A stretch of 64,000 nt of DNA from Pseudobutyrivibrio xylanivorans DSM 14809 (lineage in GTDB: Bacteria; Bacillota; Clostridia; Lachnospirales; Lachnospiraceae): contig NZ_FQYQ01000002.1 of NCBI RefSeq assembly GCF_900141825.1, positions 1 to 64,000 of the forward strand, written 5' to 3'. Shown here piece by piece: positions 1 to 64,000 of this stretch (positions within the stretch are counted from its first letter, which is position 1; each line of letters opens with the position of its first letter). The notes under the pieces were generated by a model. It searched no databases. It was given only the letters and a program-made list of their open reading frames with translations, and had not been told where the DNA came from. The translations under genes were made by a program, and so were the position numbers.

Positions 1-109
1 CAAGTGCTGAACCAATGCTTTTAAATGTAGAACCGCATGTGATTTCTTGTTCAATATAAGTTCTGTCAGTAAGAGTTAAATGACGTTGTCTTTTCTTTCT
101 GTTTGCCAT
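1..109 (-). CDS. IS30-family transposase, N-terminal fragment (cut by window edge)
   Basis: Reading the minus strand from the ATG at 109-107 gives 36 residues beginning MANRKKRQRHLTLTDRTYIE and then running off the window. The pattern R-H-L-T-L-x-D-R-x-Y-I-E-Q followed by G-x-T-F-K-x-I is the N-terminal helix-turn-helix start of IS30-family transposases (established family knowledge). A good ribosome binding site (GGGAGA) lies 7 nt upstream of the ATG. The rest of the gene, including the DDE catalytic core, lies outside the window, so intactness cannot be judged. It would catalyse excision and integration of its own element. Confidence 0.75.
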   Translation of the reverse strand, partial: MANRKKRQRHLTLTDRTYIEQEITCGSTFKSIGSAL

Positions 110-178
110 AATTAATTCTCCCTGGCAGACAGATAACCACTTACAATCATGAATAATAAAAAATGCTTGTGCAAGACT

Positions 179-221
179 AAATTCCAGTTTGAGAGAAAAA
201 AAGCCCATAAAACCGGAATTT
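179..221. repeat. Imperfect inverted repeat upstream of the IS30-type gene
   Basis: AAATTCCAGTTT at 179-190 and AAACCGGAATTT at 210-221 are inverted repeats with one mismatch, separated by about 19 nt. The pair lies in the 250-bp spacer between the transposase start and the next gene. It could be a hairpin limiting outside transcription into the transposase or part of the element end. I could not identify the terminal inverted repeat or a target duplication, so the IS boundary is undefined. Confidence 0.35.
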
Positions 222-361
222 AAAATTTCACTTAAGGTTCAACAACATTCATAACATCCCCTTCTCTGGATCTTTAACTGTCCTTATTTATGGATATCAA
301 AAAATGCTAAAATTTCTTATCATAAGAAGGCGGAAAGAGGCGGAAAGGATGGTGAGCTATA

Positions 362-1414
362 GTGTATAAACTGGAAATATATCAAAAGCTTGCATACGAA
401 GTGTTAATGTGTAGATGTGAATGCATAAAGATTAACCGTAAAGTGTCATTAGAGGACGATGTTAGAGCATTAAAGGGTGCTGTTGGAAAGTATCCATTAC
501 GCATGGCACAGCTAGGTGTATCTAGTACCGAAGCATTACCTGAAGAAAAGTTACATAAAGCCAAGGCTAATTATATTCAGTATCGTCGAGTGAAGGTTAA
601 TAAACCAGAGATAGTTACTAAAGGCGTTGATAGAATCATGGATAATCTTGCACATATAATTGCTAAATGGGAAGGTCTACTTTTGTATGAGTATGCAAAT
701 GGATTTAGTGATTTTCACGCTGAAAAATTTAGAGATTATATGCTGAATCAATCTAAGGCGATGTTGATGGATAAACAATTCTTATATACAATTGCCGAGA
801 AATATCTAGCTGAAAGGTCATTTGAAAAGAAGAATAATGCCAGATTTGGAGAATGTGTAACTATCTTCATTGACGAGACTATTAAGAATAATCCCTTATC
901 TACTAATGGTGGTGTGATTAGTAATTATAGTTATCTAATTGCTTTAGGTGATTTGAAGAAAGAATCTCAGATCAATTCTGTTAACCTTATATATGAGAAG
1001 GTGGGCGAGGCTCATACAACAACTCATGGCGAGGAAATAACTGCTGAAGCAATTGGTAATGCTTTATTCACGCTACTGTATGAGTACAATTATACTAACG
1101 ACGTGAAGATATTCATTGATAATATGACAGTTAGAGGGCATTGGAAAAAGAGGAAGAAAAACTTTGTCGTTAATAAATGCTTCAGAAGTGTTAGTGTTAA
1201 TTATGTAAACCGAAAGCACAATACTAAGGCAGATGCGTTATCAAGGCAGAACGTGGCACTTACACTGACGCGTAAAGATTTTGATAAGCTAGATAGAATA
1301 AAGCAAATTCCTTTCCCAGCTGCTGCATTCAATCCTCAAAATGATAAATTTAACGATGGTCATAATTGGTTCTCAAATTTCAGAAGTCCGTTCAAGAAAC
1401 GGCTTGCAACATGA
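362..1414 (+). CDS. RNase H-fold-like protein of unknown function
   Basis: 350 residues from a GTG start at 362; the upstream frame is closed by a stop, and a GGAAAGGA stretch lies about 12 nt before the GTG. I do not recognise the N-terminal 160 residues, which are basic and probably helical. The C-terminal half has the spacing of an RNase H-type active site: FIDET with D171, E229 in TAEAIGNALF, D253 in FIDN, and D291 in HNTKADALSR. This last motif resembles the final Asp block of RNase HI domains, including those of retroelements. If the reading is right it would bind or cut RNA-DNA hybrids using divalent metal. It sits between an IS30 gene and a toxin-antitoxin pair, suggesting mobile or accessory origin. 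The domain call rests on motif order alone. Confidence 0.5.
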   Translation: MYKLEIYQKLAYEVLMCRCECIKINRKVSLEDDVRALKGAVGKYPLRMAQLGVSSTEALPEEKLHKAKANYIQYRRVKVNKPEIVTKGVDRIMDNLAHIIAKWEGLLLYEYANGFSDFHAEKFRDYMLNQSKAMLMDKQFLYTIAEKYLAERSFEKKNNARFGECVTIFIDETIKNNPLSTNGGVISNYSYLIALGDLKKESQINSVNLIYEKVGEAHTTTHGEEITAEAIGNALFTLLYEYNYTNDVKIFIDNMTVRGHWKKRKKNFVVNKCFRSVSVNYVNRKHNTKADALSRQNVALTLTRKDFDKLDRIKQIPFPAAAFNPQNDKFNDGHNWFSNFRSPFKKRLAT

Positions 1415-1482
1415 TTGTAACAAAATAGAATTGTAAAGATATAGTTATATCAGAGAATAGTATGATATATGGAGGTATAGAT

Positions 1483-1512
1483 TTGACAGTGATACCACTT
1501 CATATGTATAAT
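1483..1512 (+). promoter_or_regulatory. Promoter of the toxin-antitoxin operon
   Basis: TTGACA at 1483-1488, an 18-bp spacer, then TATAAT at 1507-1512: both hexamers match the sigma-A consensus exactly. Overlapping and just downstream is an inverted repeat (ATAAT at 1509-1513 against ATTAT at 1522-1526), a plausible site for autorepression by the antitoxin. The promoter position excludes the long upstream extension of the antitoxin reading frame beginning at 1462. Confidence 0.75.
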
Positions 1513-1548
1513 AATGATAGAATTATGATATACAAGGAGGGCATGACC

Positions 1549-1815
1549 ATGATTATTAAGCCATCAGCTGCTTTAAGAAACAGTTATTCACAGATATCAG
1601 ATTTAGCTAGAGAATCCGAGGAGCCAATTTTTATTACTGTAAATGGTGAGGGAGATGGAGTATACATGAATATGTATGCTTTTGAAAAGCGCGAGGAAAT
1701 TCTAAATTTACGAGAAAAAGTGCTTCAGGCTGAAGAAGAACGTATACGTGGTGAAAAGACACTTAGTGTTTCAGAGGCGAGAAAACTTTTAAGGGAGAGA
1801 ATGAATGACTTATAA
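1549..1815 (+). CDS. Type II antitoxin, Phd/YefM family
   Basis: 88-residue antitoxin beginning MIIKPSAALRNSYSQISD, typical of the Phd/YefM N-terminus that binds operator DNA; the charged C-terminal helix would wrap the toxin. The frame is open from 1462, but a consensus promoter at 1483-1512 lies inside that extension and AGGAGG at 1535-1540 is 8 nt from the ATG at 1549, so 1549 is the chosen start (ATG at 1543 is possible but only 2 nt from the ribosome binding site). Its last codons overlap the toxin start by 11 nt, giving translational coupling. Such pairs usually autoregulate, with the toxin as co-repressor. Confidence 0.85.
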   Translation: MIIKPSAALRNSYSQISDLARESEEPIFITVNGEGDGVYMNMYAFEKREEILNLREKVLQAEEERIRGEKTLSVSEARKLLRERMNDL

Positions 1816-2128
1816 AGTTGAAATACTTCCCACAGCGTGGAATGACTTAAAATCAATTGAGGATTATTACGCACTGGAATTTGATGTTGCAACTGCAATA
1901 AAAGTTAGTGATTCTATCCTTGATAAAATTGAAAAACTGGAAACTTTTCCAGATATCGGAAATGACACTCCAGATCCTTGGCTTAATAAACGTGGATATA
2001 GAATGCTGATATGCGAAAAGCATGTGGCCATATTTAAAAGGATTGATATTAGTATTTTTATTTATCACATATTTGATACTAGACAAGATTACCCAAAGCT
2101 GTTTAAGAAGCAATTTAAAACTGACTAA
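1805..2128 (+). CDS. Type II toxin, RelE/ParE superfamily
   Basis: 107 residues with the ParE/RelE pattern: an N-terminal strand (YKVEILPTAWNDL), two helices with DYY and a DKIEKL segment, then RGYRMLICEKHVAIFKRI and a C-terminal IYHIFDTRQDYPKLF. The central Arg-Gly-Tyr-Arg and final Asp-Tyr are typical of the family. RelE members cut ribosome-bound mRNA and ParE members poison gyrase; sequence alone does not separate them, though the C-terminal DTRQDY pattern is common in proteins paired with Phd/YefM antitoxins. It starts inside the antitoxin gene and ends about 120 bp before tRNA-Trp. Confidence 0.85.
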   Translation: MTYKVEILPTAWNDLKSIEDYYALEFDVATAIKVSDSILDKIEKLETFPDIGNDTPDPWLNKRGYRMLICEKHVAIFKRIDISIFIYHIFDTRQDYPKLFKKQFKTD

Positions 2129-2249
2129 TAGTAGTATTGGCTTTATTACAGTAACCTATATGATTATTATTAGATAAAGAATAAGAAAACTAAGTGGTTT
2201 ACCTACTAAACCAGAATAATCATAAATGCAGCAGTTTCGCTTACGATTT

Positions 2250-2320
2250 AGGGGACTGGTCAAATGGTATGATAGGGGTCTCCAAAACCTTTGGTGGGAG
2301 TTCGATTCTCTCGTCCCCTG
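2250..2320 (+). tRNA. tRNA-Trp (anticodon CCA)
   Basis: 71-nt cloverleaf. The acceptor stem AGGGGAC (2250-2256) pairs with GTCCCCT, with G as discriminator; D stem GTCA/TGAT; anticodon stem GGGGT/ACCTT (two G-U pairs) around the loop CTCCAAA with anticodon CCA; T arm GGGAG-TTCGATT-CTCTC. The variable loop is 4 nt and the 3' CCA is not encoded. A terminator follows 8 nt later. tRNA genes are common integration targets, and the IS30, RNase H-like and toxin-antitoxin genes lie directly upstream. Confidence 0.93.
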
Positions 2321-2327
2321 TTTGACT

Positions 2328-2373
2328 AAAGTGCTGTAAACATTGAAAATCAATGTTTATAGCACTTTTTTTT
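2328..2373 (+). terminator. Intrinsic terminator after tRNA-Trp
   Basis: A long near-perfect stem (AAAGTGCTGTAAACATTG against CAATGTTTATAGCACTTT) followed by T8 ends the tRNA transcript. Being almost symmetrical, it may also terminate the DUF5131 gene arriving from the other strand. Confidence 0.85.
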
Positions 2374-3175
2374 ACTCAAAATCTAGTCCAGCCCTGTGTG
2401 CCTGGGAATGTTGGAGTTTTCTTGGAATATTATATAGTTTTCCGTCTTTTATCAATTTGGCGCCCGTTTGATGGTAGTAAAATGAAATCCCATTGGTTTT
2501 ACATTGTGCATTGAGCTGTGTTACCCATTCGAAATCACATGGCCTTGCATTTGCACCAGATTCGCCACCAACGCTAACGTGTTTGATAACCGGAGTTCCG
2601 TCGTGGGTCTTGTACTTTTCTATAAAAGGTTCAAGGTCAACTGCTGTAAGCATAGGCTCTATCATGACAGAATGATGAAAGAGTGGGAGAGATAGGTAAA
2701 GTGGAAGCCTTTTGTCGGCCATCTCCTGGTTTTCACAGGTGACTGCTATTATTACATGCTCCCAACCATTGCCCCAATTTGCAGGAAGATTATTAGCAAT
2801 ACGCTCAGGACGTTTAGTAATCATGAAGAAGGAGCAATCCTGTCTTTCGTACATCATATTCCAAGCATCATTTCGCCATTCATCAGCAGCTGGATGGAAG
2901 AAATCTGATGAAAAACAGGTATAAATGTTTGAGCCAGTAGGAATTTTGTAGCGCCCTTTATTTTTCCCTGATTTTAAAACTCTTATAGGCAAATCAAAAT
3001 TTTCTGTTTTGTATACTATTGATGCATCCTTACCTATAGATTCATCGCGACGATACACATAACAATTCAAACACCCAGTGCTAGCTTTGGTGCATCCGTG
3101 CCAAAGGTTCCAATTAGTGGAAATTGGAGGCCTTGGATCAATATTTTCTTCTGAAAATAATGAAAGTTGTTTCAT
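2372..3175 (-). CDS. DUF5131 family protein (phage Gp37/Gp68-like), SOS-controlled
   Basis: 267 residues; start ATG at 3175. The N-terminal NWNLWHGCTKASTGCLNCYV carries Cys28, Cys35 and Cys38 (C-x6-C-x2-C), the hallmark of the DUF5131/Gp37-Gp68 family. The conserved phrases SSDFFHPAADEWR, MITKRPERI and VGGESGANARP also fit. The Cys pattern resembles a three-cysteine iron-sulfur site and radical-SAM-like chemistry has been suggested for the family, but activity is not established. In other genomes these genes often lie beside a three-Cys-motif partner gene (TcmP); none is present here. The promoter, on the minus strand at 3250-3278, contains two LexA-type boxes, pointing to induction by DNA damage. 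Confidence 0.85.
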   Translation of the reverse strand: MKQLSLFSEENIDPRPPISTNWNLWHGCTKASTGCLNCYVYRRDESIGKDASIVYKTENFDLPIRVLKSGKNKGRYKIPTGSNIYTCFSSDFFHPAADEWRNDAWNMMYERQDCSFFMITKRPERIANNLPANWGNGWEHVIIAVTCENQEMADKRLPLYLSLPLFHHSVMIEPMLTAVDLEPFIEKYKTHDGTPVIKHVSVGGESGANARPCDFEWVTQLNAQCKTNGISFYYHQTGAKLIKDGKLYNIPRKLQHSQAHRAGLDFE

Positions 3176-3225
3176 AAATATTCTATAGATACTTTTTCAA
3201 GTATAGACATCTTAATTACATTAAA

Positions 3226-3278
3226 AAACATTTGTTCTGATTTAACTATACTATAGCATTTTCGAACAGATGTTTCAA
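3226..3278 (-). promoter_or_regulatory. Promoter of the DUF5131 gene with two LexA/SOS boxes
   Basis: On the minus strand: TTGAAA (3278-3273), a 17-bp spacer, TATAGT (3255-3250). Within the spacer, CGAACAGATGTTTC at 3263-3276 matches the Bacillus/Firmicute LexA (DinR) consensus CGAACRNRYGTTYC at every position. A second box, GAACAAATGTTT (minus strand, 3237-3226), lies just downstream of the expected start point and matches the core without the outer C pair. Two boxes bracketing a promoter should give tight repression by LexA. Confidence 0.8.
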
Positions 3279-3395
3279 TCGAACAAATTATTAAATATAC
3301 TAGCTTCAAATAAATAACACATTTCAATTGTAGAATTCATCATGTAGGGTATTCAGCTTAATCGTGCTTTTTTTCAGAAAGAATGAGGTATTGCT

Positions 3396-4250
3396 ATGCT
3401 CAGAAAAGTGGAACATCAGGTTCAAGGGTATAGAACACATGATGGCGCAGGAGTTAGCTTAGTTCGTGTAATTGGGTTTAAAACTGTGGAGATATTCGAC
3501 CCATTTTTAATGTTGGATGCCTTTGATTCGACGGATCCTAATGATTATATAGCAGGCTTTCCTATGCATCCCCACAGAGGTATAGAGACTTTTACGTTTC
3601 TTTCTAAGGGTTCTATCATACACGAGGATCATCTTGGAACAAAAGCTGTGATGATTGATGGGGAAGCTCAGTGGCTAACAGCCGGTTCTGGCGCATACCA
3701 TTCTGAAATGCCTCAGCCAGCAGAAAGAATGCTTGGTTTACAGCTTTGGCTTAATATTCCCGCAAAAGACAAAATGACAGCGCCACCTTTTTATCATGGT
3801 GTAATTAATGAAGAGATTCAAACATTCGATTTAGAATCAGGAAAGTTGAGACTACTTGCGGGAAATTATAACGGACATTCAGGCATTCAAGGTAAATATT
3901 TACCACTAGACTATTATGATATTTTCCTTGATGCACATGGTAAATTTGAGATTAATGTTTCAGGAGAAGAAAAATCTATAATGTTGTTTACACTGGAAGG
4001 AGATGCTGTAATTAGTGACACTCATGTCCCTGCAAAGACTGCGGCGAAGCTTGGAAATGGGGATGTTGTCACAATAGAAGCCTGCGATGAGCCAATAGAA
4101 ATCATTTATATGTGTTCAGAAAAACTTGGAGAGCCAATAGCTTGGGGTGGACCTATAGTAATGAACACACAAGAGGAGCTGGAGACAGCTTTCCATGAAA
4201 TTGAAACAGGTCGATTTATTAAACAGACTGCTAAATATGAAAATCAGTAA
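3396..4250 (+). CDS. Pirin family protein
   Basis: 284 residues with two cupin-type beta barrels. The metal ligands are visible as H58 and H60 in MHPHRGIETFTF and H102 and E104 in AYHSEMP, the positions known for pirins. The region GLQLWLNIPAKDKMTAPPFYH is also typical. Bacterial pirins include quercetin 2,3-dioxygenases and proteins that modulate metabolic enzymes; the substrate cannot be inferred. It is monocistronic, divergent from the DUF5131 gene with the SOS promoter between them, and is followed by a 180-bp spacer. Confidence 0.9.
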   Translation: MLRKVEHQVQGYRTHDGAGVSLVRVIGFKTVEIFDPFLMLDAFDSTDPNDYIAGFPMHPHRGIETFTFLSKGSIIHEDHLGTKAVMIDGEAQWLTAGSGAYHSEMPQPAERMLGLQLWLNIPAKDKMTAPPFYHGVINEEIQTFDLESGKLRLLAGNYNGHSGIQGKYLPLDYYDIFLDAHGKFEINVSGEEKSIMLFTLEGDAVISDTHVPAKTAAKLGNGDVVTIEACDEPIEIIYMCSEKLGEPIAWGGPIVMNTQEELETAFHEIETGRFIKQTAKYENQ

Positions 4251-4433
4251 AATAGAATGGAAGAAGTCTAATGCTTTCAAAAAAATTGAATAAAAATCGT
4301 ATTAGTATGCCTACATGTAATTGAATATGAAAATATGGAGTGCTATAATTAATTATAAATATTCAGACAATTCTGTCAGAATACTTTATGGGGGTTTTAT
4401 TAAAAATACGGGGCTTAAAAAAGGAGAAGGGTT

Positions 4434-5657
4434 ATGCTAGCTACATTAGTACCACTATTTTACGAGGACATGTCTGTTGCTTCATATTGCTTATATGCAC
4501 AGAAGGAGAACATGTTCGAAAATCCACATTTACTTGCTGCAGGAAAGTACGATGGAGCAGGTTCAATCGTCGGAATAGAGGTTTTTGAGAGTATTTCAGA
4601 GGACGATTTAGTTGCAAATTGCGATATTATTATTCCTATTAATAATATTTCATTATTTGCTAATATTGAGCAGCAGTTAACTGGTTTTGATGGTCGTATT
4701 GTTCTTCTTATGGACCATACAATAAAACCAGAAGATTCTTATAAAAAGCGCTTGCACGATTTAAAAAGTAAGGGCTTTAAACTTGGAATTAAAGATCTTC
4801 CTATTAATAGCTTAGAAGAATATAAAGCTATGCTTGATGATTTTGATTTATTCCTTGTTAACGCTGATTCAGGTGATATTGTTGAGCAGACTCAGGCTTT
4901 CAAAAAGGTATTGCCAAAAATGACTTTCTGTGCTGAAAATCTTCATTCAAAGGAAGAATTTGATAAGGCAAAGGATTCTGGTTTATTCAAGATATTCGAG
5001 GGTACTTTCTTTAGAGTTCCTATTAATACACAGGATACTGAGGTTACTCCTATTAAAATTAACTATATGAAGCTTATGACTGTTATTAATCAGTCAGATT
5101 TTGATTTAGAGGATGTTGCAAATGTAGTTGCACAGGATCCTGCTTTATCTATTGAGCTTTTAAAGATTGCAAACAAGCTTACTATTAATTCAAATATCAG
5201 ATCAATTAATCAGGCTACAGCCCTTTTGGGACAGAAAGAGATTAGACGTTGGCTCAATACTACTTTGTTCCATGAATTAGCAGCTGGAAAGCCAAACGAG
5301 ATTACAAGACTATCATTAATAAGAGCAAGATTTGCAGAGAATCTTGCACCAGCATTTGATTATGCTATGCGCAAAGATGAATTATTCCTAATGGGATTAT
5401 TCTCACTGCTAAATCTTATTTTAGATATGCCAATGGAAGATGCATTAAACCAGGTTGGTGTTAGTGCAGAAATTAAAAAGGCACTCGTTAATGATGATGG
5501 TATCTTTTCACCTCAGCTTGAGTTCCTTCTTAGCTATGAAGCTGGAGATTGGCAGGAGGTATCTAGACTAATGGTGCTTCAGGATATTGAAATGCATGTT
5601 GTTTATGATGCATATGTTGAAGCTCTTAAGTGGTATGGAGATATGTTTATCGAATAG
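4434..5657 (+). CDS. EAL-like/HDOD signalling protein (YuxH type)
   Basis: 407 residues; ATG preceded by AAAGGAG. Residues 1-200 follow the outline of an EAL barrel, ending with FEGTFFRVP, which corresponds to the QGYFFSKP-type end of EAL domains, but the catalytic Glu-Ala-Leu and metal-binding acidic pairs are not recognisable. Residues 205-400 form an HDOD domain, with VVAQDPALSIELLKIAN and IRSINQATALLGQKEIRRW. This EAL-HDOD arrangement is known in YuxH-like proteins. The EAL part is probably catalytically dead, so a binding or scaffolding role in cyclic-di-GMP-related signalling is likelier than hydrolysis. Single gene with its own terminator. Confidence 0.8.
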   Translation: MLATLVPLFYEDMSVASYCLYAQKENMFENPHLLAAGKYDGAGSIVGIEVFESISEDDLVANCDIIIPINNISLFANIEQQLTGFDGRIVLLMDHTIKPEDSYKKRLHDLKSKGFKLGIKDLPINSLEEYKAMLDDFDLFLVNADSGDIVEQTQAFKKVLPKMTFCAENLHSKEEFDKAKDSGLFKIFEGTFFRVPINTQDTEVTPIKINYMKLMTVINQSDFDLEDVANVVAQDPALSIELLKIANKLTINSNIRSINQATALLGQKEIRRWLNTTLFHELAAGKPNEITRLSLIRARFAENLAPAFDYAMRKDELFLMGLFSLLNLILDMPMEDALNQVGVSAEIKKALVNDDGIFSPQLEFLLSYEAGDWQEVSRLMVLQDIEMHVVYDAYVEALKWYGDMFIE

Positions 5658-5677
5658 TCACATAATATTGTATATCA

Positions 5678-5712
5678 AGCCTCGGATTATTCATATCCGA
5701 GGCTTTGTATTT
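5678..5712 (+). terminator. Intrinsic terminator
   Basis: Stem AGCCTCGGAT/ATCCGAGGCT with a short AT loop, followed by a T-rich tail, 20 nt after the EAL-HDOD gene. Confidence 0.8.
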
Positions 5713-5755
5713 GATATAGGACAAAAGAATTGATTATTTATGAGCAAGATTTACA

Positions 5756-5786
5756 TTGACACGGCTGTGGAAAAATGTTATATAAT
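5756..5786 (+). promoter_or_regulatory. Strong promoter of the HPr-like gene
   Basis: TTGACA at 5756-5761 and TATATAAT at 5779-5786 (17-19 bp spacing depending on register) lie about 50 nt before the start codon. Confidence 0.75.
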
Positions 5787-5836
5787 ACTAAGCAATTTTA
5801 ATTTAGTGTTTGTTTTTGTAATAGGAGTTTTTTACG

Positions 5837-6061
5837 ATGTTTAAAATTAGATTAGAAAATACAGCCGAGGCTGAGGAATTTGTAAAGGCAGCTGCTCAGT
5901 GTGGCGGAGACGTAGATTTACATAGCGGAGTAGTTTACATCGATGGAAAGTCACTTTTAGGAGTTATCGCAATGGGTATCAAGAGAGAGATGAGTGTTCA
6001 TCTTAACAACCCAGAAGATTATTCATTAAAGAAAGCTGTACAAAAGTTCGTTGTTGCATAA
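5837..6061 (+). CDS. HPr-like protein lacking the phosphorylatable His
   Basis: 74 residues, slightly shorter than PTS HPr (about 85). The central DGKSLLGVIAMGI matches the Ser46 region of HPr (KSIMGVMSLGI type). The N-terminal segment where HPr has GLHARPA reads LENTAEAEEFVKAA, with no His at the active position. It therefore cannot carry phosphate in the normal PTS relay, but may keep a regulatory (Crh-like) role through the Ser, or be a structural relative. Own promoter and terminator, so an independent, probably well-expressed gene. Confidence 0.75.
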   Translation: MFKIRLENTAEAEEFVKAAAQCGGDVDLHSGVVYIDGKSLLGVIAMGIKREMSVHLNNPEDYSLKKAVQKFVVA

Positions 6062-6080
6062 AATCGAATAATGTATAATT

Positions 6081-6112
6081 AAGCCTGTGAGATATTCACA
6101 GGCTTTTTCTTT
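6081..6112 (+). terminator. Intrinsic terminator
   Basis: Stem AAGCCTGTGA/TCACAGGCTT with a 5-nt loop and a T-rich tail after the HPr-like gene. Confidence 0.85.
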
Positions 6113-6161
6113 GCAAAAAGCACAGGTGAGTTTCTTATTTTATAGAGAGAATAAGTAATAA

Positions 6162-8567
6162 ATGAAAGTTGCGCGATTAGTTACTCCAGAGGGAGAGAAA
6201 GCACAAATTAATATATCCGTTAGGAACCTTGTTGAGTTTTTGCTTCGAGAGGGTGATATAGATGACCGAAAGGGCTCGGTTGATCCATTTGAGGCCATGC
6301 AGGAAGGGAGTAGGATTCATAGAAAGATACAAAACTCTATGGGTCCTTTTTATCGTGCAGAAGTTCCTCTGAAATATCAGGTTGAATATGATGATTACAT
6401 TATCGGTCTCGAGGGACGAGCTGATGGTGTCGTTTTGGATATGGATGAGGATGGCACTGTCTGGTCAGCCACTGTTGATGAGATAAAAGGCATGTATATG
6501 GACGTAATGACATTTGAGAAGCCAGTTCTTGTACATGAGGCTCAGGCAAAATGCTATGCCTACATAATTGCCAGTGAGTATAATCTTCCTGAAATAGATG
6601 TTCAGATGACGTACGTCAGCCTTGAAACTGAAGAAATAAAACGTTTTAATCAGACTTATTCCTTTGAAGAAATCGAAGAATGGTTTCTTACTATTATAAA
6701 TATATTTAGAAAGTGGGCAGATTTTCAGTATTACCACAAGCAGGAAGTATTGGAATCTGTTCAGGGGCTTGAGTTCCCATATGAATACAGGGATGGACAG
6801 AAGAAGCTTGTGTCTGATGTATATCGCAGTATATATAGAAGAAAAATTTTATTTATGCAGGCACCAACTGGCACAGGAAAAACTATAGCTAACGTTTTTC
6901 CTGCTGTTATGGCACTGGGGCAGAACCTGGCAGAAAGAGTATTTTATCTTACTGCAAAGACTGCTACAGCACTCGCAGCCAGAGATGCATACAGCCTTCT
7001 TGCGCAGAACGGATATGAAGGCAGAACTATCATGCTTACTGCCAAGGAAAAGATGTGCCTTTGCGACGAAGCTGATTGTAATCCTGATAATTGTCCATAT
7101 GCCAGAGGTCATTTCGACAGGGTAAATGACGTTATCTACGAAATTATTACCAAGGAAACAGTCATTACAAGAGACGTAGTTTTAGGCTATGCCGAGGAAT
7201 ACGTGGTCTGTCCTTTTGAGCTTGCTCTTGATGTAAGTACATGGTGCGAGGGAATCATCTGCGATTACAATTATGTCTTTGATCCTAATGTTTATCTGAA
7301 GCGTTTCTTTGCAGAAGGAAAATCTGGTGAGCATATCTTCCTTATAGACGAGGCGCATAATATGGTAGACCGTGCCAGGGAAATGTACTCAGAAACTCTT
7401 ATAAAAGAAGAGATTCTTTCTATTAAAAGATATGCAAAGCCAGTTAGTAAAAAACTGGTTAATGCATTAGAAAAATGCAATCGAATAATGCTTGAGTACA
7501 AGCGTGAATGCGATAGAGATATCACAGTCTTGGATGACATAGATATGCTTCTTAATGCCTGTGATAATCTGCAGATGATTATGGAGCAGCTATTCAAAAA
7601 AGAAGTGAAGTTTGGAATCTATCAGGATGAGGTCTTGGATTTCTATTTCAGACTTCGCAATTTCACAGCCCTTGCCTATCAGCAGGACCCAGATCACTAC
7701 AGGATATATTGCGATTTTGATGATGATAAAAACTTCAATCTTCATTTATACTGCATAGATCCTTCTGCACAACTTCAGCAAAGACTTGCCATGGCAAGAG
7801 CCACTGTGTATTTCAGTGCCACACTTTTGCCAATAGATTATTATAAGGATTTGCTGTGCAATATTACAGACGTATATGCGATATATGTTGATTCAGTTTT
7901 TGACCAGCAGAATAGATTACTTCTTCTGGGTACAGATGTTACCAGCAAGTACACCAGACGTGGTGAAGATGAATATATGAAGTTTGCCAGATACATTCAG
8001 ACTATCGTAAATGCGAAGCAGGGAAATTATATGGTCTTTGGTCCTTCATACAAATTTCTTGAAGACATACATGAAAAGTACCAGGCTCTTGGTGATGATG
8101 TTGAGATAATAATTCAGCAGCAGAATATGACCGAGCAGGAGAGAGAAGACTTCCTATTAGAATTTGAGAAGAAACGAGAAAAGTCCATGGTGGCATTTTG
8201 CACACTTGGTGGAATCTTCTCAGAGGGAATTGATTTGGTTGGTGGAAAGCTTATTGGTTCCATTATTCTGGGGGCTGGTTTGCCACAGGTTGGAAACGAG
8301 AGAAAGCTTATGTCCGATTTCTTTGACGATGAGGGAAAGAATGGATTCGAATATGCGTATTTGTATCCTGGAATGAATAAAGTTATTCAGGCTGCAGGCC
8401 GACTTATTCGTACCAAAGATGACGTTGGTGTTATTGCACTACTTGATGAGAGATTCCGTTTTGGAAGCTATAGAAAAACATTTCCTCGAGAATGGAACGA
8501 TGCTGAATTTACCACGGTTGACGAGGTTTCGTTAAAATTAACAAATTTCTGGAAGAAAAAGGACTAA
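6162..8567 (+). CDS. PD-(D/E)XK nuclease-DinG-type DNA helicase fusion
   Basis: 801 residues. Residues 45-140 have a Cas4/RecB-like nuclease pattern: H53 in GSRIHRKI, D88 in EGRADGVV, E107-x-K109 in VDEIKG, and Q128-x3-Y132. From about 225 onward it is a superfamily 2 XPD/DinG helicase: Walker A in APTGTGKT (near 237), four cysteines around CLCDEADCNPDNCPYARG and YVVCPFE that fit the XPD/DinG 4Fe-4S cluster, the DEAH box in LIDEAHN (near 394), and the C-terminal motif VIQAAGRLIRTKDD. It should unwind DNA 5'-3' and may trim ends during repair. This two-domain form is common in Clostridia. Monocistronic; no LexA box was seen in front of it. Confidence 0.9.
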   Translation: MKVARLVTPEGEKAQINISVRNLVEFLLREGDIDDRKGSVDPFEAMQEGSRIHRKIQNSMGPFYRAEVPLKYQVEYDDYIIGLEGRADGVVLDMDEDGTVWSATVDEIKGMYMDVMTFEKPVLVHEAQAKCYAYIIASEYNLPEIDVQMTYVSLETEEIKRFNQTYSFEEIEEWFLTIINIFRKWADFQYYHKQEVLESVQGLEFPYEYRDGQKKLVSDVYRSIYRRKILFMQAPTGTGKTIANVFPAVMALGQNLAERVFYLTAKTATALAARDAYSLLAQNGYEGRTIMLTAKEKMCLCDEADCNPDNCPYARGHFDRVNDVIYEIITKETVITRDVVLGYAEEYVVCPFELALDVSTWCEGIICDYNYVFDPNVYLKRFFAEGKSGEHIFLIDEAHNMVDRAREMYSETLIKEEILSIKRYAKPVSKKLVNALEKCNRIMLEYKRECDRDITVLDDIDMLLNACDNLQMIMEQLFKKEVKFGIYQDEVLDFYFRLRNFTALAYQQDPDHYRIYCDFDDDKNFNLHLYCIDPSAQLQQRLAMARATVYFSATLLPIDYYKDLLCNITDVYAIYVDSVFDQQNRLLLLGTDVTSKYTRRGEDEYMKFARYIQTIVNAKQGNYMVFGPSYKFLEDIHEKYQALGDDVEIIIQQQNMTEQEREDFLLEFEKKREKSMVAFCTLGGIFSEGIDLVGGKLIGSIILGAGLPQVGNERKLMSDFFDDEGKNGFEYAYLYPGMNKVIQAAGRLIRTKDDVGVIALLDERFRFGSYRKTFPREWNDAEFTTVDEVSLKLTNFWKKKD

Positions 8568-8612
8568 AATATTATTAGGAGTTGTGAATTTTTTGTGTTA
8601 TACTCTTTTTAA

Positions 8613-8683
8613 CTGTGAGGCTACCTGCTATTTTTACTAGTTTTTAGTGGCCCAAATTTCATAGCAGGAGTCTTGTCTCACAG
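8613..8683 (+). ncRNA. Candidate structured leader RNA upstream of purL (class unknown)
   Basis: Three nested pairings can be read directly: P1 CTGTGAG (8613-8619) with CTCACAG (8677-8683); P2 CCTGCTAT (8624-8631) with ATAGCAGG (8661-8668); P3 ACTA (8636-8639) with TAGT (8645-8648). P1 and P2 are separated by an asymmetric internal loop (4 nt against 8 nt), and the P2 loop carries GGCCCAAATTTC. No T-run follows, so it is not a terminator; the purL ribosome binding site GGAGG is about 20 nt downstream. It does not match the purine, PRPP, ZTP or glutamine riboswitch cores as I know them. A cis-regulatory role is inferred from position and fold. Confidence 0.5.
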
Positions 8684-8712
8684 ATTTCAAGTTAATAATA
8701 CGGAGGTGTAAT

Positions 8713-11700
8713 GTGGGCAAAGTAAGAAGAGTTTACGTTGAGAAAAAGCCACAATTTGCAGTATCTGCCAAGTCACTGTTTTCCGAAATAGGAAGTTACT
8801 TAGGCATCAAGGATGTTACAGGAGTTAGAGTTCTGATTCGTTATGACGTTCAGGATGTTTCTGACGACGTTTTCAAGAAAGCAGTTAAGACAGTGTTTTC
8901 TGAGCCTCCTGTTGATGATGTTTACGAAGAGACATTTGATTACAATGGTCGTGTCTTTTCTGTTGAGTTTTTGCCAGGCCAGTTCGACCAGCGTGCCGAT
9001 TCTGCTGAGCAGTGTCTTAAGCTCTTAAATGAAAATGAAGAGCCTACTATCCACACAGCGACTACCTATGTTATTGAGGGTAGCATTACTGACGACGAAT
9101 TCGATGCTATCAAAAAGCATTGTATTAATCCTGTTGATTCTAGAGAGACTTCTCTTGATAAGCCAGAGTCTCTTTCTAATAATTTCGATGAGCCAGCCGA
9201 CGTCAATACATTTGACGGTTTCATTTCTATGGCTGAGAAAGATTTACGCACTTTATATGATTCCTTAAATCTTGCTATGACATTTAAGGATTTCCTTCAC
9301 ATTCAGAACTATTTTTCCAATGACGAACATAGAGATCCAACTGTTACAGAAATCAGAGTATTAGATACTTATTGGTCTGATCACTGTAGACATACTACTT
9401 TCTCTACAGAACTTAAGAACGTTACTATCGAGGATGGCTATTATAAGGCTCCTATCCAGGATACTTTCAATGACTACCTTGATAATTTCAAGATTCTCTA
9501 CAAGGATAGAGATGATAAATTTGTATGCCTTATGGACCTTGCACTTCTAGCTATGAAGCGTCTCAAGGCTGATGGCAAGCTTGAGGATCAGGAAGAGTCT
9601 GATGAGATTAACGCTTGCTCAATCGTTGTTCCAATCAACGTAGATGGAACAGAAGAAGAGTGGCTCATCAACTTCAAGAATGAGACACACAACCATCCTA
9701 CAGAAATCGAGCCATTCGGTGGCGCTGCTACATGTCTTGGTGGTGCAATCCGTGATCCACTTTCAGGACGTACTTATGTATATCAGGCTATGCGTGTTAC
9801 AGGTGCAGCTGACCCTACAGTTTCTGTAAAGGAAACAATCGAAGGAAAGCTTCCACAGAAGAAGCTTGTTCGTGAGGCTGCTCACGGTTACAGCTCATAT
9901 GGTAACCAGATTGGTCTTGCTACAGGTTATGTAAAAGAGATTTATCATCCAGATTATGTTGCTAAGCGTATGGAGATTGGTGCTGTTATGGGTGCTGCTC
10001 CAAGACGTGCCGTTCAGAGATTAAACTCTGATCCAGGAGACAAGATCATCCTCCTTGGTGGACGTACAGGTCGTGATGGTATCGGTGGTGCTACTGGTTC
10101 TTCAAAGGCACACAATACAGAGTCTACAGCAGTTTGTGGTGCTGAGGTTCAGAAGGGTAATCCACCTACAGAAAGAAAGATTCAGAGACTTTTTAGAAGA
10201 GAAGAAGTTTCTTATATCATTAAGAAGTGTAACGACTTTGGTGCCGGCGGTGTATCTGTTGCCATCGGAGAGCTTGCTCCAGGTCTTACAGTAGATTTGG
10301 ATAAGGTTCCAAAGAAGTACGCAGGTCTTGATGGAACTGAGCTTGCTATTTCAGAGTCTCAGGAGCGTATGGCAGTAGTTGTTGCTCCAGCAGATGTAAA
10401 TAAGTTCCTTCAGTACGCAGCTGAGGAAAACTTAGAGGCAATCGAGGTTGCTGTTGTTACTAAGGAGCCACGTCTTGTTCTTAACTGGAGAGGTAAGGAA
10501 ATTGTTAACCTTTCAAGAGCATTCCTTGATACAAACGGTGCTCATCAGGAGACAGATGTTTATGTAGAGCTTCCTGACAGCAATGATAAGTACATCGATA
10601 AGATTGGCATCGAGAAGGTTGCAGAGGATGTTGCAAAGGGCGACTTCAAGGCAGCATGGCTTGATTCACTTGCTGATCTTAACGAGTGCTCACAGAAGGG
10701 TCTTGTTGAAATGTTCGATGGTTCAATCGGCGCAGGCTCAACACTTATGCCTTTCGGTGGAAAGTATCAGCTTACAGAAACACAGGCTATGGTAGCTAAG
10801 GTTCCAGTAGCTGACGGTAAGACAGATGCAGTTACAATGATGGCATATGGCTTTAATCCTTATATTAGCTCATGGTCACCATATCACGGTTCACAGCTTG
10901 CAGTTTTAGAGTCTGTAGCTCGCATCGTTGCAACTGGTGGTGATTACAAGAAGATTAGATTTACATTCCAGGAGTACTTCCGCAGAATGAGCGAGGATCC
11001 AAAGAGATGGAGCCAGCCATTTGCAGCACTTCTTGGTGCATATAAGGCACAGATGGAGTTTGGACTTCCATCAATCGGTGGAAAGGATTCAATGTCAGGA
11101 ACTTTCAACGAAATCGATGTTCCACCTACACTTGTTTCCTTTGCAGTAGATGTTGCAAAGCAACAGGATATTGTTACACCAGAACTTAAGGAAGCAGGAG
11201 ATAAGCTCTTCTTACTTAGAATTCTTCGTGACAATTATGATCAGCCAAATTACCAGCAGGCTAAGGCAATCTTCGAGATTGTAAGACAGATGGTTGAGCT
11301 TGGAAATATTAAGGCTGCATATGCACTTGATGCATACGGACTTGTTCCAGCTGTTTCAAAGATGGCATTTGGTAACAAGTTTGGTGTAAAGCTTAATGAG
11401 AAGTGCCAGTCAGTATTGCTCTTTGGCTGTGTCATCGGTGATATCGTAGTAGAAGTCTCAGAGGACGGAGTTCTTGCAATCATTAATGAGCTTGAAAAGC
11501 GCGGTCTTTCTGACTGTGGCTTTGAGGTAGGTGAAGTTACTGATGATGCTACATTCACATATAAGGATGTAAAGATTTCTGTTGATGAGGCAATCGCAGC
11601 ATGGACAGGTACACTTGAGAAGGTATTCAAGACACGCAGTCATGAAGATACAGCTCTTGTAGATACAGGACTTTATGAGTCTAAGAACTTCTATGTTTGC

Positions 11701-12513
11701 AAGAATAAGATTGCAAAGCCTAGAGTATTTATTCCAGTATTCCCAGGTACAAACTGTGAGTACGATTCAGCAAGAGCATTTGAAAATGCTGGTGCTATTA
11801 CAAACGTAAAGGTATTCAAGAACCAGACAGCAGAGGATATCAGAGAATCAGTTGACGAGTTCTCAAGAGCAATCGCTCAGTCACAGATTGTTATGTTCCC
11901 AGGTGGTTTCTCAGCAGGTGATGAGCCAGAGGGTTCTGCCAAGTTCTTCGCTACCGCATTTAGAAATGAAAAGATGAAGGAAGCTATCCACGGACTTCTC
12001 AACAACAGAGATGGTCTTATGCTTGGTATCTGTAATGGTTTCCAGGCACTTATCAAGCTTGGTCTTGTTCCTTACGGCGAGATTCATACACAGAAAGAGG
12101 ATGCTCCTACACTTACATACAACACAATCGGACGTCATATTTCAAAAATCGCATATACGAAGGTAGTCAGCAACAAGTCTCCATGGCTTGCAGGTGCACA
12201 GCTTGGTGAGACATATTGTTCACCAGCTTCACACGGTGAGGGCCGTTTCGTTGCTTCAGAAGAGTGGATTAAGAAGCTCTTCGAGAACGGACAGGTTGCT
12301 ACACAGTACGTTGATGAAAACGGAAATCCTACAATGGATGAAGAGTGGAACATCAATGGAAGCTACTGCGCTATCGAGGGTATTACCAGCCCTGATGGAC
12401 GTGTATACGGTAAGATGTGTCATGCAGAGCGTAGAGGTGATGGCGTAGCTCTTAACATCTACGGCAATCAAGATATGAAGCTCTTTGAGGCAGGCGTAGA
12501 TTACTTCAGATAA
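8713..12513 (+). CDS. purL: Phosphoribosylformylglycinamidine synthase, single-chain
   Basis: 1266 residues; GTG start with GGAGGTG 8 nt upstream. The enzyme converts FGAR, ATP and glutamine to FGAM in purine synthesis. The N-terminal part is a PurS-like domain, followed by linker and two AIRS-type ATP-binding halves (FKNETHNHPTEIEPFGGA and LPSIGGKDSMSGTF). The C-terminal class I glutamine amidotransferase has IPVFPGTNCEYDSA, the nucleophile Cys in LGICNGFQ (near residue 1107), and the His-Glu pair in SHGEGRF. The length fits the long single-polypeptide form of many Clostridia rather than split PurS/PurL/PurQ. It stands alone, with a folded leader before it and a terminator after it. Confidence 0.97.
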   Translation: MGKVRRVYVEKKPQFAVSAKSLFSEIGSYLGIKDVTGVRVLIRYDVQDVSDDVFKKAVKTVFSEPPVDDVYEETFDYNGRVFSVEFLPGQFDQRADSAEQCLKLLNENEEPTIHTATTYVIEGSITDDEFDAIKKHCINPVDSRETSLDKPESLSNNFDEPADVNTFDGFISMAEKDLRTLYDSLNLAMTFKDFLHIQNYFSNDEHRDPTVTEIRVLDTYWSDHCRHTTFSTELKNVTIEDGYYKAPIQDTFNDYLDNFKILYKDRDDKFVCLMDLALLAMKRLKADGKLEDQEESDEINACSIVVPINVDGTEEEWLINFKNETHNHPTEIEPFGGAATCLGGAIRDPLSGRTYVYQAMRVTGAADPTVSVKETIEGKLPQKKLVREAAHGYSSYGNQIGLATGYVKEIYHPDYVAKRMEIGAVMGAAPRRAVQRLNSDPGDKIILLGGRTGRDGIGGATGSSKAHNTESTAVCGAEVQKGNPPTERKIQRLFRREEVSYIIKKCNDFGAGGVSVAIGELAPGLTVDLDKVPKKYAGLDGTELAISESQERMAVVVAPADVNKFLQYAAEENLEAIEVAVVTKEPRLVLNWRGKEIVNLSRAFLDTNGAHQETDVYVELPDSNDKYIDKIGIEKVAEDVAKGDFKAAWLDSLADLNECSQKGLVEMFDGSIGAGSTLMPFGGKYQLTETQAMVAKVPVADGKTDAVTMMAYGFNPYISSWSPYHGSQLAVLESVARIVATGGDYKKIRFTFQEYFRRMSEDPKRWSQPFAALLGAYKAQMEFGLPSIGGKDSMSGTFNEIDVPPTLVSFAVDVAKQQDIVTPELKEAGDKLFLLRILRDNYDQPNYQQAKAIFEIVRQMVELGNIKAAYALDAYGLVPAVSKMAFGNKFGVKLNEKCQSVLLFGCVIGDIVVEVSEDGVLAIINELEKRGLSDCGFEVGEVTDDATFTYKDVKISVDEAIAAWTGTLEKVFKTRSHEDTALVDTGLYESKNFYVCKNKIAKPRVFIPVFPGTNCEYDSARAFENAGAITNVKVFKNQTAEDIRESVDEFSRAIAQSQIVMFPGGFSAGDEPEGSAKFFATAFRNEKMKEAIHGLLNNRDGLMLGICNGFQALIKLGLVPYGEIHTQKEDAPTLTYNTIGRHISKIAYTKVVSNKSPWLAGAQLGETYCSPASHGEGRFVASEEWIKKLFENGQVATQYVDENGNPTMDEEWNINGSYCAIEGITSPDGRVYGKMCHAERRGDGVALNIYGNQDMKLFEAGVDYFR

Positions 12514-12518
12514 AACGT

Positions 12519-12555
12519 AAATCCAAGGTATGGAACCATACCTTGGATTTTTATA
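12519..12555 (+). terminator. Intrinsic terminator after purL
   Basis: Perfect stem AAATCCAAGGTATGG/CCATACCTTGGATTT with a tiny loop and T-rich tail. Confidence 0.9.
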
Positions 12556-12583
12556 AAAATCAAAAGGGTAGAAAAGAGGAAAG

Positions 12584-13654
12584 ATGAAAGCATTTTTAAT
12601 TTTGGAAGATGGTACAGTTTTTGAGGGAACAAGCATCGGTTCCACAAGAGAGGTTGTCAGCGAGATAGTATTCAATACTTCTATGACAGGTTACCTTGAG
12701 GTTCTTACTGATCCTTCTTACGCAGGTCAGGCGGTATGTATGACTTATCCACTTATTGGTAATTACGGTATTACTGATGATATGGAAAGTTCACGTCCTT
12801 GGCCAGATGGATTTATCGTGAGAGAGCTTAGCAGAATTCCTTCAAACTTCCGCTGTAAGGGAACCATTCAGGACTTTTTGGTAAAGCACAACATCACTGG
12901 TATCTCAGGTATTGATACACGTGCCCTTACAAAGATATTGCGTGACCGCGGAACTATGAATGGAATGATTACAACAAACGAAAATTATAATTTCGAAGAA
13001 ATCAAACCAAAGCTTACAGCATACGCAACTGGCGATGTAGTATCTAAGGTTACCTGTCGTGAAAAATCGGTAATGAAGGGTAATGGTAAGAAAGTTGCAC
13101 TTTTAGATTTTGGTGCAAAGAAAAATATTGCGAAATCACTTAATGATAGAGGCTGTGAGGTTACAATTTATCCTGCTCACACAACAGCTAAGGAAATCTT
13201 AGCAGGAAATCCAGACGGAATTATGCTTTCAAACGGACCTGGAGATCCAAAGGATTGTGGACCTATCATTGATGAGGTTAAAAAGCTTTATGACAGTGAG
13301 GTGCCTATCTTTGCAATCTGTCTTGGCCATCAGTTGATGGCTCTTGCAAATGGACTTGATACACATAAGCTTAAGTACGGCCACAGAGGCGGAAATCATC
13401 CTGTTAAGGATTTGGAGACTGGCAAGGTTTACATTTCATCGCAGAACCACGGTTACGTAGTAGATACAGACGGACTTGATGAAAAGATTGCAGTTCCTGC
13501 ATTTGTAAATGTAAACGACGGTACAAATGAAGGGCTTAAATACACAGGAAAGAATATCTTCACTGTTCAGTTCCATCCTGAGGCTTGCCCAGGACCACAG
13601 GACAGTGGATACTTATTTGATAGATTTATTAAGATGATGGGAGGAGAGCAGTAA
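12584..13654 (+). CDS. carA: Carbamoyl-phosphate synthase small (glutaminase) subunit
   Basis: 356 residues. It hydrolyses glutamine and channels ammonia to CarB for carbamoyl phosphate, the precursor of pyrimidines and arginine. The N-terminal domain (FLILEDGTVFEGTSIG, FNTSMTGYLEVLTDPSYAGQ) is specific to CarA. The C-terminal amidotransferase has the nucleophile Cys in FAICLGHQ (near 246) and the HPEA sequence with its His-Glu. GAGGAAAG precedes the ATG. The stop overlaps the carB start (TAATG), so the two are translationally coupled. No pyrR attenuator or arginine operator is evident in the short upstream spacer. Confidence 0.97.
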   Translation: MKAFLILEDGTVFEGTSIGSTREVVSEIVFNTSMTGYLEVLTDPSYAGQAVCMTYPLIGNYGITDDMESSRPWPDGFIVRELSRIPSNFRCKGTIQDFLVKHNITGISGIDTRALTKILRDRGTMNGMITTNENYNFEEIKPKLTAYATGDVVSKVTCREKSVMKGNGKKVALLDFGAKKNIAKSLNDRGCEVTIYPAHTTAKEILAGNPDGIMLSNGPGDPKDCGPIIDEVKKLYDSEVPIFAICLGHQLMALANGLDTHKLKYGHRGGNHPVKDLETGKVYISSQNHGYVVDTDGLDEKIAVPAFVNVNDGTNEGLKYTGKNIFTVQFHPEACPGPQDSGYLFDRFIKMMGGEQ

Positions 13655-16600
13655 TGCCAAAGAGAAGTGACATTAAGAAAGTAATGGTGATTGGCTCTGG
13701 TCCTATCGTCATTGGACAGGCGGCGGAGTTCGACTATGCTGGAACTCAAGCTTGCCGTTCACTTAAGGAAGAGGGCATGGAGGTATGTCTGGTAAATTCA
13801 AATCCAGCTACCATTATGACTGACAAGGAAATTGCAGATCAGGTATACATCGAGCCTCTTACAGTAGATGTTTTAAAGCAGATTATTATTAAGGAAAAGC
13901 CAGATTCACTTCTTCCAACACTTGGAGGACAGGCTGGACTTAACCTTGGTATGGAGCTTGCTGAATCAGGATTTCTTGAGGAGCATGGTGTAAAGCTTAT
14001 CGGTACCACAGCAGAGACAATCTTTAGAGCAGAAGATAGACAGGCATTCAAGGACACTATGGAAAAGCTTGGTGAGCCTGTTGCAGCTTCACTCGTTGTA
14101 AATACAGTAGAGGATGGAATCAAGTTTACTAATACTATCGGATACCCAGTAGTTTTAAGACCAGCTTACACACTTGGAGGTTCAGGCGGTGGTATCGCTC
14201 ACAACCAGACAGAGCTTGTTGAGATTCTTACAAACGGTCTTCGTCTTTCACGTGTACACGAGGTACTTGTAGAAAGATGTATTGCGGGCTGGAAGGAAAT
14301 CGAGTACGAGGTAATGCGTGATGCCAATGGCAACTGCATCACAGTTTGTAATATGGAAAACATCGACCCAGTTGGTGTGCACACAGGTGATTCAATCGTA
14401 GTTGCTCCATCACAGACACTTGGTGATAAGGAATATCAGATGCTTCGTACATCTGCACTTCGTATTATCGACGAGCTTGGTATCACAGGTGGATGTAACG
14501 TACAATATGCTCTTCATCCTGAGAGCTTCGAATACTGCGTTATTGAGGTAAACCCACGTGTATCTCGTTCATCTGCTCTTGCATCAAAGGCAACTGGTTA
14601 CCCAATCGCAAAGGTTGCTGCAAAGATTGCTCTTGGCTACACACTTGATGAGATTCCAAATGCAATCACAAAGAAGACCTTCGCCAGCTTCGAACCAATG
14701 CTTGATTACTGTGTTGTAAAGATACCTAGATTGCCATTTGATAAGTTCATCACCGCAACAAGAGCTCTTACAACTCAGATGAAGGCTACTGGCGAGGTAA
14801 TGTCTATCTGCAACAATTTCGAGGGTGCTCTTATGAAGGCCATCCGCTCATTGGAGCAGCATGTAGATTCACTTTTAAGCTACGATTTCTGCGATATGAC
14901 AGATGAGGAGCTGGAAGAAGCACTTACAGTAGTAGATGATAGAAGAATATATTGTATTGCAGAGGCACTTAGACGTGGAGCTTCATATGAAACCATTCAC
15001 AATATCACAAAGATTGATATGTGGTTCATTGATAAGATTAAGATTCTTGTAGAAATGGAGCTTAGACTTCAGCAGGAAGAGCTTACAGTAGAGCTTCTTA
15101 AGGAAGCAAAGAGAATCGAGTTCCCAGATAATGTCATCGCTCATTTGAATGGCAAGATGACTGAGGAAGAAGTTAGAAAGATGCGTTACGACAACGGCAT
15201 CGTGGCTGCTTACAAGATGGTTGATACCTGTGCAGCAGAGTTTGATGCCATGACTCCTTACTACTACAGTGTATACGGTAGTGAGAACGAAGCAGTTAAG
15301 ACTAATGACCGCAAGAAGGTTCTTGTTCTTGGTTCTGGTCCTATTCGTATCGGACAGGGTGTTGAGTTCGACTACTGTTCAGTTCATGCTACATGGGCAT
15401 TTGCAAAGGAAGGCTGGGAGACAGTTATTGTAAACAACAACCCAGAGACAGTTTCTACAGATTTTGATATTGCTGACAAGCTTTACTTCGAGCCTCTTAC
15501 AAACGAGGATGTAGAATCAATCGTAAATCTTGAAAAGCCAGATGGAGCTATCGTACAGTTCGGTGGCCAGACAGCTATCAAGCTTACAGAACACCTTATG
15601 AAAATCGGTGTGCCAATCCTCGGTACAAAAGCAGAGGATGTTGATGCAGCAGAGGATAGAGAGCTCTTCGATGAGATTCTTGAAAAGACACAGATTCCTC
15701 GTGCAGCAGGTGGAACAGTCTTCACAGCCGAGGAAGCAAAGGAAGTTGCAAACAGACTCGGTTATCCAGTGCTTGTTCGTCCTTCATATGTACTTGGTGG
15801 ACAGGGTATGCAGATTGCATTCAACGATGAAGAAATCGAGAAGTTCATGGACATCATCAATCAGATTGCTCAGGATCATCCAATCCTTGTAGATAAGTAC
15901 TTACAGGGTAAGGAGATTGAGGTTGATGCCATCTGCGACGGAGAGAACATCCTTATTCCTGGTATCATGGAGCATATCGAGCGTACTGGTATCCACTCAG
16001 GAGATAGTATTTCGGTATATCCAGCTCATACAATCAACCAGGATATAAAAGATAAGATTGTAGATTACACAGAGCGACTTGCAAAGGCGCTTCACGTACT
16101 TGGTATGATTAACATCCAGTTCATCGCCATGGACGGAGAGGTTTATGTAATCGAGGTTAACCCTCGAAGCTCACGTACAGTTCCTTACATCAGTAAGGTT
16201 ACAGGTATTCCAATCGTTGACCTTGCTGCAAAGGCAATTCTTGGTCACAAGATTACTGATATGGGATACAAGCCGGGACTTCAGCCAGAGGCAGATTACA
16301 TTGCAATTAAGATGCCAGTATTCTCCTTCGAGAAGCTTCGTGGTGCTGAGATTAGCTTGGGACCAGAAATGAAGTCAACTGGTGAGTGCTTAGGTATCGC
16401 AAAGACTTTTGAAGAGGCTCTTTACAAGGCATTCCTTGGTGCAGGAGTAGTTCTTCCAAAGCACAAGCAGATGATTATAACAGTAAAGGATGCCGACAAG
16501 CCAGAAGCTCTTGAGGTGGCAAAGAGATTTGAGAAGCTTGGTTATACAATCTATGCTACACGTTCTACAGCTAAGTATTTACAGAATGGTGGAGTGGAAT

Positions 16601-16854
16601 GTCGCCAGGTTAACAAGATTACTCAGGAATCTCCAAACGTTATGGACTTAATCCTTGGTCACAAGATTGATCTTGTAATCGACACACCAACTCAGGGTCA
16701 CGGTGATAAGACAAGAGATGGATTCTTAATCAGAAGAAATGCCATCGAGACTGGTATCAACTGTATCACAGCTATGGATACCGCAGTGGCTCTTGCAACT
16801 TCACTTGAAAGTGCTACAACAGAGTACACACTTGTTGATGTAGCAAAGATATAA
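13654..16854 (+). CDS. carB: Carbamoyl-phosphate synthase large subunit
   Basis: 1066 residues, normal length. Two homologous ATP-grasp synthetase halves are visible, each opening with a KKVxVxGSGPIxIGQ motif (near residues 8 and 556), then NPRVSRSSALASKATGYP in the first and NPRSSRTVPYISKVTG in the second. The C-terminal MGS-like allosteric domain begins near 935 (KQMIITVKDADKPEAL) and would bind regulators such as UMP or ornithine. The first half phosphorylates bicarbonate and the second carbamate. It overlaps carA by 1 nt and ends at a strong terminator. Confidence 0.97.
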   Translation: MPKRSDIKKVMVIGSGPIVIGQAAEFDYAGTQACRSLKEEGMEVCLVNSNPATIMTDKEIADQVYIEPLTVDVLKQIIIKEKPDSLLPTLGGQAGLNLGMELAESGFLEEHGVKLIGTTAETIFRAEDRQAFKDTMEKLGEPVAASLVVNTVEDGIKFTNTIGYPVVLRPAYTLGGSGGGIAHNQTELVEILTNGLRLSRVHEVLVERCIAGWKEIEYEVMRDANGNCITVCNMENIDPVGVHTGDSIVVAPSQTLGDKEYQMLRTSALRIIDELGITGGCNVQYALHPESFEYCVIEVNPRVSRSSALASKATGYPIAKVAAKIALGYTLDEIPNAITKKTFASFEPMLDYCVVKIPRLPFDKFITATRALTTQMKATGEVMSICNNFEGALMKAIRSLEQHVDSLLSYDFCDMTDEELEEALTVVDDRRIYCIAEALRRGASYETIHNITKIDMWFIDKIKILVEMELRLQQEELTVELLKEAKRIEFPDNVIAHLNGKMTEEEVRKMRYDNGIVAAYKMVDTCAAEFDAMTPYYYSVYGSENEAVKTNDRKKVLVLGSGPIRIGQGVEFDYCSVHATWAFAKEGWETVIVNNNPETVSTDFDIADKLYFEPLTNEDVESIVNLEKPDGAIVQFGGQTAIKLTEHLMKIGVPILGTKAEDVDAAEDRELFDEILEKTQIPRAAGGTVFTAEEAKEVANRLGYPVLVRPSYVLGGQGMQIAFNDEEIEKFMDIINQIAQDHPILVDKYLQGKEIEVDAICDGENILIPGIMEHIERTGIHSGDSISVYPAHTINQDIKDKIVDYTERLAKALHVLGMINIQFIAMDGEVYVIEVNPRSSRTVPYISKVTGIPIVDLAAKAILGHKITDMGYKPGLQPEADYIAIKMPVFSFEKLRGAEISLGPEMKSTGECLGIAKTFEEALYKAFLGAGVVLPKHKQMIITVKDADKPEALEVAKRFEKLGYTIYATRSTAKYLQNGGVECRQVNKITQESPNVMDLILGHKIDLVIDTPTQGHGDKTRDGFLIRRNAIETGINCITAMDTAVALATSLESATTEYTLVDVAKI

Positions 16855-16867
16855 AAAGATAAAACTC

Positions 16868-16910
16868 AAAAGCTATCTTGTTCGATTTGAATGCAAGATA
16901 GCTTTTTTTT
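16868..16910 (+). terminator. Intrinsic terminator after carAB
   Basis: Stem AAAAGCTATCTTG/CAAGATAGCTTTT with a 13-nt loop and T8. Confidence 0.9.
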
Positions 16911-16942
16911 ATCAAAAAAATCCATAAGCACGGTTTAATTGC

Positions 16943-16971
16943 TTGACATATATATAAAGGGGTTGTATATT
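16943..16971 (+). promoter_or_regulatory. Promoter of the flavodoxin gene
   Basis: TTGACA at 16943-16948, exactly 17 bp, TATATT at 16966-16971. A second -10-like TATAAT at 17002-17007 lacks a good -35. Confidence 0.65.
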
Positions 16972-17036
16972 AAAAAATATAGATTGCGCACAATTAAATA
17001 GTATAATAAAAACGATTCACTCATAGGAGGTAAATT

Positions 17037-17426
17037 ATGGTTGCAGTTAGATACTATTCAAAATCAGGTAATACAAAGCTTCTTGCTGAGGCTATAGGAA
17101 GAGGTGCAGGTGTGCTTCCAATTTCTGTAGATGAGGACAGCGCAAAGATTACAGAAGATATAGATGTTTTATTTATCGGTGGCGCATTATATGCATATGG
17201 TCTTGATAAGGAGATGAACAACTACTTAGCAGGAATCGATGGAAAGAAAGTAAAGAAGGCAGTTGTATTTTCTACTTCTTGGATTTCAAAGCACTCAATA
17301 GATTTGATTAAGAAAGCACTTAAAGAAAAGGGAATCCAGGTAGAGGAAGAAGCCTGCTATTTTAGAAATAAACCAAATGATAATCAATTAAAGCAGGCTG
17401 AGGAATTTGCTAAAAAGTTCATATAA
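17037..17426 (+). CDS. Flavodoxin-like protein
   Basis: 129 residues with the FMN phosphate loop YYSKSGNTK (residues 6-14) and the following flavodoxin strands (DVLFIGGALYAYG). Slightly shorter than classical flavodoxins (about 140-150). Likely a one-electron carrier or FMN-dependent oxidoreductase partner. GGAGG lies 6 nt before the ATG. It is followed after 58 bp by an Fe-S aldo-keto reductase, so a small redox cluster is plausible, though physical partnership is inference. Confidence 0.85.
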   Translation: MVAVRYYSKSGNTKLLAEAIGRGAGVLPISVDEDSAKITEDIDVLFIGGALYAYGLDKEMNNYLAGIDGKKVKKAVVFSTSWISKHSIDLIKKALKEKGIQVEEEACYFRNKPNDNQLKQAEEFAKKFI

Positions 17427-17483
17427 GATTAATAAAAGGTTTTTGAAATCTAGTAGAATTACCTTTAAAAGGAGAAGGATGGG

Positions 17484-18659
17484 ATGAGATACAGAAATGA
17501 CAAAAATGGGGATGCTATTTCACAGCTAGGTTATGGCTGTATGAGGTTTACCAAAAAAGGCACTATAATTGACTATGAAAAAACTAAGGGTGAGATTTTA
17601 CATGCCATAGATTCCGGAATCAATTACTTCGATACAGCATATATCTATCCAGGTAGTGAGGAATGTTTAGGGCGTATTCTAGAGGAATCAAAGAATAGAG
17701 AAAAGGTAAAAATTGCCACAAAGCTGCCCCAGTATCTTATGCGTTCTGATAAGCAGATTGAAAAGACCTTTAAAGAGGAGCTTAGTCGCCTTCGAACCAC
17801 CTATATAGATTATTATTTGATGCACATGTTTACTGATTTCAGTGAATGGGAGCATCTTCAGACTCTAGGAATCGAACAGTGGATTAAAGATAAGAAGGAT
17901 TCTGGAGAGATTAGAAATATAGGTTTTTCTTATCATGGGGATACTGACATGTTCCTTAGGATTCTAAATGCATTTGATTGGGACTTCTGTCAGATTCAGT
18001 ATAATTATCTGGATGAAAATTCCCAGGCTGGAAAAAAAGGATTACATGCAGCAGCTGAAAAAGGTATTCCGGTAGTGATAATGGAGCCTCTTCGTGGAGG
18101 AAAGCTTGTAAATCTTCCTGAAAAAGCAAAGGAAGAACTTAGAAAGCATGATAAGAGCTATACTCCCGCAGAGCTTGGCTTAAAGTGGCTATGGAATCAG
18201 CCAGAGGTTACCTGTGTTTTATCAGGAATGAATTCCATTGAGATGCTTGATGAGAACATAAGGATTGCATCAGAAACTCAGGTTAATGATTTTACTGATG
18301 GCGATTTTGAATTAGTAGAGAAAATAAAAACTATCATCAAGGAGCGAGAAAAGGTAGGCTGTACTGGATGTAGATATTGTATGCCATGTCCTAAAGGTGT
18401 GGATATTCCAGGTAATTTCCATTACTACAATCTAATGTATATGGAGAAGAAATCAGCAGCCAGATTTGAGTTTGCTCAGAATATGGGCTTGAGGAAGGAG
18501 CCGGGATTTGCCAGTCAGTGTATTGGATGTGGCAAATGCGAACAGCACTGTCCTCAGCACATTAGCATCAGAGAAAAGTTAAAAGAAGCTGACAGGGATC
18601 TGAGACCCCTGCCATATAAAATTGGTATAGATATAGCTAGAAAGATCTTGGTAAAATAA
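17484..18659 (+). CDS. Aldo-keto reductase with ferredoxin-type Fe-S C-terminus
   Basis: 391 residues. Residues 1-280 are an aldo-keto reductase TIM barrel (LGYGCMRF, D49/Y53 in YFDTAYIYPGSEE, the Lys in KIATKLPQ, and YLMHMF with the active His). The C-terminal 110 residues carry two cysteine sets: CTGCRYCMPCPKGVDIPG (near 292) and CIGCGKCEQHCPQHI (near 344), typical of 4Fe-4S ferredoxin-like tails in anaerobe AKRs. It probably reduces carbonyls using NAD(P)H or ferredoxin; the substrate is unknown. The stop lies 1 bp from the end of the converging aldehyde dehydrogenase gene. Confidence 0.9.
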   Translation: MRYRNDKNGDAISQLGYGCMRFTKKGTIIDYEKTKGEILHAIDSGINYFDTAYIYPGSEECLGRILEESKNREKVKIATKLPQYLMRSDKQIEKTFKEELSRLRTTYIDYYLMHMFTDFSEWEHLQTLGIEQWIKDKKDSGEIRNIGFSYHGDTDMFLRILNAFDWDFCQIQYNYLDENSQAGKKGLHAAAEKGIPVVIMEPLRGGKLVNLPEKAKEELRKHDKSYTPAELGLKWLWNQPEVTCVLSGMNSIEMLDENIRIASETQVNDFTDGDFELVEKIKTIIKEREKVGCTGCRYCMPCPKGVDIPGNFHYYNLMYMEKKSAARFEFAQNMGLRKEPGFASQCIGCGKCEQHCPQHISIREKLKEADRDLRPLPYKIGIDIARKILVK

Positions 18660-18660
18660 C

Positions 18661-20064
18661 CTATCTTTCAAAGAGTTCGACAAGCTTATTTTTTCTATGA
18701 GAGTAAGGATGCTCTCTCATAGACAGATTAAATATGGTGGAACCAATTAGGACGGTCTGAGGATGGGTAAATTCCATAAAGCCCCATTTACCGTGGTAAG
18801 CACCCATTCCAGAATGTCCCACGCCATTAAATGGAACGCCCTTTACCATCATATGAAGGCATACTTCATTTATGCATCCTCCACCAAATTGAATTTTTTG
18901 CATCACATTTTTTGCCCAGGCTATGTCCTTCGTAAATACGTAGAGGGACAGTCCTTTTTCTCTTTTTGAAATAGTATCTAACAGTTCATCTATCTGGGAA
19001 TCTGTGAAAGGTACTATAGGAAGAAGAGGGCAGAACAGTTCCCGCCTAACAATTTCTTCATTAATATCTATTGGATATAAAATAGTAGGGGAGAATTTTA
19101 AAGTATCCCTATCCCCAAAACCTCCAAATACTATTTTTTCTTTATAAGCTTCTGCACTAGAAGCGCATTTGTTATAAGCTGCTTCATTTATAAGGTGTGG
19201 ATATTCTTCATTTAATGTAGCATTTTCACCAAGCTGATTTATGAAAGCCTGCTTTAGTTCTTCTATGAATGCCTCAGCTACCTCATTTGCCACAGCAACC
19301 TGATTTATATTGATACAGATTTGTCCACTGTTAAGAGCTTTGAAAAAGGCAATCTTTCTGGCGGCATCCTTTAGATTGGCATCCTTTCTGATAATGCACC
19401 AGTTTCCAGTTTCACCACCAAGCTCAAGAGCGGTAGAAGTAAGATTTTTAGCCGCTTCCTGAAGTACATGGACCCCAACCCTAGGAGAACCAGTGTAAAA
19501 TATTTTGTCAAAACGCTGAGCTAGACACATATCAGCAACATCATGGCCTCCATCTATGAGAGTGATGTATTCCTCTGAAAAAGTTTCACTTATTATTTCT
19601 TTTAAAGCTTTTGTGCAGGCAGGAGATTTTGAACTTGCCTTAATGATAGCGGTATTTCCTCCAGCTATAGCGGCAGTCAGTACACCAAGAGAAAGTATAA
19701 CAGGAAAATTAAATGGACTTATAATTAAAGAAACTCCGTATGGAACTTTGTATACCTTCGTAATAATGCTTGGAAAACAATGGATTCCACTAAAATGAGT
19801 TTCAGGCTTTGCCCATTTTTTTAATCCCTTAATAGTTTCATTTATTTCTAATATAAGACTTCCAATATCGCAAAAATAAGCTTCCATTGGAGCACGGCCT
19901 AAATCTTCAAAAAGTGCCTGCTCTAATTTTTCTCTATTACATATGACAGCCATTTTTAGTCTTTTTAATTTATCAAGACGCCAGTTTATGTCCAAGGTTG
20001 TTCCAGATAGAAAGAAAGCTCTTTGTGAATCGACTATTTTTTTGATATCTGAATTAGTGTACAT
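18661..20064 (-). CDS. Aldehyde dehydrogenase family protein
   Basis: 467 residues. It has the NAD(P)-dependent aldehyde dehydrogenase signature: SPFNFPVIL (near 116-124), the conserved Glu214 in TALELGG and the catalytic Cys250 in NSGQICIN. The short length without an N-terminal extension resembles the class 3 group acting on long-chain or aromatic aldehydes. One deviation is ELGGETGN where most members have ELGGKSP. AGGAAAC precedes the ATG on the minus strand. It converges with the Fe-S aldo-keto reductase, leaving no room for a dedicated terminator between them. Confidence 0.9.
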   Translation of the reverse strand: MYTNSDIKKIVDSQRAFFLSGTTLDINWRLDKLKRLKMAVICNREKLEQALFEDLGRAPMEAYFCDIGSLILEINETIKGLKKWAKPETHFSGIHCFPSIITKVYKVPYGVSLIISPFNFPVILSLGVLTAAIAGGNTAIIKASSKSPACTKALKEIISETFSEEYITLIDGGHDVADMCLAQRFDKIFYTGSPRVGVHVLQEAAKNLTSTALELGGETGNWCIIRKDANLKDAARKIAFFKALNSGQICININQVAVANEVAEAFIEELKQAFINQLGENATLNEEYPHLINEAAYNKCASSAEAYKEKIVFGGFGDRDTLKFSPTILYPIDINEEIVRRELFCPLLPIVPFTDSQIDELLDTISKREKGLSLYVFTKDIAWAKNVMQKIQFGGGCINEVCLHMMVKGVPFNGVGHSGMGAYHGKWGFMEFTHPQTVLIGSTIFNLSMREHPYSHRKNKLVELFER

Positions 20065-20366
20065 ATTGTTTCCTCATAGATTACTTTAAACTAAAGATTT
20101 GAAACAAACATTTTTGTTTGTATAAAGGTACTATATGTGTTCATATTACCACATAGATTATGGTATACCCTAAAATAATTGTGGAATATTTGTAAATTTT
20201 AAAAAAGGTTTATATTTTCCATAAAGACAAGGCCAAGTCTTAGCAATAATATTTGATTTTTAAATACAATCTGACAAAAATTGGAATAGAGCAGGACATT
20301 TTATTACGTATAATGCTAGAAATGATGTGATATTATAATAACATCTTAAAAAAGAGGAGAATAATA
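20065..20366. other. 302-bp divergent intergenic region
   Basis: AT-rich spacer between the divergent aldehyde dehydrogenase and esterase genes. It contains a 7-bp inverted repeat, ACAAACA-TTTT-TGTTTGT at 20104-20121, about 40 bp upstream of the dehydrogenase start, which could be a repressor site. TATAAT at 20309-20314 is a likely -10 for the esterase but has no good -35. No additional gene was seen. Confidence 0.45.
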
Positions 20367-21107
20367 ATGTATATTACAGATGATGGAATTAAGTTAAATG
20401 CTAAGCTTGATATGCCTGTAGGGGATGTAAAGAAATGTCCACTTTGCCTTGTGTTTCACGGATTTACAGGTCACATTGAGGAAGACCATATTGTTGCGGT
20501 AGCAAAGGGATTAAATGAAATCGGTGTTGCTACACTTAGAGTAGATTTATATGGCCATGGAAATAGCGATGGAGAATTCAGGGAGCACAATCTTTACAAG
20601 TGGCTCAATAATATTTTGGCTGTAGTAGATTATGCTAAGAAATTAGATTTTGTTACTGATATGTACATCTGCGGACACTCACAGGGAGGACTTGCTGTTA
20701 CACTTGCAGCAGCGATGTTAAGAGATACAGTAAAGGCTCTTATGCCACTTTCACCTGCTTACGTTATAATCAAGGGTGCAAAAGAGGGTGAATTATTAGG
20801 ACAGCCATTTGATCCAGAGAACATCCCAGATCAGCTGATTTCATGGGATGACAGAACCCTTAGCGGAAACTATATTAGAGTAGCTCAGTCAATTGATTTA
20901 GATGCAGCTATAAAGAAATTTAAAGGACCAGTTTTAATCGTACACGGAGATGCAGACGAGGCTGTGCCAGTGCAGGAAAGTATTGAAGCTGCAAAAAAGT
21001 TCTCTAATTGTAAATTAGAGTTAATAAAAGGCGAGGACCATTGTTATGGTAGCCATTTAGATTTAGTGGTAAAGGCTGTTCAGAATTTTGTTAGAGAGCT
21101 AGACTAG
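20367..21107 (+). CDS. Feruloyl/cinnamoyl esterase (Est1E-like alpha/beta hydrolase)
   Basis: 246 residues, no signal peptide. The nucleophile is Ser105 in CGHSQGG; Asp197 in HGDADEAVP and His225 in EDHCYGSH complete the triad. These three positions equal those I recall for Est1E, the Butyrivibrio proteoclasticus feruloyl esterase, and the N-terminal text (CPLCLVFHGFTGHIEE, ATLRVDLYGHGNSDG) is close to my memory of that protein. It would release ferulic or p-coumaric acid from arabinoxylan fragments in the cytoplasm, complementing the GH115 and GH10 enzymes further on. The recalled comparison should be confirmed by alignment. Confidence 0.85.
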   Translation: MYITDDGIKLNAKLDMPVGDVKKCPLCLVFHGFTGHIEEDHIVAVAKGLNEIGVATLRVDLYGHGNSDGEFREHNLYKWLNNILAVVDYAKKLDFVTDMYICGHSQGGLAVTLAAAMLRDTVKALMPLSPAYVIIKGAKEGELLGQPFDPENIPDQLISWDDRTLSGNYIRVAQSIDLDAAIKKFKGPVLIVHGDADEAVPVQESIEAAKKFSNCKLELIKGEDHCYGSHLDLVVKAVQNFVRELD

Positions 21108-21171
21108 AACCAAAGAAAATCAAACATTGGAGATAAAAAACCAAACATTGGAATGAATTAAGGAGTATCCT

Positions 21172-21870
21172 ATGGCGGGAATATTGTATGGAATAGGTGT
21201 AGGACCAGGTGATCCTGAGATGCTTACTCTTAGAGCAGTCAGGGCAATAAAAGAGGCGGATGTTATTTGTCTTCCAAAGGCAGATAAGTATGAGTGCCGT
21301 GCTTTTCAGATAGCACTTCCTGCAGTGCCAGAGCTAAAATATAAAAAAACAATAAGCTTTGATTTTGAAATGACAAGGGATGAAGATGCTCTTGTGAAGA
21401 TGCATGCAGAATTTTATGAGAAGTACAGGCAACTTATTATGGATGGCTATAACCTTGCCTTTCTTACCATTGGAGACCCCACAGTTTATTCAACATTTGG
21501 TTATATAATGAAGCTTGCAAAGAAGGATGGCATAGAAGTAGAGATTATTAATGGTATCACTTCTTTCTGTGGGTCTGCTGCAGCAGCAGGAATTCTTCTT
21601 AGCGAGAGAGATGAAAACATTCATATTATTTCTGGTCAGGGAAATCTGGATGAAGAGTTAAAGCTTTCTGGCACAAAAATAATTATGAAAAGTGGTAGAA
21701 ATGTGGCCAGTATTAAAGAACGTCTTCTTGAAAAGGAACAGGCTGATAAAATATCTGTATATGCGGTAGTAGACTGTGGCATGGAGACAGAGCAGATTTT
21801 TAATGGTGCAATTATGATTCCTGATGATTCTAAATATATGATGACAATCATTATTAAGGATAAGGTGTAA
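21172..21870 (+). CDS. cobI/cbiL: Precorrin-2/cobalt-factor II C20-methyltransferase
   Basis: 232 residues of the tetrapyrrole methylase fold: GIGVGPGDPEMLTLRAVRAI at the N-terminus (SAM loop), FLTIGDPTVYSTFGYI and GITSFCGSAAAAG, which identify the CobI/CbiL subgroup. It methylates C20 of precorrin-2 or cobalt-factor II with SAM in cobalamin synthesis. No other cobalamin gene is nearby and no cobalamin riboswitch is seen upstream, so it is separated from the rest of the pathway. The following gene begins 3 nt after its stop, indicating an operon with an uncharacterised protein. Confidence 0.9.
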   Translation: MAGILYGIGVGPGDPEMLTLRAVRAIKEADVICLPKADKYECRAFQIALPAVPELKYKKTISFDFEMTRDEDALVKMHAEFYEKYRQLIMDGYNLAFLTIGDPTVYSTFGYIMKLAKKDGIEVEIINGITSFCGSAAAAGILLSERDENIHIISGQGNLDEELKLSGTKIIMKSGRNVASIKERLLEKEQADKISVYAVVDCGMETEQIFNGAIMIPDDSKYMMTIIIKDKV

Positions 21871-21872
21871 AA

Positions 21873-22364
21873 TTGAAGGAATTCAACAAGGCTTTGGGGA
21901 ATTTCATAAATGATGCGGCTGCAGGTGGTGCAGTTCGTCATTTGGCTGATTTGGGATATTCCATCAGCAAAATAGCGGAGGAAATCAATTATCCTATTTC
22001 AAAGGAAAGAATTGCCCAGTACATGTGGGAGCATTATCTCAACATAGGTAAGATTTCTTTAGAGGAGCCAAAGCCTGTCTATGAAAAAGCATCCTTTGTA
22101 AAGGAACAGGATGAATTTGGGCGAATAAGCTTTAGAAGAGTTACTGAAACTGTTGATAATGCTGATAAAGAGTATGTCCAGTGTGAATTTGGTAAAGAGC
22201 TTTACAAGAATACAGAAGACTTTAAGGCATTTCTTGAAAGGCTAGAACCTGGGGACAGAGAGTATATTACTCTTATGCCATGGCCACTTACAACTGTATA
22301 TCATGAGCTTGATGAGAGAATGAAGCGGATAGTACTTGAAAAAGGACAATCATACAAAAAATAA
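21873..22364 (+). CDS. Uncharacterised protein coupled to cobI/cbiL
   Basis: 163 residues from a TTG start 3 nt after the upstream stop; AAGG at 21862-21865 gives a usable ribosome binding site inside the cobI end. I do not recognise the family. The first 60 residues read like a DNA-binding helical segment (VRHLADLGYSISKIAEEINY followed by SKERIAQYMWEHY); the rest is charged with no membrane segment or metal motif. Because of the tight coupling it may be expressed with the methyltransferase, but nothing in the sequence ties it to cobalamin chemistry. A terminator follows. Confidence 0.65.
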   Translation: MKEFNKALGNFINDAAAGGAVRHLADLGYSISKIAEEINYPISKERIAQYMWEHYLNIGKISLEEPKPVYEKASFVKEQDEFGRISFRRVTETVDNADKEYVQCEFGKELYKNTEDFKAFLERLEPGDREYITLMPWPLTTVYHELDERMKRIVLEKGQSYKK

Positions 22365-22379
22365 GTAGTATAATTAAGC

Positions 22380-22418
22380 AGGGGCTAGGGAGGATAATCT
22401 TTAGCCCTAATTTTTTTT
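22380..22418 (+). terminator. Intrinsic terminator
   Basis: Stem AGGGGCTA/TAGCCCT with a loop of about 14 nt and T8, just before the LrgA-like gene. Confidence 0.75.
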
Positions 22419-22432
22419 GAAGAGGTAGAGCA

Positions 22433-22792
22433 ATGAAGTTTTTAAAACAGTTTTTGATAATTTTAGCGATTTCACTGATTGGTGAAATTCTTAAAAGTGT
22501 TTTGCCATTCCCTATTCCAGCAAGTATTTATGGAATGGTGCTTATGTTTATTTTATTACTTACAGGTGTAATTAAGCTTGAGCAGGTTAGAGATGCAGGT
22601 AAATTTCTGATTGAAATCATGCCTGTTATGTTTATTCCAGCAGGAGTAGGTCTCATGTCTTCATGGAGCGTTCTTCAGCCTGTGCTTTTACCAGTTTCAG
22701 TTATTACCGTAATTACGATATTTACTGTTATGGCATCTACGGGAATTGTTTCCCAATTCATTATAAAGAAGAGTAAGGGGGAGACAAAATAA
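22433..22792 (+). CDS. CidA/LrgA family membrane protein
   Basis: 119 residues with four predicted membrane helices; the phrases LPFPIPASIYGMVLMFILLL and FLIEIMPVMFIPAGVGLM are family hallmarks. LrgA/CidA are holin-like membrane proteins that with LrgB/CidB affect murein hydrolase export, and in some bacteria act in pyruvate uptake. Its stop overlaps the start of the LrgB-type gene by 1 nt. Confidence 0.92.
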   Translation: MKFLKQFLIILAISLIGEILKSVLPFPIPASIYGMVLMFILLLTGVIKLEQVRDAGKFLIEIMPVMFIPAGVGLMSSWSVLQPVLLPVSVITVITIFTVMASTGIVSQFIIKKSKGETK

Positions 22793-23484
22793 TGAGTGAA
22801 TTTATGCAGACCAGTGCTTATGCTGGAGTCACAATCAGTCTTGTTGCATATGGTTTAGGTGCAGCGTTAAAGAAGAAGTTTGGATTTGGATTGTTTAATC
22901 CACTTCTTATTTCTATAGTAGTTACAATTCTTTTCCTTGTAGGTGGTCATGTTGATTATGAGACCTACAATGAAGGAGCAAAATATCTTAGCTGGTTTTT
23001 AACTCCAGCTACAGTATGTCTTGCCATTCCTCTTTATGAAGAGTGGGAGTTATTGAAGAACAATGCAAAGGCAGTTATCCTAGGAGTTACTTCAGGGGTT
23101 ATCACAAGCCTTGTTACAGTATTTGCTCTTTCAAAGCTTATGGGACTTGATCACGAAAATTATGTAACCCTTCTTCCAAAGTCTATCACTACAGCCATTG
23201 GAATGGGTGTATCTGAGGAGCTTGGTGGATATGTTACTATCACAGTTGCAGTTATTGTTATTACAGGCGTTCTTGGCAACATAATGGGTGAGTTCATTTG
23301 TAAGATTTTCAGAATCCACGAGCCTATTTCAAAGGGACTTGCATTTGGAACCGCTGCTCATGCCATTGGAACAGCAAAGGCTATGGAGATTGGTGACGTT
23401 GAAGGAGCTATGAGCTCTCTGTCAATCGCAGTAGCTGGTATACTAACTGTTCTACTTGCCTCTGTATTTGCAGGATTAATATAA
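22792..23484 (+). CDS. LrgB/CidB family membrane protein
   Basis: 230 residues and about six to seven membrane helices. Signatures: NPLLISIVVTILFL, LSWFLTPATVCLAIPLYE, LLPKSITTAIGMGVSEELGG and GLAFGTAAHAIGTAKAMEIG, all typical of LrgB. It acts with the preceding LrgA-like protein. No regulator such as LytTR is adjacent, though the pilus locus later in the window has a LytS-type kinase. Confidence 0.93.
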   Translation: MSEFMQTSAYAGVTISLVAYGLGAALKKKFGFGLFNPLLISIVVTILFLVGGHVDYETYNEGAKYLSWFLTPATVCLAIPLYEEWELLKNNAKAVILGVTSGVITSLVTVFALSKLMGLDHENYVTLLPKSITTAIGMGVSEELGGYVTITVAVIVITGVLGNIMGEFICKIFRIHEPISKGLAFGTAAHAIGTAKAMEIGDVEGAMSSLSIAVAGILTVLLASVFAGLI

Positions 23485-23599
23485 ATAATTCTGATTATAC
23501 TGTTTTTCTACACATGTTCTATTGCTGATTATTATTTCATTGAGATTGACATGGAATTAGTATTAAAATAATAGTAAAATATTGTGGGAGGATTCAGAG

Positions 23600-23890
23600 A
23601 TGACTAAACGAAATATTATGTCTGCTGAGGAAATAGTAGAGCGTGTAACAGCTATAGCCCACAAGTATAATGTTAAGAGATTAGATTTATTTGGTTCATT
23701 TGCAAGAGGAACACAGACAGAAACCAGTGATATAGATTTTATTATATATGGTTGTGAAGATATAAATGCTTTCGAAGAGGAAGTTGAAAATATTCCTACA
23801 CTCCGTAAAATAGATATATTCAATTATGATGAAGTGTGTAGCGAATACTTAAGAGAGGATATGGACAAATATGGAAAGCAAATATTTTAA
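23600..23890 (+). CDS. MNT-type nucleotidyltransferase (antitoxin of a MNT-HEPN pair)
   Basis: 96 residues. The motif LFGSFARGTQTETSDIDFII holds the GSxAR...SDxD catalytic signature of minimal nucleotidyltransferases, and a third Asp lies in KIDIF. The frame opens 18 nt earlier at a TTG, but GGGAGG at 23586-23591 lies 8 nt before the ATG at 23600, which is chosen. In characterised MNT-HEPN systems this protein AMPylates the HEPN toxin and neutralises it. It overlaps the HEPN gene by 20 nt. Confidence 0.85.
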   Translation: MTKRNIMSAEEIVERVTAIAHKYNVKRLDLFGSFARGTQTETSDIDFIIYGCEDINAFEEEVENIPTLRKIDIFNYDEVCSEYLREDMDKYGKQIF

Positions 23891-24275
23891 TAGATACCAG
23901 AGTTTGTGTAAAAGTCTAGCTAATTTAAGAATGTCCAGAGGTCAGGATAAAGATGCTCCATTTGTTCTACCAGCTACAGTCCAGAATTTCAATCTTACGT
24001 TTGATTTATCCTGGAAGGTAATGAAAGAGCTTGTAACACAGGAATTTGGTTTAACTGATTTTGCTGCAGGCTCACCAAGGGAGACACTTAAGTCTGCATT
24101 TTCTGTTGGACTAATAAATGATGACAGATGGATGGATATGTTAAGAGTCAGAAATACATTAGCACATGATTATGATGGCCAGGTTGCTCTTAGGTATTAT
24201 GATGATATAATTGGAGATTATTATGTGCTTATAGAATCGCTGGTTATGGACATCGAAAAATACTATAAGGAATAA
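23871..24275 (+). CDS. HEPN-domain protein (HI0074/HepT-like)
   Basis: 134 residues, all-helical. The R-x4-H motif of HEPN ribonucleases is visible in VRNTLAHDYDG, and the protein matches the nucleotidyltransferase-substrate-binding (HI0074) group. With the overlapping MNT gene it forms a likely type VII toxin-antitoxin module; the HEPN protein would be the RNase and the Tyr in the AHDY region a probable modification site. Whether it is toxic is not shown by sequence. Confidence 0.85.
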   Translation: MESKYFNRYQSLCKSLANLRMSRGQDKDAPFVLPATVQNFNLTFDLSWKVMKELVTQEFGLTDFAAGSPRETLKSAFSVGLINDDRWMDMLRVRNTLAHDYDGQVALRYYDDIIGDYYVLIESLVMDIEKYYKE

Positions 24276-24278
24276 AAT

Positions 24279-24312
24279 GGGAACTCTAGTAATACCTAGA
24301 GTTCCATTGTTT
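24279..24312 (+). terminator. Intrinsic terminator after the MNT-HEPN pair
   Basis: Perfect stem GGAACTCTAGG-type arms (24280-24290 with CCTAGAGTTCC at 24295-24305) with a 4-nt loop; the T tail is short and interrupted (ATTGTTT). Confidence 0.65.
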
Positions 24313-24331
24313 AATAGAAAGGATATACTTT

Positions 24332-24559
24332 ATGTCATATTTAATTAAAGATACTACAAGAGAAGAAAGAGAGCAGATTGTAAAGGATTCTCTTGGAAAT
24401 ATAGAGGCAAATTGTGATGGGTGCATGGCAGGTCTTGCAGAGATGTATCAGGAATACATTGAAGGAAAGAAGGAGCTTCGCGAAATTAACATGGAGTTCA
24501 ATGCCAGATACGTAAAAGATATGGATATGGAGTCACGTGGCGGCAGCTGCGTTATGTAA
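24332..24559 (+). CDS. Small conserved-looking protein with CxxC
   Basis: 75 residues, start ATG with AAAGGA 8 nt upstream. It is acidic and helical, with a C-D-G-C motif at residues 30-33 and a further Cys three residues from the C-terminus (GGSCVM). No signal peptide or membrane helix. I recall similar short proteins in Lachnospiraceae genomes but know no function. The paired cysteines could bind metal or be redox active; that is speculation. It lies between the MNT-HEPN pair and the GH27 gene. Confidence 0.6.
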   Translation: MSYLIKDTTREEREQIVKDSLGNIEANCDGCMAGLAEMYQEYIEGKKELREINMEFNARYVKDMDMESRGGSCVM

Positions 24560-24614
24560 ATAATATAAGGGTTTTACAGTTAACTAGTTTTTTTGCTTGA
24601 AGGAGAAGGATGAG

Positions 24615-25904
24615 ATGAACAAAAATGATTTTGCTATTACACCACCAATGGGATGGAACAGCTACGACTACTATGATACTACTGTAAACGAAGAACAGGT
24701 GAAGGCTAATGCCGACTACATGGCAAAGCATTTAAAGAAGTTTGGCTATGAGTATATTGTAGTTGATATTGAGTGGTATTCGAATGATGCCGGTACCAAA
24801 AGATACGAGCATCAGTATATTCCATTTGGCGATGATGAGATGGATGAGTATGGCAGATTTATTCCTAGCCCTTCAAGATTCCCATCATCAAAGAACGGTG
24901 CAGGTTTTAAGCCATTGGCGGACTACTGTCACAACCTTGGATTGAAGTTTGGAATTCACATCATGCGTGGTATTCCTCGTGCAGCAGCAGAGCGTCATCT
25001 TCCTGTTTTTGGAACAAATGTAACAGCAGCTGACATTGCAGACCCAGGTAGCATCTGTGGATGGAATCCAGATATGTATGGCGTGAGAAATGTTATCGAA
25101 GGTCAGGCATACTATGATTCACTTATCCAGATGTATGCAGATTGGGGCGTAGATTTTATCAAGTGCGATGACATCTGCGATTCATGGATGTACAGGGATG
25201 AGCACTTCAGTGGATGGCATGAGACAAGAATGCTTCATGAGGCTATCATGAAGACTGGTAGAAACATCGTCTTAAGTCTTTCTCCAGGACCAGCTCACAT
25301 CGATAAGGCATTCCATTATTGTGACAATGCTAATATGTGGCGTATTACTGACGATTTCTGGGATAAGTGGGAGCTTCTTAAGAACATGTTTTGGCGCTGT
25401 GAAATGTGGCAGGATCATGTGAAGGCTGGTTGTTTTCCAGACTGCGATATGCTTCCAGTAGGTACTGTAGGTGCAGGCTTTGGTGAAGAAAGATTATCAA
25501 ACTTCAACTATGACGAGCTTATGACTATGATGACTCTTTGGTGTATGTTCCGTTCACCTCTTATGATTGGTGGAGAGCTTACCAAGATGACAGATGGAGA
25601 TTTGTCAGTGCTTATCAACGAAGATTTACTGGAGCTTATGAAGGATGGCTGGAAGGCAGCTCAGGTATATCGCGATGACAGATATGCTATCTGGAAATCT
25701 CAGAATAAAGCTCTTGAGAAAACCGTATTTGCGGTATTTAATCTATCTGATGAGTACAAAGAGTTTGAGATTGATCTGAATACTATTTTTGACGACAGCA
25801 AAGAGATTTATCACTTTAAGGAGATTTGGTCCAAGTCTTATGTAGAATCAGGACAAATCTTAAAGCTTACAATACCACCACATGGCGTAAAGGCATTTAA
25901 ATAA
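24615..25904 (+). CDS. GH27 family glycosidase (alpha-galactosidase-like)
   Basis: 429 residues, no signal peptide, so cytoplasmic. It opens with the GH27 hallmark TPPMGWNSYDYY, has the nucleophile Asp185 in FIKCDDICDS, and TDDFWDKW in the acid/base region; the C-terminal Greek-key domain starts near 350. The frame opens 18 nt earlier at TTG, but AAGGAG at 24600-24605 points to the ATG at 24615. GH27 includes alpha-galactosidases, alpha-N-acetylgalactosaminidases and beta-L-arabinopyranosidases; the DDFW variant of the usual DDSW leaves specificity open. It is 1 nt from the following kinase gene, suggesting breakdown and phosphorylation of the released sugar in sequence. Confidence 0.88.
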   Translation: MNKNDFAITPPMGWNSYDYYDTTVNEEQVKANADYMAKHLKKFGYEYIVVDIEWYSNDAGTKRYEHQYIPFGDDEMDEYGRFIPSPSRFPSSKNGAGFKPLADYCHNLGLKFGIHIMRGIPRAAAERHLPVFGTNVTAADIADPGSICGWNPDMYGVRNVIEGQAYYDSLIQMYADWGVDFIKCDDICDSWMYRDEHFSGWHETRMLHEAIMKTGRNIVLSLSPGPAHIDKAFHYCDNANMWRITDDFWDKWELLKNMFWRCEMWQDHVKAGCFPDCDMLPVGTVGAGFGEERLSNFNYDELMTMMTLWCMFRSPLMIGGELTKMTDGDLSVLINEDLLELMKDGWKAAQVYRDDRYAIWKSQNKALEKTVFAVFNLSDEYKEFEIDLNTIFDDSKEIYHFKEIWSKSYVESGQILKLTIPPHGVKAFK

Positions 25905-25905
25905 G

Positions 25906-26661
25906 ATGATTGACTATAACGTAAATATAAATGGACTTGATGTAAAAGCAAATTACAGTGAAGATGCTGTAAATAATATTTTTATTCCTCTTCTAAAAAA
26001 GCTAACAGAGTTGCAGCAGGCTAAGGGAAGAAGGATTCTTGTGATGCTTGCAGCTCCTCCGGGGGCTGGGAAGAGCACACTGGTAAGCTTCCTTGAAAAG
26101 CTTTCAAAGGAGACAGAGGGTGTAGCAGAAATCCAGACCATTGGAATGGATGGATTTCATCGGAGACAGGAATATCTCACCAGTCATACCACAGTAAGGG
26201 ATGGTCAGGTAATCCCTATGGTAAAGGTTAAGGGTGCACCAGAGACCTTTGATCTAGAGCTTTTCAAAGAGCGCATCAAAAAGTGCCTCAGTGAAAAGGA
26301 ATGTGGCTGGCCTGTATATGACAGAACACTTCACAATCCAGTAGATAACGTAATTACGATAACAAAGGACATCGTTATCCTAGAGGGAAATTATCTTCTA
26401 TTAAATGAGTCAGGCTGGGATGAGCTTAAAGCATTTGCAGATTACACCATCTCTGTGACAGCAGATGAAAAGACGCTAAGAGACCGTCTTATCGCAAGAA
26501 AGGCTCTCAGTGGAAATTCCCTGGAGGATGCCACAGCCTTTGTAGATTACAGCGATATGGTAAATGTAAAGACCTGCCTGACCAAATCAGCAAAAGCAGA
26601 TTTAATCCTGCAGGTCTTAGGTACATCTGATGGCAGATGCGATTATGAAGTTTTGAGCTAG
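25906..26661 (+). CDS. P-loop sugar/nucleoside kinase of the uridine kinase-like family
   Basis: 251 residues. Walker A is AAPPGAGKST (residues 47-56), followed by the acidic substrate segment GMDGFHRRQEYL and a VILEGNYLLL strand, as in the PRK/uridine kinase/pantothenate kinase superfamily. These small members are often annotated as nucleoside/nucleotide kinase or fructokinase-like; the substrate is unproven. Its start is 2 nt after the GH27 stop, so co-translation is likely and a sugar substrate plausible. It converges tail to tail with the EamA gene without a gap. Confidence 0.8.
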   Translation: MIDYNVNINGLDVKANYSEDAVNNIFIPLLKKLTELQQAKGRRILVMLAAPPGAGKSTLVSFLEKLSKETEGVAEIQTIGMDGFHRRQEYLTSHTTVRDGQVIPMVKVKGAPETFDLELFKERIKKCLSEKECGWPVYDRTLHNPVDNVITITKDIVILEGNYLLLNESGWDELKAFADYTISVTADEKTLRDRLIARKALSGNSLEDATAFVDYSDMVNVKTCLTKSAKADLILQVLGTSDGRCDYEVLS

Positions 26662-27525
26662 TTAATCCAGCTTTCTATTTCTATTCCATCTGATGATGGC
26701 CACACAGATAATGATTGCATAGCCAATGATGCTAAGTACTTCTGGTACTTCCCCAAGGAATATAATTCCAAGAAGGGCTGCGAAAATAACCTGTGTATAG
26801 TCGAATACAGAGATTTCCTTTGCAGGAGCGTATTTATAGGCATTTGTAATGGAGAACTGTCCAAGGGATGCAGATACTCCGGCAAGAATCAGGAAAAGAA
26901 GCTGCTTTGCACTCATAGGTGTGTAGTAAAAAATTAAATATGGAAGAGTGACAATACATGAAAAAAGGGAGAAGCAGAAGACGATTATTGGAGTCTTCAC
27001 TCCCTTTTTTCCTACCTTTCTTACGAAAACGTAGGCTGTTCCTGCGCCGAATCCTCCAAGGAGACCGATAAGAGCTGGGAACACTGCTGTGAAAGAGCCT
27101 GTTGGTCGGATAATAAACAAAGCGCCTATGAAAGCAATTATTGTGGTCAGTATATCAAAGCGGTTTGGCACTTCTTTGAGAATAATGATTGATAAAAGGA
27201 TTGCAAAAAATGGTGAGAGCTTGTTAAGCATATTTGCATCAGCAATGCCAAGTCGGTCGATAGCATAGAAATTGGAAATAAGACCGATTGTGCCAAAGAG
27301 GCAGCGCATAAATACATCAAGCCTGTTGCCTTTTCCGATAACAAATTTTTCTTTTGAGCGCAGGATTACACTTCCTGCTACAACAAGAGCTACAGAATTT
27401 CTAAAAAATGCCTTTTGCATGGTAGGCAAATCTCCAGAAAGTCTGACAAAGAAAGTCATAAGGGAAAATCCAAAAGCTGCTAATAGAATAAAGATAATTC
27501 CCTTGATATTGTTTGAAGTCTTCAT
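26662..27525 (-). CDS. EamA/DMT-family exporter
   Basis: 287 residues with ten predicted membrane helices in two homologous halves, the DMT/EamA architecture: FILLAAFGFSLMTFFVRLSG and LFFLRNSVALV-type N half, then ISVFDYTQVIFAALLGIIFLGEVP near the end, a strong family signature. Basic C-terminus (RWNRNRK). Probably exports a small metabolite or amino acid; the substrate cannot be told. Minus strand, converging on the kinase gene. Confidence 0.9.
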   Translation of the reverse strand: MKTSNNIKGIIFILLAAFGFSLMTFFVRLSGDLPTMQKAFFRNSVALVVAGSVILRSKEKFVIGKGNRLDVFMRCLFGTIGLISNFYAIDRLGIADANMLNKLSPFFAILLSIIILKEVPNRFDILTTIIAFIGALFIIRPTGSFTAVFPALIGLLGGFGAGTAYVFVRKVGKKGVKTPIIVFCFSLFSCIVTLPYLIFYYTPMSAKQLLFLILAGVSASLGQFSITNAYKYAPAKEISVFDYTQVIFAALLGIIFLGEVPEVLSIIGYAIIICVAIIRWNRNRKLD

Positions 27526-27623
27526 ATAATATATCCTATACCTTTCAATAAGATCTAAGTATCGTTAAAATAAAAATATAAAAACGATTTTAGCACTCTA
27601 AAATAAAAAAAGGAACAATGTTT

Positions 27624-28442
27624 ATGGAAGTAATTAGAATTGATGATATAAATGATGAACGTGTAGAGCTGTTTACCAAATATAATGAGGCGCAGCTCTA
27701 TCATTATTTTGAACCTAATGGTGGAGTGTTTATAGCAGAGACACCAGAGGTAATAAAGAGAGCTTTAAACAGAGGTGCAGAGGCTTTAGCATTTCTTGTG
27801 GAAGAAAAAGCCTTTGAAACTGAAGTTGTGCGTCAACTTTTTGAAAATATTGACGATAGCGTGAAAGTTTTTGTGGCGCCTTTAAATGTGATTAACAATA
27901 TCACTGGATTCAATCTAACAAGAGGAGTGTTGGCTGCATGTAGAAGGCCTGCACTTCCAGAACCTGCAGAACTTTTAGCACAGACAAAAAGAGTAGCAAT
28001 ACTTGAAGATGTAATGAACCCTACAAACGTGGGAGCTATATTTAGAAGTGCTGCAGCCCTGGGAGTGGAAGCTGTATTTCTCACTCATCCAAGCGCAGAT
28101 CCTTTCTACAGGAGAGCAGCCAGAGTATCTATGGGAACGGTATTTCAGGTTCCATGGACTTACTTCGTAAAGGATTCAGATTATATGGAGACTTTACAAC
28201 AGGCCGGATTTAAGGTAGTGTCTATGGCATTAAAAGAAAATGCTATTCCACTTTCCACACCTGAATTAAAAAATCAGGATAAGCTAGCCATAGTATTTGG
28301 CACAGAAAGTACAGGAATCAAAGACGACACAATTTCGAAATCAGATTATGTTACAATCATTCCTATGTACAATGAAGTGGATTCTCTTAATGTAGCGGCT
28401 GCCAGCGCAGTTACATTCTGGGAACTTTGCAGCAAGAAATAA
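27624..28442 (+). CDS. SpoU/TrmH-family RNA 2'-O-methyltransferase
   Basis: 272 residues from the ATG at 27624 (AAGGA 9 nt upstream; another ATG two codons earlier is too close to it). The N-terminal part is an L30e-like RNA-binding domain; the C-terminal SPOUT knot has motif 1 NPTNVGAIFRSAAALGV, motif 2 LAIVFGTESTGI and motif 3 IIPMYNEVDSLNVAAASAV. It should methylate the 2'-OH of a tRNA or rRNA ribose with SAM. The following gene starts 22 nt downstream. Confidence 0.93.
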   Translation: MEVIRIDDINDERVELFTKYNEAQLYHYFEPNGGVFIAETPEVIKRALNRGAEALAFLVEEKAFETEVVRQLFENIDDSVKVFVAPLNVINNITGFNLTRGVLAACRRPALPEPAELLAQTKRVAILEDVMNPTNVGAIFRSAAALGVEAVFLTHPSADPFYRRAARVSMGTVFQVPWTYFVKDSDYMETLQQAGFKVVSMALKENAIPLSTPELKNQDKLAIVFGTESTGIKDDTISKSDYVTIIPMYNEVDSLNVAAASAVTFWELCSKK

Positions 28443-28464
28443 TAGATTAAAACGAGGTATATAA

Positions 28465-30927
28465 ATGACATATTTCACCTGCTTTTTCTTAGATAAAGAA
28501 AAGGATATTATTGTAAATCTTTATAAGGATTTGGATAGAATGCTCTATATCCTTAAGACGCCTAATCATGGAACGGGGAATCTGATTAGAAATATTGCAA
28601 AGACTTGTCATTTGGAGCTTACCAAGGATGAGAATGAAATGCTCGTCATCAAGGGAGAGATTCCTTGCTTTATTGATGGTAATAATAAGGAAAGCTATAT
28701 CTTTAGTCTTAATGATATGGAGATTGCCAGCATTAGCCCTGACGGAACAGTTGATGTTAAGGCGACCATTCCTGCAATTGCAAAGACTCTTATGAGCCAG
28801 ACTAAGGATTTTGATTTACCAGTTGGTAAGACTATTTTCAAAACCTTTATTAGAAGAGAATACAAATTCAGAGCAGATTTACATACTCATATGAACGGAA
28901 ATCTTACGGGAGATGTATTGATTGCTCTTGGTATATCGCATCAGATTAGATACCCACTTTACTATGTTAAGAAGCTGGATTTAAAGCTTACTGATGCACA
29001 GTGGACAAAAGCGTTGGAACAGCGTGAGAAGGTAGCCAGACAGTTTGTATCATCAGGTCTACAGGGAAAGTACCTTGATAGAAGAATTGATGATAATACA
29101 TTTATAAATTTTGCAGATCTTATTCTTAATAATCTGGATAATGCAGAGGATAATATTGTAAAGATTCGTGGCTCTTTGGCTGTTATAAAAGACGGTCAGG
29201 CCGTATTTACGAATTTGGAAAAGGTATACCTTTATCGTTATGTCTTCTGTAAGGGTGTGGAGCATGAGGATAAGATTAGCATTTCTAATAAGGTGGAGAT
29301 GATTCCTGACGAGGATGTTAAGAATACACTTCAGCAGATGCTTCGTGATAAGGAAAATCCAGTGTATAGCACCAACACTATTTTCCAGGATAAGCTTTTA
29401 TGGATCGCAAGAGGCTATAAGAAGCAGGGAACATATTATGCAGAGATAAGTGATACCACTTTGGTAAAAAAATACGAATCTATTGAAATGCTTAGACAGG
29501 TGCATGCTGTTATGCCAAGCATCTATCAGGAGACTGGCGTAATGATCCGTTTCCTTGCAGCTATGAGACGAATTCCGCTTACCATTATCAAGGATGCAGT
29601 CACACCTGAAAACTATCTCGAGCAGAACCTTGAGGTACTTAAGGCTACAGCTCTTGACCCATACGTGGCAGGATGCGATTTCGTAGGTGAGGAGATAAAT
29701 GATATTATCGAGTTGAAGCCTGCATTTAAAGAGATTGTAAAGATTGCGGCAAATGATCCAAGCTTTGTCATTCGTGTTCACGCAGGTGAAAACGACAGCC
29801 AGAAGGATAACATTGCCCATTCAATTGCATGCGTAAAGGAGTCTTTGGCTAAGGGACAGCCTATGCCAAAGATGAGATTAGGTCATGGACTTTATACTTA
29901 TAGCTTGAATAGTAAGAAGGGAAAAGAGGCATTAAAGGAGCTTAAGGAGAACAATGTAGTACTTGAATTTCAGATTACAAGTAACGTCAGATTGAACAAT
30001 CTTAACTCTCTTGATAAGCATCCATTGAAGCAGTACCTGAAGCAAGGCATTCGATGTGTTCAGGGTACAGATGGTGCCGCACTTTATGGAACAGATGCAA
30101 TAGAAGAAGAGCTTTCTCTTGAGAAGATGCTTGGTCTTTCTGATGCAGAGCTTAAGCTGATGAGAGAAGCTGAGGCTACTATCATAGAAGAGGGCCAGAA
30201 GGCATACTCTGATAAGAAGGCAGCCTTTGCCAAGCTGATTGGAGACAGAGATTTAGAGGATGTACTTTTAGAAAAGATGCAGACTGTAAAGATTGCGGGA
30301 AAGAAGACTAAAGGCGAAGTACTGCTGGATGCAAATGCAGAATTAAAGGAGCAGATTTCCGAGATTACATGGGACAGATTCCCTGTAGTACTTTTGGGAG
30401 GAAGCTTTAATACAGAAAGTCGTTCTACAAAGCTTAGTAAAAATGCTACTAAGCAGATTGATGAGCTGATGGAATTATTAAGTCCTGATGAGGTGTGCTT
30501 CGTCATTGGACATAAGCTTTCTGGTTATGAAAAGTATCTTCTGGATCATAATGATAAGGGCTTTAGGATTTATTCCTTTGTACCAGCTGTTATTACTAAA
30601 CGAGAGGCAGACAAAATAAAAAAATCAGGGGTAAAGGTAAGAGTATCTACTGAGTCTCAGGGCATGGGGATATATAAAAGCTTTAACTACGAGATTTTTG
30701 AGCGCCGTCCATCTATCGTAGTAGCCTTCGATGGCAACAGTGCAGCCACTAACCTTATCCAGGAGGCAAAGAATGGTAAAGGTAAATCAGCCATCTTTGT
30801 CTGGGCAAATTCAAAGAATCTTATGCAGAAGGCAAAGTCACTTCATGGATATGTATATTCTTTTGATAGTGATAATAAGCTGGTCGATACTATTAAAGAA
30901 CTTCAAAGTACCATTGAGCAGAAATAA
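28465..30927 (+). CDS. Adenosine deaminase-like protein with C-terminal Rossmann/SLOG-like domain
   Basis: 820 residues. Residues about 130-560 are an adenosine deaminase-type amidohydrolase with all zinc and catalytic residues: H140 and H142 in ADLHTHMNG, H439 and E442 in VHAGEND, H474 in LGHGL, and D536 in GTDGAALYG. The deaminase is interrupted by inserts and preceded by about 130 unknown residues. Residues 638-820 form a separate alpha/beta domain (FPVVLLGGSF, VCFVIGHKLSGYEKYLL, SIVVAFDGNSAATNLI) that resembles the SLOG/LOG nucleotide-binding fold. Typical bacterial adenosine deaminases are about 340 residues. The domain pairing suggests a nucleotide-sensing or nucleotide-processing enzyme rather than plain purine salvage. 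SLOG assignment is by eye. Confidence 0.75.
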   Translation: MTYFTCFFLDKEKDIIVNLYKDLDRMLYILKTPNHGTGNLIRNIAKTCHLELTKDENEMLVIKGEIPCFIDGNNKESYIFSLNDMEIASISPDGTVDVKATIPAIAKTLMSQTKDFDLPVGKTIFKTFIRREYKFRADLHTHMNGNLTGDVLIALGISHQIRYPLYYVKKLDLKLTDAQWTKALEQREKVARQFVSSGLQGKYLDRRIDDNTFINFADLILNNLDNAEDNIVKIRGSLAVIKDGQAVFTNLEKVYLYRYVFCKGVEHEDKISISNKVEMIPDEDVKNTLQQMLRDKENPVYSTNTIFQDKLLWIARGYKKQGTYYAEISDTTLVKKYESIEMLRQVHAVMPSIYQETGVMIRFLAAMRRIPLTIIKDAVTPENYLEQNLEVLKATALDPYVAGCDFVGEEINDIIELKPAFKEIVKIAANDPSFVIRVHAGENDSQKDNIAHSIACVKESLAKGQPMPKMRLGHGLYTYSLNSKKGKEALKELKENNVVLEFQITSNVRLNNLNSLDKHPLKQYLKQGIRCVQGTDGAALYGTDAIEEELSLEKMLGLSDAELKLMREAEATIIEEGQKAYSDKKAAFAKLIGDRDLEDVLLEKMQTVKIAGKKTKGEVLLDANAELKEQISEITWDRFPVVLLGGSFNTESRSTKLSKNATKQIDELMELLSPDEVCFVIGHKLSGYEKYLLDHNDKGFRIYSFVPAVITKREADKIKKSGVKVRVSTESQGMGIYKSFNYEIFERRPSIVVAFDGNSAATNLIQEAKNGKGKSAIFVWANSKNLMQKAKSLHGYVYSFDSDNKLVDTIKELQSTIEQK

Positions 30928-31050
30928 ACTATCAGAATATTCTGTGAATATATCGAAAAAAGTGTGAAAAAAATAAATCGAACCTCAATTAGTTGTAGAA
31001 TACTTAATGACGTAATGTGTCCACTAATTACTATTGGGGGGTAGATAAAT

Positions 31051-33090
31051 ATGGCTAAGAAGGCAAAAAAGACGAAACGAGTTAAGAAGAGTATCGGTGC
31101 TTCATTAATGATTCGTTTAGTACCTATTATTTTGATAGGTACTGTAGGTATCATTCTGTTTATTTCTTTTAATGCACGAAGTATTATTACCGAAATTGCA
31201 ATGATGGATTTGCAGGCAGAGAGTAATGATAATGCACAGACACTTGGCAGTGGCTTTAAGATGTTGACTGCAAAATTTGGTGAGTATTGTGACACTATGG
31301 AACAGCTTCCTATGGAAGACCATAATACATATTTAAAGTACTGTGAACCATCAGTTAACTATCAGCCTGTTCCAAACTCTGGTATTTATGTTGGATTCTC
31401 GGATAACTCATATTTCTTTGCAAATGGAACTATACAGGATGCTTCATGGAAGCCAACTGAACGCGGTTGGTATGCTTTGGGAAAAGATAATCAGACATTC
31501 GTAGCCACAGAGCCTTATATTGATTCAGGTTCAGGTGAAATGTGCGTTACATATGTTAGAGCAGTTGATTTCTATAATGGTGAATTTGGTGTTGCTGGAG
31601 TTGATGTTTTCTTAACACAGCTTCAAGATGAAGTCTCTCAGCTTACTCCTATGAAAACTGGTGGCTCAGTTGTTCTTGATAAAGAATATATTGTTTCTTA
31701 TTTCGAAACAGATAAGAATGGTATGAAAATAGAAGAGTCTGGAAGCCAGTTCTTAATAGATTGTAAGAATTATATAGATAGTGGTTCTACAGAGGTTATT
31801 AAGATTAATCAGCCAACAACAGGAATTGATTATTATGTAAGTGCTGCAGCAATTCCTGGTACACCATGGACACTAATTTCTTCTGTTTCAGTGGATGATG
31901 TAATGAAGGAAGCAAATAGCTTTATGAGAATTTCGTTGTTTGTAATGGTATTGCTTATACTCCTTATAGTAATCGTAATTCAACTTACAGTTAGCCGAAT
32001 AATTACTAAGCCTGTAAATAGCCTTTCAGATAGTATTTTAAAGATTTCAGATGGTGATTTTACTGCAAAAATGCCAAGGGATAGAGGCGATGAAATTGGT
32101 CTTATCAGTAATGAGATGACTCGTTTCGTTCAAATAATGAACGGAGCCATTAGTTCAATTCAAGGTAAGGCTGAGCAGCTTCAGGAGGATTCGGAAACCT
32201 CTAAGAGTGCATCTGGAAAGATGAGTTCAGAGGCATCGGATCAGTCTACATCTATGGGGCAGATTCAGGAGACCATGGATGACATAACAAATGCAGTTGG
32301 TGAACTTGCTGAAAACGCAACAAGTCTTGCTCAGGCAGTTTCTGATTTGACTGATAATGGTAATTCAACCAATACAGTAATGCTTGATTTAGTTGAACAG
32401 GCAAAGATTGGACAGGAAGATATGTCAGCCGTTCAGAAAAACATGGGACGTATTACTGAATCCATGGGTGAGATGAATGAGGTTGTTACAACTGTTGGTG
32501 AGTCTGCAAAGCAGATTACAGATATTGTACAGATGATTGATTCTATCGCTGAACAGACAAATCTTCTTTCACTTAATGCTTCAATTGAAGCTGCTCGTGC
32601 CGGTGAGGCTGGTAAGGGCTTTGCAGTTGTTGCTGATGAAATTGGAAAGCTTGCTCAGAATTCGCAGGATGCTGCTAAGGAAATTGGAGATATTATTAAG
32701 CAGATTACAGGACTTATATCAGATCTTGCTGATAAATCTCAGCGAAATACAGATTCAATTAATGAAAGTGGCGAAGCTGTAGAAAAGGCGGGAACAAGTT
32801 TTAATAAGATTTATGATGATTTGAATCAGGCAGCTGAAACTATGGCGCAAATGATTAATATGATGGGTGAGGTAAATGATATTGCTTCATCTGTTGCAGC
32901 TATTTCAGAAGAGCAGTCAGCTAGTTCAGAAGAAATTTCAGCTACAATTACTGCCTTAGCTGAAAGTGCAAATCAGATTGCATCAGAAAGCCAAGGTGTA
33001 GAGAATGTTGCTAATTCTGTTTCAGATTCTGCACTTGCAATTAATGATGAACTTGCCAAGTTTAAAATTGAGGCAGATTTAACAGAGTAA
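31051..33090 (+). CDS. Methyl-accepting chemotaxis protein
   Basis: 679 residues; GGGGGG precedes the ATG. Basic N-terminus, TM1 near 18-37, a dCache-like extracellular sensor (about 38-285, with WKPTERGWY and [20 protein letters not shown]), TM2 near 293-313, HAMP ([19 protein letters not shown]), and a cytoplasmic coiled coil with the invariant hairpin [20 protein letters not shown] near 505. dCache chemoreceptors sense small ligands such as amino acids or organic acids. No chemotaxis or flagellar genes are adjacent. Confidence 0.95.
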
Positions 33091-33124
33091 CTCGATTGTA
33101 AATAGAATAAAAAAAGCCTATTAA

Positions 33125-33164
33125 GAGGTGATGGATTTGACATTCCATCACCTCCTATTTTTTT
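33125..33164 (+). terminator. Intrinsic terminator after the chemoreceptor
   Basis: Perfect stem GAGGTGATGG/CCATCACCTC with a 10-nt loop, then a T-rich tail with T7. Confidence 0.9.
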
Positions 33165-33182
33165 ATAATTAGAATAAATTGA

Positions 33183-33216
33183 TTGATTATAATAATCGGT
33201 GTGCTATACTAGTATA
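33183..33216 (+). promoter_or_regulatory. GH115 promoter with palindrome over the -10
   Basis: TTGATT (33183-33188), 16 bp, TATACT (33205-33210), 30 nt before the start codon. The -10 is the left half of a perfect 12-bp palindrome TATACTAGTATA (33205-33216), a good candidate repressor site controlling the xylan-side-chain gene. Confidence 0.55.
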
Positions 33217-33240
33217 CAAGTTGAAAATGGGAGAGACATC

Positions 33241-36150
33241 ATGGCGAAATTTGAATTATTTAAAAATGGAAAAGCAGCACCAATCCTCTTGGAAGATAAT
33301 GGTGTATTTGGCTTAGAAAAAATGACTGGTATATTCGCTAAGGATATTAAGAGAGTCACTGGCGTTACGCCAAAGGTATTAAAGGAGCTTCCAAAGGATG
33401 AGTTTGTTATATATGTGGGAGTATGTGAGAGTAAGACTGTCTCAGAAAAGCTTGCAGGTTACATTGATCTTTCAAAGCTTAAAGGCAAAATGGAAGTTTA
33501 TGGAATTTATATCTTAGAGGATGTTATCAATCCTGGACAGAAGATTCTTGCAATCATTGGCAGTGACAAGAGAGGCGCCATCTATGGAATGTTTAGCATT
33601 TCAGAAAAAATGGGAGTTTCACCATGGTATTATTGGGCTGATGCAAAGGTAAAAAGACAAAGTCAGGTGGTTTTTGATGAGAGCATCTGCAGGGTGTCTA
33701 AGGAGCCATCAGTAAAATATAGAGGCTTTTTCATAAATGATGAGCAGCCATGCTTTGGCAATTGGGCAAGAGAAAAGTTCGGAAGCATCAGACCATGTCC
33801 AGAATTGTATGAGAAGATTTTTGAGCTTCTTCTTAGATTAAAGGGCAATTACCTATGGCCTGCTATGTGGCGCTCTGATTTTACATTAGATCACATCGAA
33901 AACGCTCAGCTTGCAAATGAGATGGGTGTAATAATGGGGGCATCTCACCATGAGCCATGCTGTCGTTCAGGACAGGAGTTTCAAACATTAAGAAGAGATA
34001 ATCCTCAGTACGGTACTGATTGGAGCTTCCTTTCAAATGCCGAGGGTATAACAGAATTTTGGAAGGATGGTCTTATTAGAAATAAGGACTTTGAGAATCT
34101 AATCACCATTGGTATGCGCGGAGAGAACGATTCATACCTTATGCCTGAGGATGCCACTCTTGAGGACAATATAAATGTTTTGAAAAAGGCAATCACAAAG
34201 CAGAAGGAGCTCATCGCCAAGTATGCTCCATCTGAGCATCCACAGCTTCTTGCAATTTACAAGGAGGTAGAGGATTACTACTTCGGTGATGAAAATACAA
34301 AGGGACTTAAAGATTGGGATGTCCTTGATAATGATATTATGATGCTTTGCGATGACAATTTCGCAAATGTTAGAACACTTCCTGATGAGGAGCTTAGAAA
34401 GAAGCCAGGCGGATTTGGAATGTATTATCACTTCGATTATTTTGGTGAGCCTGTTTCTTATCTTTGGATAAATTCATCTCCACTTACAAAGGTGTGGGAG
34501 CAGATGACTATGGCCTATGATTATGGCATCCGCTCAGCATGGATTGTTAATGTAGGAGATATTAAAAACCAGGAGCTTCCACTTAGCTATTTCATAGATT
34601 TAGCTTATGATTTCGATAAGTGGGGCACAAAAGCAATCAATAAAACAGATGAGTATACATTACAGTTTTTCAATAAACTTGGCTTTAAGGATGATGTGGG
34701 TGTACAGGCTGCAGAACTTGCTACAGAGTATACTAAGTGGAACGGTAGAAGAAGACCAGAGGCCCTTCATCATGACCACTATCATCCATGTCATGAAAAT
34801 GAAGCTCGCCATATATTAAATCGTATATACGAAGCAACTGAAAAATCAGAAGATTTGTATCAAAAGGTAAAAGGAACTGATTTGGAGGAATGCTTCTTCC
34901 AGGAGGTTTATTACCCAGTTAATGCAGTTGCTGAAATCAATAAAATGCAGATTTACAGTGGCTTAAATGAGCTATACGCTAAGCAGCATAAAACTAAGGC
35001 TAATGAATATGCAAAACTGATTACAGAATGTATTGAAAGAGAGCGCAGCCTTACTGATGAATTCCACACAAGAAATAATGGCAAATGGAATCATATGCAG
35101 TCTGTTTATCATATTGGATTTACTCATTGGAATGATGAGCAGTGTCAGCTTCCAATAAGCCACTATGTTAATCCAGTAAGGGATCCAAGATTGATTGTTA
35201 GTGTTGTTAATCAGACTGACTACACTTGGGCTCATCGTTGGACAAGACATGTACTAAAAATGCCACTATGCTTTGAATCAAATAAGCTTGGTGAATTTGA
35301 AGTGGCAAACGGTGGATTACGCGCCCTTGAATACCATATTGACTGGGAGGGTGATTGGATAGAGATAACAGATTTATCTACTGGAGAAACTCTTTCAAAG
35401 AATGAGGCTGGACGCACAGATGTTTCAAATAATTATAAGGTCAAGATATTAAAGGATAAGTGGGATCACAAGCCAAATGCTATGATTCGTATATACGTAG
35501 ATAATGGTGAAGTGGTAGCAGACGAGTCTGAGAATTGTACAAGTGTACCAGTAGTGGAGATTCAGGTAGAAGTATCTACACTGGATTTATCTGAAGTAAA
35601 GGAAAACTGCTTCTTAGAGGGAAATGGTGTTATATCTATAGAAGCCGCTCATTGTGCTTCAAATAAGAGTTCTAAGCTTGCAGAATATAAAGAGATAAAA
35701 GGCTTTGGTCGTACTCTTAGTGGTATGAAGGCTTATCCTCAAAATATTAGATTTGATAATACTGAGGATGCACCAGTACTTTCTTATAAGGTTTTTGCTG
35801 CCGAGGATGGTGAGTATACCTGCCAGATTTATGCTGCAGCATCAAATCCGGTAGTGTACCATGGAAAGCTTTCTATAGGTGTGGCTGCAAATGGAGCAGA
35901 CAGAATTGCTGTAAATACTATTCCAGATAAGGGCTTTGATCCATGGAAGTCAGCTAGTTGGAGAGTGGGGGTACTTGATAATATTCATGTTGGAGAGTGT
36001 AAGCTTGCCCTTAAGAAGGGATTAAATGAAATTTCACTTTCAGCAATAGACCCAGCAGTAGTAATAGAAAAGATTGTACTTTGGAATCCTAACACAGAGA
36101 TTCGTAAATCATATTTGGGGCCTAAAGAAAGCAAGAATTACATATTATAA
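33241..36150 (+). CDS. GH115 alpha-glucuronidase
   Basis: 969 residues from the ATG at 33241 (GGGAGAG 6 nt upstream; the promoter at 33183-33210 rules out the longer frame from 33199). It matches GH115 throughout: GAIYGMFSISEKMGVSPWYYWADA, VKYRGFFINDEQP, KGNYLWPAMW and MGASHHEPCCRSGQEF. GH115 enzymes remove (4-O-methyl)glucuronic acid from xylan, including internal residues. No signal peptide, implying cytoplasmic action on imported oligosaccharides. The last 250 residues are beta-rich accessory modules. It is followed by a terminator and a secreted GH10 xylanase: GH10 cuts the xylan outside and this enzyme strips side chains inside. Confidence 0.93.
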   Translation: MAKFELFKNGKAAPILLEDNGVFGLEKMTGIFAKDIKRVTGVTPKVLKELPKDEFVIYVGVCESKTVSEKLAGYIDLSKLKGKMEVYGIYILEDVINPGQKILAIIGSDKRGAIYGMFSISEKMGVSPWYYWADAKVKRQSQVVFDESICRVSKEPSVKYRGFFINDEQPCFGNWAREKFGSIRPCPELYEKIFELLLRLKGNYLWPAMWRSDFTLDHIENAQLANEMGVIMGASHHEPCCRSGQEFQTLRRDNPQYGTDWSFLSNAEGITEFWKDGLIRNKDFENLITIGMRGENDSYLMPEDATLEDNINVLKKAITKQKELIAKYAPSEHPQLLAIYKEVEDYYFGDENTKGLKDWDVLDNDIMMLCDDNFANVRTLPDEELRKKPGGFGMYYHFDYFGEPVSYLWINSSPLTKVWEQMTMAYDYGIRSAWIVNVGDIKNQELPLSYFIDLAYDFDKWGTKAINKTDEYTLQFFNKLGFKDDVGVQAAELATEYTKWNGRRRPEALHHDHYHPCHENEARHILNRIYEATEKSEDLYQKVKGTDLEECFFQEVYYPVNAVAEINKMQIYSGLNELYAKQHKTKANEYAKLITECIERERSLTDEFHTRNNGKWNHMQSVYHIGFTHWNDEQCQLPISHYVNPVRDPRLIVSVVNQTDYTWAHRWTRHVLKMPLCFESNKLGEFEVANGGLRALEYHIDWEGDWIEITDLSTGETLSKNEAGRTDVSNNYKVKILKDKWDHKPNAMIRIYVDNGEVVADESENCTSVPVVEIQVEVSTLDLSEVKENCFLEGNGVISIEAAHCASNKSSKLAEYKEIKGFGRTLSGMKAYPQNIRFDNTEDAPVLSYKVFAAEDGEYTCQIYAAASNPVVYHGKLSIGVAANGADRIAVNTIPDKGFDPWKSASWRVGVLDNIHVGECKLALKKGLNEISLSAIDPAVVIEKIVLWNPNTEIRKSYLGPKESKNYIL

Positions 36151-36201
36151 AACAAGAAAACACTATACATCAAGTAGAATAAAAGACGACATATATTTTG
36201 T

Positions 36202-36237
36202 GGGGGATAATCCTATAGATTATCCCCTCTTTTTTTA
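36202..36237 (+). terminator. Intrinsic terminator after GH115
   Basis: Stem GGGGATAATC/GATTATCCCC with a 5-nt loop and T7. Confidence 0.9.
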
Positions 36238-36262
36238 TGTTTCTCCCATGTATTATAAAATT

Positions 36263-36359
36263 ACCGGCCGGTGTATATATCAAGGGGGGACCCTTTAGGG
36301 GAGATGCCTTGATATCAAGAACTGCCCATTGCCGAAGGCAATTTTAAATGGCAGTTCTT
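36263..36359 (+). ncRNA. Candidate structured leader RNA of the xylanase gene
   Basis: Three paired elements follow each other between the GH115 terminator and the xylanase ribosome binding site: a palindrome ACCGGCCGGT (36263-36272); a stem ATATCAAGG (36277-36285) with CCTTGATAT (36307-36315) enclosing CCC-TTTA-GGG; and AAGAACTGCC (36317-36326) with GGCAGTTCTT (36350-36359) enclosing ATTGCC-GAA-GGCAAT. The internal loop GGGGGA...GGGGAGATG is purine rich. No T-run follows, so it is not a terminator; AAGGAG is about 15 nt downstream. It could stabilise the mRNA or be an unknown riboswitch. Confidence 0.45.
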
Positions 36360-36385
36360 CAATTATCAAAAAAAAAGGAGAATAT

Positions 36386-39300
36386 ATGGGAATGGTAAAA
36401 AGAAAACTTTACAGATTCTTGTCCCTCGTTGCAATCTCTGCAATGATGGCTACATCTGTAGTTCCACCATCTGTTCACGCGACAGAAGTGGATGATGCTA
36501 CCGTAGCTGTAGAAGGGGACACAGAATCAAAGGCAGAAGAAACAGCGGATTCTGATGACGTTGAAAAAGAAACAGAAGAAACAGTAGAATCTGACGAGGC
36601 AGACAAAGCTAAAGATGAGGACTCTGATGGGGTTAAGGAGGAGTCTGCAGAAGAAGCAGTTCCAGCTGAGGATGAAGAAGCTGAGGAAGAGTCAAACGAG
36701 GAATGTGAAATCACATATCCTATGATTGATTTTGATAGGGACTATAACAAAGGCGGTTCATGGGGAACTGACATTACTGTCAGTGGTGGCGCTTTTAAGA
36801 TTTCCTATAGTGGACAGTATGCTGAAAAGGTTTTAGGTTTACCAGAAGGTATTACAGGTAAGCAGGTTAAGTCAGTAAAGGTAAATATCAAGAAAGGTGA
36901 TGTTAATTACTTTTCTGTTAAGCTTCGCAACGAAGGCGAAGAGATTAAGCCAGCTTATGGTACAAATGTTATTGAAAATAGTGATAATCAGGATTTTGAT
37001 GGTATTGGTTTGATGACTACAGCTGATGGCGGCGCAAATTATACTATCACAAGCATTACACTTACTTTAAAAGGCTCAAAGGATGATTTTCCAACACCAT
37101 CTGAGGTGACAGAGGAAGAAGAGAAGACTGAAATCGAGTGGGATATTCCAGACTTAAAGGACTATGTTTCATCTGACAAGGGTCTTGGTAAGGATTCTTA
37201 CACAGGTGCAGCTATCATGCTTTCAGAAATCTCTGATAAGGCTCTTATGGACCTTGTAGAGAAGCATTTCAACGCAGTTACATTTGGCAATGAGTTCAAG
37301 CCAGATTCACTCTTTGGCTACAACAATGACAAGCCATATGATGGTCAGATTGTTGAGGAAACATGGACAGATGCTAAGGGTGTTAAGCACGAGAACATGA
37401 AGGTTCCAAAGATGGACTTCTCTCGTCCAGAAAAGATGCTTGAGTTATTAAAGGATTGGAATGATGAGCATCCTGAGGATCAGATTAAGGTAAGAGGTCA
37501 CGTTCTTACATGGCACTCACAGACACCAGAATGGTTCTTCAAGGAGAACTATGATCCTAATGGTGCATGGGTATCTCCAGAAGAGATGACTCTTCGTCAC
37601 GAGTGGTTCATTAAGAGTGTATTTGAGCATGTATTCTCATCAGAGTACAAGGATATGTTCTATGGATGGGATGTTGTAAATGAGGCATGCTCTGATGGCT
37701 CTGGCACATACAGAAGTGCGGATCCTAGCGAAAGATCAAACTGGGCTAGAATTTATGGTATTGGTAGCAAGGAAGATGCACCAGATTACATCCTTAATGC
37801 ATTTAGATTCGCAAACTACTATGCACACGAGATGGGCCAGGATAAGCTTGAGCTTTACTACAATGATTACAATGAGTGCTCAGGCAACAAGCCAGATGCA
37901 ATCGCTCAGTTACTTGAAAGCGTAAAGAGACACGAGAAGGATTCAGTTCTTCCTACAAGAATCTCAGGCTATGGTATGCAGGGACATCACAATATGCTTT
38001 CTGCAACAAAGCAGCAGATTATCGACTGTGGTATCAGATACGGTAAGATTGTTGGAAAGATTCAGGTTACAGAGCTTGACTTCAAGTGCAGCTCAGACTT
38101 TGGAGGTACAGACGCAGAGCTTTCTGCTGAGTACACAAAGGAAGCTTACAGATACAAGGATGTTTATGATGCATACAAGGAAATTGATGCACAGCCTGGT
38201 ATCGATGTAAACGGCTTTACAGTTTGGGGTGTAATCGATCCTAACTCATGGCTTCAGACAAGCAGCAGCGTTGGTGGTGGAGCTAACGGAAGACAGAAGC
38301 AGGTGCCACTTCTCTTCGACGGAGAGTACAAGGCTAAGCCAGCTTATTGGGCACTTGTAGATCCTACAAAGCTTGAGCCAGCAATCAATAGCCTTACAGT
38401 AGTTCAGGCTGTTGGCAGTGATCCATTTGCTCATGGTAAGAACATCTCTATCGATGGTACAGAGTACAGCTTTGTTCCAGTATGGGATGGTAAGAAGGTT
38501 TCTGTAAAGGTTAAGGCAGCTGGTGCTACATCTGCAAAGCTTTATGTTGATTTTGCTCAGGCTATGGCTGATGGCGCTGAGGTTCAGACAGCTGAGGCTG
38601 CATTTGATGAGAACGGTGAGTGCGTTCTTTCTATCGAAGGACCAACAGAGTTTACTACTTCTGCAAAATTTGCAATGGATGTAGTTGTAACAGATACTGA
38701 AGGTCAACACGCATACAACAACGTAAGACTTACACAGGATGAGGGCAGCAAGTACTTTGCAAAGGCACTTTGCAAGCCATACATGTCAGTTGCTAAGGGT
38801 ACACCAGTAGTTGATGGTGATGTTGATAAGGTTTGGGAGAATGTTGAGCCTGTTGAACTCACAATTACAGGTGGTACACATCCAAATGCAACAGCATCAG
38901 CTAAGGTTCTCTGGGATGAGAATAAGCTTTATGTTCTTATGAATGTAAAGGATGATGTTCTTGATGCCAGTGCAGAAGCTGTTCACGAGAAGGATTCTGT
39001 TGAGGTATTCATCGATGAGAACAATCATAAGTCAGACGCTTTTGAGGATGACGATAAGCAGTACAGAATTAACTACTTAGACGAGACAAGCTTCAATGGT
39101 ACTAAGTGCCTTGAGGAAAACTGTGAGCACGCTGTTACATTAACAGATGATGGCTACATGGTTGAGGCAGCTTTTGCTTGGACAGATATTACTCCAGAGG
39201 TAGGCACAGCTATCGGTTTTGATCTTCAGATTAATGATGGTGCAAACGGTGGCCGTGTTGGTACAAGAACATGGTATGATGAGACTGGTAACGGATGGAG

Positions 39301-40180
39301 CGCACCTAGAGTATACGGTGAGGTAACACTTGCTGATGCTGCAGCAGAGCCTGAGGAGCCAGTAGAAGAAGTTCCTACAATCGCACTTGTTGATGATGTA
39401 GTTTATACAGGCAAGGCTCTTAAGCCAGAGGTAGTTGTTGTAGTTGGTGACAAGACATTAGTTAAGGGCATCGATTACAAGGTTTCTTACAAGAATAATA
39501 AGAACGCAGCTACAAAGGTTAGCACAGGTATGGGAGAAGACTTTGATGAGTCACTTCCTACAGTAATCGTTAAGCTTAAGGGTGAGTACGAAGGTGAGCT
39601 TAAGGCTAACTTCACAATTTCAGCAGCTGATTTTGCTGGTGACAACTTTGAGTTTGAAGCACCAAAGAACTTAAAGGAAAAGAAGAAGGCTACTACACCT
39701 AACGTAACTGTTAAGTTCAACGGTAAGAAGGTTTCTAAGAACGATTACACTGTTACATACAAGCTTGGTGAAAATGGTAAGGAGATGAATAAGCTTCCAG
39801 CATTTGCATCAAATGGTGATGGACAGTACTACGCAGTTGTTAGAGCTACAAGTACTAACTTTACAGGTGAGAAGGTTGTTGCACTTGATGTAATTGCCGA
39901 TGCACAGGTACATATTCTTCGCGCATGGGTAAATGAGAGAAATGTTAAGTGGAATAAGAAGACAAATCGTGTTACTTTAGGCATGAAGTTTACAGTTAAC
40001 GCAAATGACGAGGCTTCTTACTTCGGCGTTAAGAAGGGAACAACTGTAACACTCAAGGACGGTAAGGATTACGAAGCACGTATGTTAGCATATTGCAAAT
40101 TCTTAGGAACTGGCATTTGCGAGGTTCGTGGTAAAGATCCATTCTTTGGCACAAGACTTGTTATCGTATTTACAAAATAA
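36386..40180 (+). CDS. Secreted multidomain GH10 endo-beta-1,4-xylanase
   Basis: 1264 residues from the ATG at 36386 (AAAGGAG 8 nt upstream). Signal peptide residues 1-31 (cut after SVHA). Then an about 80-residue Glu/Asp/Ser-rich acidic linker, a beta-rich module (about 112-240, perhaps a carbohydrate-binding module), and the GH10 barrel (about 255-660) with acid/base E433 in WDVVNEAC and nucleophile E563 in VTELDFK. After it comes a CBM9-like domain (CKPYMSVAKGTPVVDGDVDKVW onward) and C-terminal repeats starting DDVVYTGKALKPEV, a module common on Butyrivibrio-type surface enzymes. No LPXTG motif, so released or held non-covalently. It hydrolyses xylan backbone extracellularly. Confidence 0.93.
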   Translation: MGMVKRKLYRFLSLVAISAMMATSVVPPSVHATEVDDATVAVEGDTESKAEETADSDDVEKETEETVESDEADKAKDEDSDGVKEESAEEAVPAEDEEAEEESNEECEITYPMIDFDRDYNKGGSWGTDITVSGGAFKISYSGQYAEKVLGLPEGITGKQVKSVKVNIKKGDVNYFSVKLRNEGEEIKPAYGTNVIENSDNQDFDGIGLMTTADGGANYTITSITLTLKGSKDDFPTPSEVTEEEEKTEIEWDIPDLKDYVSSDKGLGKDSYTGAAIMLSEISDKALMDLVEKHFNAVTFGNEFKPDSLFGYNNDKPYDGQIVEETWTDAKGVKHENMKVPKMDFSRPEKMLELLKDWNDEHPEDQIKVRGHVLTWHSQTPEWFFKENYDPNGAWVSPEEMTLRHEWFIKSVFEHVFSSEYKDMFYGWDVVNEACSDGSGTYRSADPSERSNWARIYGIGSKEDAPDYILNAFRFANYYAHEMGQDKLELYYNDYNECSGNKPDAIAQLLESVKRHEKDSVLPTRISGYGMQGHHNMLSATKQQIIDCGIRYGKIVGKIQVTELDFKCSSDFGGTDAELSAEYTKEAYRYKDVYDAYKEIDAQPGIDVNGFTVWGVIDPNSWLQTSSSVGGGANGRQKQVPLLFDGEYKAKPAYWALVDPTKLEPAINSLTVVQAVGSDPFAHGKNISIDGTEYSFVPVWDGKKVSVKVKAAGATSAKLYVDFAQAMADGAEVQTAEAAFDENGECVLSIEGPTEFTTSAKFAMDVVVTDTEGQHAYNNVRLTQDEGSKYFAKALCKPYMSVAKGTPVVDGDVDKVWENVEPVELTITGGTHPNATASAKVLWDENKLYVLMNVKDDVLDASAEAVHEKDSVEVFIDENNHKSDAFEDDDKQYRINYLDETSFNGTKCLEENCEHAVTLTDDGYMVEAAFAWTDITPEVGTAIGFDLQINDGANGGRVGTRTWYDETGNGWSAPRVYGEVTLADAAAEPEEPVEEVPTIALVDDVVYTGKALKPEVVVVVGDKTLVKGIDYKVSYKNNKNAATKVSTGMGEDFDESLPTVIVKLKGEYEGELKANFTISAADFAGDNFEFEAPKNLKEKKKATTPNVTVKFNGKKVSKNDYTVTYKLGENGKEMNKLPAFASNGDGQYYAVVRATSTNFTGEKVVALDVIADAQVHILRAWVNERNVKWNKKTNRVTLGMKFTVNANDEASYFGVKKGTTVTLKDGKDYEARMLAYCKFLGTGICEVRGKDPFFGTRLVIVFTK

Positions 40181-40202
40181 TAAAGTTTTCCCAGATACTC
40201 AG

Positions 40203-40231
40203 GGGTCCTATGGAGACATAGGGCCCTTTTG
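40203..40231 (+). terminator. Intrinsic terminator after the xylanase gene
   Basis: Stem GGGTCCTATG/CATAGGGCCC (one G-U) with a GAGA loop, followed by TTTTGTTG. Confidence 0.8.
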
Positions 40232-40362
40232 TTGTATAAGGGATTAAGATTATTACTTGGAGGGACAAGGAATAATTCGTAAATACGTATAAATAGAATC
40301 TACCCTTTTTATTAAAATTGGATATAATTGTCTTATAGACATTTTTTTAAGGAGGGTAATTA

Positions 40363-42039
40363 ATGAAAAAGCGAAATGGTTTAAAGAGGGTTGTTACATT
40401 TGTCCTCGCAGCTGCCATGGTGGTTACCATGGGATTTACTCCAACTAAGGCATATGCTTATGAAGCACAGTATAAGATTATGCCACAGATTGCCAAGGAT
40501 TTATCTGGCAAGACACTTATCATTCACTCAAACGATGTTCACGGTGCAATGGATAAGTACTCACAGCTTGCAGCTCTTAGAAATGAGCTTAAGGCAAGAG
40601 GCGCTGATGTTATTCTTACAGATGCAGGTGATTTCAGCCAGGGAACACCTTACGTTAGTTCAACAAAGGGTATGTATGCCATCAACATGATGAATGCTAT
40701 GGGATACGATGTTGTAACACTTGGAAATCACGAATTTGATTATGGTTATGATCAGCTTAAGTACAACCTTTCAAATGCTAAGTTCAAGGTAGTTTGCGCA
40801 GACGTAGTAGATGCTAAGGGAAAGAATCTTTTTGATGCAAATACTGTTTTCACAACACCTTCTGGATTAAAGATTGGTTTCTTTGGTCTTGAGACACCAG
40901 AGACACAGACAAAGGTTAATCCTGCAACAATCAAGGGTGTTAAGTTCCTTTCAAAGAGCGATATTTACACATGCGCTCAGTCACAGGTAGAGGCTCTTAA
41001 GGCTCAGGGCGTTGATCTTGTAGTATGCCTTAGCCACCTTGGTGTTGATGAGGAGTCAGCGCCTGATGGACACAGAAGTGTTGATATGCTTGCTAACACA
41101 ACAGGTATTGATTTAGTAATCGATGGTCATTCACACACACTTATGTCTCTCAAGGATGCAGATCCTAACGAGCCAGGTGATGAGCCAGTTCAGTCTACTG
41201 GAACAAAGCTTGAGACAGCTGGTGTAGTAGTTATCGATAATGCATCTAAGAAGATTGAAGATATGTATCTTGTAAAGCTTGATGATGGAATCATCCAGGA
41301 TACATTTATCGCAGCAGTAGACAAGACAATCGAGGATGCAGTAGATGCTGAGTATGGTGTTGAGCTTGCAAAGTCTGAGATTGATCTTAACGGAAAGAAG
41401 GCTCCTGGTGTTCGTACAGAGGAGACTAATCTTGGTGATTTGATTGCTGACGGTCTTAAGTGGAGTGTTACAAAGGAGAAGGGCGCCCTTACAGTTCCAG
41501 AGGATCATATTGTTGCTATCACAAATGGTGGTGGTATCCGTGCTTCTATAGGTGCAGGTTCTGTAACAAAGAAGGATATCAATACAGTTCTTCCATTTGG
41601 AAATACAGTAGCAGTTGTTTATGTAAAGGGTTCTGTTCTTTTAGAGGCTCTTGAGGCCAGCACATACTGTACACCAGATGCAATCGGTGGCTTCCCACAG
41701 GTATCAGGAATTAAGTTTACAGTAAACACAGCTGTTCCATTTGCACAGGGTGAGGCTTATCCAGAGTCTACATACTATAAGCCAGCTTCTATTAACAGAG
41801 TTACAATCGACAGCATCAATGGTAAGCCATTCAAGGCGGATGACACATATGCAGTTGTAACAAATAACTTCGTTGCTGCAGGTGGTGACACATACTACGC
41901 ATTTGGTAGCGCTACAAACCAGTTTGATACAGGTATCGTAATGGACGAGGCTGTTATGGATTATGTTAATACTCAGCTTGGCGGAAAGATTACTGCTAAA
42001 GATTACGGCACTGTAAAGGGAAATATTATCCTTAAATAA
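40363..42039 (+). CDS. Secreted 5'-nucleotidase/2',3'-cyclic phosphodiesterase
   Basis: 558 residues. The signal peptide ends at KAYA (residue 32). The N-terminal metallophosphoesterase has SNDVHGAMDKYSQL, DAGDFSQGTPY, LGNHEFDYGYDQL, CLSHLGVDEES and DGHSHT (two-metal site); the C-terminal 5'-nucleotidase substrate domain has NLGDLIADGLKW and NGGGIRASIGAG. It releases phosphate and nucleosides from external nucleotides. No sorting signal, so it is soluble or loosely held. GGAGGG precedes the ATG; monocistronic with its own terminator. Confidence 0.95.
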   Translation: MKKRNGLKRVVTFVLAAAMVVTMGFTPTKAYAYEAQYKIMPQIAKDLSGKTLIIHSNDVHGAMDKYSQLAALRNELKARGADVILTDAGDFSQGTPYVSSTKGMYAINMMNAMGYDVVTLGNHEFDYGYDQLKYNLSNAKFKVVCADVVDAKGKNLFDANTVFTTPSGLKIGFFGLETPETQTKVNPATIKGVKFLSKSDIYTCAQSQVEALKAQGVDLVVCLSHLGVDEESAPDGHRSVDMLANTTGIDLVIDGHSHTLMSLKDADPNEPGDEPVQSTGTKLETAGVVVIDNASKKIEDMYLVKLDDGIIQDTFIAAVDKTIEDAVDAEYGVELAKSEIDLNGKKAPGVRTEETNLGDLIADGLKWSVTKEKGALTVPEDHIVAITNGGGIRASIGAGSVTKKDINTVLPFGNTVAVVYVKGSVLLEALEASTYCTPDAIGGFPQVSGIKFTVNTAVPFAQGEAYPESTYYKPASINRVTIDSINGKPFKADDTYAVVTNNFVAAGGDTYYAFGSATNQFDTGIVMDEAVMDYVNTQLGGKITAKDYGTVKGNIILK

Positions 42040-42054
42040 TAGTTAATTACCAAA

Positions 42055-42099
42055 AAAAGCTGTGAGCACAAAAAAGTATTCACAGCTTTTTTTATTTTT
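42055..42099 (+). terminator. Intrinsic terminator after the nucleotidase gene
   Basis: Stem AAAAGCTGTGA/TCACAGCTTTT, 14-nt loop, T7. Confidence 0.9.
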
Positions 42100-42144
42100 G
42101 TTATTGCATTTAGCATATAAGACACTTATAATACAAAAAAACAA

Positions 42145-42243
42145 ATGCAGAGTAGACTGTAAAGCGTTAAGTGCCAGGTGAACAGGGAGTTGTCATTTGG
42201 ACGAAGGTTTTATCCGCGGTTTTATGGTCGCATCCCGCTGCTA
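42145..42243 (+). ncRNA. Tetrahydrofolate (THF) riboswitch
   Basis: The aptamer begins with GCAGAGTAGA (closing stem GCAG 42147-42150 with CTGC 42238-42241), contains GCGTTAAGTGCC at 42164-42175, and ends with GCGGTTTTATGGTCGCATCC at 42216-42235. These three blocks are the conserved core of the folT-type THF riboswitch as I know it. It sits directly upstream of a FolT-type transporter and folC, the expected targets. Binding of reduced folate should shut the operon down. Confidence 0.88.
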
Positions 42244-42260
42244 CATATGAGAAGTGCATT

Positions 42261-42309
42261 ATGCACCTCCTAGTGTAGACAAAAGGAACTGCAAAGGAGG
42301 TGCATTTTT
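42261..42309 (+). promoter_or_regulatory. Riboswitch expression platform: terminator that also hides the ribosome binding site
   Basis: ATGCACCTCC (42261-42270) pairs perfectly with GGAGGTGCAT (42295-42304), which contains the folT ribosome binding site and runs into T6. The same hairpin can therefore act as terminator and as ribosome-site blocker. A competing hairpin is possible because GTGCAT at 42254-42259 is also complementary to ATGCAC at 42261-42266. Confidence 0.75.
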
Positions 42310-42310
42310 T

Positions 42311-42826
42311 ATGAAGAAACTTATGGACACAAAGACACTTACTGTTGCAGCCATGCTTACAGCTATTGGAATCGTACTTGGATTTTTCAAGCTTCCAATC
42401 AATCAGCTAATTGAGATTAGATTTGGCTCATTACCAATCAGCATGGCAGGAATGCTATTTGGCCCAGGTGTAGCAGGAGTCGTAGGGGCTCTTGTTGATA
42501 TTGGTGGATACTTGGTGAAACCAACTGGCCCATTCTTTCCTGGCTTCACTCTTAGCGGTATTGTAGGCGGTATCATCTTTGGATTGATGCTTCATGGCAA
42601 GAAGATTACATTCCTTAGAGTGCTTATGACACAAATCGTATATACGGTAATTGTCGGAGTAATCATGAACAGCTACTGGTTAAGTCTATTATATTTGCAG
42701 GGAGGTTATGTTGCAGCTATAGTATCAAGACTTCCAAAGGAATTAATTATGATTCCTGTTTACACTATTTTATTCTATAGTGTGCTTAAAGCTTTCGACA
42801 AAGTAAAAGTAGGAGCTATGGCTTAA
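42311..42826 (+). CDS. folT: Folate ECF transporter substrate-binding component FolT
   Basis: 171 residues from the ATG at 42311, just after AAAGGAGGTGCATTTTTT; the longer frame from 42254 would cross the riboswitch hairpin. Six membrane helices with phrases typical of ECF S-components (MLTAIGIVLGFFKLPI, LPISMAGMLFGPGVAGVVGALVDIGGYLVKPTGPF). It would bind folate outside and work with a shared energising module (EcfA-A'-T) encoded elsewhere. It is preceded by a THF riboswitch and is 1 nt from folC. Confidence 0.9.
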   Translation: MKKLMDTKTLTVAAMLTAIGIVLGFFKLPINQLIEIRFGSLPISMAGMLFGPGVAGVVGALVDIGGYLVKPTGPFFPGFTLSGIVGGIIFGLMLHGKKITFLRVLMTQIVYTVIVGVIMNSYWLSLLYLQGGYVAAIVSRLPKELIMIPVYTILFYSVLKAFDKVKVGAMA

Positions 42827-42827
42827 A

Positions 42828-44120
42828 ATGAGAGAATATTCCTATGAAGAAGCGATAGAGTTTTTTAAGAATCTTCCACATTTTGTTCCACCAGTTAATA
42901 ACTGTGGAGGGACTAAGAGCTTATTTTCACTGGATGCAGAAAATGCATTGCTGGAAAAGCTTGATAACCCCCACATGGATTTAAAATATATCCATGTGGC
43001 AGGCACAAATGGAAAAGGTTCCACTTCAGCTTTTATCGCTACTATATTAAAGGAAGCAAATTACAAGGTGGGGTGTTTTACCTCACCTTTTTTGTTTGCT
43101 TACAATGAAATGTATAAGGTGAATGGTCAGGATATTTCTAATGAAGAGTTTGCCAGAATATTTAGTATCGTAAAACCGTACTATGACCAGCTTGCTTCTG
43201 ATGGAATTTACCCAAGTGAGTATGAAATCCTGACTGTAATGTCATTTTTGTATTTCAAGGATATGGATTGTGACATTGTTGTTATGGAAGTGAGCATGGG
43301 AGGAAGAGTAGATACTACAAATGTTATCCCGGCTCCACTTGTAAGTGTAATTACTCCAATTAGCTTTGATCATATGTCTATTCTTGGAAATACACTGACA
43401 GAGATTGCCACTGAAAAAGCAGGAATTATTAAGACTGGCACTATAGTGGTATCTGCAAAGCAGGAGCCTGAGGTAGTGGAGGTTCTTGCTCAGGTTTGTA
43501 AAGAAAAGAATGTGGAGCTTCACTTTGCATCAGAGCCAGTGGTAGTTTCAAGAAATCTTAAGGGACAGGAATTTATGGTGGCTGAATTTGGAAGCAGACT
43601 CAGCACGCAGCTTCTTGGCACCTACCAGGTGAAAAATGCAGCACTTGCCATGAAAACTGTAGAGCAGCTTAAAAGACAAGGCTTTATAATTTCTGATGAA
43701 GCACTTAGGACTGGTCTTAACAATACAAACTGGTTTGGCAGATTTTCTGTAATTAAGAATAATCCTCCTGTGATTGTTGATGGAGGACATAATCGTCAGG
43801 GGGCAGCAGTCCTTGCTGATTCATTAAGAACTTATTTCCCAGAAAAGAAGATTACTTTTGTTCTAGGAATTTTAAAGGATAAAGAAGTTGAAATTATGCT
43901 TGATGAGCTTCTTCCTCTTGCTAAAGAGGTTTTCACCGTAGAGGTGCCAAATCCTCGCACCATGTCTGCAGATGAGCTGGCTGAGAGAATCATATTACGA
44001 GGAGTTAAGGCACAGGCCTTTACAGGAGACGATGTTTTAGAGCTTGAGAGTGATGCAGACGTAATCTGTATGGCAGGCTCATTATATCTGTTTAGTAGCC
44101 TTTTCTCCGCTGATTCGTAA
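42828..44120 (+). CDS. folC: Folylpolyglutamate synthase/dihydrofolate synthase
   Basis: 430 residues, Mur-ligase-like. The ATP loop is HVAGTNGKGSTSAFI; also SPFLFAYNEMYKVNGQDIS, VVMEVSMGGRVDTTNV with the metal-binding region, and the C-terminal VDGGHNRQGA. It adds glutamate to dihydropteroate and/or tetrahydrofolate, trapping folate in the cell. The start is 1 nt after folT, so uptake and retention are co-regulated by the THF riboswitch. The next gene is 140 bp away behind the pilus operator. Confidence 0.95.
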   Translation: MREYSYEEAIEFFKNLPHFVPPVNNCGGTKSLFSLDAENALLEKLDNPHMDLKYIHVAGTNGKGSTSAFIATILKEANYKVGCFTSPFLFAYNEMYKVNGQDISNEEFARIFSIVKPYYDQLASDGIYPSEYEILTVMSFLYFKDMDCDIVVMEVSMGGRVDTTNVIPAPLVSVITPISFDHMSILGNTLTEIATEKAGIIKTGTIVVSAKQEPEVVEVLAQVCKEKNVELHFASEPVVVSRNLKGQEFMVAEFGSRLSTQLLGTYQVKNAALAMKTVEQLKRQGFIISDEALRTGLNNTNWFGRFSVIKNNPPVIVDGGHNRQGAAVLADSLRTYFPEKKITFVLGILKDKEVEIMLDELLPLAKEVFTVEVPNPRTMSADELAERIILRGVKAQAFTGDDVLELESDADVICMAGSLYLFSSLFSADS

Positions 44121-44155
44121 CAAAAAATGCAAATTACAAAAATTTTTTTTGAGAG

Positions 44156-44189
44156 TGTAACTAGTTTGTAACAGGGGACAGTCTAGAAT
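44156..44189 (+). promoter_or_regulatory. Pilus-locus promoter/operator copy 1
   Basis: TGTAAC (44156-44161), 5 nt, TGTAAC (44167-44172), 11 nt, TAGAAT -10 (44184-44189). The direct repeats have an 11-bp pitch (one helical turn). No -35 hexamer fits, as expected for an activator-dependent promoter. The lectin-adhesin start codon lies about 75 nt downstream. Confidence 0.8.
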
Positions 44190-44264
44190 GACCTTACACA
44201 ATTGATAGTGGGTACGTGAATTTTTTATGCGTTGAACAATAGAGTTGTGATTGGAGGTTATCTT

Positions 44265-47200
44265 ATGGCAAGAGGAAAGACATTCAAAAAGAGATTATTA
44301 TCAGTGATGATGACAATCTTGATGGTGGCCGCTATTGCCGTGCCATCATTCCCATCCTACGCAGTTGCCGACACAATTGATGTAGGCCAGCCAGGCTATA
44401 ATGCTTCTGGTGTTATGACCTATTATAACTGCTTAGGTACAGGTACAAATCTTTACAAGAGTCTTGTTATTAACTTCACATCTGTTCGAGAGAACGGTGA
44501 GAAGATAATACTTCCTAGCGTAAGTGGATTTACATATGAGACATCTCTTTCTACAGATGGTACTTATATTATTAACATCCCAGAAGGAAAGAATCTTGTA
44601 CAGATTGCAGCCTATATTAGAAAGATTCAGTTCTTGAACTGTCAGAATTCTTCCCAGAAGATTAACTTCTCAGTAGGAAAAGATATCGTTAAGTACATGA
44701 CCTTCTATTCAGAGGATTCTCAGCATTACTACCAGTTTATCAAGTTTGACAAAGCGTCAGGTACAGCTGTTAAAGATCCAACAGGAAAGTCTTGGTCATA
44801 TGGTAGTTGGGAATGGGCTTACTATACAGCTCTTAATATGACATATGAAGGACTTCAGGGATATCTTGCAACAGTATCAACTGTTGAAGAGGATGCATTC
44901 ATCTATCGATGCTCTAACGAGATTGGTTGGCTTGGTGGTACTAAGATGACCCATGGTGAAGCTGACTCTAAGAATGGTATTCCTTTCTATAAGACATTTA
45001 CACCATCCGGCAATGGTGATGGTATCGGATACTGGTACTGGGCAGTAGGTCCTGATGTAAACGAGGGTGGTGGAAAGTTCTTACAGAGCCCTACAGCTGC
45101 ATCAAATTCTGTTTTACAGACAGCTGATTCAAAAGGATACTACAACAACTGGAACAACGGTGAGCCAAACAACTCCAATGGTGAGTTTTCAATGACAACT
45201 CTTAAGATTGGTTCTGGTTGGAGCACAGGTAACAGAAATGGAAAGATTGGAACAAACTCTCCATACTATGTAGCTTCAGGCTATTCATGGAATGATATTG
45301 TTGATACTAACTGGGCTCAGTATGGTAGTTCTAAGGTTACAAGTTACACAGCTACAGGTTTCTTCGTAGAATACGGTGACTATGTAAAGGGATTAACCCA
45401 GACAGCCCTTGTTCAGAAAACAAACTTTGAGTTTAAGACAACAACTCAGCCTCTAAATCACATTTGGAACCTTTATGCAGCAGATGGTTCAGATACTATT
45501 CATATGTTCTGTTCAGCATCTGACCCTAAGTGCTCATATTATGCAGTTGGTGCATCAAGCTTAGGGGAAACTATTGATTTAACGATTCAGGCAGCGGATG
45601 TTCCTTATGATGGAAGAGCGTACTCAAGCTCTAACATTGTAGGTGCTGATGACATTATGTCTGCTACCAATAATACAGCTAACATTTCAGATATTAAGTA
45701 TTATAAGGTATCAACGGCAGATACAGTGACTGGTGGAACAATTCAGACAGCTCCACCAACTGCAATAGGCTATTACTATGCAGAGGTTACAGTAACAATT
45801 AAGAATACAGTCCTTGCTTCTAATACAGTTTCAGCTAAGGCTGTAGTACCATTTAAGATTTATGATCCTAATGCAGAATACGCAGTAGAATCATTAAATA
45901 ACAAAGCAGCAGACAAGGAGACAGTACCTTATCAGAGAAAGGTAACAGAGACAACAGCTTATGCAGATCTTGAGGTAGTTCTTGCAACAGTTGACGATAG
46001 GCTTTCAATGTATAAGCTTGCAGAAATGACATGGGATGATGAGGCAGACTCATTAAAGGATATGGAATGGGTTAGCCAGGTCAAGAACTGGATTAATCAG
46101 TCAAGCTATGCTGCAACAGCAGCTACCCCTTACGACTTGTCAAATGGTAAGGCATCATCTTCAACAATAGCATCCTTCTATAAGGATATGCTTAGAGTAG
46201 AGGGATATGATGTATTTACAACTGCAGGCGATGATCAGCTTGTAGACCTTTATGCTACGCCATCTGGACAGTACGCTTCAAAGGGTTATAAGTATGTTGA
46301 TGCTGATAATCATGAGGTTTCTGAGGGTGCTGATGGCGCCAAAGAATACTCTATGGTATTTGATAACATACAATATGGTATATACGCTATTCTTGCTACA
46401 GATGGTAATAATAATCCATATGCAGTTACAGTAGCATCAGTATATCCACAGCAGTCAGGACCACAGGGAGCTTTCTTTACACAGGAATTATTCACCGTTT
46501 ATATCAAGGAAGTTGAGCCTACTATTGAAAAGAAGATTAATGGACAGAAGCAGGATGTAGCTGAGATTAATGATACAGCTAATCCAATAGAGTTTACTAT
46601 TGATTTCCAGCTTCCACAGTATAAGGACAGATTAACTACAGGTTCTGGCAGTGGCTACCAGCTGTCATTTGAAGATTTGATGGCAGAAGGATTCACATTA
46701 TATGAACCTGATGAAGAGCACAGATTAGCATTATACTATCTGTATAAGGATGGTGAAAATCTAGCAGAAGCTAGGATTGATGAGAATAGTATTCCAGAGG
46801 CTACAGCATATAAGTTTACTGAGAATTCTCAGGGATCAAGTTCTATATTACTTACAGAGGATAATGCGAAGGATGGCACTATAGTTTACATAGCTAATCC
46901 ATCTGATAATACAATTCTTACAAAGAATTCTGATCTTATTGGATACTATGCTACACCAAGAACAGGCCCAATATTTGAGCAATTCACTATTCCTACAGGT
47001 CAGGCTACAACAAATATTTCAATTAGCTTTGACGAGCCTATAATCAGAGCATGGAAGGCTAATATAGCTAAAAATGAGGATAGAGCTGTATCAGGATTTA
47101 GAATTAGATATTATGCAATTCTTGATCAGGATGCAAAGATTAATTCTAACGAAAATACAAATACAGCTTATATTCACTACGAGAAGGATTCTAATGGTAG

Positions 47201-47888
47201 GACAATGACAGAGATGCATGACGTTGTACATGCATACACATATGGTCTTAACATTGTAAAGATTGATGGTAGTGCTTCAACTACAACTTACCTTTCAGGT
47301 GCAGAGTTTAACCTTTATAAGGAATTATCTTTATCGGATGCAGACTATGAAGCACTTGAGAGTGCAGAAAAGAATAATTACTATGTACTTCCAGGCGAAA
47401 ATGACGAAGCTTCAAGATACTTTAAGAAGGTATCAATGAACAATGGAATTTTCCAGAACAAATATAATCAAGATGTATATGACACTTTGATTTCTGTAAA
47501 TACTGAACAAGGTATTACAGCTCATGGTCTTGGTGTTGGAAGTTATGTACTTGTAGAGTCAAAGGCTCCTGCAGGCTATAACGAGCTGGCAGAGGATATC
47601 TATTTTGAGATTAATCAGCTTAATGACGGTGAAATGGCAAAGGCAGATAATTCTTATATCTGGTTCAGAGAGATGGAAACAGATGATAAGCCTTATAGCG
47701 ATACAGATCCAAATTCAGCAATTATAAATGAAAATGGATGTATCAAGGTTGATGTATACAACTATCAGGGATTAGTACTTCCTAGTACAGGTGGAATTGG
47801 TATCCTGTTATTCATCATCATTGGTACTGGTGTAATGGGTGCTGTAATCGTTATTATCTTAGGCAGAAGAAAACGTCAGATGATTTAA
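44265..47888 (+). CDS. LPXTG surface adhesin/pilin with C-type-lectin domain
   Basis: 1207 residues from the ATG at 44265 (GGAGG 7 nt upstream; the frame is open to a TTG at 44232). Signal peptide ends near AVA (35). Residues about 153-372 are a C-type-lectin-like domain: YLATVSTVEEDAFI, GWLGG, YYNNWNNGEPNN with E300-P-N, and SWNDIV with W342-N-D, ending GFFVEYG. Then follow a pilin N-domain (RLSMYKLAEMTWDDE), a segment with YIKEVEPTIEKKING, and a SpaA/Cna-B-like domain with IVKIDG and the E-box VESKAPAGYNEL. The C-terminus is LPSTGG, a membrane helix and GRRKRQMI, a sortase signal. Size and N-terminal lectin suggest the tip adhesin of the pilus. Confidence 0.9.
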   Translation: MARGKTFKKRLLSVMMTILMVAAIAVPSFPSYAVADTIDVGQPGYNASGVMTYYNCLGTGTNLYKSLVINFTSVRENGEKIILPSVSGFTYETSLSTDGTYIINIPEGKNLVQIAAYIRKIQFLNCQNSSQKINFSVGKDIVKYMTFYSEDSQHYYQFIKFDKASGTAVKDPTGKSWSYGSWEWAYYTALNMTYEGLQGYLATVSTVEEDAFIYRCSNEIGWLGGTKMTHGEADSKNGIPFYKTFTPSGNGDGIGYWYWAVGPDVNEGGGKFLQSPTAASNSVLQTADSKGYYNNWNNGEPNNSNGEFSMTTLKIGSGWSTGNRNGKIGTNSPYYVASGYSWNDIVDTNWAQYGSSKVTSYTATGFFVEYGDYVKGLTQTALVQKTNFEFKTTTQPLNHIWNLYAADGSDTIHMFCSASDPKCSYYAVGASSLGETIDLTIQAADVPYDGRAYSSSNIVGADDIMSATNNTANISDIKYYKVSTADTVTGGTIQTAPPTAIGYYYAEVTVTIKNTVLASNTVSAKAVVPFKIYDPNAEYAVESLNNKAADKETVPYQRKVTETTAYADLEVVLATVDDRLSMYKLAEMTWDDEADSLKDMEWVSQVKNWINQSSYAATAATPYDLSNGKASSSTIASFYKDMLRVEGYDVFTTAGDDQLVDLYATPSGQYASKGYKYVDADNHEVSEGADGAKEYSMVFDNIQYGIYAILATDGNNNPYAVTVASVYPQQSGPQGAFFTQELFTVYIKEVEPTIEKKINGQKQDVAEINDTANPIEFTIDFQLPQYKDRLTTGSGSGYQLSFEDLMAEGFTLYEPDEEHRLALYYLYKDGENLAEARIDENSIPEATAYKFTENSQGSSSILLTEDNAKDGTIVYIANPSDNTILTKNSDLIGYYATPRTGPIFEQFTIPTGQATTNISISFDEPIIRAWKANIAKNEDRAVSGFRIRYYAILDQDAKINSNENTNTAYIHYEKDSNGRTMTEMHDVVHAYTYGLNIVKIDGSASTTTYLSGAEFNLYKELSLSDADYEALESAEKNNYYVLPGENDEASRYFKKVSMNNGIFQNKYNQDVYDTLISVNTEQGITAHGLGVGSYVLVESKAPAGYNELAEDIYFEINQLNDGEMAKADNSYIWFREMETDDKPYSDTDPNSAIINENGCIKVDVYNYQGLVLPSTGGIGILLFIIIGTGVMGAVIVIILGRRKRQMI

Positions 47889-47900
47889 TGAATTAACCTT

Positions 47901-47940
47901 AATACCCAGAGGATTTTAAAGTCCTCTGGGTATTTTTTAT
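47901..47940 (+). terminator. Intrinsic terminator after the lectin adhesin
   Basis: Perfect stem AATACCCAGAGGA/TCCTCTGGGTATT, 8-nt loop, T6. Confidence 0.9.
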
Positions 47941-47973
47941 TACAGAAAATTACAAAGTGAATTCCGTATAAAA

Positions 47974-48007
47974 TGTAACGGCTTTGTAACACTCCTTAGA
48001 TTAAAAT
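47974..48007 (+). promoter_or_regulatory. Pilus-locus promoter/operator copy 2
   Basis: TGTAAC (47974-47979), 5 nt, TGTAAC (47985-47990), 11 nt, TAAAAT (48002-48007). Same geometry as the copies at 44156, 53314 and 57513. It is only 34 nt after the preceding terminator hairpin, so it drives the pilin gene at 48062. Confidence 0.8.
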
Positions 48008-48061
48008 GAACTCATCATAAAGATAGTAGCCTTACTAACAGGGAACAGGAAGGTGGAAAAT

Positions 48062-50284
48062 ATGAAGAGAGCAAACTCAAAAACAAGAAAAAACAGACTT
48101 ATTAGTCTCATAATTGCAATGATGTTTGTAATGTCATGTTTCCCTATGTTTATTGTACAGACATTGGCAGCAGATTTTCAGACTGATTCCCTGAATAACA
48201 GAGCAAATACCTCTGGTACTGCAGCAGCTACTACTATTAAGGTGGATAGTGAAAGTGCTACAACTAATCTTGTTGTAAAGCTTACAGCTAAGGGGGAGAC
48301 AGTTACAATTTATAAGGTGGCTGCAATTAACTATGATACAGTTACAAAGAAATATTCAGACCCTTATTGGGTACCAGCAGTTTCAAACTGGCTCAGTGCA
48401 TATGACACATATTCTACAAATGGAACTATCAAGACTGCATATGCAACTCCTAAGAATCTTTCCTCAGCAAGTCAGTCGACATGGACAGAGTTTTACAAGT
48501 ATCTTCTTTATAACAGAGATAGCAGAGGACCATTAAATGTAATTGAGTATGGCTCATCATCAGAGGAAGTAGATGGAAATACAGTTTTTTCCGGAAAGCT
48601 TGAACCATATACAGATAGTATTACACTTGCAAATGATGCAGAAACATTTGAAGTAACATTCGATAATCTTGAGCTTGGTATCTACGCTGTCATGGTAAAG
48701 GCTGACGCCAAGAGATTTACTCCTGTAGTAAAGGATCTTACTCCTAGAGTGAATGGGCCGGAGGGAAATTACTATGTAGATTCCGTATACTTTGCAGAGC
48801 TTAAGGCAGCTGATGCTACAATCGACAAAAAGCTTAATGGCAAGCAGGCTGATGCCGTAAGAATAGGTGAGGTTGTAGATTTTGATATCGATATTACATT
48901 ACCTACTTTATACAGTGACAGAATTACATACACAAGAGCAATGGATCAGATATACTCAATGTACATTGAGGATTACATGAGTCAGTCTTTCACACTTTAT
49001 GATGCAAATAATGATGGTGTTGCTGATGAAAAGGATGTAAGCTTTACAACAACAGGCTCTACGCCTGGATCTGTTAAAGAGCCGTTCCCAACATCAAACT
49101 TTGATTATTATGAGATAGCTGATTCTTCATATGATAGAAGTGGATTGACAGCAGATGTTGATTACTTTGTACTTACAGATGACAATATAGCTGACTACAC
49201 ATCAGGCTGTACACATGTATCTGATTTGGAAGGCTATGAAAACGGTCAGACTTATTATGCAATAAAGGTGTCTGCGCCGGTTTATACTCTTGATCCTGTC
49301 AGAACAAAAACTAATTCCGACAACAGAGATTGCACATATCTAAAATTAAATATTAACGTGGGTGTTTTAAAGCAGATGATTAAGGAGGATCCAGAGGGAC
49401 GAAGCTTTGATTCTGCAATTGTAACAATGTCTTACAAGGCAATCATTACAGATAATGTGGAAGTTAATTCTGAGAATAACTACAATACGGCAACAATAGT
49501 ATACGAAGGAACTTCTGGAATTAGTGATACTGTAAGAGGTTACAGCTATGGTCTTCAGGTAATAAAGGTTGATGGTGATACTGATGCTCCAATCGCAGGT
49601 GCTCAGTTTAATATTTACAAGGAAGTAAACACATACAAGAAGATAAATGATGAATATGTATGGCAGGCAGATATGAGCGGAAGTGACTCAGACAGGCTTG
49701 GGCTCACATATCAGCAGGTTAAAGAGGATATAGAAGAGAAGGAAGAGGAAAGCATTTATTATACATACGAGGAGACTAAGTCAGAATCTGGAACAACAGA
49801 AGCAGGTGTAGAGTATGATGAGGGTGATGTCCTGGCATATGTATTTACCAAATATACAGCAGGATACATTAATGGGGTGGCACAATTCAATGGCTCGCTT
49901 ACATCAGTTGCTTCAGAAGCAGGTGTTACAGTGACAGGTTTGGATGAAGGAAATTACATCCTCATGGAAACAAGAGCACCAAGTGGATACAATTCACTTG
50001 CAGAGGATATTCTCTTTACTATTAATCGTATAGATGATGAGACTGCACAGCTTGAATTTAACGGAAGCCTTTGTGGATTCTACGATGGCTACGATAATAG
50101 CAAGCAGCTTATTGAAAATGGTATTATATCACTTAGAGTATTGAACTATAAAGGTTTGACACTTCCAAGTACAGGTGGAATAGGTATTCTTCTGTTTACA
50201 GTAATAGGTATTTCTATCATGTCATCAGCGTTAGTTCTTATGGTTGTAAGACAAAGAAGAATGGATTCAAGTTCGTATATGTAA
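48062..50284 (+). CDS. LPXTG pilin subunit
   Basis: 740 residues from the ATG at 48062 (AGGAAGG 8 nt upstream). Signal peptide ends TLAA. The N-terminal pilin module reads VTIYKVAAINYDTVTKKY...YWVPAVSNWL, shared with the other surface proteins here. Next comes a segment AELKAADATIDKKLNG (the Lys of ELK aligns with the canonical pilin-motif lysine), a middle domain, a SpaA/Cna-B-like domain (QVIKVDGDTDAPIAGAQFNIY), the E-box LMETRAPSGYN, and LPSTGG plus membrane helix and basic tail. It is likely a backbone or accessory pilin, cross-linked by the sortase at 62818. Confidence 0.9.
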   Translation: MKRANSKTRKNRLISLIIAMMFVMSCFPMFIVQTLAADFQTDSLNNRANTSGTAAATTIKVDSESATTNLVVKLTAKGETVTIYKVAAINYDTVTKKYSDPYWVPAVSNWLSAYDTYSTNGTIKTAYATPKNLSSASQSTWTEFYKYLLYNRDSRGPLNVIEYGSSSEEVDGNTVFSGKLEPYTDSITLANDAETFEVTFDNLELGIYAVMVKADAKRFTPVVKDLTPRVNGPEGNYYVDSVYFAELKAADATIDKKLNGKQADAVRIGEVVDFDIDITLPTLYSDRITYTRAMDQIYSMYIEDYMSQSFTLYDANNDGVADEKDVSFTTTGSTPGSVKEPFPTSNFDYYEIADSSYDRSGLTADVDYFVLTDDNIADYTSGCTHVSDLEGYENGQTYYAIKVSAPVYTLDPVRTKTNSDNRDCTYLKLNINVGVLKQMIKEDPEGRSFDSAIVTMSYKAIITDNVEVNSENNYNTATIVYEGTSGISDTVRGYSYGLQVIKVDGDTDAPIAGAQFNIYKEVNTYKKINDEYVWQADMSGSDSDRLGLTYQQVKEDIEEKEEESIYYTYEETKSESGTTEAGVEYDEGDVLAYVFTKYTAGYINGVAQFNGSLTSVASEAGVTVTGLDEGNYILMETRAPSGYNSLAEDILFTINRIDDETAQLEFNGSLCGFYDGYDNSKQLIENGIISLRVLNYKGLTLPSTGGIGILLFTVIGISIMSSALVLMVVRQRRMDSSSYM

Positions 50285-50292
50285 GACCCCAT

Positions 50293-50332
50293 AAAGCCAG
50301 CTCAGATGTTAGCATCTGAGCTGGCTTTTTTA
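50293..50332 (+). terminator. Intrinsic terminator after the pilin gene
   Basis: Stem AAAGCCAGCTCAGATG/CATCTGAGCTGGCTTT, 4-nt loop, T6. Confidence 0.92.
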
Positions 50333-50449
50333 TGTGTCTAGATTTTTTCACAGTTCCTAAACAGAATGAACTTTTTTTAATGCTACAATTTTATAAACAT
50401 AATTGTGAGTATTGTGTCTTTAGGTACAGCATTTCAGGGGGTAGAGGCT

Positions 50450-51166
50450 ATGTCAAATAATAATTATGACAGAGAAAGAGATAGAGATTACAACAGGGAT
50501 AGGGATTACGATAGGGACAGAGACAGGGATAGAGACAGCGACCGGGATCGTAATTATGACAGGGATGATGACAGAGGACGTGATCGAGACAGAGATAGAG
50601 ACCGTGATTATGATAGGGATAATGACAGAAATCGCGACCGTGATACCATGGATGAAAGACAAATCCGCGAGGAAATCGATCGTCTAAGAAGAGAAGTCTA
50701 TAATCTTAAGGATGCTTTAGAAAACAGACGAGCAGAAAATCAGGATCTAAAGATGGCAATCAAACAGGCGGAAAAGAACAATGCAGAGCTTTTGACTGCT
50801 ATTACTGCCACTTTAAACGATATGTCTACAAGAATGGATAATCTAAATGGTTTAGATAAGCTTAAGAGCTCCATTAGAGATGAGTTTGAAGAGGCAAATA
50901 TGCCTATGGAAGCAAAATGTCAGGCTATTGAAGAAAGACTAAAAACATTGCAGGATAACCTTGATTATACAGAACCAATGAAGGAACAGATGGGCATTGC
51001 CGCTGAGGGCATGAGGGAAACTTTGGCAGAAAAATTTGGAACAAAGACAATCGGTGATGTGCTCCAGAAATTGGCATCAATAAGTACGTTCCTTATTGCA
51101 GATTCCATTGGGATAGTTGTTCTTTTGGCGCTAATGTGCTTCTTTATCATTTCACTTATAAAGTAG
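50450..51166 (+). CDS. Arg/Asp-repeat coiled-coil protein with C-terminal membrane anchor
   Basis: 238 residues from the ATG at 50450 (GGGGGTAGAGG just upstream; the frame opens at 50405 without a ribosome site). Residues about 5-65 are almost only Arg, Asp, Asn and Tyr in a YDRDRDR-like repeat, alternating opposite charges. Residues about 70-205 form coiled coil (EEIDRLRREVYNLKDALENR). A single membrane helix near the C-terminus (FLIADSIGIVVLLALMCFFI) would leave the repeat in the cytoplasm. I know no function. It is the first gene of a unit with the histidine kinase (10 nt gap) and response regulator, so a link to pilus control or sortase placement is plausible but inferred. TACAAT at 50384 is a likely -10, without the TGTAAC repeats. 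Confidence 0.75.
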   Translation: MSNNNYDRERDRDYNRDRDYDRDRDRDRDSDRDRNYDRDDDRGRDRDRDRDRDYDRDNDRNRDRDTMDERQIREEIDRLRREVYNLKDALENRRAENQDLKMAIKQAEKNNAELLTAITATLNDMSTRMDNLNGLDKLKSSIRDEFEEANMPMEAKCQAIEERLKTLQDNLDYTEPMKEQMGIAAEGMRETLAEKFGTKTIGDVLQKLASISTFLIADSIGIVVLLALMCFFIISLIK

Positions 51167-51176
51167 AAAGGATGAT

Positions 51177-52511
51177 ATGTTTCCAGGAAGTGTTGGAATC
51201 GGTGCATTGGAGTTGTGGGGTTCGTTATTTTGCCTGATAGCAGCTTTTTCAATTGACCGTGGTAAGACAGTTGAAAAGAGAGAAAACATCCAGCTGGGAT
51301 ATCTTTTGCTTATAAATACTGTTATTTTGGTTTTTGACATGTTTGCTGTTACATATAACGGCGAACCGGGAAATGTGAGCAGAGTTATTCTCAGAGTGGC
51401 TAACTTTGGACTTTTTTTCAGCCTTTATCTTTTGGAAATATACTTTTTAGCATATCTTAAGGCAGTAATTGTAAATAATGGAGGTAGCTTTTCTGTCTGG
51501 TTTAAGTATCTTGGAATACTTCTTATGGTTATTTCCATAGTAATACTTGTTTTTGATCAGTATACACACAGAATTTATTACTTTGATGAGAATAATATAT
51601 ATCATAGGGGAGAAAGCTATGTGCTGGCATTAATGCCAGTGTTTATCTGCTTTGCACTAATACTATTCATTGTGTTTTATTCTCGACATTATTTTAGCAA
51701 TCTCCAAGTTTTGGCATTGCTTATTTACCTTTCTTTTCCTGTTTGCAGTGCCATCATTATGGTGGTTACAGGTGAGGTTTCATCTATTATAAACATCTCA
51801 ATTACAATTTCGCTGATGCTTATGTATCTGTTTTATGAGATAGAAAAGAACCAGAGAATGCTAAAGCAGGCAGAAGAGTTGGTAGAGGCGGAGCGTGCAA
51901 ATAACCAGTTTAAAAACTATATGCTTTGGACTCAAATCCAGCCACATTTTATATATAACAATTTAAATGTTATTCAGTTTTTATGTAGGAAGGATCCGGA
52001 GCTTGCAGCCGAGGCAGTGGTTAATTTATCTGCCTTCCTTCGTTCATATATTGACGCCTACGATATGGATGTATGTATTCCAATATCTGAGGAGCTGGAG
52101 ATTATAAATCATTACCTGTATATGCAAAAGCTTCGCTACGGTGACAGACTGGAAGTGGAGATAGCTGTAAGCTGTGAGCATTTTAGCGTCCCACCTCTTT
52201 CTGTGGAAACACTTGTTGAGAATGCTGTACGCCACGGAGTGGCAAAGAAGACAGAAGGCGGACGAGTTTCAATTCGCGTTTACGAAGATGAAAATGAATA
52301 TCTGGCAAAGGTTGAGGATAATGGTGTAGGCTTTGATTCATCAGAGCTTGAAACTGATGATGGAAAGAATCATGTAGGACTTAAGAATACCAACAGTAGA
52401 CTTAAGTTTATGATTAATGGATACTTAGAAGTTGAGTCTCAGGTAGGACATGGCTGTAAGGCTATAGTCCATGTGCCTAAGGGTAAAAAGGATGAAGTAT
52501 CTGATAGTTGA
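51177..52511 (+). CDS. LytS/YpdA-type sensor histidine kinase
   Basis: 444 residues. Six predicted membrane helices (about 5-205) form the sensor. A coiled linker (EAERANNQFKNYM) leads to the HisKA_7TM/His_kinase family box with the phospho-acceptor His257 in QIQPHFIYNNLN, then the ATPase with N-box VETLVENAVRHGV and G-boxes EDNGVGFDSSE and HVGLKNTNSRL. It should phosphorylate the overlapping response regulator in response to an unknown envelope or external signal. It sits in the middle of the pilus locus. Confidence 0.92.
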   Translation: MFPGSVGIGALELWGSLFCLIAAFSIDRGKTVEKRENIQLGYLLLINTVILVFDMFAVTYNGEPGNVSRVILRVANFGLFFSLYLLEIYFLAYLKAVIVNNGGSFSVWFKYLGILLMVISIVILVFDQYTHRIYYFDENNIYHRGESYVLALMPVFICFALILFIVFYSRHYFSNLQVLALLIYLSFPVCSAIIMVVTGEVSSIINISITISLMLMYLFYEIEKNQRMLKQAEELVEAERANNQFKNYMLWTQIQPHFIYNNLNVIQFLCRKDPELAAEAVVNLSAFLRSYIDAYDMDVCIPISEELEIINHYLYMQKLRYGDRLEVEIAVSCEHFSVPPLSVETLVENAVRHGVAKKTEGGRVSIRVYEDENEYLAKVEDNGVGFDSSELETDDGKNHVGLKNTNSRLKFMINGYLEVESQVGHGCKAIVHVPKGKKDEVSDS

Positions 52512-53313
52512 TGATGAAAAAATCATAGTTGAGGGAATGGAAGACACCCTGAGAGAAATAGTGGGGGACAGTGCAGCTATTTACACTGCTTCTGATCCAT
52601 TTGAAGCCATTGAAATGATGAAGCTTCATCAGGTAGATATGGTGTTTTCAGATGTGGATATGCCAGGAATGAATGGTCTGAAGCTGGCGCAGTCTCTTTC
52701 CGAAGTAAATCCTGATGTGGATATAGTCTTTTGTACAGGCTATGCTCACTATAGCCTGGATGCCTGGAAGACCACAGCGAAAGCCTTTATACTTAAGCCA
52801 GTATCCAAAGAGGATATGAAGGCAGCAATCGACAGGCTAACCGCCAGCCGAAAACCGGCAGGAGTATCTGAGACTGCTGATAAAGCAGATGGGAAAGAGC
52901 TGGAGGTCATCTGTTTTGGAAACTTTGAGATTTTTCATAAGGGCGCTCCAGTTCATTTCGCCAGAAAGAAATCAAAGGAAATGGTGGCATACCTTATAGA
53001 TCGAAAAGGTGCGATGGTTTCCACCGGAGAGCTTAGAAGTGCTCTCTGGGAGGAGGAAGAGGACAACGAAGAGAAGAAGGGCTATATAAGGGTGCTTGCC
53101 AACGATATTAGAAAGAGCATGGAGGATATTGGTATTTCAAATTTCCTTCGTAACGATATGGATTGCTACAGTGTAGATATAAAGTCCATGTCCTGTGATT
53201 ACTTAAAATTTCTTGAGGGAGACGAAAAGGCAAAGAAATCTTTCGCAGATGAATACATGATGCAGTATCCATGGGCAGAGAATACACTAGGTACTCTGCT
53301 TGATATGCTGTGA
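52492..53313 (+). CDS. Response regulator with SARP/BTAD-like DNA-binding output
   Basis: 273 residues from the ATG at 52492, overlapping the kinase end by 20 nt. Receiver residues: D7/D8 in VDDEK, phospho-acceptor D54 in FSDVDMPG, Lys in FILKPV. The output region from about 137 (LEVICFGNFEIFHKGAPVHF...KSKEMVAYLIDRKGAMVSTGELRSALW) is a winged-helix of the SARP/OmpR type as found in BTAD-family regulators, rather than the LytTR usual for LytS partners. It is the natural candidate to bind the four TGTAAC direct-repeat operators in this locus. The first of these after it begins at its own stop codon. Confidence 0.85.
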   Translation: MKYLIVDDEKIIVEGMEDTLREIVGDSAAIYTASDPFEAIEMMKLHQVDMVFSDVDMPGMNGLKLAQSLSEVNPDVDIVFCTGYAHYSLDAWKTTAKAFILKPVSKEDMKAAIDRLTASRKPAGVSETADKADGKELEVICFGNFEIFHKGAPVHFARKKSKEMVAYLIDRKGAMVSTGELRSALWEEEEDNEEKKGYIRVLANDIRKSMEDIGISNFLRNDMDCYSVDIKSMSCDYLKFLEGDEKAKKSFADEYMMQYPWAENTLGTLLDML

Positions 53314-53347
53314 TGTAACGAGTTTGTAACACCCTATAGACTACAAT
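53314..53347 (+). promoter_or_regulatory. Pilus-locus promoter/operator copy 3
   Basis: TGTAAC (53314-53319), 5 nt, TGTAAC (53325-53330), 11 nt, TACAAT (53342-53347). It begins directly after the response-regulator stop and serves the gene at 53383, with a leader of about 30 nt. Confidence 0.82.
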
Positions 53348-53382
53348 TCATGTAACATGGAAATAGTCTATGGGGATTTTTT

Positions 53383-55488
53383 ATGGCTAAAAACAAAATG
53401 GTTCGAAGGGGCGGAATGATTTCCTTCGAAAAAGATGAAAAAAAGTCCATAATTATAGCCCTCGTGGTAAGTGCAGTTGTAGTTTTGGCTGTAGTTTTAG
53501 CGATTATTGCAATCAGACACAAAGGCTTGGGAGTACCAGTTGGTGCTACCGAGGAAGTAGTTGATACATACACTGTTACAGATAGTTACACAGAGGATGG
53601 CAGTATTATTGTAACCAATCAGGCTGAGCTTGAGGAAAAGCTCTCAGCCTCTACTCAGGATGCAACAATCGGCTCTATTACAATTCAGTCTGAAGAGGAG
53701 CAGTCTTTGGAAATTCCTGCTGGAGATTACAGTCAGTTGGCGTTAAATGTGGATGCTCCATACACTGAAGTGTCTAACTATGCCAATTTTAATACTATTA
53801 ATATTACCCAGATTTCAGCTAACACTTGGGTTGAACATGCAAGCGGTAACAATATTATTCTTCAGGCAAACACCAGCCATATAATTGTCGAAGCTGATGG
53901 TATGGTTGAAAGCATATCTAATATTTCCTATGGCTCAACTTTGGCTGTAGAAATATATGGAACTGTAAAAGAGCTTTCACTTGAGGCAGAAGAGTCCATA
54001 TCCTCTGTAAGTATAGATGGACAATTGGAAAATCTCGATATTTTTAGCAAGACAAATCTTGCTCTTTCAGGTGCAGGAGCAGAGAAAATTTCTGTAAGAG
54101 TTCAGAGTGGGGCAGATGGGTCAATCGTAAAGACATCTGTACCTGTAGATTTGACTTCAAGCGGAACAGTAGATTTATTTATGTTAGAAGGCGCTGAGAA
54201 TTCTCAGGTGACTCTTACCAGTAATGATGTATTAACTAATTTTTATAACAACACAAGTAGTGAAATCAGTATTGTTGATGCAGATAGCAATTCAGTAAGT
54301 ATTCCATCAGGTGAGACACAGTCTTTTGGTGAGATAAAGGAGCCTGAGCCAGAACCAGCTTCAGAGAACTCAGGTAGCGGCTCCGCTGTTTCATCTGGTT
54401 CGTCAGGTTCATCTGGTTCATCAGGTTCTGGTCGAAAATCTTCTGGTTCTTCACAGCAGACTACAGAACAACAAAGTACACAGACTACACCAGTACCAAC
54501 ACCGACGCCAACGCCGACAGCAACGCCAACACCAACGCCGACAGCAAAGCCAACACCAACACCAAAGTCTACACCAACGCCAACGCCAACACCAACACCA
54601 ACACCAACGCCAACACCAACGCCGACACCAACGCCGACACCAACACCAACACCTACACCAACACCGGCGACAGTGTTTGAAAATATTTCAAATAAGATTA
54701 ATGAGATTACAGATTCTCTTAAGGGTCTTACACAGCCGAAAGAAGAATATGCAAATCAGACTGGAGAAGATCCTGATAATATGACAGAACAGGAAGAGGA
54801 TATGCTGGAAAAGATTAGGGAAGCAGCTATGAATGCGATACTTTCTTTGCCTCTTCCAAGTGAAGAATATAAAAACAATGCTACTGACTACGGTTATGTT
54901 GCATATAGAATATCAAACAACGATATCATTTATTCTCGCTATGATTCGTTAAATGATAAGAATGATGAGTATATTTTGATCCATAATGCAGCCGCCAGTG
55001 GAAAATCCTATTTAGTGCAGTTGTACTATTACTATTTCATAAACGTGGATGATGGAATAGAAAGCAGACTGGAATGGAATGAGATGGGGACTTCCAAGTC
55101 AGTTGTATTAAATCCTGGAGAAAGCTGGATGTTTTATAGAGAAAAACCAGTTAATCCAGACATCGCTAAATACACCATTGAAATAGTAGCTACGAACAGT
55201 GGTGAAGCTGAGATATTAGAAGAAGATCCAAGGGTAGATATTCCGATGGGACTTGATTGGGAGCCGGAATACTCTTCGACAAACAGTGCTTTACAGGCAG
55301 TATTCTTAGATGGAAGCAGAGTAGTGGGTACAACAATTTATTATTTAAGCGATGGCGATGTTTATACAGATATGATTGTGGATAGTGATCGAGCAGTACA
55401 TGTAAATAATATAGAAGAGGAGACATATATTCAGTTTAGATTACCAATAGGTAACAGTAACGTTAAATGGTTATTCTTTGCTCAGTGA
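53383..55488 (+). CDS. Membrane-anchored surface protein with Pro-Thr wall-spanning linker
   Basis: 701 residues. Short cytoplasmic N-terminus, one membrane helix (about 23-45, uncleaved), then repetitive beta-strand-rich sequence (about 75-320, many short I-x-I-x and SI-x-VSIDG-like strands suggesting a beta-helix). A Ser/Gly stretch follows, then about 60 residues of Pro-Thr dipeptides (nt 54490-54668), ending in a C-terminal folded domain of about 260 residues. The Pro-Thr arm probably crosses the peptidoglycan. It has no sorting signal, unlike its neighbours, so it is anchored from the N-terminus. Function unknown; it is co-transcribed with the LPATG protein 12 nt downstream and may be a pilus base or assembly factor. 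Confidence 0.75.
54490..54668 (+). repeat. Tandem ACCAACNCC-type repeats encoding Pro-Thr
   Basis: Six-base units of the form CCNACN repeat about 30 times, encoding alternating Pro and Thr with two short interruptions (Thr-Ala and Ala-Lys). Such repeats change length easily by slippage in steps of two residues, so linker length may vary between strains without shifting the frame. Confidence 0.9.
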
Positions 55489-55500
55489 GGTAGCTAAAGG

Positions 55501-57474
55501 ATGAAAAAAAGGATGAAGGCATTGCTGGTGGTTTTTACAATAATACTTTCAATGCTTAGGGGGACAACTTCATATGCTGCAGCCACATCAAGCATAATCT
55601 TTCAAGGACTGGAGGTAAAAGATGTGGTGGAGATTTATCGTATCTGTAATTACGATGAATCATCTGCCAGCTATTCCTGGGCTTTTGCAGTAACTTCATG
55701 GATGTCTGAAAAAAGAACGGGACAATTCTATGCAGATTTAAGTCCGGCAGGGCTTTCAAAAATGAAGCCGAAGGCTGCAAAGGAGTTCTGTGAATTGCTC
55801 TTGGATGGACTGAGAAACACTTCTACAGGAGTAGCTAATTTACAGGGCGAGTCCTTTACCTATGAGGTGGGTGGTGGAAATACAGTTGAGATAGAAGCAG
55901 GATATTATATCGTCCTGCCTAAGGGCCATAGCCGAGTATACGACTTGGAATGGTTTGTATTACCACCGGGTTCTGAAAAAACAATTACCTATACAGAGGA
56001 TAATTACAGTGTTCCATCCATGACTACTTCAATCGCAAATGATACTAGCGATAGAGGAATGGTTCAGGAGACGGTTCCACTGACAGAGCTGGATGATCAG
56101 GTTACTGTAACATCAAATATTACAATGCCATCCTATAACAGTATGTATTCAGATGGTAAAAGAGTACTTACAGTGTCATTTGTTATACCTTATGGAATGG
56201 AGTATATAGCTGACAGTTTGAAGCTTACTACAACAGAAGAGGGGCAGGAAACAGAACTTCCAGAAGCTGCTTACACGGTAATGAATTACAGTAATGCCCA
56301 GTTCTATAAGGATTATAGTGACAAATTTGTTTTCTTTGGTTCTCAGGATTATTTTTACGAGATAGATGGAAATCATTTGGCGGGACCAGACGGCACACCT
56401 GAGCTTGCATTAACAGCTTTTAATGAAGCTTATGGTACTCAGTACAGTATTGAGGAGAAAGGCTTAAAGACTGTAGGTGTGGGAGGAAACACATCAACTC
56501 AGGAGATAAGAGAAGCTCAGGCTGCGGAGACAGGTGAGCCAGTTGAAGCATTGGAAGAAACAGAAAATGAGGATGGCAGCGAAGAAGTCTCAGATGAGTC
56601 AGAGAATTTAGATGACGAACAGACTGATCCAGAAGGAGTGACTGTAGAGACAGAGTCTATAGGTGATACATCTGTGGATACCTCTAATCTTGTATATAAG
56701 ACAGGTGGAGTATCCCTTGTGATTGTTTCACTTGATACATCAGTAGAGATTGGTACCTTAAATGCGAAAATCAGTGCCAAGAAGAATCAGTACAGCACAC
56801 CTGATGGATGGTATGACATTTACACATGTCTAAGCTATTCAGTCAGCCCACTTGATAAGAATCTCAGAGCTGTGATTAAGGAGTCTGCACGAGCGGCAGC
56901 CTATGGAATCAGACTCACAGCCTGCATGGGATATGCAGATTCATATCAGAAGACTGGCGATGAGATTTTAGCAACAGCTCCTAGAATGCTTGACGACAAA
57001 TTTACTCTTTATAAAAAGACTAACACCTATTCAGGTGACATTAATGAAGCTGTTACGCAGGTTGCAACAGAGAATAAGGATAAAGTTCAGCTGGTCTATG
57101 ATTCGGCTTTGAATGTAACTAATGAATATACAGAATATGCACTGCTTAGTTTGAACGACGAAGCGCAGATAGCTATTGGTGGCATTATCACCGGAGAATA
57201 TCTGATAATGCAGACAGACCATGTTCCAGGATTCGCCCTTTCAGAGTATTCCTACATAATAGAGTCGGATGACTGGCAGGATGAGGAATATATGGAAGGA
57301 AATTGCGTATTTGATCTGGTCTGGTTGGATTACAAGACGGTTTATCTTCCTGCCACTGGTGACAGTGGGCAAGAAACAGGACGTGCAGCAGGAATTCTGA
57401 TTATGCTGTTTGCAGCAGCGGCCATAGTACAGGTGGCTAGAAAGCAAAGAAATCTTGTGATTTTTCGCCGATAA
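55501..57474 (+). CDS. LPATG-anchored pilin-like protein
   Basis: 657 residues. Signal peptide ends TSYA (about 26). The N-terminal module (VVEIYRICNYDESSASYSWAFAVTSWM) is homologous to that of the other pilins here. A highly acidic stretch lies near 345-395, and the C-terminus is VYLPATGDSG, a membrane helix and RKQRNLVIFRR. Unlike the others it has LPATG rather than LPSTGG, no recognisable xLK-KKING pilin-lysine segment and no clear E-box, which suits a minor terminal or basal subunit. It shares an operon with the Pro-Thr-linker protein (12 nt gap, AAAGG before the ATG). Confidence 0.85.
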   Translation: MKKRMKALLVVFTIILSMLRGTTSYAAATSSIIFQGLEVKDVVEIYRICNYDESSASYSWAFAVTSWMSEKRTGQFYADLSPAGLSKMKPKAAKEFCELLLDGLRNTSTGVANLQGESFTYEVGGGNTVEIEAGYYIVLPKGHSRVYDLEWFVLPPGSEKTITYTEDNYSVPSMTTSIANDTSDRGMVQETVPLTELDDQVTVTSNITMPSYNSMYSDGKRVLTVSFVIPYGMEYIADSLKLTTTEEGQETELPEAAYTVMNYSNAQFYKDYSDKFVFFGSQDYFYEIDGNHLAGPDGTPELALTAFNEAYGTQYSIEEKGLKTVGVGGNTSTQEIREAQAAETGEPVEALEETENEDGSEEVSDESENLDDEQTDPEGVTVETESIGDTSVDTSNLVYKTGGVSLVIVSLDTSVEIGTLNAKISAKKNQYSTPDGWYDIYTCLSYSVSPLDKNLRAVIKESARAAAYGIRLTACMGYADSYQKTGDEILATAPRMLDDKFTLYKKTNTYSGDINEAVTQVATENKDKVQLVYDSALNVTNEYTEYALLSLNDEAQIAIGGIITGEYLIMQTDHVPGFALSEYSYIIESDDWQDEEYMEGNCVFDLVWLDYKTVYLPATGDSGQETGRAAGILIMLFAAAAIVQVARKQRNLVIFRR

Positions 57475-57512
57475 CAGGGTGTTACAAAAATAAATATAAA
57501 AAAGATTTTCTT

Positions 57513-57546
57513 TGTAACTAGTTTGTAACTAGTAACGGTTTATTAT
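57513..57546 (+). promoter_or_regulatory. Pilus-locus promoter/operator copy 4
   Basis: TGTAAC (57513-57518), 5 nt, TGTAAC (57524-57529), 11 nt, TATTAT (57541-57546). A partial third repeat AGTAAC follows at 57531-57536. It serves the twin pilin gene at 57605. Confidence 0.8.
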
Positions 57547-57604
57547 ATGGCATATAGAAGAGAATTCTATGCGATATACTACGTCAGATAAGGAGGAAAA
57601 AATC

Positions 57605-60600
57605 ATGAAAGGAAAAGGAAAGCGATTAGCCGCATTACTAACACTTATAGTTCTTACTTTCAGTTCAGTATTGGTTGTTAGCGCTGAAAGCAGCAATACA
57701 AAACTGATTCAGAGAAGTACTAGTGTAAGCAATCAGGAATTCGATCATACTGAGGTTTCTGTTGCTGAGAATACACCAGATAGAACTGGATTTACTCTCA
57801 ATGTAAAGAGAGCAGATGACAGCTTTACTCTGTATAATCTGGTGAATATCGTTGCTTCAACACCTGATGAGGCAAGCGGAATTACATCCATTGACGTTCA
57901 GTGGATTACTCCAGTTGCAGAATTCATCCGTACACATGAGCAGTTTTCTGGTGATGCAGATTACGCTTCTCCTATAGCACTAGGGTCTTATACAATAGAC
58001 CAGTCCCTTTCAGGCGAAGCTAAGGAAAATGCAGAGAAGGCAGCCAAGGCAGCAAAGGAAAAGAAGCTTATTGCTCTTATCAATGCTATGAAGTCAGATT
58101 ATGAAATCGTAGTTGATAAGAATGCTACAGCTCTTGGTCAGATGACAGCTGTTGCTCACGTTGATGGTTCAGCAGTGGAGTCTACAATTGCTAGTAACCC
58201 ATCTGCTAATCTCAATGATACACCTGGCTCAGAAGTAGTAATCGGACTTTCTGGAGCAGCTTATGAAATCAGCAAGTTAAAGTTTGGTTTGTATTTTGTA
58301 GATGCTTCAAACCCAGCCAGAGCTTCAGGTGGTGGATATCAGCCTGTAGTAGTAGAGCTTATCCCAGAACAGACAGGTCCTTCAGGTCATTGGTATATCG
58401 ATAATCATAAAACAGCAACACTTAAGAATGAATCAATCAATATCGGAAAGAAGATTAATGGATCTGATAGCGATATTATCAGAGAAGGTGAGATTGTTAC
58501 ATTTAACGTAGATATTGACATTCCTCTTTATACAAAGACTGGCAATACATTTGATTTCACAAAGTTCTGCGCATTTGATGATATGTCACAGGGCTTCACT
58601 CTTATAGCAACATCAGCTACACTTACATATTTTGATGCTCAGGGAAGAGAGTACCATCCGGTGGCAGCACTTGTAGGTGATAACTATGGAAATAAGACCG
58701 CACGCGACACAAACGGAACTTATGAAGCAAAGCTTATTGGATACAGCTACCCTGTATATTATAGTGGTGAAGAGAATCAGAAGGCATATTTCTATGTAAC
58801 AGAAGATTCTCCAACAGCAATTACTGTATGGGTTAACAATGGTGGTAAGCTTAATTCCATTCCATTTACAAAGAGTAGATCTAATGGAAAATATACATTT
58901 AACACTAATGATTTAATAGCTATTAACAACCAGCTTGGATCAGACAATCAGATTCCAAGTGCATATATTACTTCATCAAATGCACCAAAGTTTACTCTTT
59001 CTGATACAACAAAGTCTCTTATCGCTGTAGAGTTCAATTATGAGACTCTTATGAATGAAGAGACATATGTACATATGGTTGATTCAGCCAGCTATATTCA
59101 GGATGAGGAATTTACATACCCTAATAAGGTAACTGTAAAATATGATGCTTTAGTAAATGATTCAGCATACTTAGGTAATAACGACAATACAAATACAGTA
59201 ACAGCTTATTACATTGAGGATACATCAGGAACAACTGGTGAGGTTTCAGATGAGGTAGTTGCCTGGACATACGGTGCAAACATCGTAAAGGTAGACGGTG
59301 AAGCTTATTCAGATTTTGAGAAGCTTTCAGATGAGCAAAAGGCAGCTCAGATTGCAGAAGGTAAAGCACCTTATTTGGAGGGCGCAGTATTTGATATCTA
59401 TAGATTAGATACAACATACTGTGGTGGCGCTGCAAATGCTGATAAGAATACAGCTCCAGTAGAAAGAGCATACAATACATTCGCTTTCTATGATGATTCA
59501 ACATATCCTGTTACATCAGTTGATAGCGCTAATGTCACAACAAGATACACAGAGTCATTTAGACAATATGCAGAAGTATTACAGAAGGCTATGAAGTATG
59601 AGATGACTCAGAAAATGGCCCTTACAGATGCAACAGTTATAGGCGGTGCAATCCAATCTGCAATTGGACAGATGACAGCATATACTACAGCTGACCAGTT
59701 TACAAATAAGTATAATTTTGCAAATGCTTATGAAAACGTAGAAACAATCAAGAGATTACATGACGAATTTAGTGGAAATATTCTTCTTGACTACATGATT
59801 CCAAAGGCACAGACACTTGACAATGGAAAGAAATGGGATGTAGCAGAAGATTTCGAAAGTGGATTCGTAGTATTTGTACCTAGATGGGTAGAAGCAAATG
59901 AATGTGCTATTCATTCAGGAGCACATTGGCACTTGGATGCATACTCATTATTCTGGGCAGATACAACATCAGTTGCTGATGGTGATGGTGTCCTCTTAAC
60001 AGGATTTGATCCAAATCAGTATCTCATGATTGAGAAGACTGCACCAGCAGGTGGATATAACAAGTTAAGTACAGCAATTTACTTTGAGGTAAATCAGATT
60101 TCTGACGAGCTCTATACAGAAAGAGGTAATTCTTACGCTAGCTTCCTTTCAGATGAGTATGAGAACGCAGTTGGAGAAAAGATAGTTGATGATAACTTAG
60201 ATGGTATTTATCACTTTATTATCAAGAACTACAGTGGACTTACACTTCCAAGTACTGGTGGTATGGGTACATTATTATTCACATTGATAGGTTTGATTAT
60301 TATGGGTGGAGCAATTGTATTTGTAATTGCAAGAAGAAAGAAGTTAGCTAGAAATGCAGCGTCATTTATGGCAATAGCTTTGATGATTTTATCACTCCTT
60401 GTTCCTTCAATGAATGCAAATGCAGCTACAACAATCAGCCTTGGAAACAGTGAGGGAATTAGCACAGGTGCACAGAAAGCTACACCTAATGGAACAGCAG
60501 AATTTATTATTCATCTTAGAGATGCACATGACACACTTTCAGTATATCGAATTGCATCTGTAAGTTATGATGATACAACAATGACCTGGAGTGATTTGGA

Positions 60601-62746
60601 ATGGGTTCCAAACCTTTACAGTTACTTAGGAAATTACTCACTTGATACAGGTAATGATAACATTCCTACAACTCCACAGCAGTTTACAGAGTTAAATGCA
60701 AAAGAGCAGGCAGATTTCCTTACATGGGTTTATGATACAAAAGATAAGTCTGGAATAGGAGCAACATATAAGGTTAATGACCAGTATATAAGCAAGTTTG
60801 ATAACAAGACAACTAATGAGAATTATGCAAAGATTACAAACGTTGCCTATGGAATGTACCTAATCAAGGGTGAAAATAAGGAAATAGGAAGATCATACTC
60901 AGTACTTACACTTTCAGCAGTTCCAGAGATTCAGGGACCTATGGGCGTATATTATCTTACAGGTGATCTGGAAGCTACACTTAAGTATGCTGACGTTACA
61001 GTAGATAAGCGCATCAATCAGATGAACTCTGATGTAGTTAGAACAGGAGAAACTGTAAGCTTCGAAATCGCAGGTGAAATTCCTAGCTACTATCCAATCA
61101 ATGGCGGTGTTGTATACACCAAGGAAGATGGAGATTTATACACTGGATATGATTGGAATGCAAATTACAAGTTTAATATTACTGATGATATGTCATCAGC
61201 ATTCACACTTGATCCAAGTACAATAGAGATTTATTTAGGTAATTCTCTTACAGAGGATGGTTGGGTAGCTCCACCAGCAAATTCTTATATAAGCCTCATT
61301 GCATCTCCATATTCAGCTGAGGCAGGAGAAGGAGTTGTTTGGTTTAAGGACAGCACAGATAAGAACGGTTATTACATTATCAAGCACATTAAGAAGAATG
61401 GTAGTGTTTATAATCTTACCTGGTATATTTATAACGAAAAAGAAGGAAGCATTGAAGTATTAACAACTGGTACAGCTAGTTCAGAGGCTAATGCTACAGG
61501 ACTTCCAGATGCATCTATTACCAGTGCTTACAAGACTGCAACAGATATTCAGTCTGTAGGAACAATAGCAAGAGCTACCAATAAGAACATTTTTGCTATT
61601 TCCTTTGACTATTCAAAGCTTGTACATATTAATGACGAAGGTAAGTGGGAACAGATTTATAAGTACATTGGTCTTACATACAAGGCTACAGTTACAGAGG
61701 ATTGCGAACCTGGTTCACAGGACAACACAAATACAGTTCACCTCTGGTATAGAAGTGATATCGCAGGACATTATAGTTCAGTAGATGACACAGTAAGAGC
61801 CTACACATATGGAATGAGAATTGTAAAGACTGATGGAGAATCAAATCCTACTAAGTACCTTATCGGTGCACAGTTCAATCTCTACAAGGAAGCATTTGTA
61901 TATGTTCCTGATTTGACACTTGCAGGTGGTGATGAGTCTATAGTTACAGCAGAGCCTTCAAGCTCTAATTGGCAGTACTATAAGTTTGGAAGATATGCAG
62001 AAAATGGTGAGTATTCATCAATGACTGCTGAGATTCCTACAGATGACAGCGAGACTCCTGTAGTGCTCGATACACTTGATAAGCTTGAGGCACAGGGTAC
62101 TACATTTGCAGGTGGACTTAATACTTACTTCAGATATGTTCCAGTTCCAGCAGGAACAGATGGCATTGACGCTGAGCACTACAATGTAATCGTTTATAAG
62201 CAGATGGCACTTGCAGACCAGTTTGGAACAAATGCAGCAGGTCAGGAGTACCAGACAGTAAAAGAAAATACAATTTATTCAATTGATACAGAAGAAGGTG
62301 TTTTAATCGACGGATTAGAGGATGCTTCATATGTATTAATCGAGACAGTATCTCCTACAGGTTACAACGCTCTTACAGAGGCAATGAGATTTGAAATTAG
62401 CAAGATTACTAATGAGATGCGTGAGTTAACAGAAAACTCAGCTTATGACACAGATGTTATTTTCTACTCAGCTAATGAAGTTAATCCTGCAGAGGAAGGT
62501 ATTGTAGATGCAGTTGCATTAGAAGTTACTGAGAATGAAGGAACAGAAAACGAAACAACAGTAGTTAAGTATTATCAGGGATACTCAGATGGTATTTATG
62601 GAATCAATGTAAAGAACTATCAGGGACTTACACTTCCAAGTACTGGTGGTATTGGTACATTATTATTCACAATCATCGGTATCATTATCATGGCAGCAGT
62701 AATTATCGTAATACTAGCCAAGAGAAAGAAAAATAGTTATATGTAG
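57605..62746 (+). CDS. Twin pilin polyprotein: two complete LPXTG pilins in one reading frame
   Basis: 1713 residues from the ATG at 57605 (AAGGAGGAAA upstream; open to 57569). First unit: signal peptide ending near VSAE, pilin module (FTLYNLVNIV), TLKNESINIGKKING, SpaA-like domain (NIVKVDGEAY), E-box MIEKTAPAGGYN, then LPSTGG at 881-886 with a membrane helix and RRKK. Without a stop the frame continues into a second hydrophobic segment (about 918-936) ending NANA at 940, a signal-peptidase site. Second unit, 941-1713: SVYRIASVSYDDTTMTW, TLKYADVTVDKRINQ, RIVKTDGES, E-box LIETVSPTGYN, LPSTGG at 1677-1682, membrane helix, RKKNSYM. Each unit is a full-length pilin; signal peptidase plus sortase could release both in equal amounts. 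Confidence 0.88.
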   Translation: MKGKGKRLAALLTLIVLTFSSVLVVSAESSNTKLIQRSTSVSNQEFDHTEVSVAENTPDRTGFTLNVKRADDSFTLYNLVNIVASTPDEASGITSIDVQWITPVAEFIRTHEQFSGDADYASPIALGSYTIDQSLSGEAKENAEKAAKAAKEKKLIALINAMKSDYEIVVDKNATALGQMTAVAHVDGSAVESTIASNPSANLNDTPGSEVVIGLSGAAYEISKLKFGLYFVDASNPARASGGGYQPVVVELIPEQTGPSGHWYIDNHKTATLKNESINIGKKINGSDSDIIREGEIVTFNVDIDIPLYTKTGNTFDFTKFCAFDDMSQGFTLIATSATLTYFDAQGREYHPVAALVGDNYGNKTARDTNGTYEAKLIGYSYPVYYSGEENQKAYFYVTEDSPTAITVWVNNGGKLNSIPFTKSRSNGKYTFNTNDLIAINNQLGSDNQIPSAYITSSNAPKFTLSDTTKSLIAVEFNYETLMNEETYVHMVDSASYIQDEEFTYPNKVTVKYDALVNDSAYLGNNDNTNTVTAYYIEDTSGTTGEVSDEVVAWTYGANIVKVDGEAYSDFEKLSDEQKAAQIAEGKAPYLEGAVFDIYRLDTTYCGGAANADKNTAPVERAYNTFAFYDDSTYPVTSVDSANVTTRYTESFRQYAEVLQKAMKYEMTQKMALTDATVIGGAIQSAIGQMTAYTTADQFTNKYNFANAYENVETIKRLHDEFSGNILLDYMIPKAQTLDNGKKWDVAEDFESGFVVFVPRWVEANECAIHSGAHWHLDAYSLFWADTTSVADGDGVLLTGFDPNQYLMIEKTAPAGGYNKLSTAIYFEVNQISDELYTERGNSYASFLSDEYENAVGEKIVDDNLDGIYHFIIKNYSGLTLPSTGGMGTLLFTLIGLIIMGGAIVFVIARRKKLARNAASFMAIALMILSLLVPSMNANAATTISLGNSEGISTGAQKATPNGTAEFIIHLRDAHDTLSVYRIASVSYDDTTMTWSDLEWVPNLYSYLGNYSLDTGNDNIPTTPQQFTELNAKEQADFLTWVYDTKDKSGIGATYKVNDQYISKFDNKTTNENYAKITNVAYGMYLIKGENKEIGRSYSVLTLSAVPEIQGPMGVYYLTGDLEATLKYADVTVDKRINQMNSDVVRTGETVSFEIAGEIPSYYPINGGVVYTKEDGDLYTGYDWNANYKFNITDDMSSAFTLDPSTIEIYLGNSLTEDGWVAPPANSYISLIASPYSAEAGEGVVWFKDSTDKNGYYIIKHIKKNGSVYNLTWYIYNEKEGSIEVLTTGTASSEANATGLPDASITSAYKTATDIQSVGTIARATNKNIFAISFDYSKLVHINDEGKWEQIYKYIGLTYKATVTEDCEPGSQDNTNTVHLWYRSDIAGHYSSVDDTVRAYTYGMRIVKTDGESNPTKYLIGAQFNLYKEAFVYVPDLTLAGGDESIVTAEPSSSNWQYYKFGRYAENGEYSSMTAEIPTDDSETPVVLDTLDKLEAQGTTFAGGLNTYFRYVPVPAGTDGIDAEHYNVIVYKQMALADQFGTNAAGQEYQTVKENTIYSIDTEEGVLIDGLEDASYVLIETVSPTGYNALTEAMRFEISKITNEMRELTENSAYDTDVIFYSANEVNPAEEGIVDAVALEVTENEGTENETTVVKYYQGYSDGIYGINVKNYQGLTLPSTGGIGTLLFTIIGIIIMAAVIIVILAKRKKNSYM
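60245..60427 (+). other. Internal sorting signal followed by an internal signal peptide
   Basis: This junction inside the twin pilin gene encodes LPSTGG, a membrane helix, RRKKLARN, a second hydrophobic helix and the cleavage-type end PSMNANA. The charge pattern predicts out-in-out topology: the RRKKLAR loop in the cytoplasm, pilin units on either side outside. An ATG lies inside (the Met of SFMAIAL) but has no ribosome binding site in front, so independent initiation looks unlikely. Confidence 0.8.
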
Positions 62747-62767
62747 TTTCTGACTTAAACAAAAAAT

Positions 62768-62807
62768 GGGCAGGAGGCAGTTAACTGCCTTCTGCCTGTT
62801 TACTTTT
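62768..62807 (+). terminator. Terminator-like hairpin between twin pilin and sortase genes
   Basis: Stem GGCAGGAGGCAGTT/AACTGCCTTCTGCC, self-complementary, followed by TGTTTACTTTT. No promoter is evident before the sortase 10 nt later, so it may attenuate rather than block transcription, lowering sortase relative to pilin. Confidence 0.75.
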
Positions 62808-62817
62808 GAGGGATGGC

Positions 62818-64000
62818 ATGGGTGTTCAAAGGAAATTCAATTACATGAATTTACTTTTAATCCTAGTTTTCGTAGTGGGACTAGGAATACTTTTGTATCC
62901 CAATATTTCTGATTTTTTTAACCAAAAGAACAGTTCGAAATCAATTAATGAATATGACGAAACAGTAGCTCAGATGAATGAGGAAACCAGACAGGTACTG
63001 TTTAAAGAAACGGAAAGCTATAACACCACACTTTTATCTAATCCGGTAGGTCGTTTTGCAGACATGACCGAGGAGATGAAGGATGATTATTATGGCACTT
63101 TGGATATAGATGGAAGTGGCATGATGTGTTATTTGAAAATAGATAAGCTGGGATTAAATCTCCCGGTATACCATGGAACCACAGAGGACGTACTACAAAA
63201 ATATGTAGGACATATAGAAGGAACTTCGCTTCCAATAGGTGGACAAGGAACTCATTGTGGTCTTTCTGGTCATAGAGGATTACCAAGTGCGGTTCTTTTT
63301 ACAAACTTAGACAGAATGGAAGTGGGAGATGTTTTCTCTATCATAGTTTTAGGTGAGGAACATTTTTATCAGATAGATCAGATAGTAACAGTTCTACCAA
63401 ATGATTTATCACCTTTGGCAATTGATCCCGAAATGGATTACTGTACGTTAGTTACATGTACTCCTTATGGTGAGAACACTCATCGTCTTATGATACGAGG
63501 AGCCAGAATAGAGGACGAAGAGGCCGAGGAAATAATTGATAATACCGAGTCAGCGACTCTGAAATACGGACTTACCCGAGAGCAGGTGGTAAATGCTATA
63601 GCAGCAGTTATGGGAACTGTATTCATGTTCGTGGCAGTGCCAATTCTACTTTTCCCACCTGTTCCAACACCTAAGGCATATATAAGACCTTGGGATGACA
63701 ACATCGAAGAGGTATGTAAAGCTGCTATTAAGGTTTCCGAGATGGCCACTAGAGCAAACTGGGAAATGGATAGCGTTACCCATGAGGCAGACACTTTTGC
63801 AAAGAGGCGAAGATGGGACGATACATTAAAATATGCCGATAAGCTTACAGAGGATGACTTGGAAAGACCTTGGGATGATTATGATTTCTATGATGAATCT
63901 GTAGATTACAGTGAGGAAGAGGAAGTAAGACTCTGGGATGACAAGGTACTTGAAAAGGTTGATCAGGACTGGTCAGTATTTGACAGAGATAAGAATCAGC
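62818..64000 (+). CDS. Class C (pilus) sortase with long WDD-repeat tail, 3' end outside window
   Basis: 394 residues visible from the ATG at 62818 (GAGGG 5 nt upstream; the ATG at 62813 runs into a stop). TM1 near 11-27. Catalytic domain: YHGTTEDVLQKYVGHIEGTS, catalytic His in CGLSGHRGLPSAVLFTNLD, nucleophile Cys and Arg in LVTCTPYGENTHRLMIRG. These phrases mark class C sortases, which polymerise pilins by isopeptide bonds. The usual DP(W/F) lid is not recognised; NPVGRFADM occupies that region. TM2 near 258-280. The tail after TM2 is over 110 residues, acidic, with four WDD motifs (RPWDDN, RRWDDT, RPWDDY, RLWDDK), which ordinary class C sortases lack. No stop is reached by 64000. Confidence 0.88.
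   Translation, partial: MGVQRKFNYMNLLLILVFVVGLGILLYPNISDFFNQKNSSKSINEYDETVAQMNEETRQVLFKETESYNTTLLSNPVGRFADMTEEMKDDYYGTLDIDGSGMMCYLKIDKLGLNLPVYHGTTEDVLQKYVGHIEGTSLPIGGQGTHCGLSGHRGLPSAVLFTNLDRMEVGDVFSIIVLGEEHFYQIDQIVTVLPNDLSPLAIDPEMDYCTLVTCTPYGENTHRLMIRGARIEDEEAEEIIDNTESATLKYGLTREQVVNAIAAVMGTVFMFVAVPILLFPPVPTPKAYIRPWDDNIEEVCKAAIKVSEMATRANWEMDSVTHEADTFAKRRRWDDTLKYADKLTEDDLERPWDDYDFYDESVDYSEEEEVRLWDDKVLEKVDQDWSVFDRDKNQ

Follow-up and report, generated by a model that had tools for sequence, protein, structure and literature searches.

The closest described systems are the sortase-assembled shaft pilins of the SpaA/RrgB/BcpA type, such as CppA and PilA. To our knowledge, the described pilins of this type are all made as single-subunit precursors. 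A bacterial polyprotein of another kind is the cytochrome b/c1 precursor encoded by fbcH of Bradyrhizobium, whose second part comes free when signal peptidase cuts at an internal signal peptide. The gene analyzed here shares with the shaft pilins the signal peptide, the sorting signal, candidate lysine, asparagine, and glutamate residues, pilin-like fold matches, and an adjoining class C sortase. However, it holds two subunits per chain, and its candidate lysine lies in TLK[NY] rather than in YPKN. The fused pilins are unrelated in protein to fbcH, which has no sortase and serves a respiratory complex, not a surface fiber. The fusion therefore extends the sortase-pilus subunits by a variant and does not amount to a system of a new kind. 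No description of a fused pilin was found in the accessible parts of the literature searched, which lies mostly outside the subscription journals, and none is given in the accessible part of PMC3297441.

The window analyzed is the stretch of 64,000 nucleotides at positions 1 to 64,000 (forward strand) of contig NZ_FQYQ01000002.1 from Pseudobutyrivibrio xylanivorans DSM 14809. A first-pass annotation had claimed that one gene in it encodes two sortase-anchored pilins in tandem, with the frame running unbroken through an LPSTGG motif, helix, and RRKK tail into a second signal peptide. Both claims were confirmed in the sequence. In the ORF listing of the window, the frame at 57569-62746 (+) is open throughout, and the start at ATG57605 gives a protein of 1,713 amino acids with two signal-peptide-like segments and two LPSTGG signals. 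Past RRKK comes a second hydrophobic segment, then NANA (residues 937-940) and ATTISLG, and the C-terminal end of the chain after the second LPSTGG is KRKKNSYM. The residue numbers that the annotation gave for the two predicted cuts, Thr884 and after residue 940, were right, as were its coordinates. The parts are as follows.

57590..57604 (+), ribosome binding region with AAGGAGG for the best-supported start (duplex of -11.1 to -11.7 kcal/mol in 7/7 sequences)
57605..62746 (+), two-pilin fused gene, 1,713 amino acids in one frame (ORF and alignment of relatives)
57605..57685 (+), predicted signal peptide 1, residues 1-27 (hydropathy and charge; cut site by eye)
57686..60256 (+), predicted mature pilin 1, residues 28-884 (Foldseek matches to CppA of C. 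perfringens and PilA of S. sanguinis; low-confidence model)
58424..58426 (+), Lys274, candidate pilin-motif lysine of pilin 1 (invariant in 7/7; one shared column in six aligned pilin sequences)
60245..60262 (+), sorting motif 1, LPSTGG, residues 881-886 (invariant in 7/7; PF00746 at 28.8 bits, cut-off 20)
60278..60328 (+), predicted membrane helix 1 of the sorting signal (hydropathy)
60332..60343 (+), RRKK basic tail, residues 910-913, where the predicted inside loop of the junction begins (sequence and hydropathy)
60344..60424 (+), rest of the loop and predicted internal signal peptide 2, residues 914-940, ending in A-N-A (hydropathy and junction alignment)
60425..62644 (+), predicted mature pilin 2, residues 941-1680 (SpaA domain at 25.7 bits, cut-off 23.1; fold matches, low-confidence model)
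60983..60985 (+), Lys1127, candidate pilin-motif lysine of pilin 2 (invariant in 6/6; same six-sequence alignment)
62633..62650 (+), sorting motif 2, LPSTGG, residues 1677-1682 (PF00746 at 32.2 bits, cut-off 20)

Each half ends in an LPXTG motif, a helix, and a basic tail, and both sorting signals scored above the cut-off in the Pfam and NCBIfam anchor models. By pattern (hydropathy, charge, and small residues at -3 and -1), each half also starts with a putative Sec signal peptide, the second one internal. The halves are paralogues, with 25% identity over a 471-column alignment (E 6e-23). The SpaH/EbpB major pilin model NF033902 (cut-off 95 bits) was not reached by pilin 1 (52.2), pilin 2 (47.6), or the whole chain (77.9); the SpaA domain was above its cut-off in pilin 2 only, and neither half matched the sequences of solved structures at E 0.01. 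The first fold matches of both halves were pilins, from low-confidence models with a mean pLDDT of 48-51. In the second structural comparison of pilin 2, rows with an rmsd above 10 Å mix domain placements, and the rows relied on are single-domain matches (rmsd 2.5-3 over about 130-140 residues). As far as such models go, both halves resemble sortase pilins in fold. Literal YPKN is absent, and one invariant lysine column stands at the corresponding place in the single six-sequence alignment. The pilin alignment also holds candidate lysine, asparagine, and glutamate columns for isopeptide domains.

The fused gene lies in a cluster with a class C sortase, which we took as a mark of a pilin. Upstream, the order is tip-type pilin, pilin, charged coiled-coil-like protein, sensor kinase and regulator (by eye), 701-amino-acid protein, and LPATG protein; downstream, it is class C sortase, a protein with a C-terminal sortase domain, kinase, 204-amino-acid protein, and GH25 lysozyme. 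ORFs matching in size and order were present in four relatives (G020, G001, G004, and G024), where the domain scan covered one downstream G001 pilin only. The neighboring genes used for comparison are listed below.

44265..47888 (+), large tip-type pilin, separate gene (role inferred from size)
48062..50284 (+), pilin, separate gene, preceded by a terminator-like hairpin
55501..57474 (+), upstream LPATG sorting-signal protein, separate gene (motif scan; no family match)
62806..64000 (+), class C sortase, next gene, continuing past the window end (NF033745 at 242.9 bits, cut-off 160)

Stops lie between the two genes of the upstream pilin pair in 6/6 genomes (G000, which is the window's own, and the relatives G020, G001, G004, G024, and G013), a count that leaves out G025, in which the pair is split over two contigs. 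A fusion of this pair in three relatives had been considered and was dropped on these stops. The fusion is a trait of one pilin pair, not of the whole locus. A 15-bp terminator-like hairpin lies between the tip-type pilin and pilin genes (window 47888-48062); by eye, a hairpin with a T run is found at the same place in five relatives, and it may set the expression ratio of the two genes. Residues of about 180-380 of the tip-type pilin look C-type-lectin-like by eye, with no Pfam match there. The 701-amino-acid protein (53383-55488) has an N-terminal hydrophobic segment, a long Thr-Pro repeat, and no Pfam match, and relatives have an ORF of similar size in the corresponding position. Immediately beyond the window end, L037:1144-4263 (+) encodes 1,039 amino acids with a sortase domain only at the C terminus (residues 922-1033), preceded by a long region with Cys-rich repeats (by eye) and scoring far under the class C sortase cut-off. 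Histidine kinases flank the pilus genes at 51177-53313 (with a regulator, by eye) and at L037:4247-5554 (Pfam), which suggests dedicated two-component control.

We examined conservation in a sample of 29 genomes of the genus, the window's own included, at a match threshold of E <= 1e-10. Matches were found in 8 of the 29. The full fused frame (residues 1-1711 or 1-1713) was stop-free in six (G000, G020, G001, G025, G004, and G024), and the five relatives among them were 64-87% identical to the window protein. A seventh genome, G013, matched over residues 1-949, in frame across the junction; its contig ends about 10 codons past the cut site, and its pilin 2 is therefore unseen. The match in G028 was to a distant pilin only. 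Protein identity among the seven sequences was 57.6-98.2%, G004 and G025 being near duplicates. The public record NZ_FNDP01000001.1 also carries the gene; it is taken to be the same genome as G020 and adds no eighth case. The first-pass annotation had held that its claim would fall if relatives always carried the two pilins as separate genes and this one were a lone assembly error. The junction was in frame in 7/7 genomes holding the gene (G013 contig-cut), and the halves were found as separate genes in none of the 29 genomes at E <= 1e-10.

The junction was then compared at the codon level. Over the loop and signal peptide 2 (27-28 codons), pS/pN was 0.574/0.015 between G000 and its nearest relative G020, 0.324/0.031 for G004/G025, 0.460/0.097 for G025/G024, and 0.404/0.113 for G004/G024; the pair G000/G001 was far less clear (0.587/0.374). 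These are differences per site in five pairs over a short stretch, without a significance test. The weak contrast in G000/G001 is as expected of a signal peptide that drifts. All junction indels are multiples of three. Judged from the aligned codons, these data show the junction to be constrained as protein. Over the 165-168 nucleotides of the junction, the coding frame held 0 stops in 7/7 sequences, and the two remaining forward frames held 7-11 and 1-4. Among the three reverse frames, one likewise held 0 stops in 7/7, and openness of the junction alone therefore proves little. A bacterial polyprotein with an internal signal peptide calls for a single frame across both products with protein constraint at the junction, as found here, and for cleavage into two mature proteins, as predicted here.

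The search was also extended beyond the genus. A profile of the full protein found G000 only among 299 family genomes, at E 1e-15. With the junction profile A2, stop-free matches to the whole junction were present, among the matches listed, in 2 of 397 family genomes (G000 and G128), in one of 391 genomes from the class, and in one of 398 from the phylum, G000 both times. These samples overlap and contain few fused relatives, at most 15 candidates were scored per genome, and A2 leans to its own seven rows. No match was found in phage records. Proteins with two sorting signals were sought with an LPXTG-anchor profile; at least 3 of 120 genomes (G000, G033, and G128; rows compared by eye) had a pair of anchors within a single open frame, and G033 and G128 were confirmed. 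Among the matches listed, none of 42 further genomes picked for anchor-like matches had two anchors in one open frame. The frames of G128 (L085:2-8263, +) and G033 (L084:4281-8747, -) each combine a pair of sorting signals with an internal signal peptide, and each stands for one genome of another Lachnospiraceae genus. In G128, a part of more than 2,100 amino acids, whose N terminus is unseen, precedes the pilin across a tight KKCRK loop; G033 has a longer loop, and its assembly is marked 6% contaminated. They differ from the fused gene in a first part that is larger or adhesin-like by size and domains and in a possible internal start with a ribosome site. These frames may be independent fusions.

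The reading that we favor, with good confidence, is a polyprotein of two pilins that signal peptidase and sortase cut apart. That the fusion is instead an assembly error or a recently lost stop codon is refuted as far as a lone error goes and can be set aside almost entirely: the same junction stands in seven genome records at 58-98% protein identity, and close relatives differ mostly synonymously across it. Agreement among several assemblies serves here as a stand-in for raw reads. It is also improbable that a separate start within the junction yields some or most of pilin 2, which would leave the fusion of little consequence. In-frame start codons do occur in the junction of 7/7 sequences, and in the fused frames of G128 and G033 an internal ATG is preceded by a fair ribosome site (-6.9 and -9.0 kcal/mol, the random-place background being that of the window only), so the second pilin in those two genomes may start separately. 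In Pseudobutyrivibrio, however, the ATG before the core of signal peptide 2 has no ribosome site in 7/7 sequences (+0.2, 0.0, -1.0, +0.7, +0.7, +0.7, and -2.4 kcal/mol). At 1,500 random places in the window, taken as background, the mean was -2.1 kcal/mol and the threshold of the best 5% was -6.6 kcal/mol. A protein starting at that ATG would have a signal peptide without a basic end, and the stretch upstream of it lies within the protein-constrained region, where loop and signal peptide 2 were measured jointly. Two weaker start candidates lie inside the sorting helix. The gene's own start, ATG57605, forms a duplex of -11.1 kcal/mol, against -2.9 for ATG57569, and AGGAGG stands at the usual spacing before it and before the corresponding starts of the relatives. 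By scan, no terminator-like site was found on the + strand inside the fused gene. Promoter-like sites at 57400-62900 on both strands numbered 15, against 19.5 in shuffles, which speaks neither for nor against an inner promoter. A speculative path is that the frames were fused first and the inner start was lost later, with Pseudobutyrivibrio as the end state.

A further alternative is that the chain is exported and stays uncut at the internal signal peptide, leaving the pilins tethered by a membrane hairpin. Sorting helix, basic loop, and second helix would make a plausible stable hairpin. The first-pass annotation had proposed two outside pilins joined by a short cytoplasmic loop, and the hydropathy bears this out: two successive pairs, each a signal peptide followed by a sorting helix, were found in 6/6 full sequences, and the first three of these four elements in the contig-cut G013; the sorting signals and the signal-peptidase-type site are conserved along with this topology. 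The 12 residues after sorting helix 1 include 4-5 basic and 0 acidic residues, and about 9-12 residues separate that helix from the core of signal peptide 2, both in 7/7. This spacing and charge fit a helix that crosses the membrane inward, a loop on the inner side, and a signal peptide that leads back out. Against an uncut chain, the predicted cut site keeps Ala at -1 and Ala or Ser at -3 in 7/7 sequences despite variable, indel-bearing neighbors, and the LPSTGG of pilin 1 is invariant, as expected under sortase cutting. AATTISLG at and after the cut is invariant in 7/7, while the hydrophobic core of signal peptide 2 drifts and gains or loses residues. Such a pattern fits what use by signal peptidase would leave, short of proof, and we consider the tethered form unlikely.

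In the two-pilin polyprotein, signal peptide 1 would export pilin 1, and sorting signal 1 would halt in the membrane, leaving the basic RRKK loop on the inner side. The hydrophobic segment that follows would re-enter the translocon as an internal signal peptide and export pilin 2, which would end in a second membrane-held sorting signal. Signal peptidase would cut after A-N-A and free the N terminus of pilin 2, and the adjoining class C sortase would cut both LPST|GG sites and link the subunits to form a pilus. From what is established about sortases and signal peptidase, we infer both cleavages, equal supply of the subunits, their side-by-side delivery to one sortase, and the presence of both halves in the same fiber. 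One precursor fixes synthesis at 1:1, not incorporation into the pilus. We tentatively raise the possibility that the fiber is a heteropolymer in which the two pilins alternate or mix at a fixed ratio, the polyprotein being a stoichiometry device for a covalent pilus, because the single precursor would hand one copy of each pilin, both with a candidate lysine and a sorting signal, to the same sortase.

Because the relatives found with the gene keep the fusion, two surface-fiber parts are probably made as one precursor and cut apart outside the cell. If true, a conserved two-pilin precursor would mean that subunit supply in Gram-positive bacteria can be fixed by gene fusion, with secretion enzymes taking the part of processing proteases. 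Two questions become testable: whether one chain can use a second signal peptide after a sorting signal, and whether sortase acts on a subunit to which the following one is still attached. The fusion is also a warning for annotation, since a single pilin gene may give two pilins.
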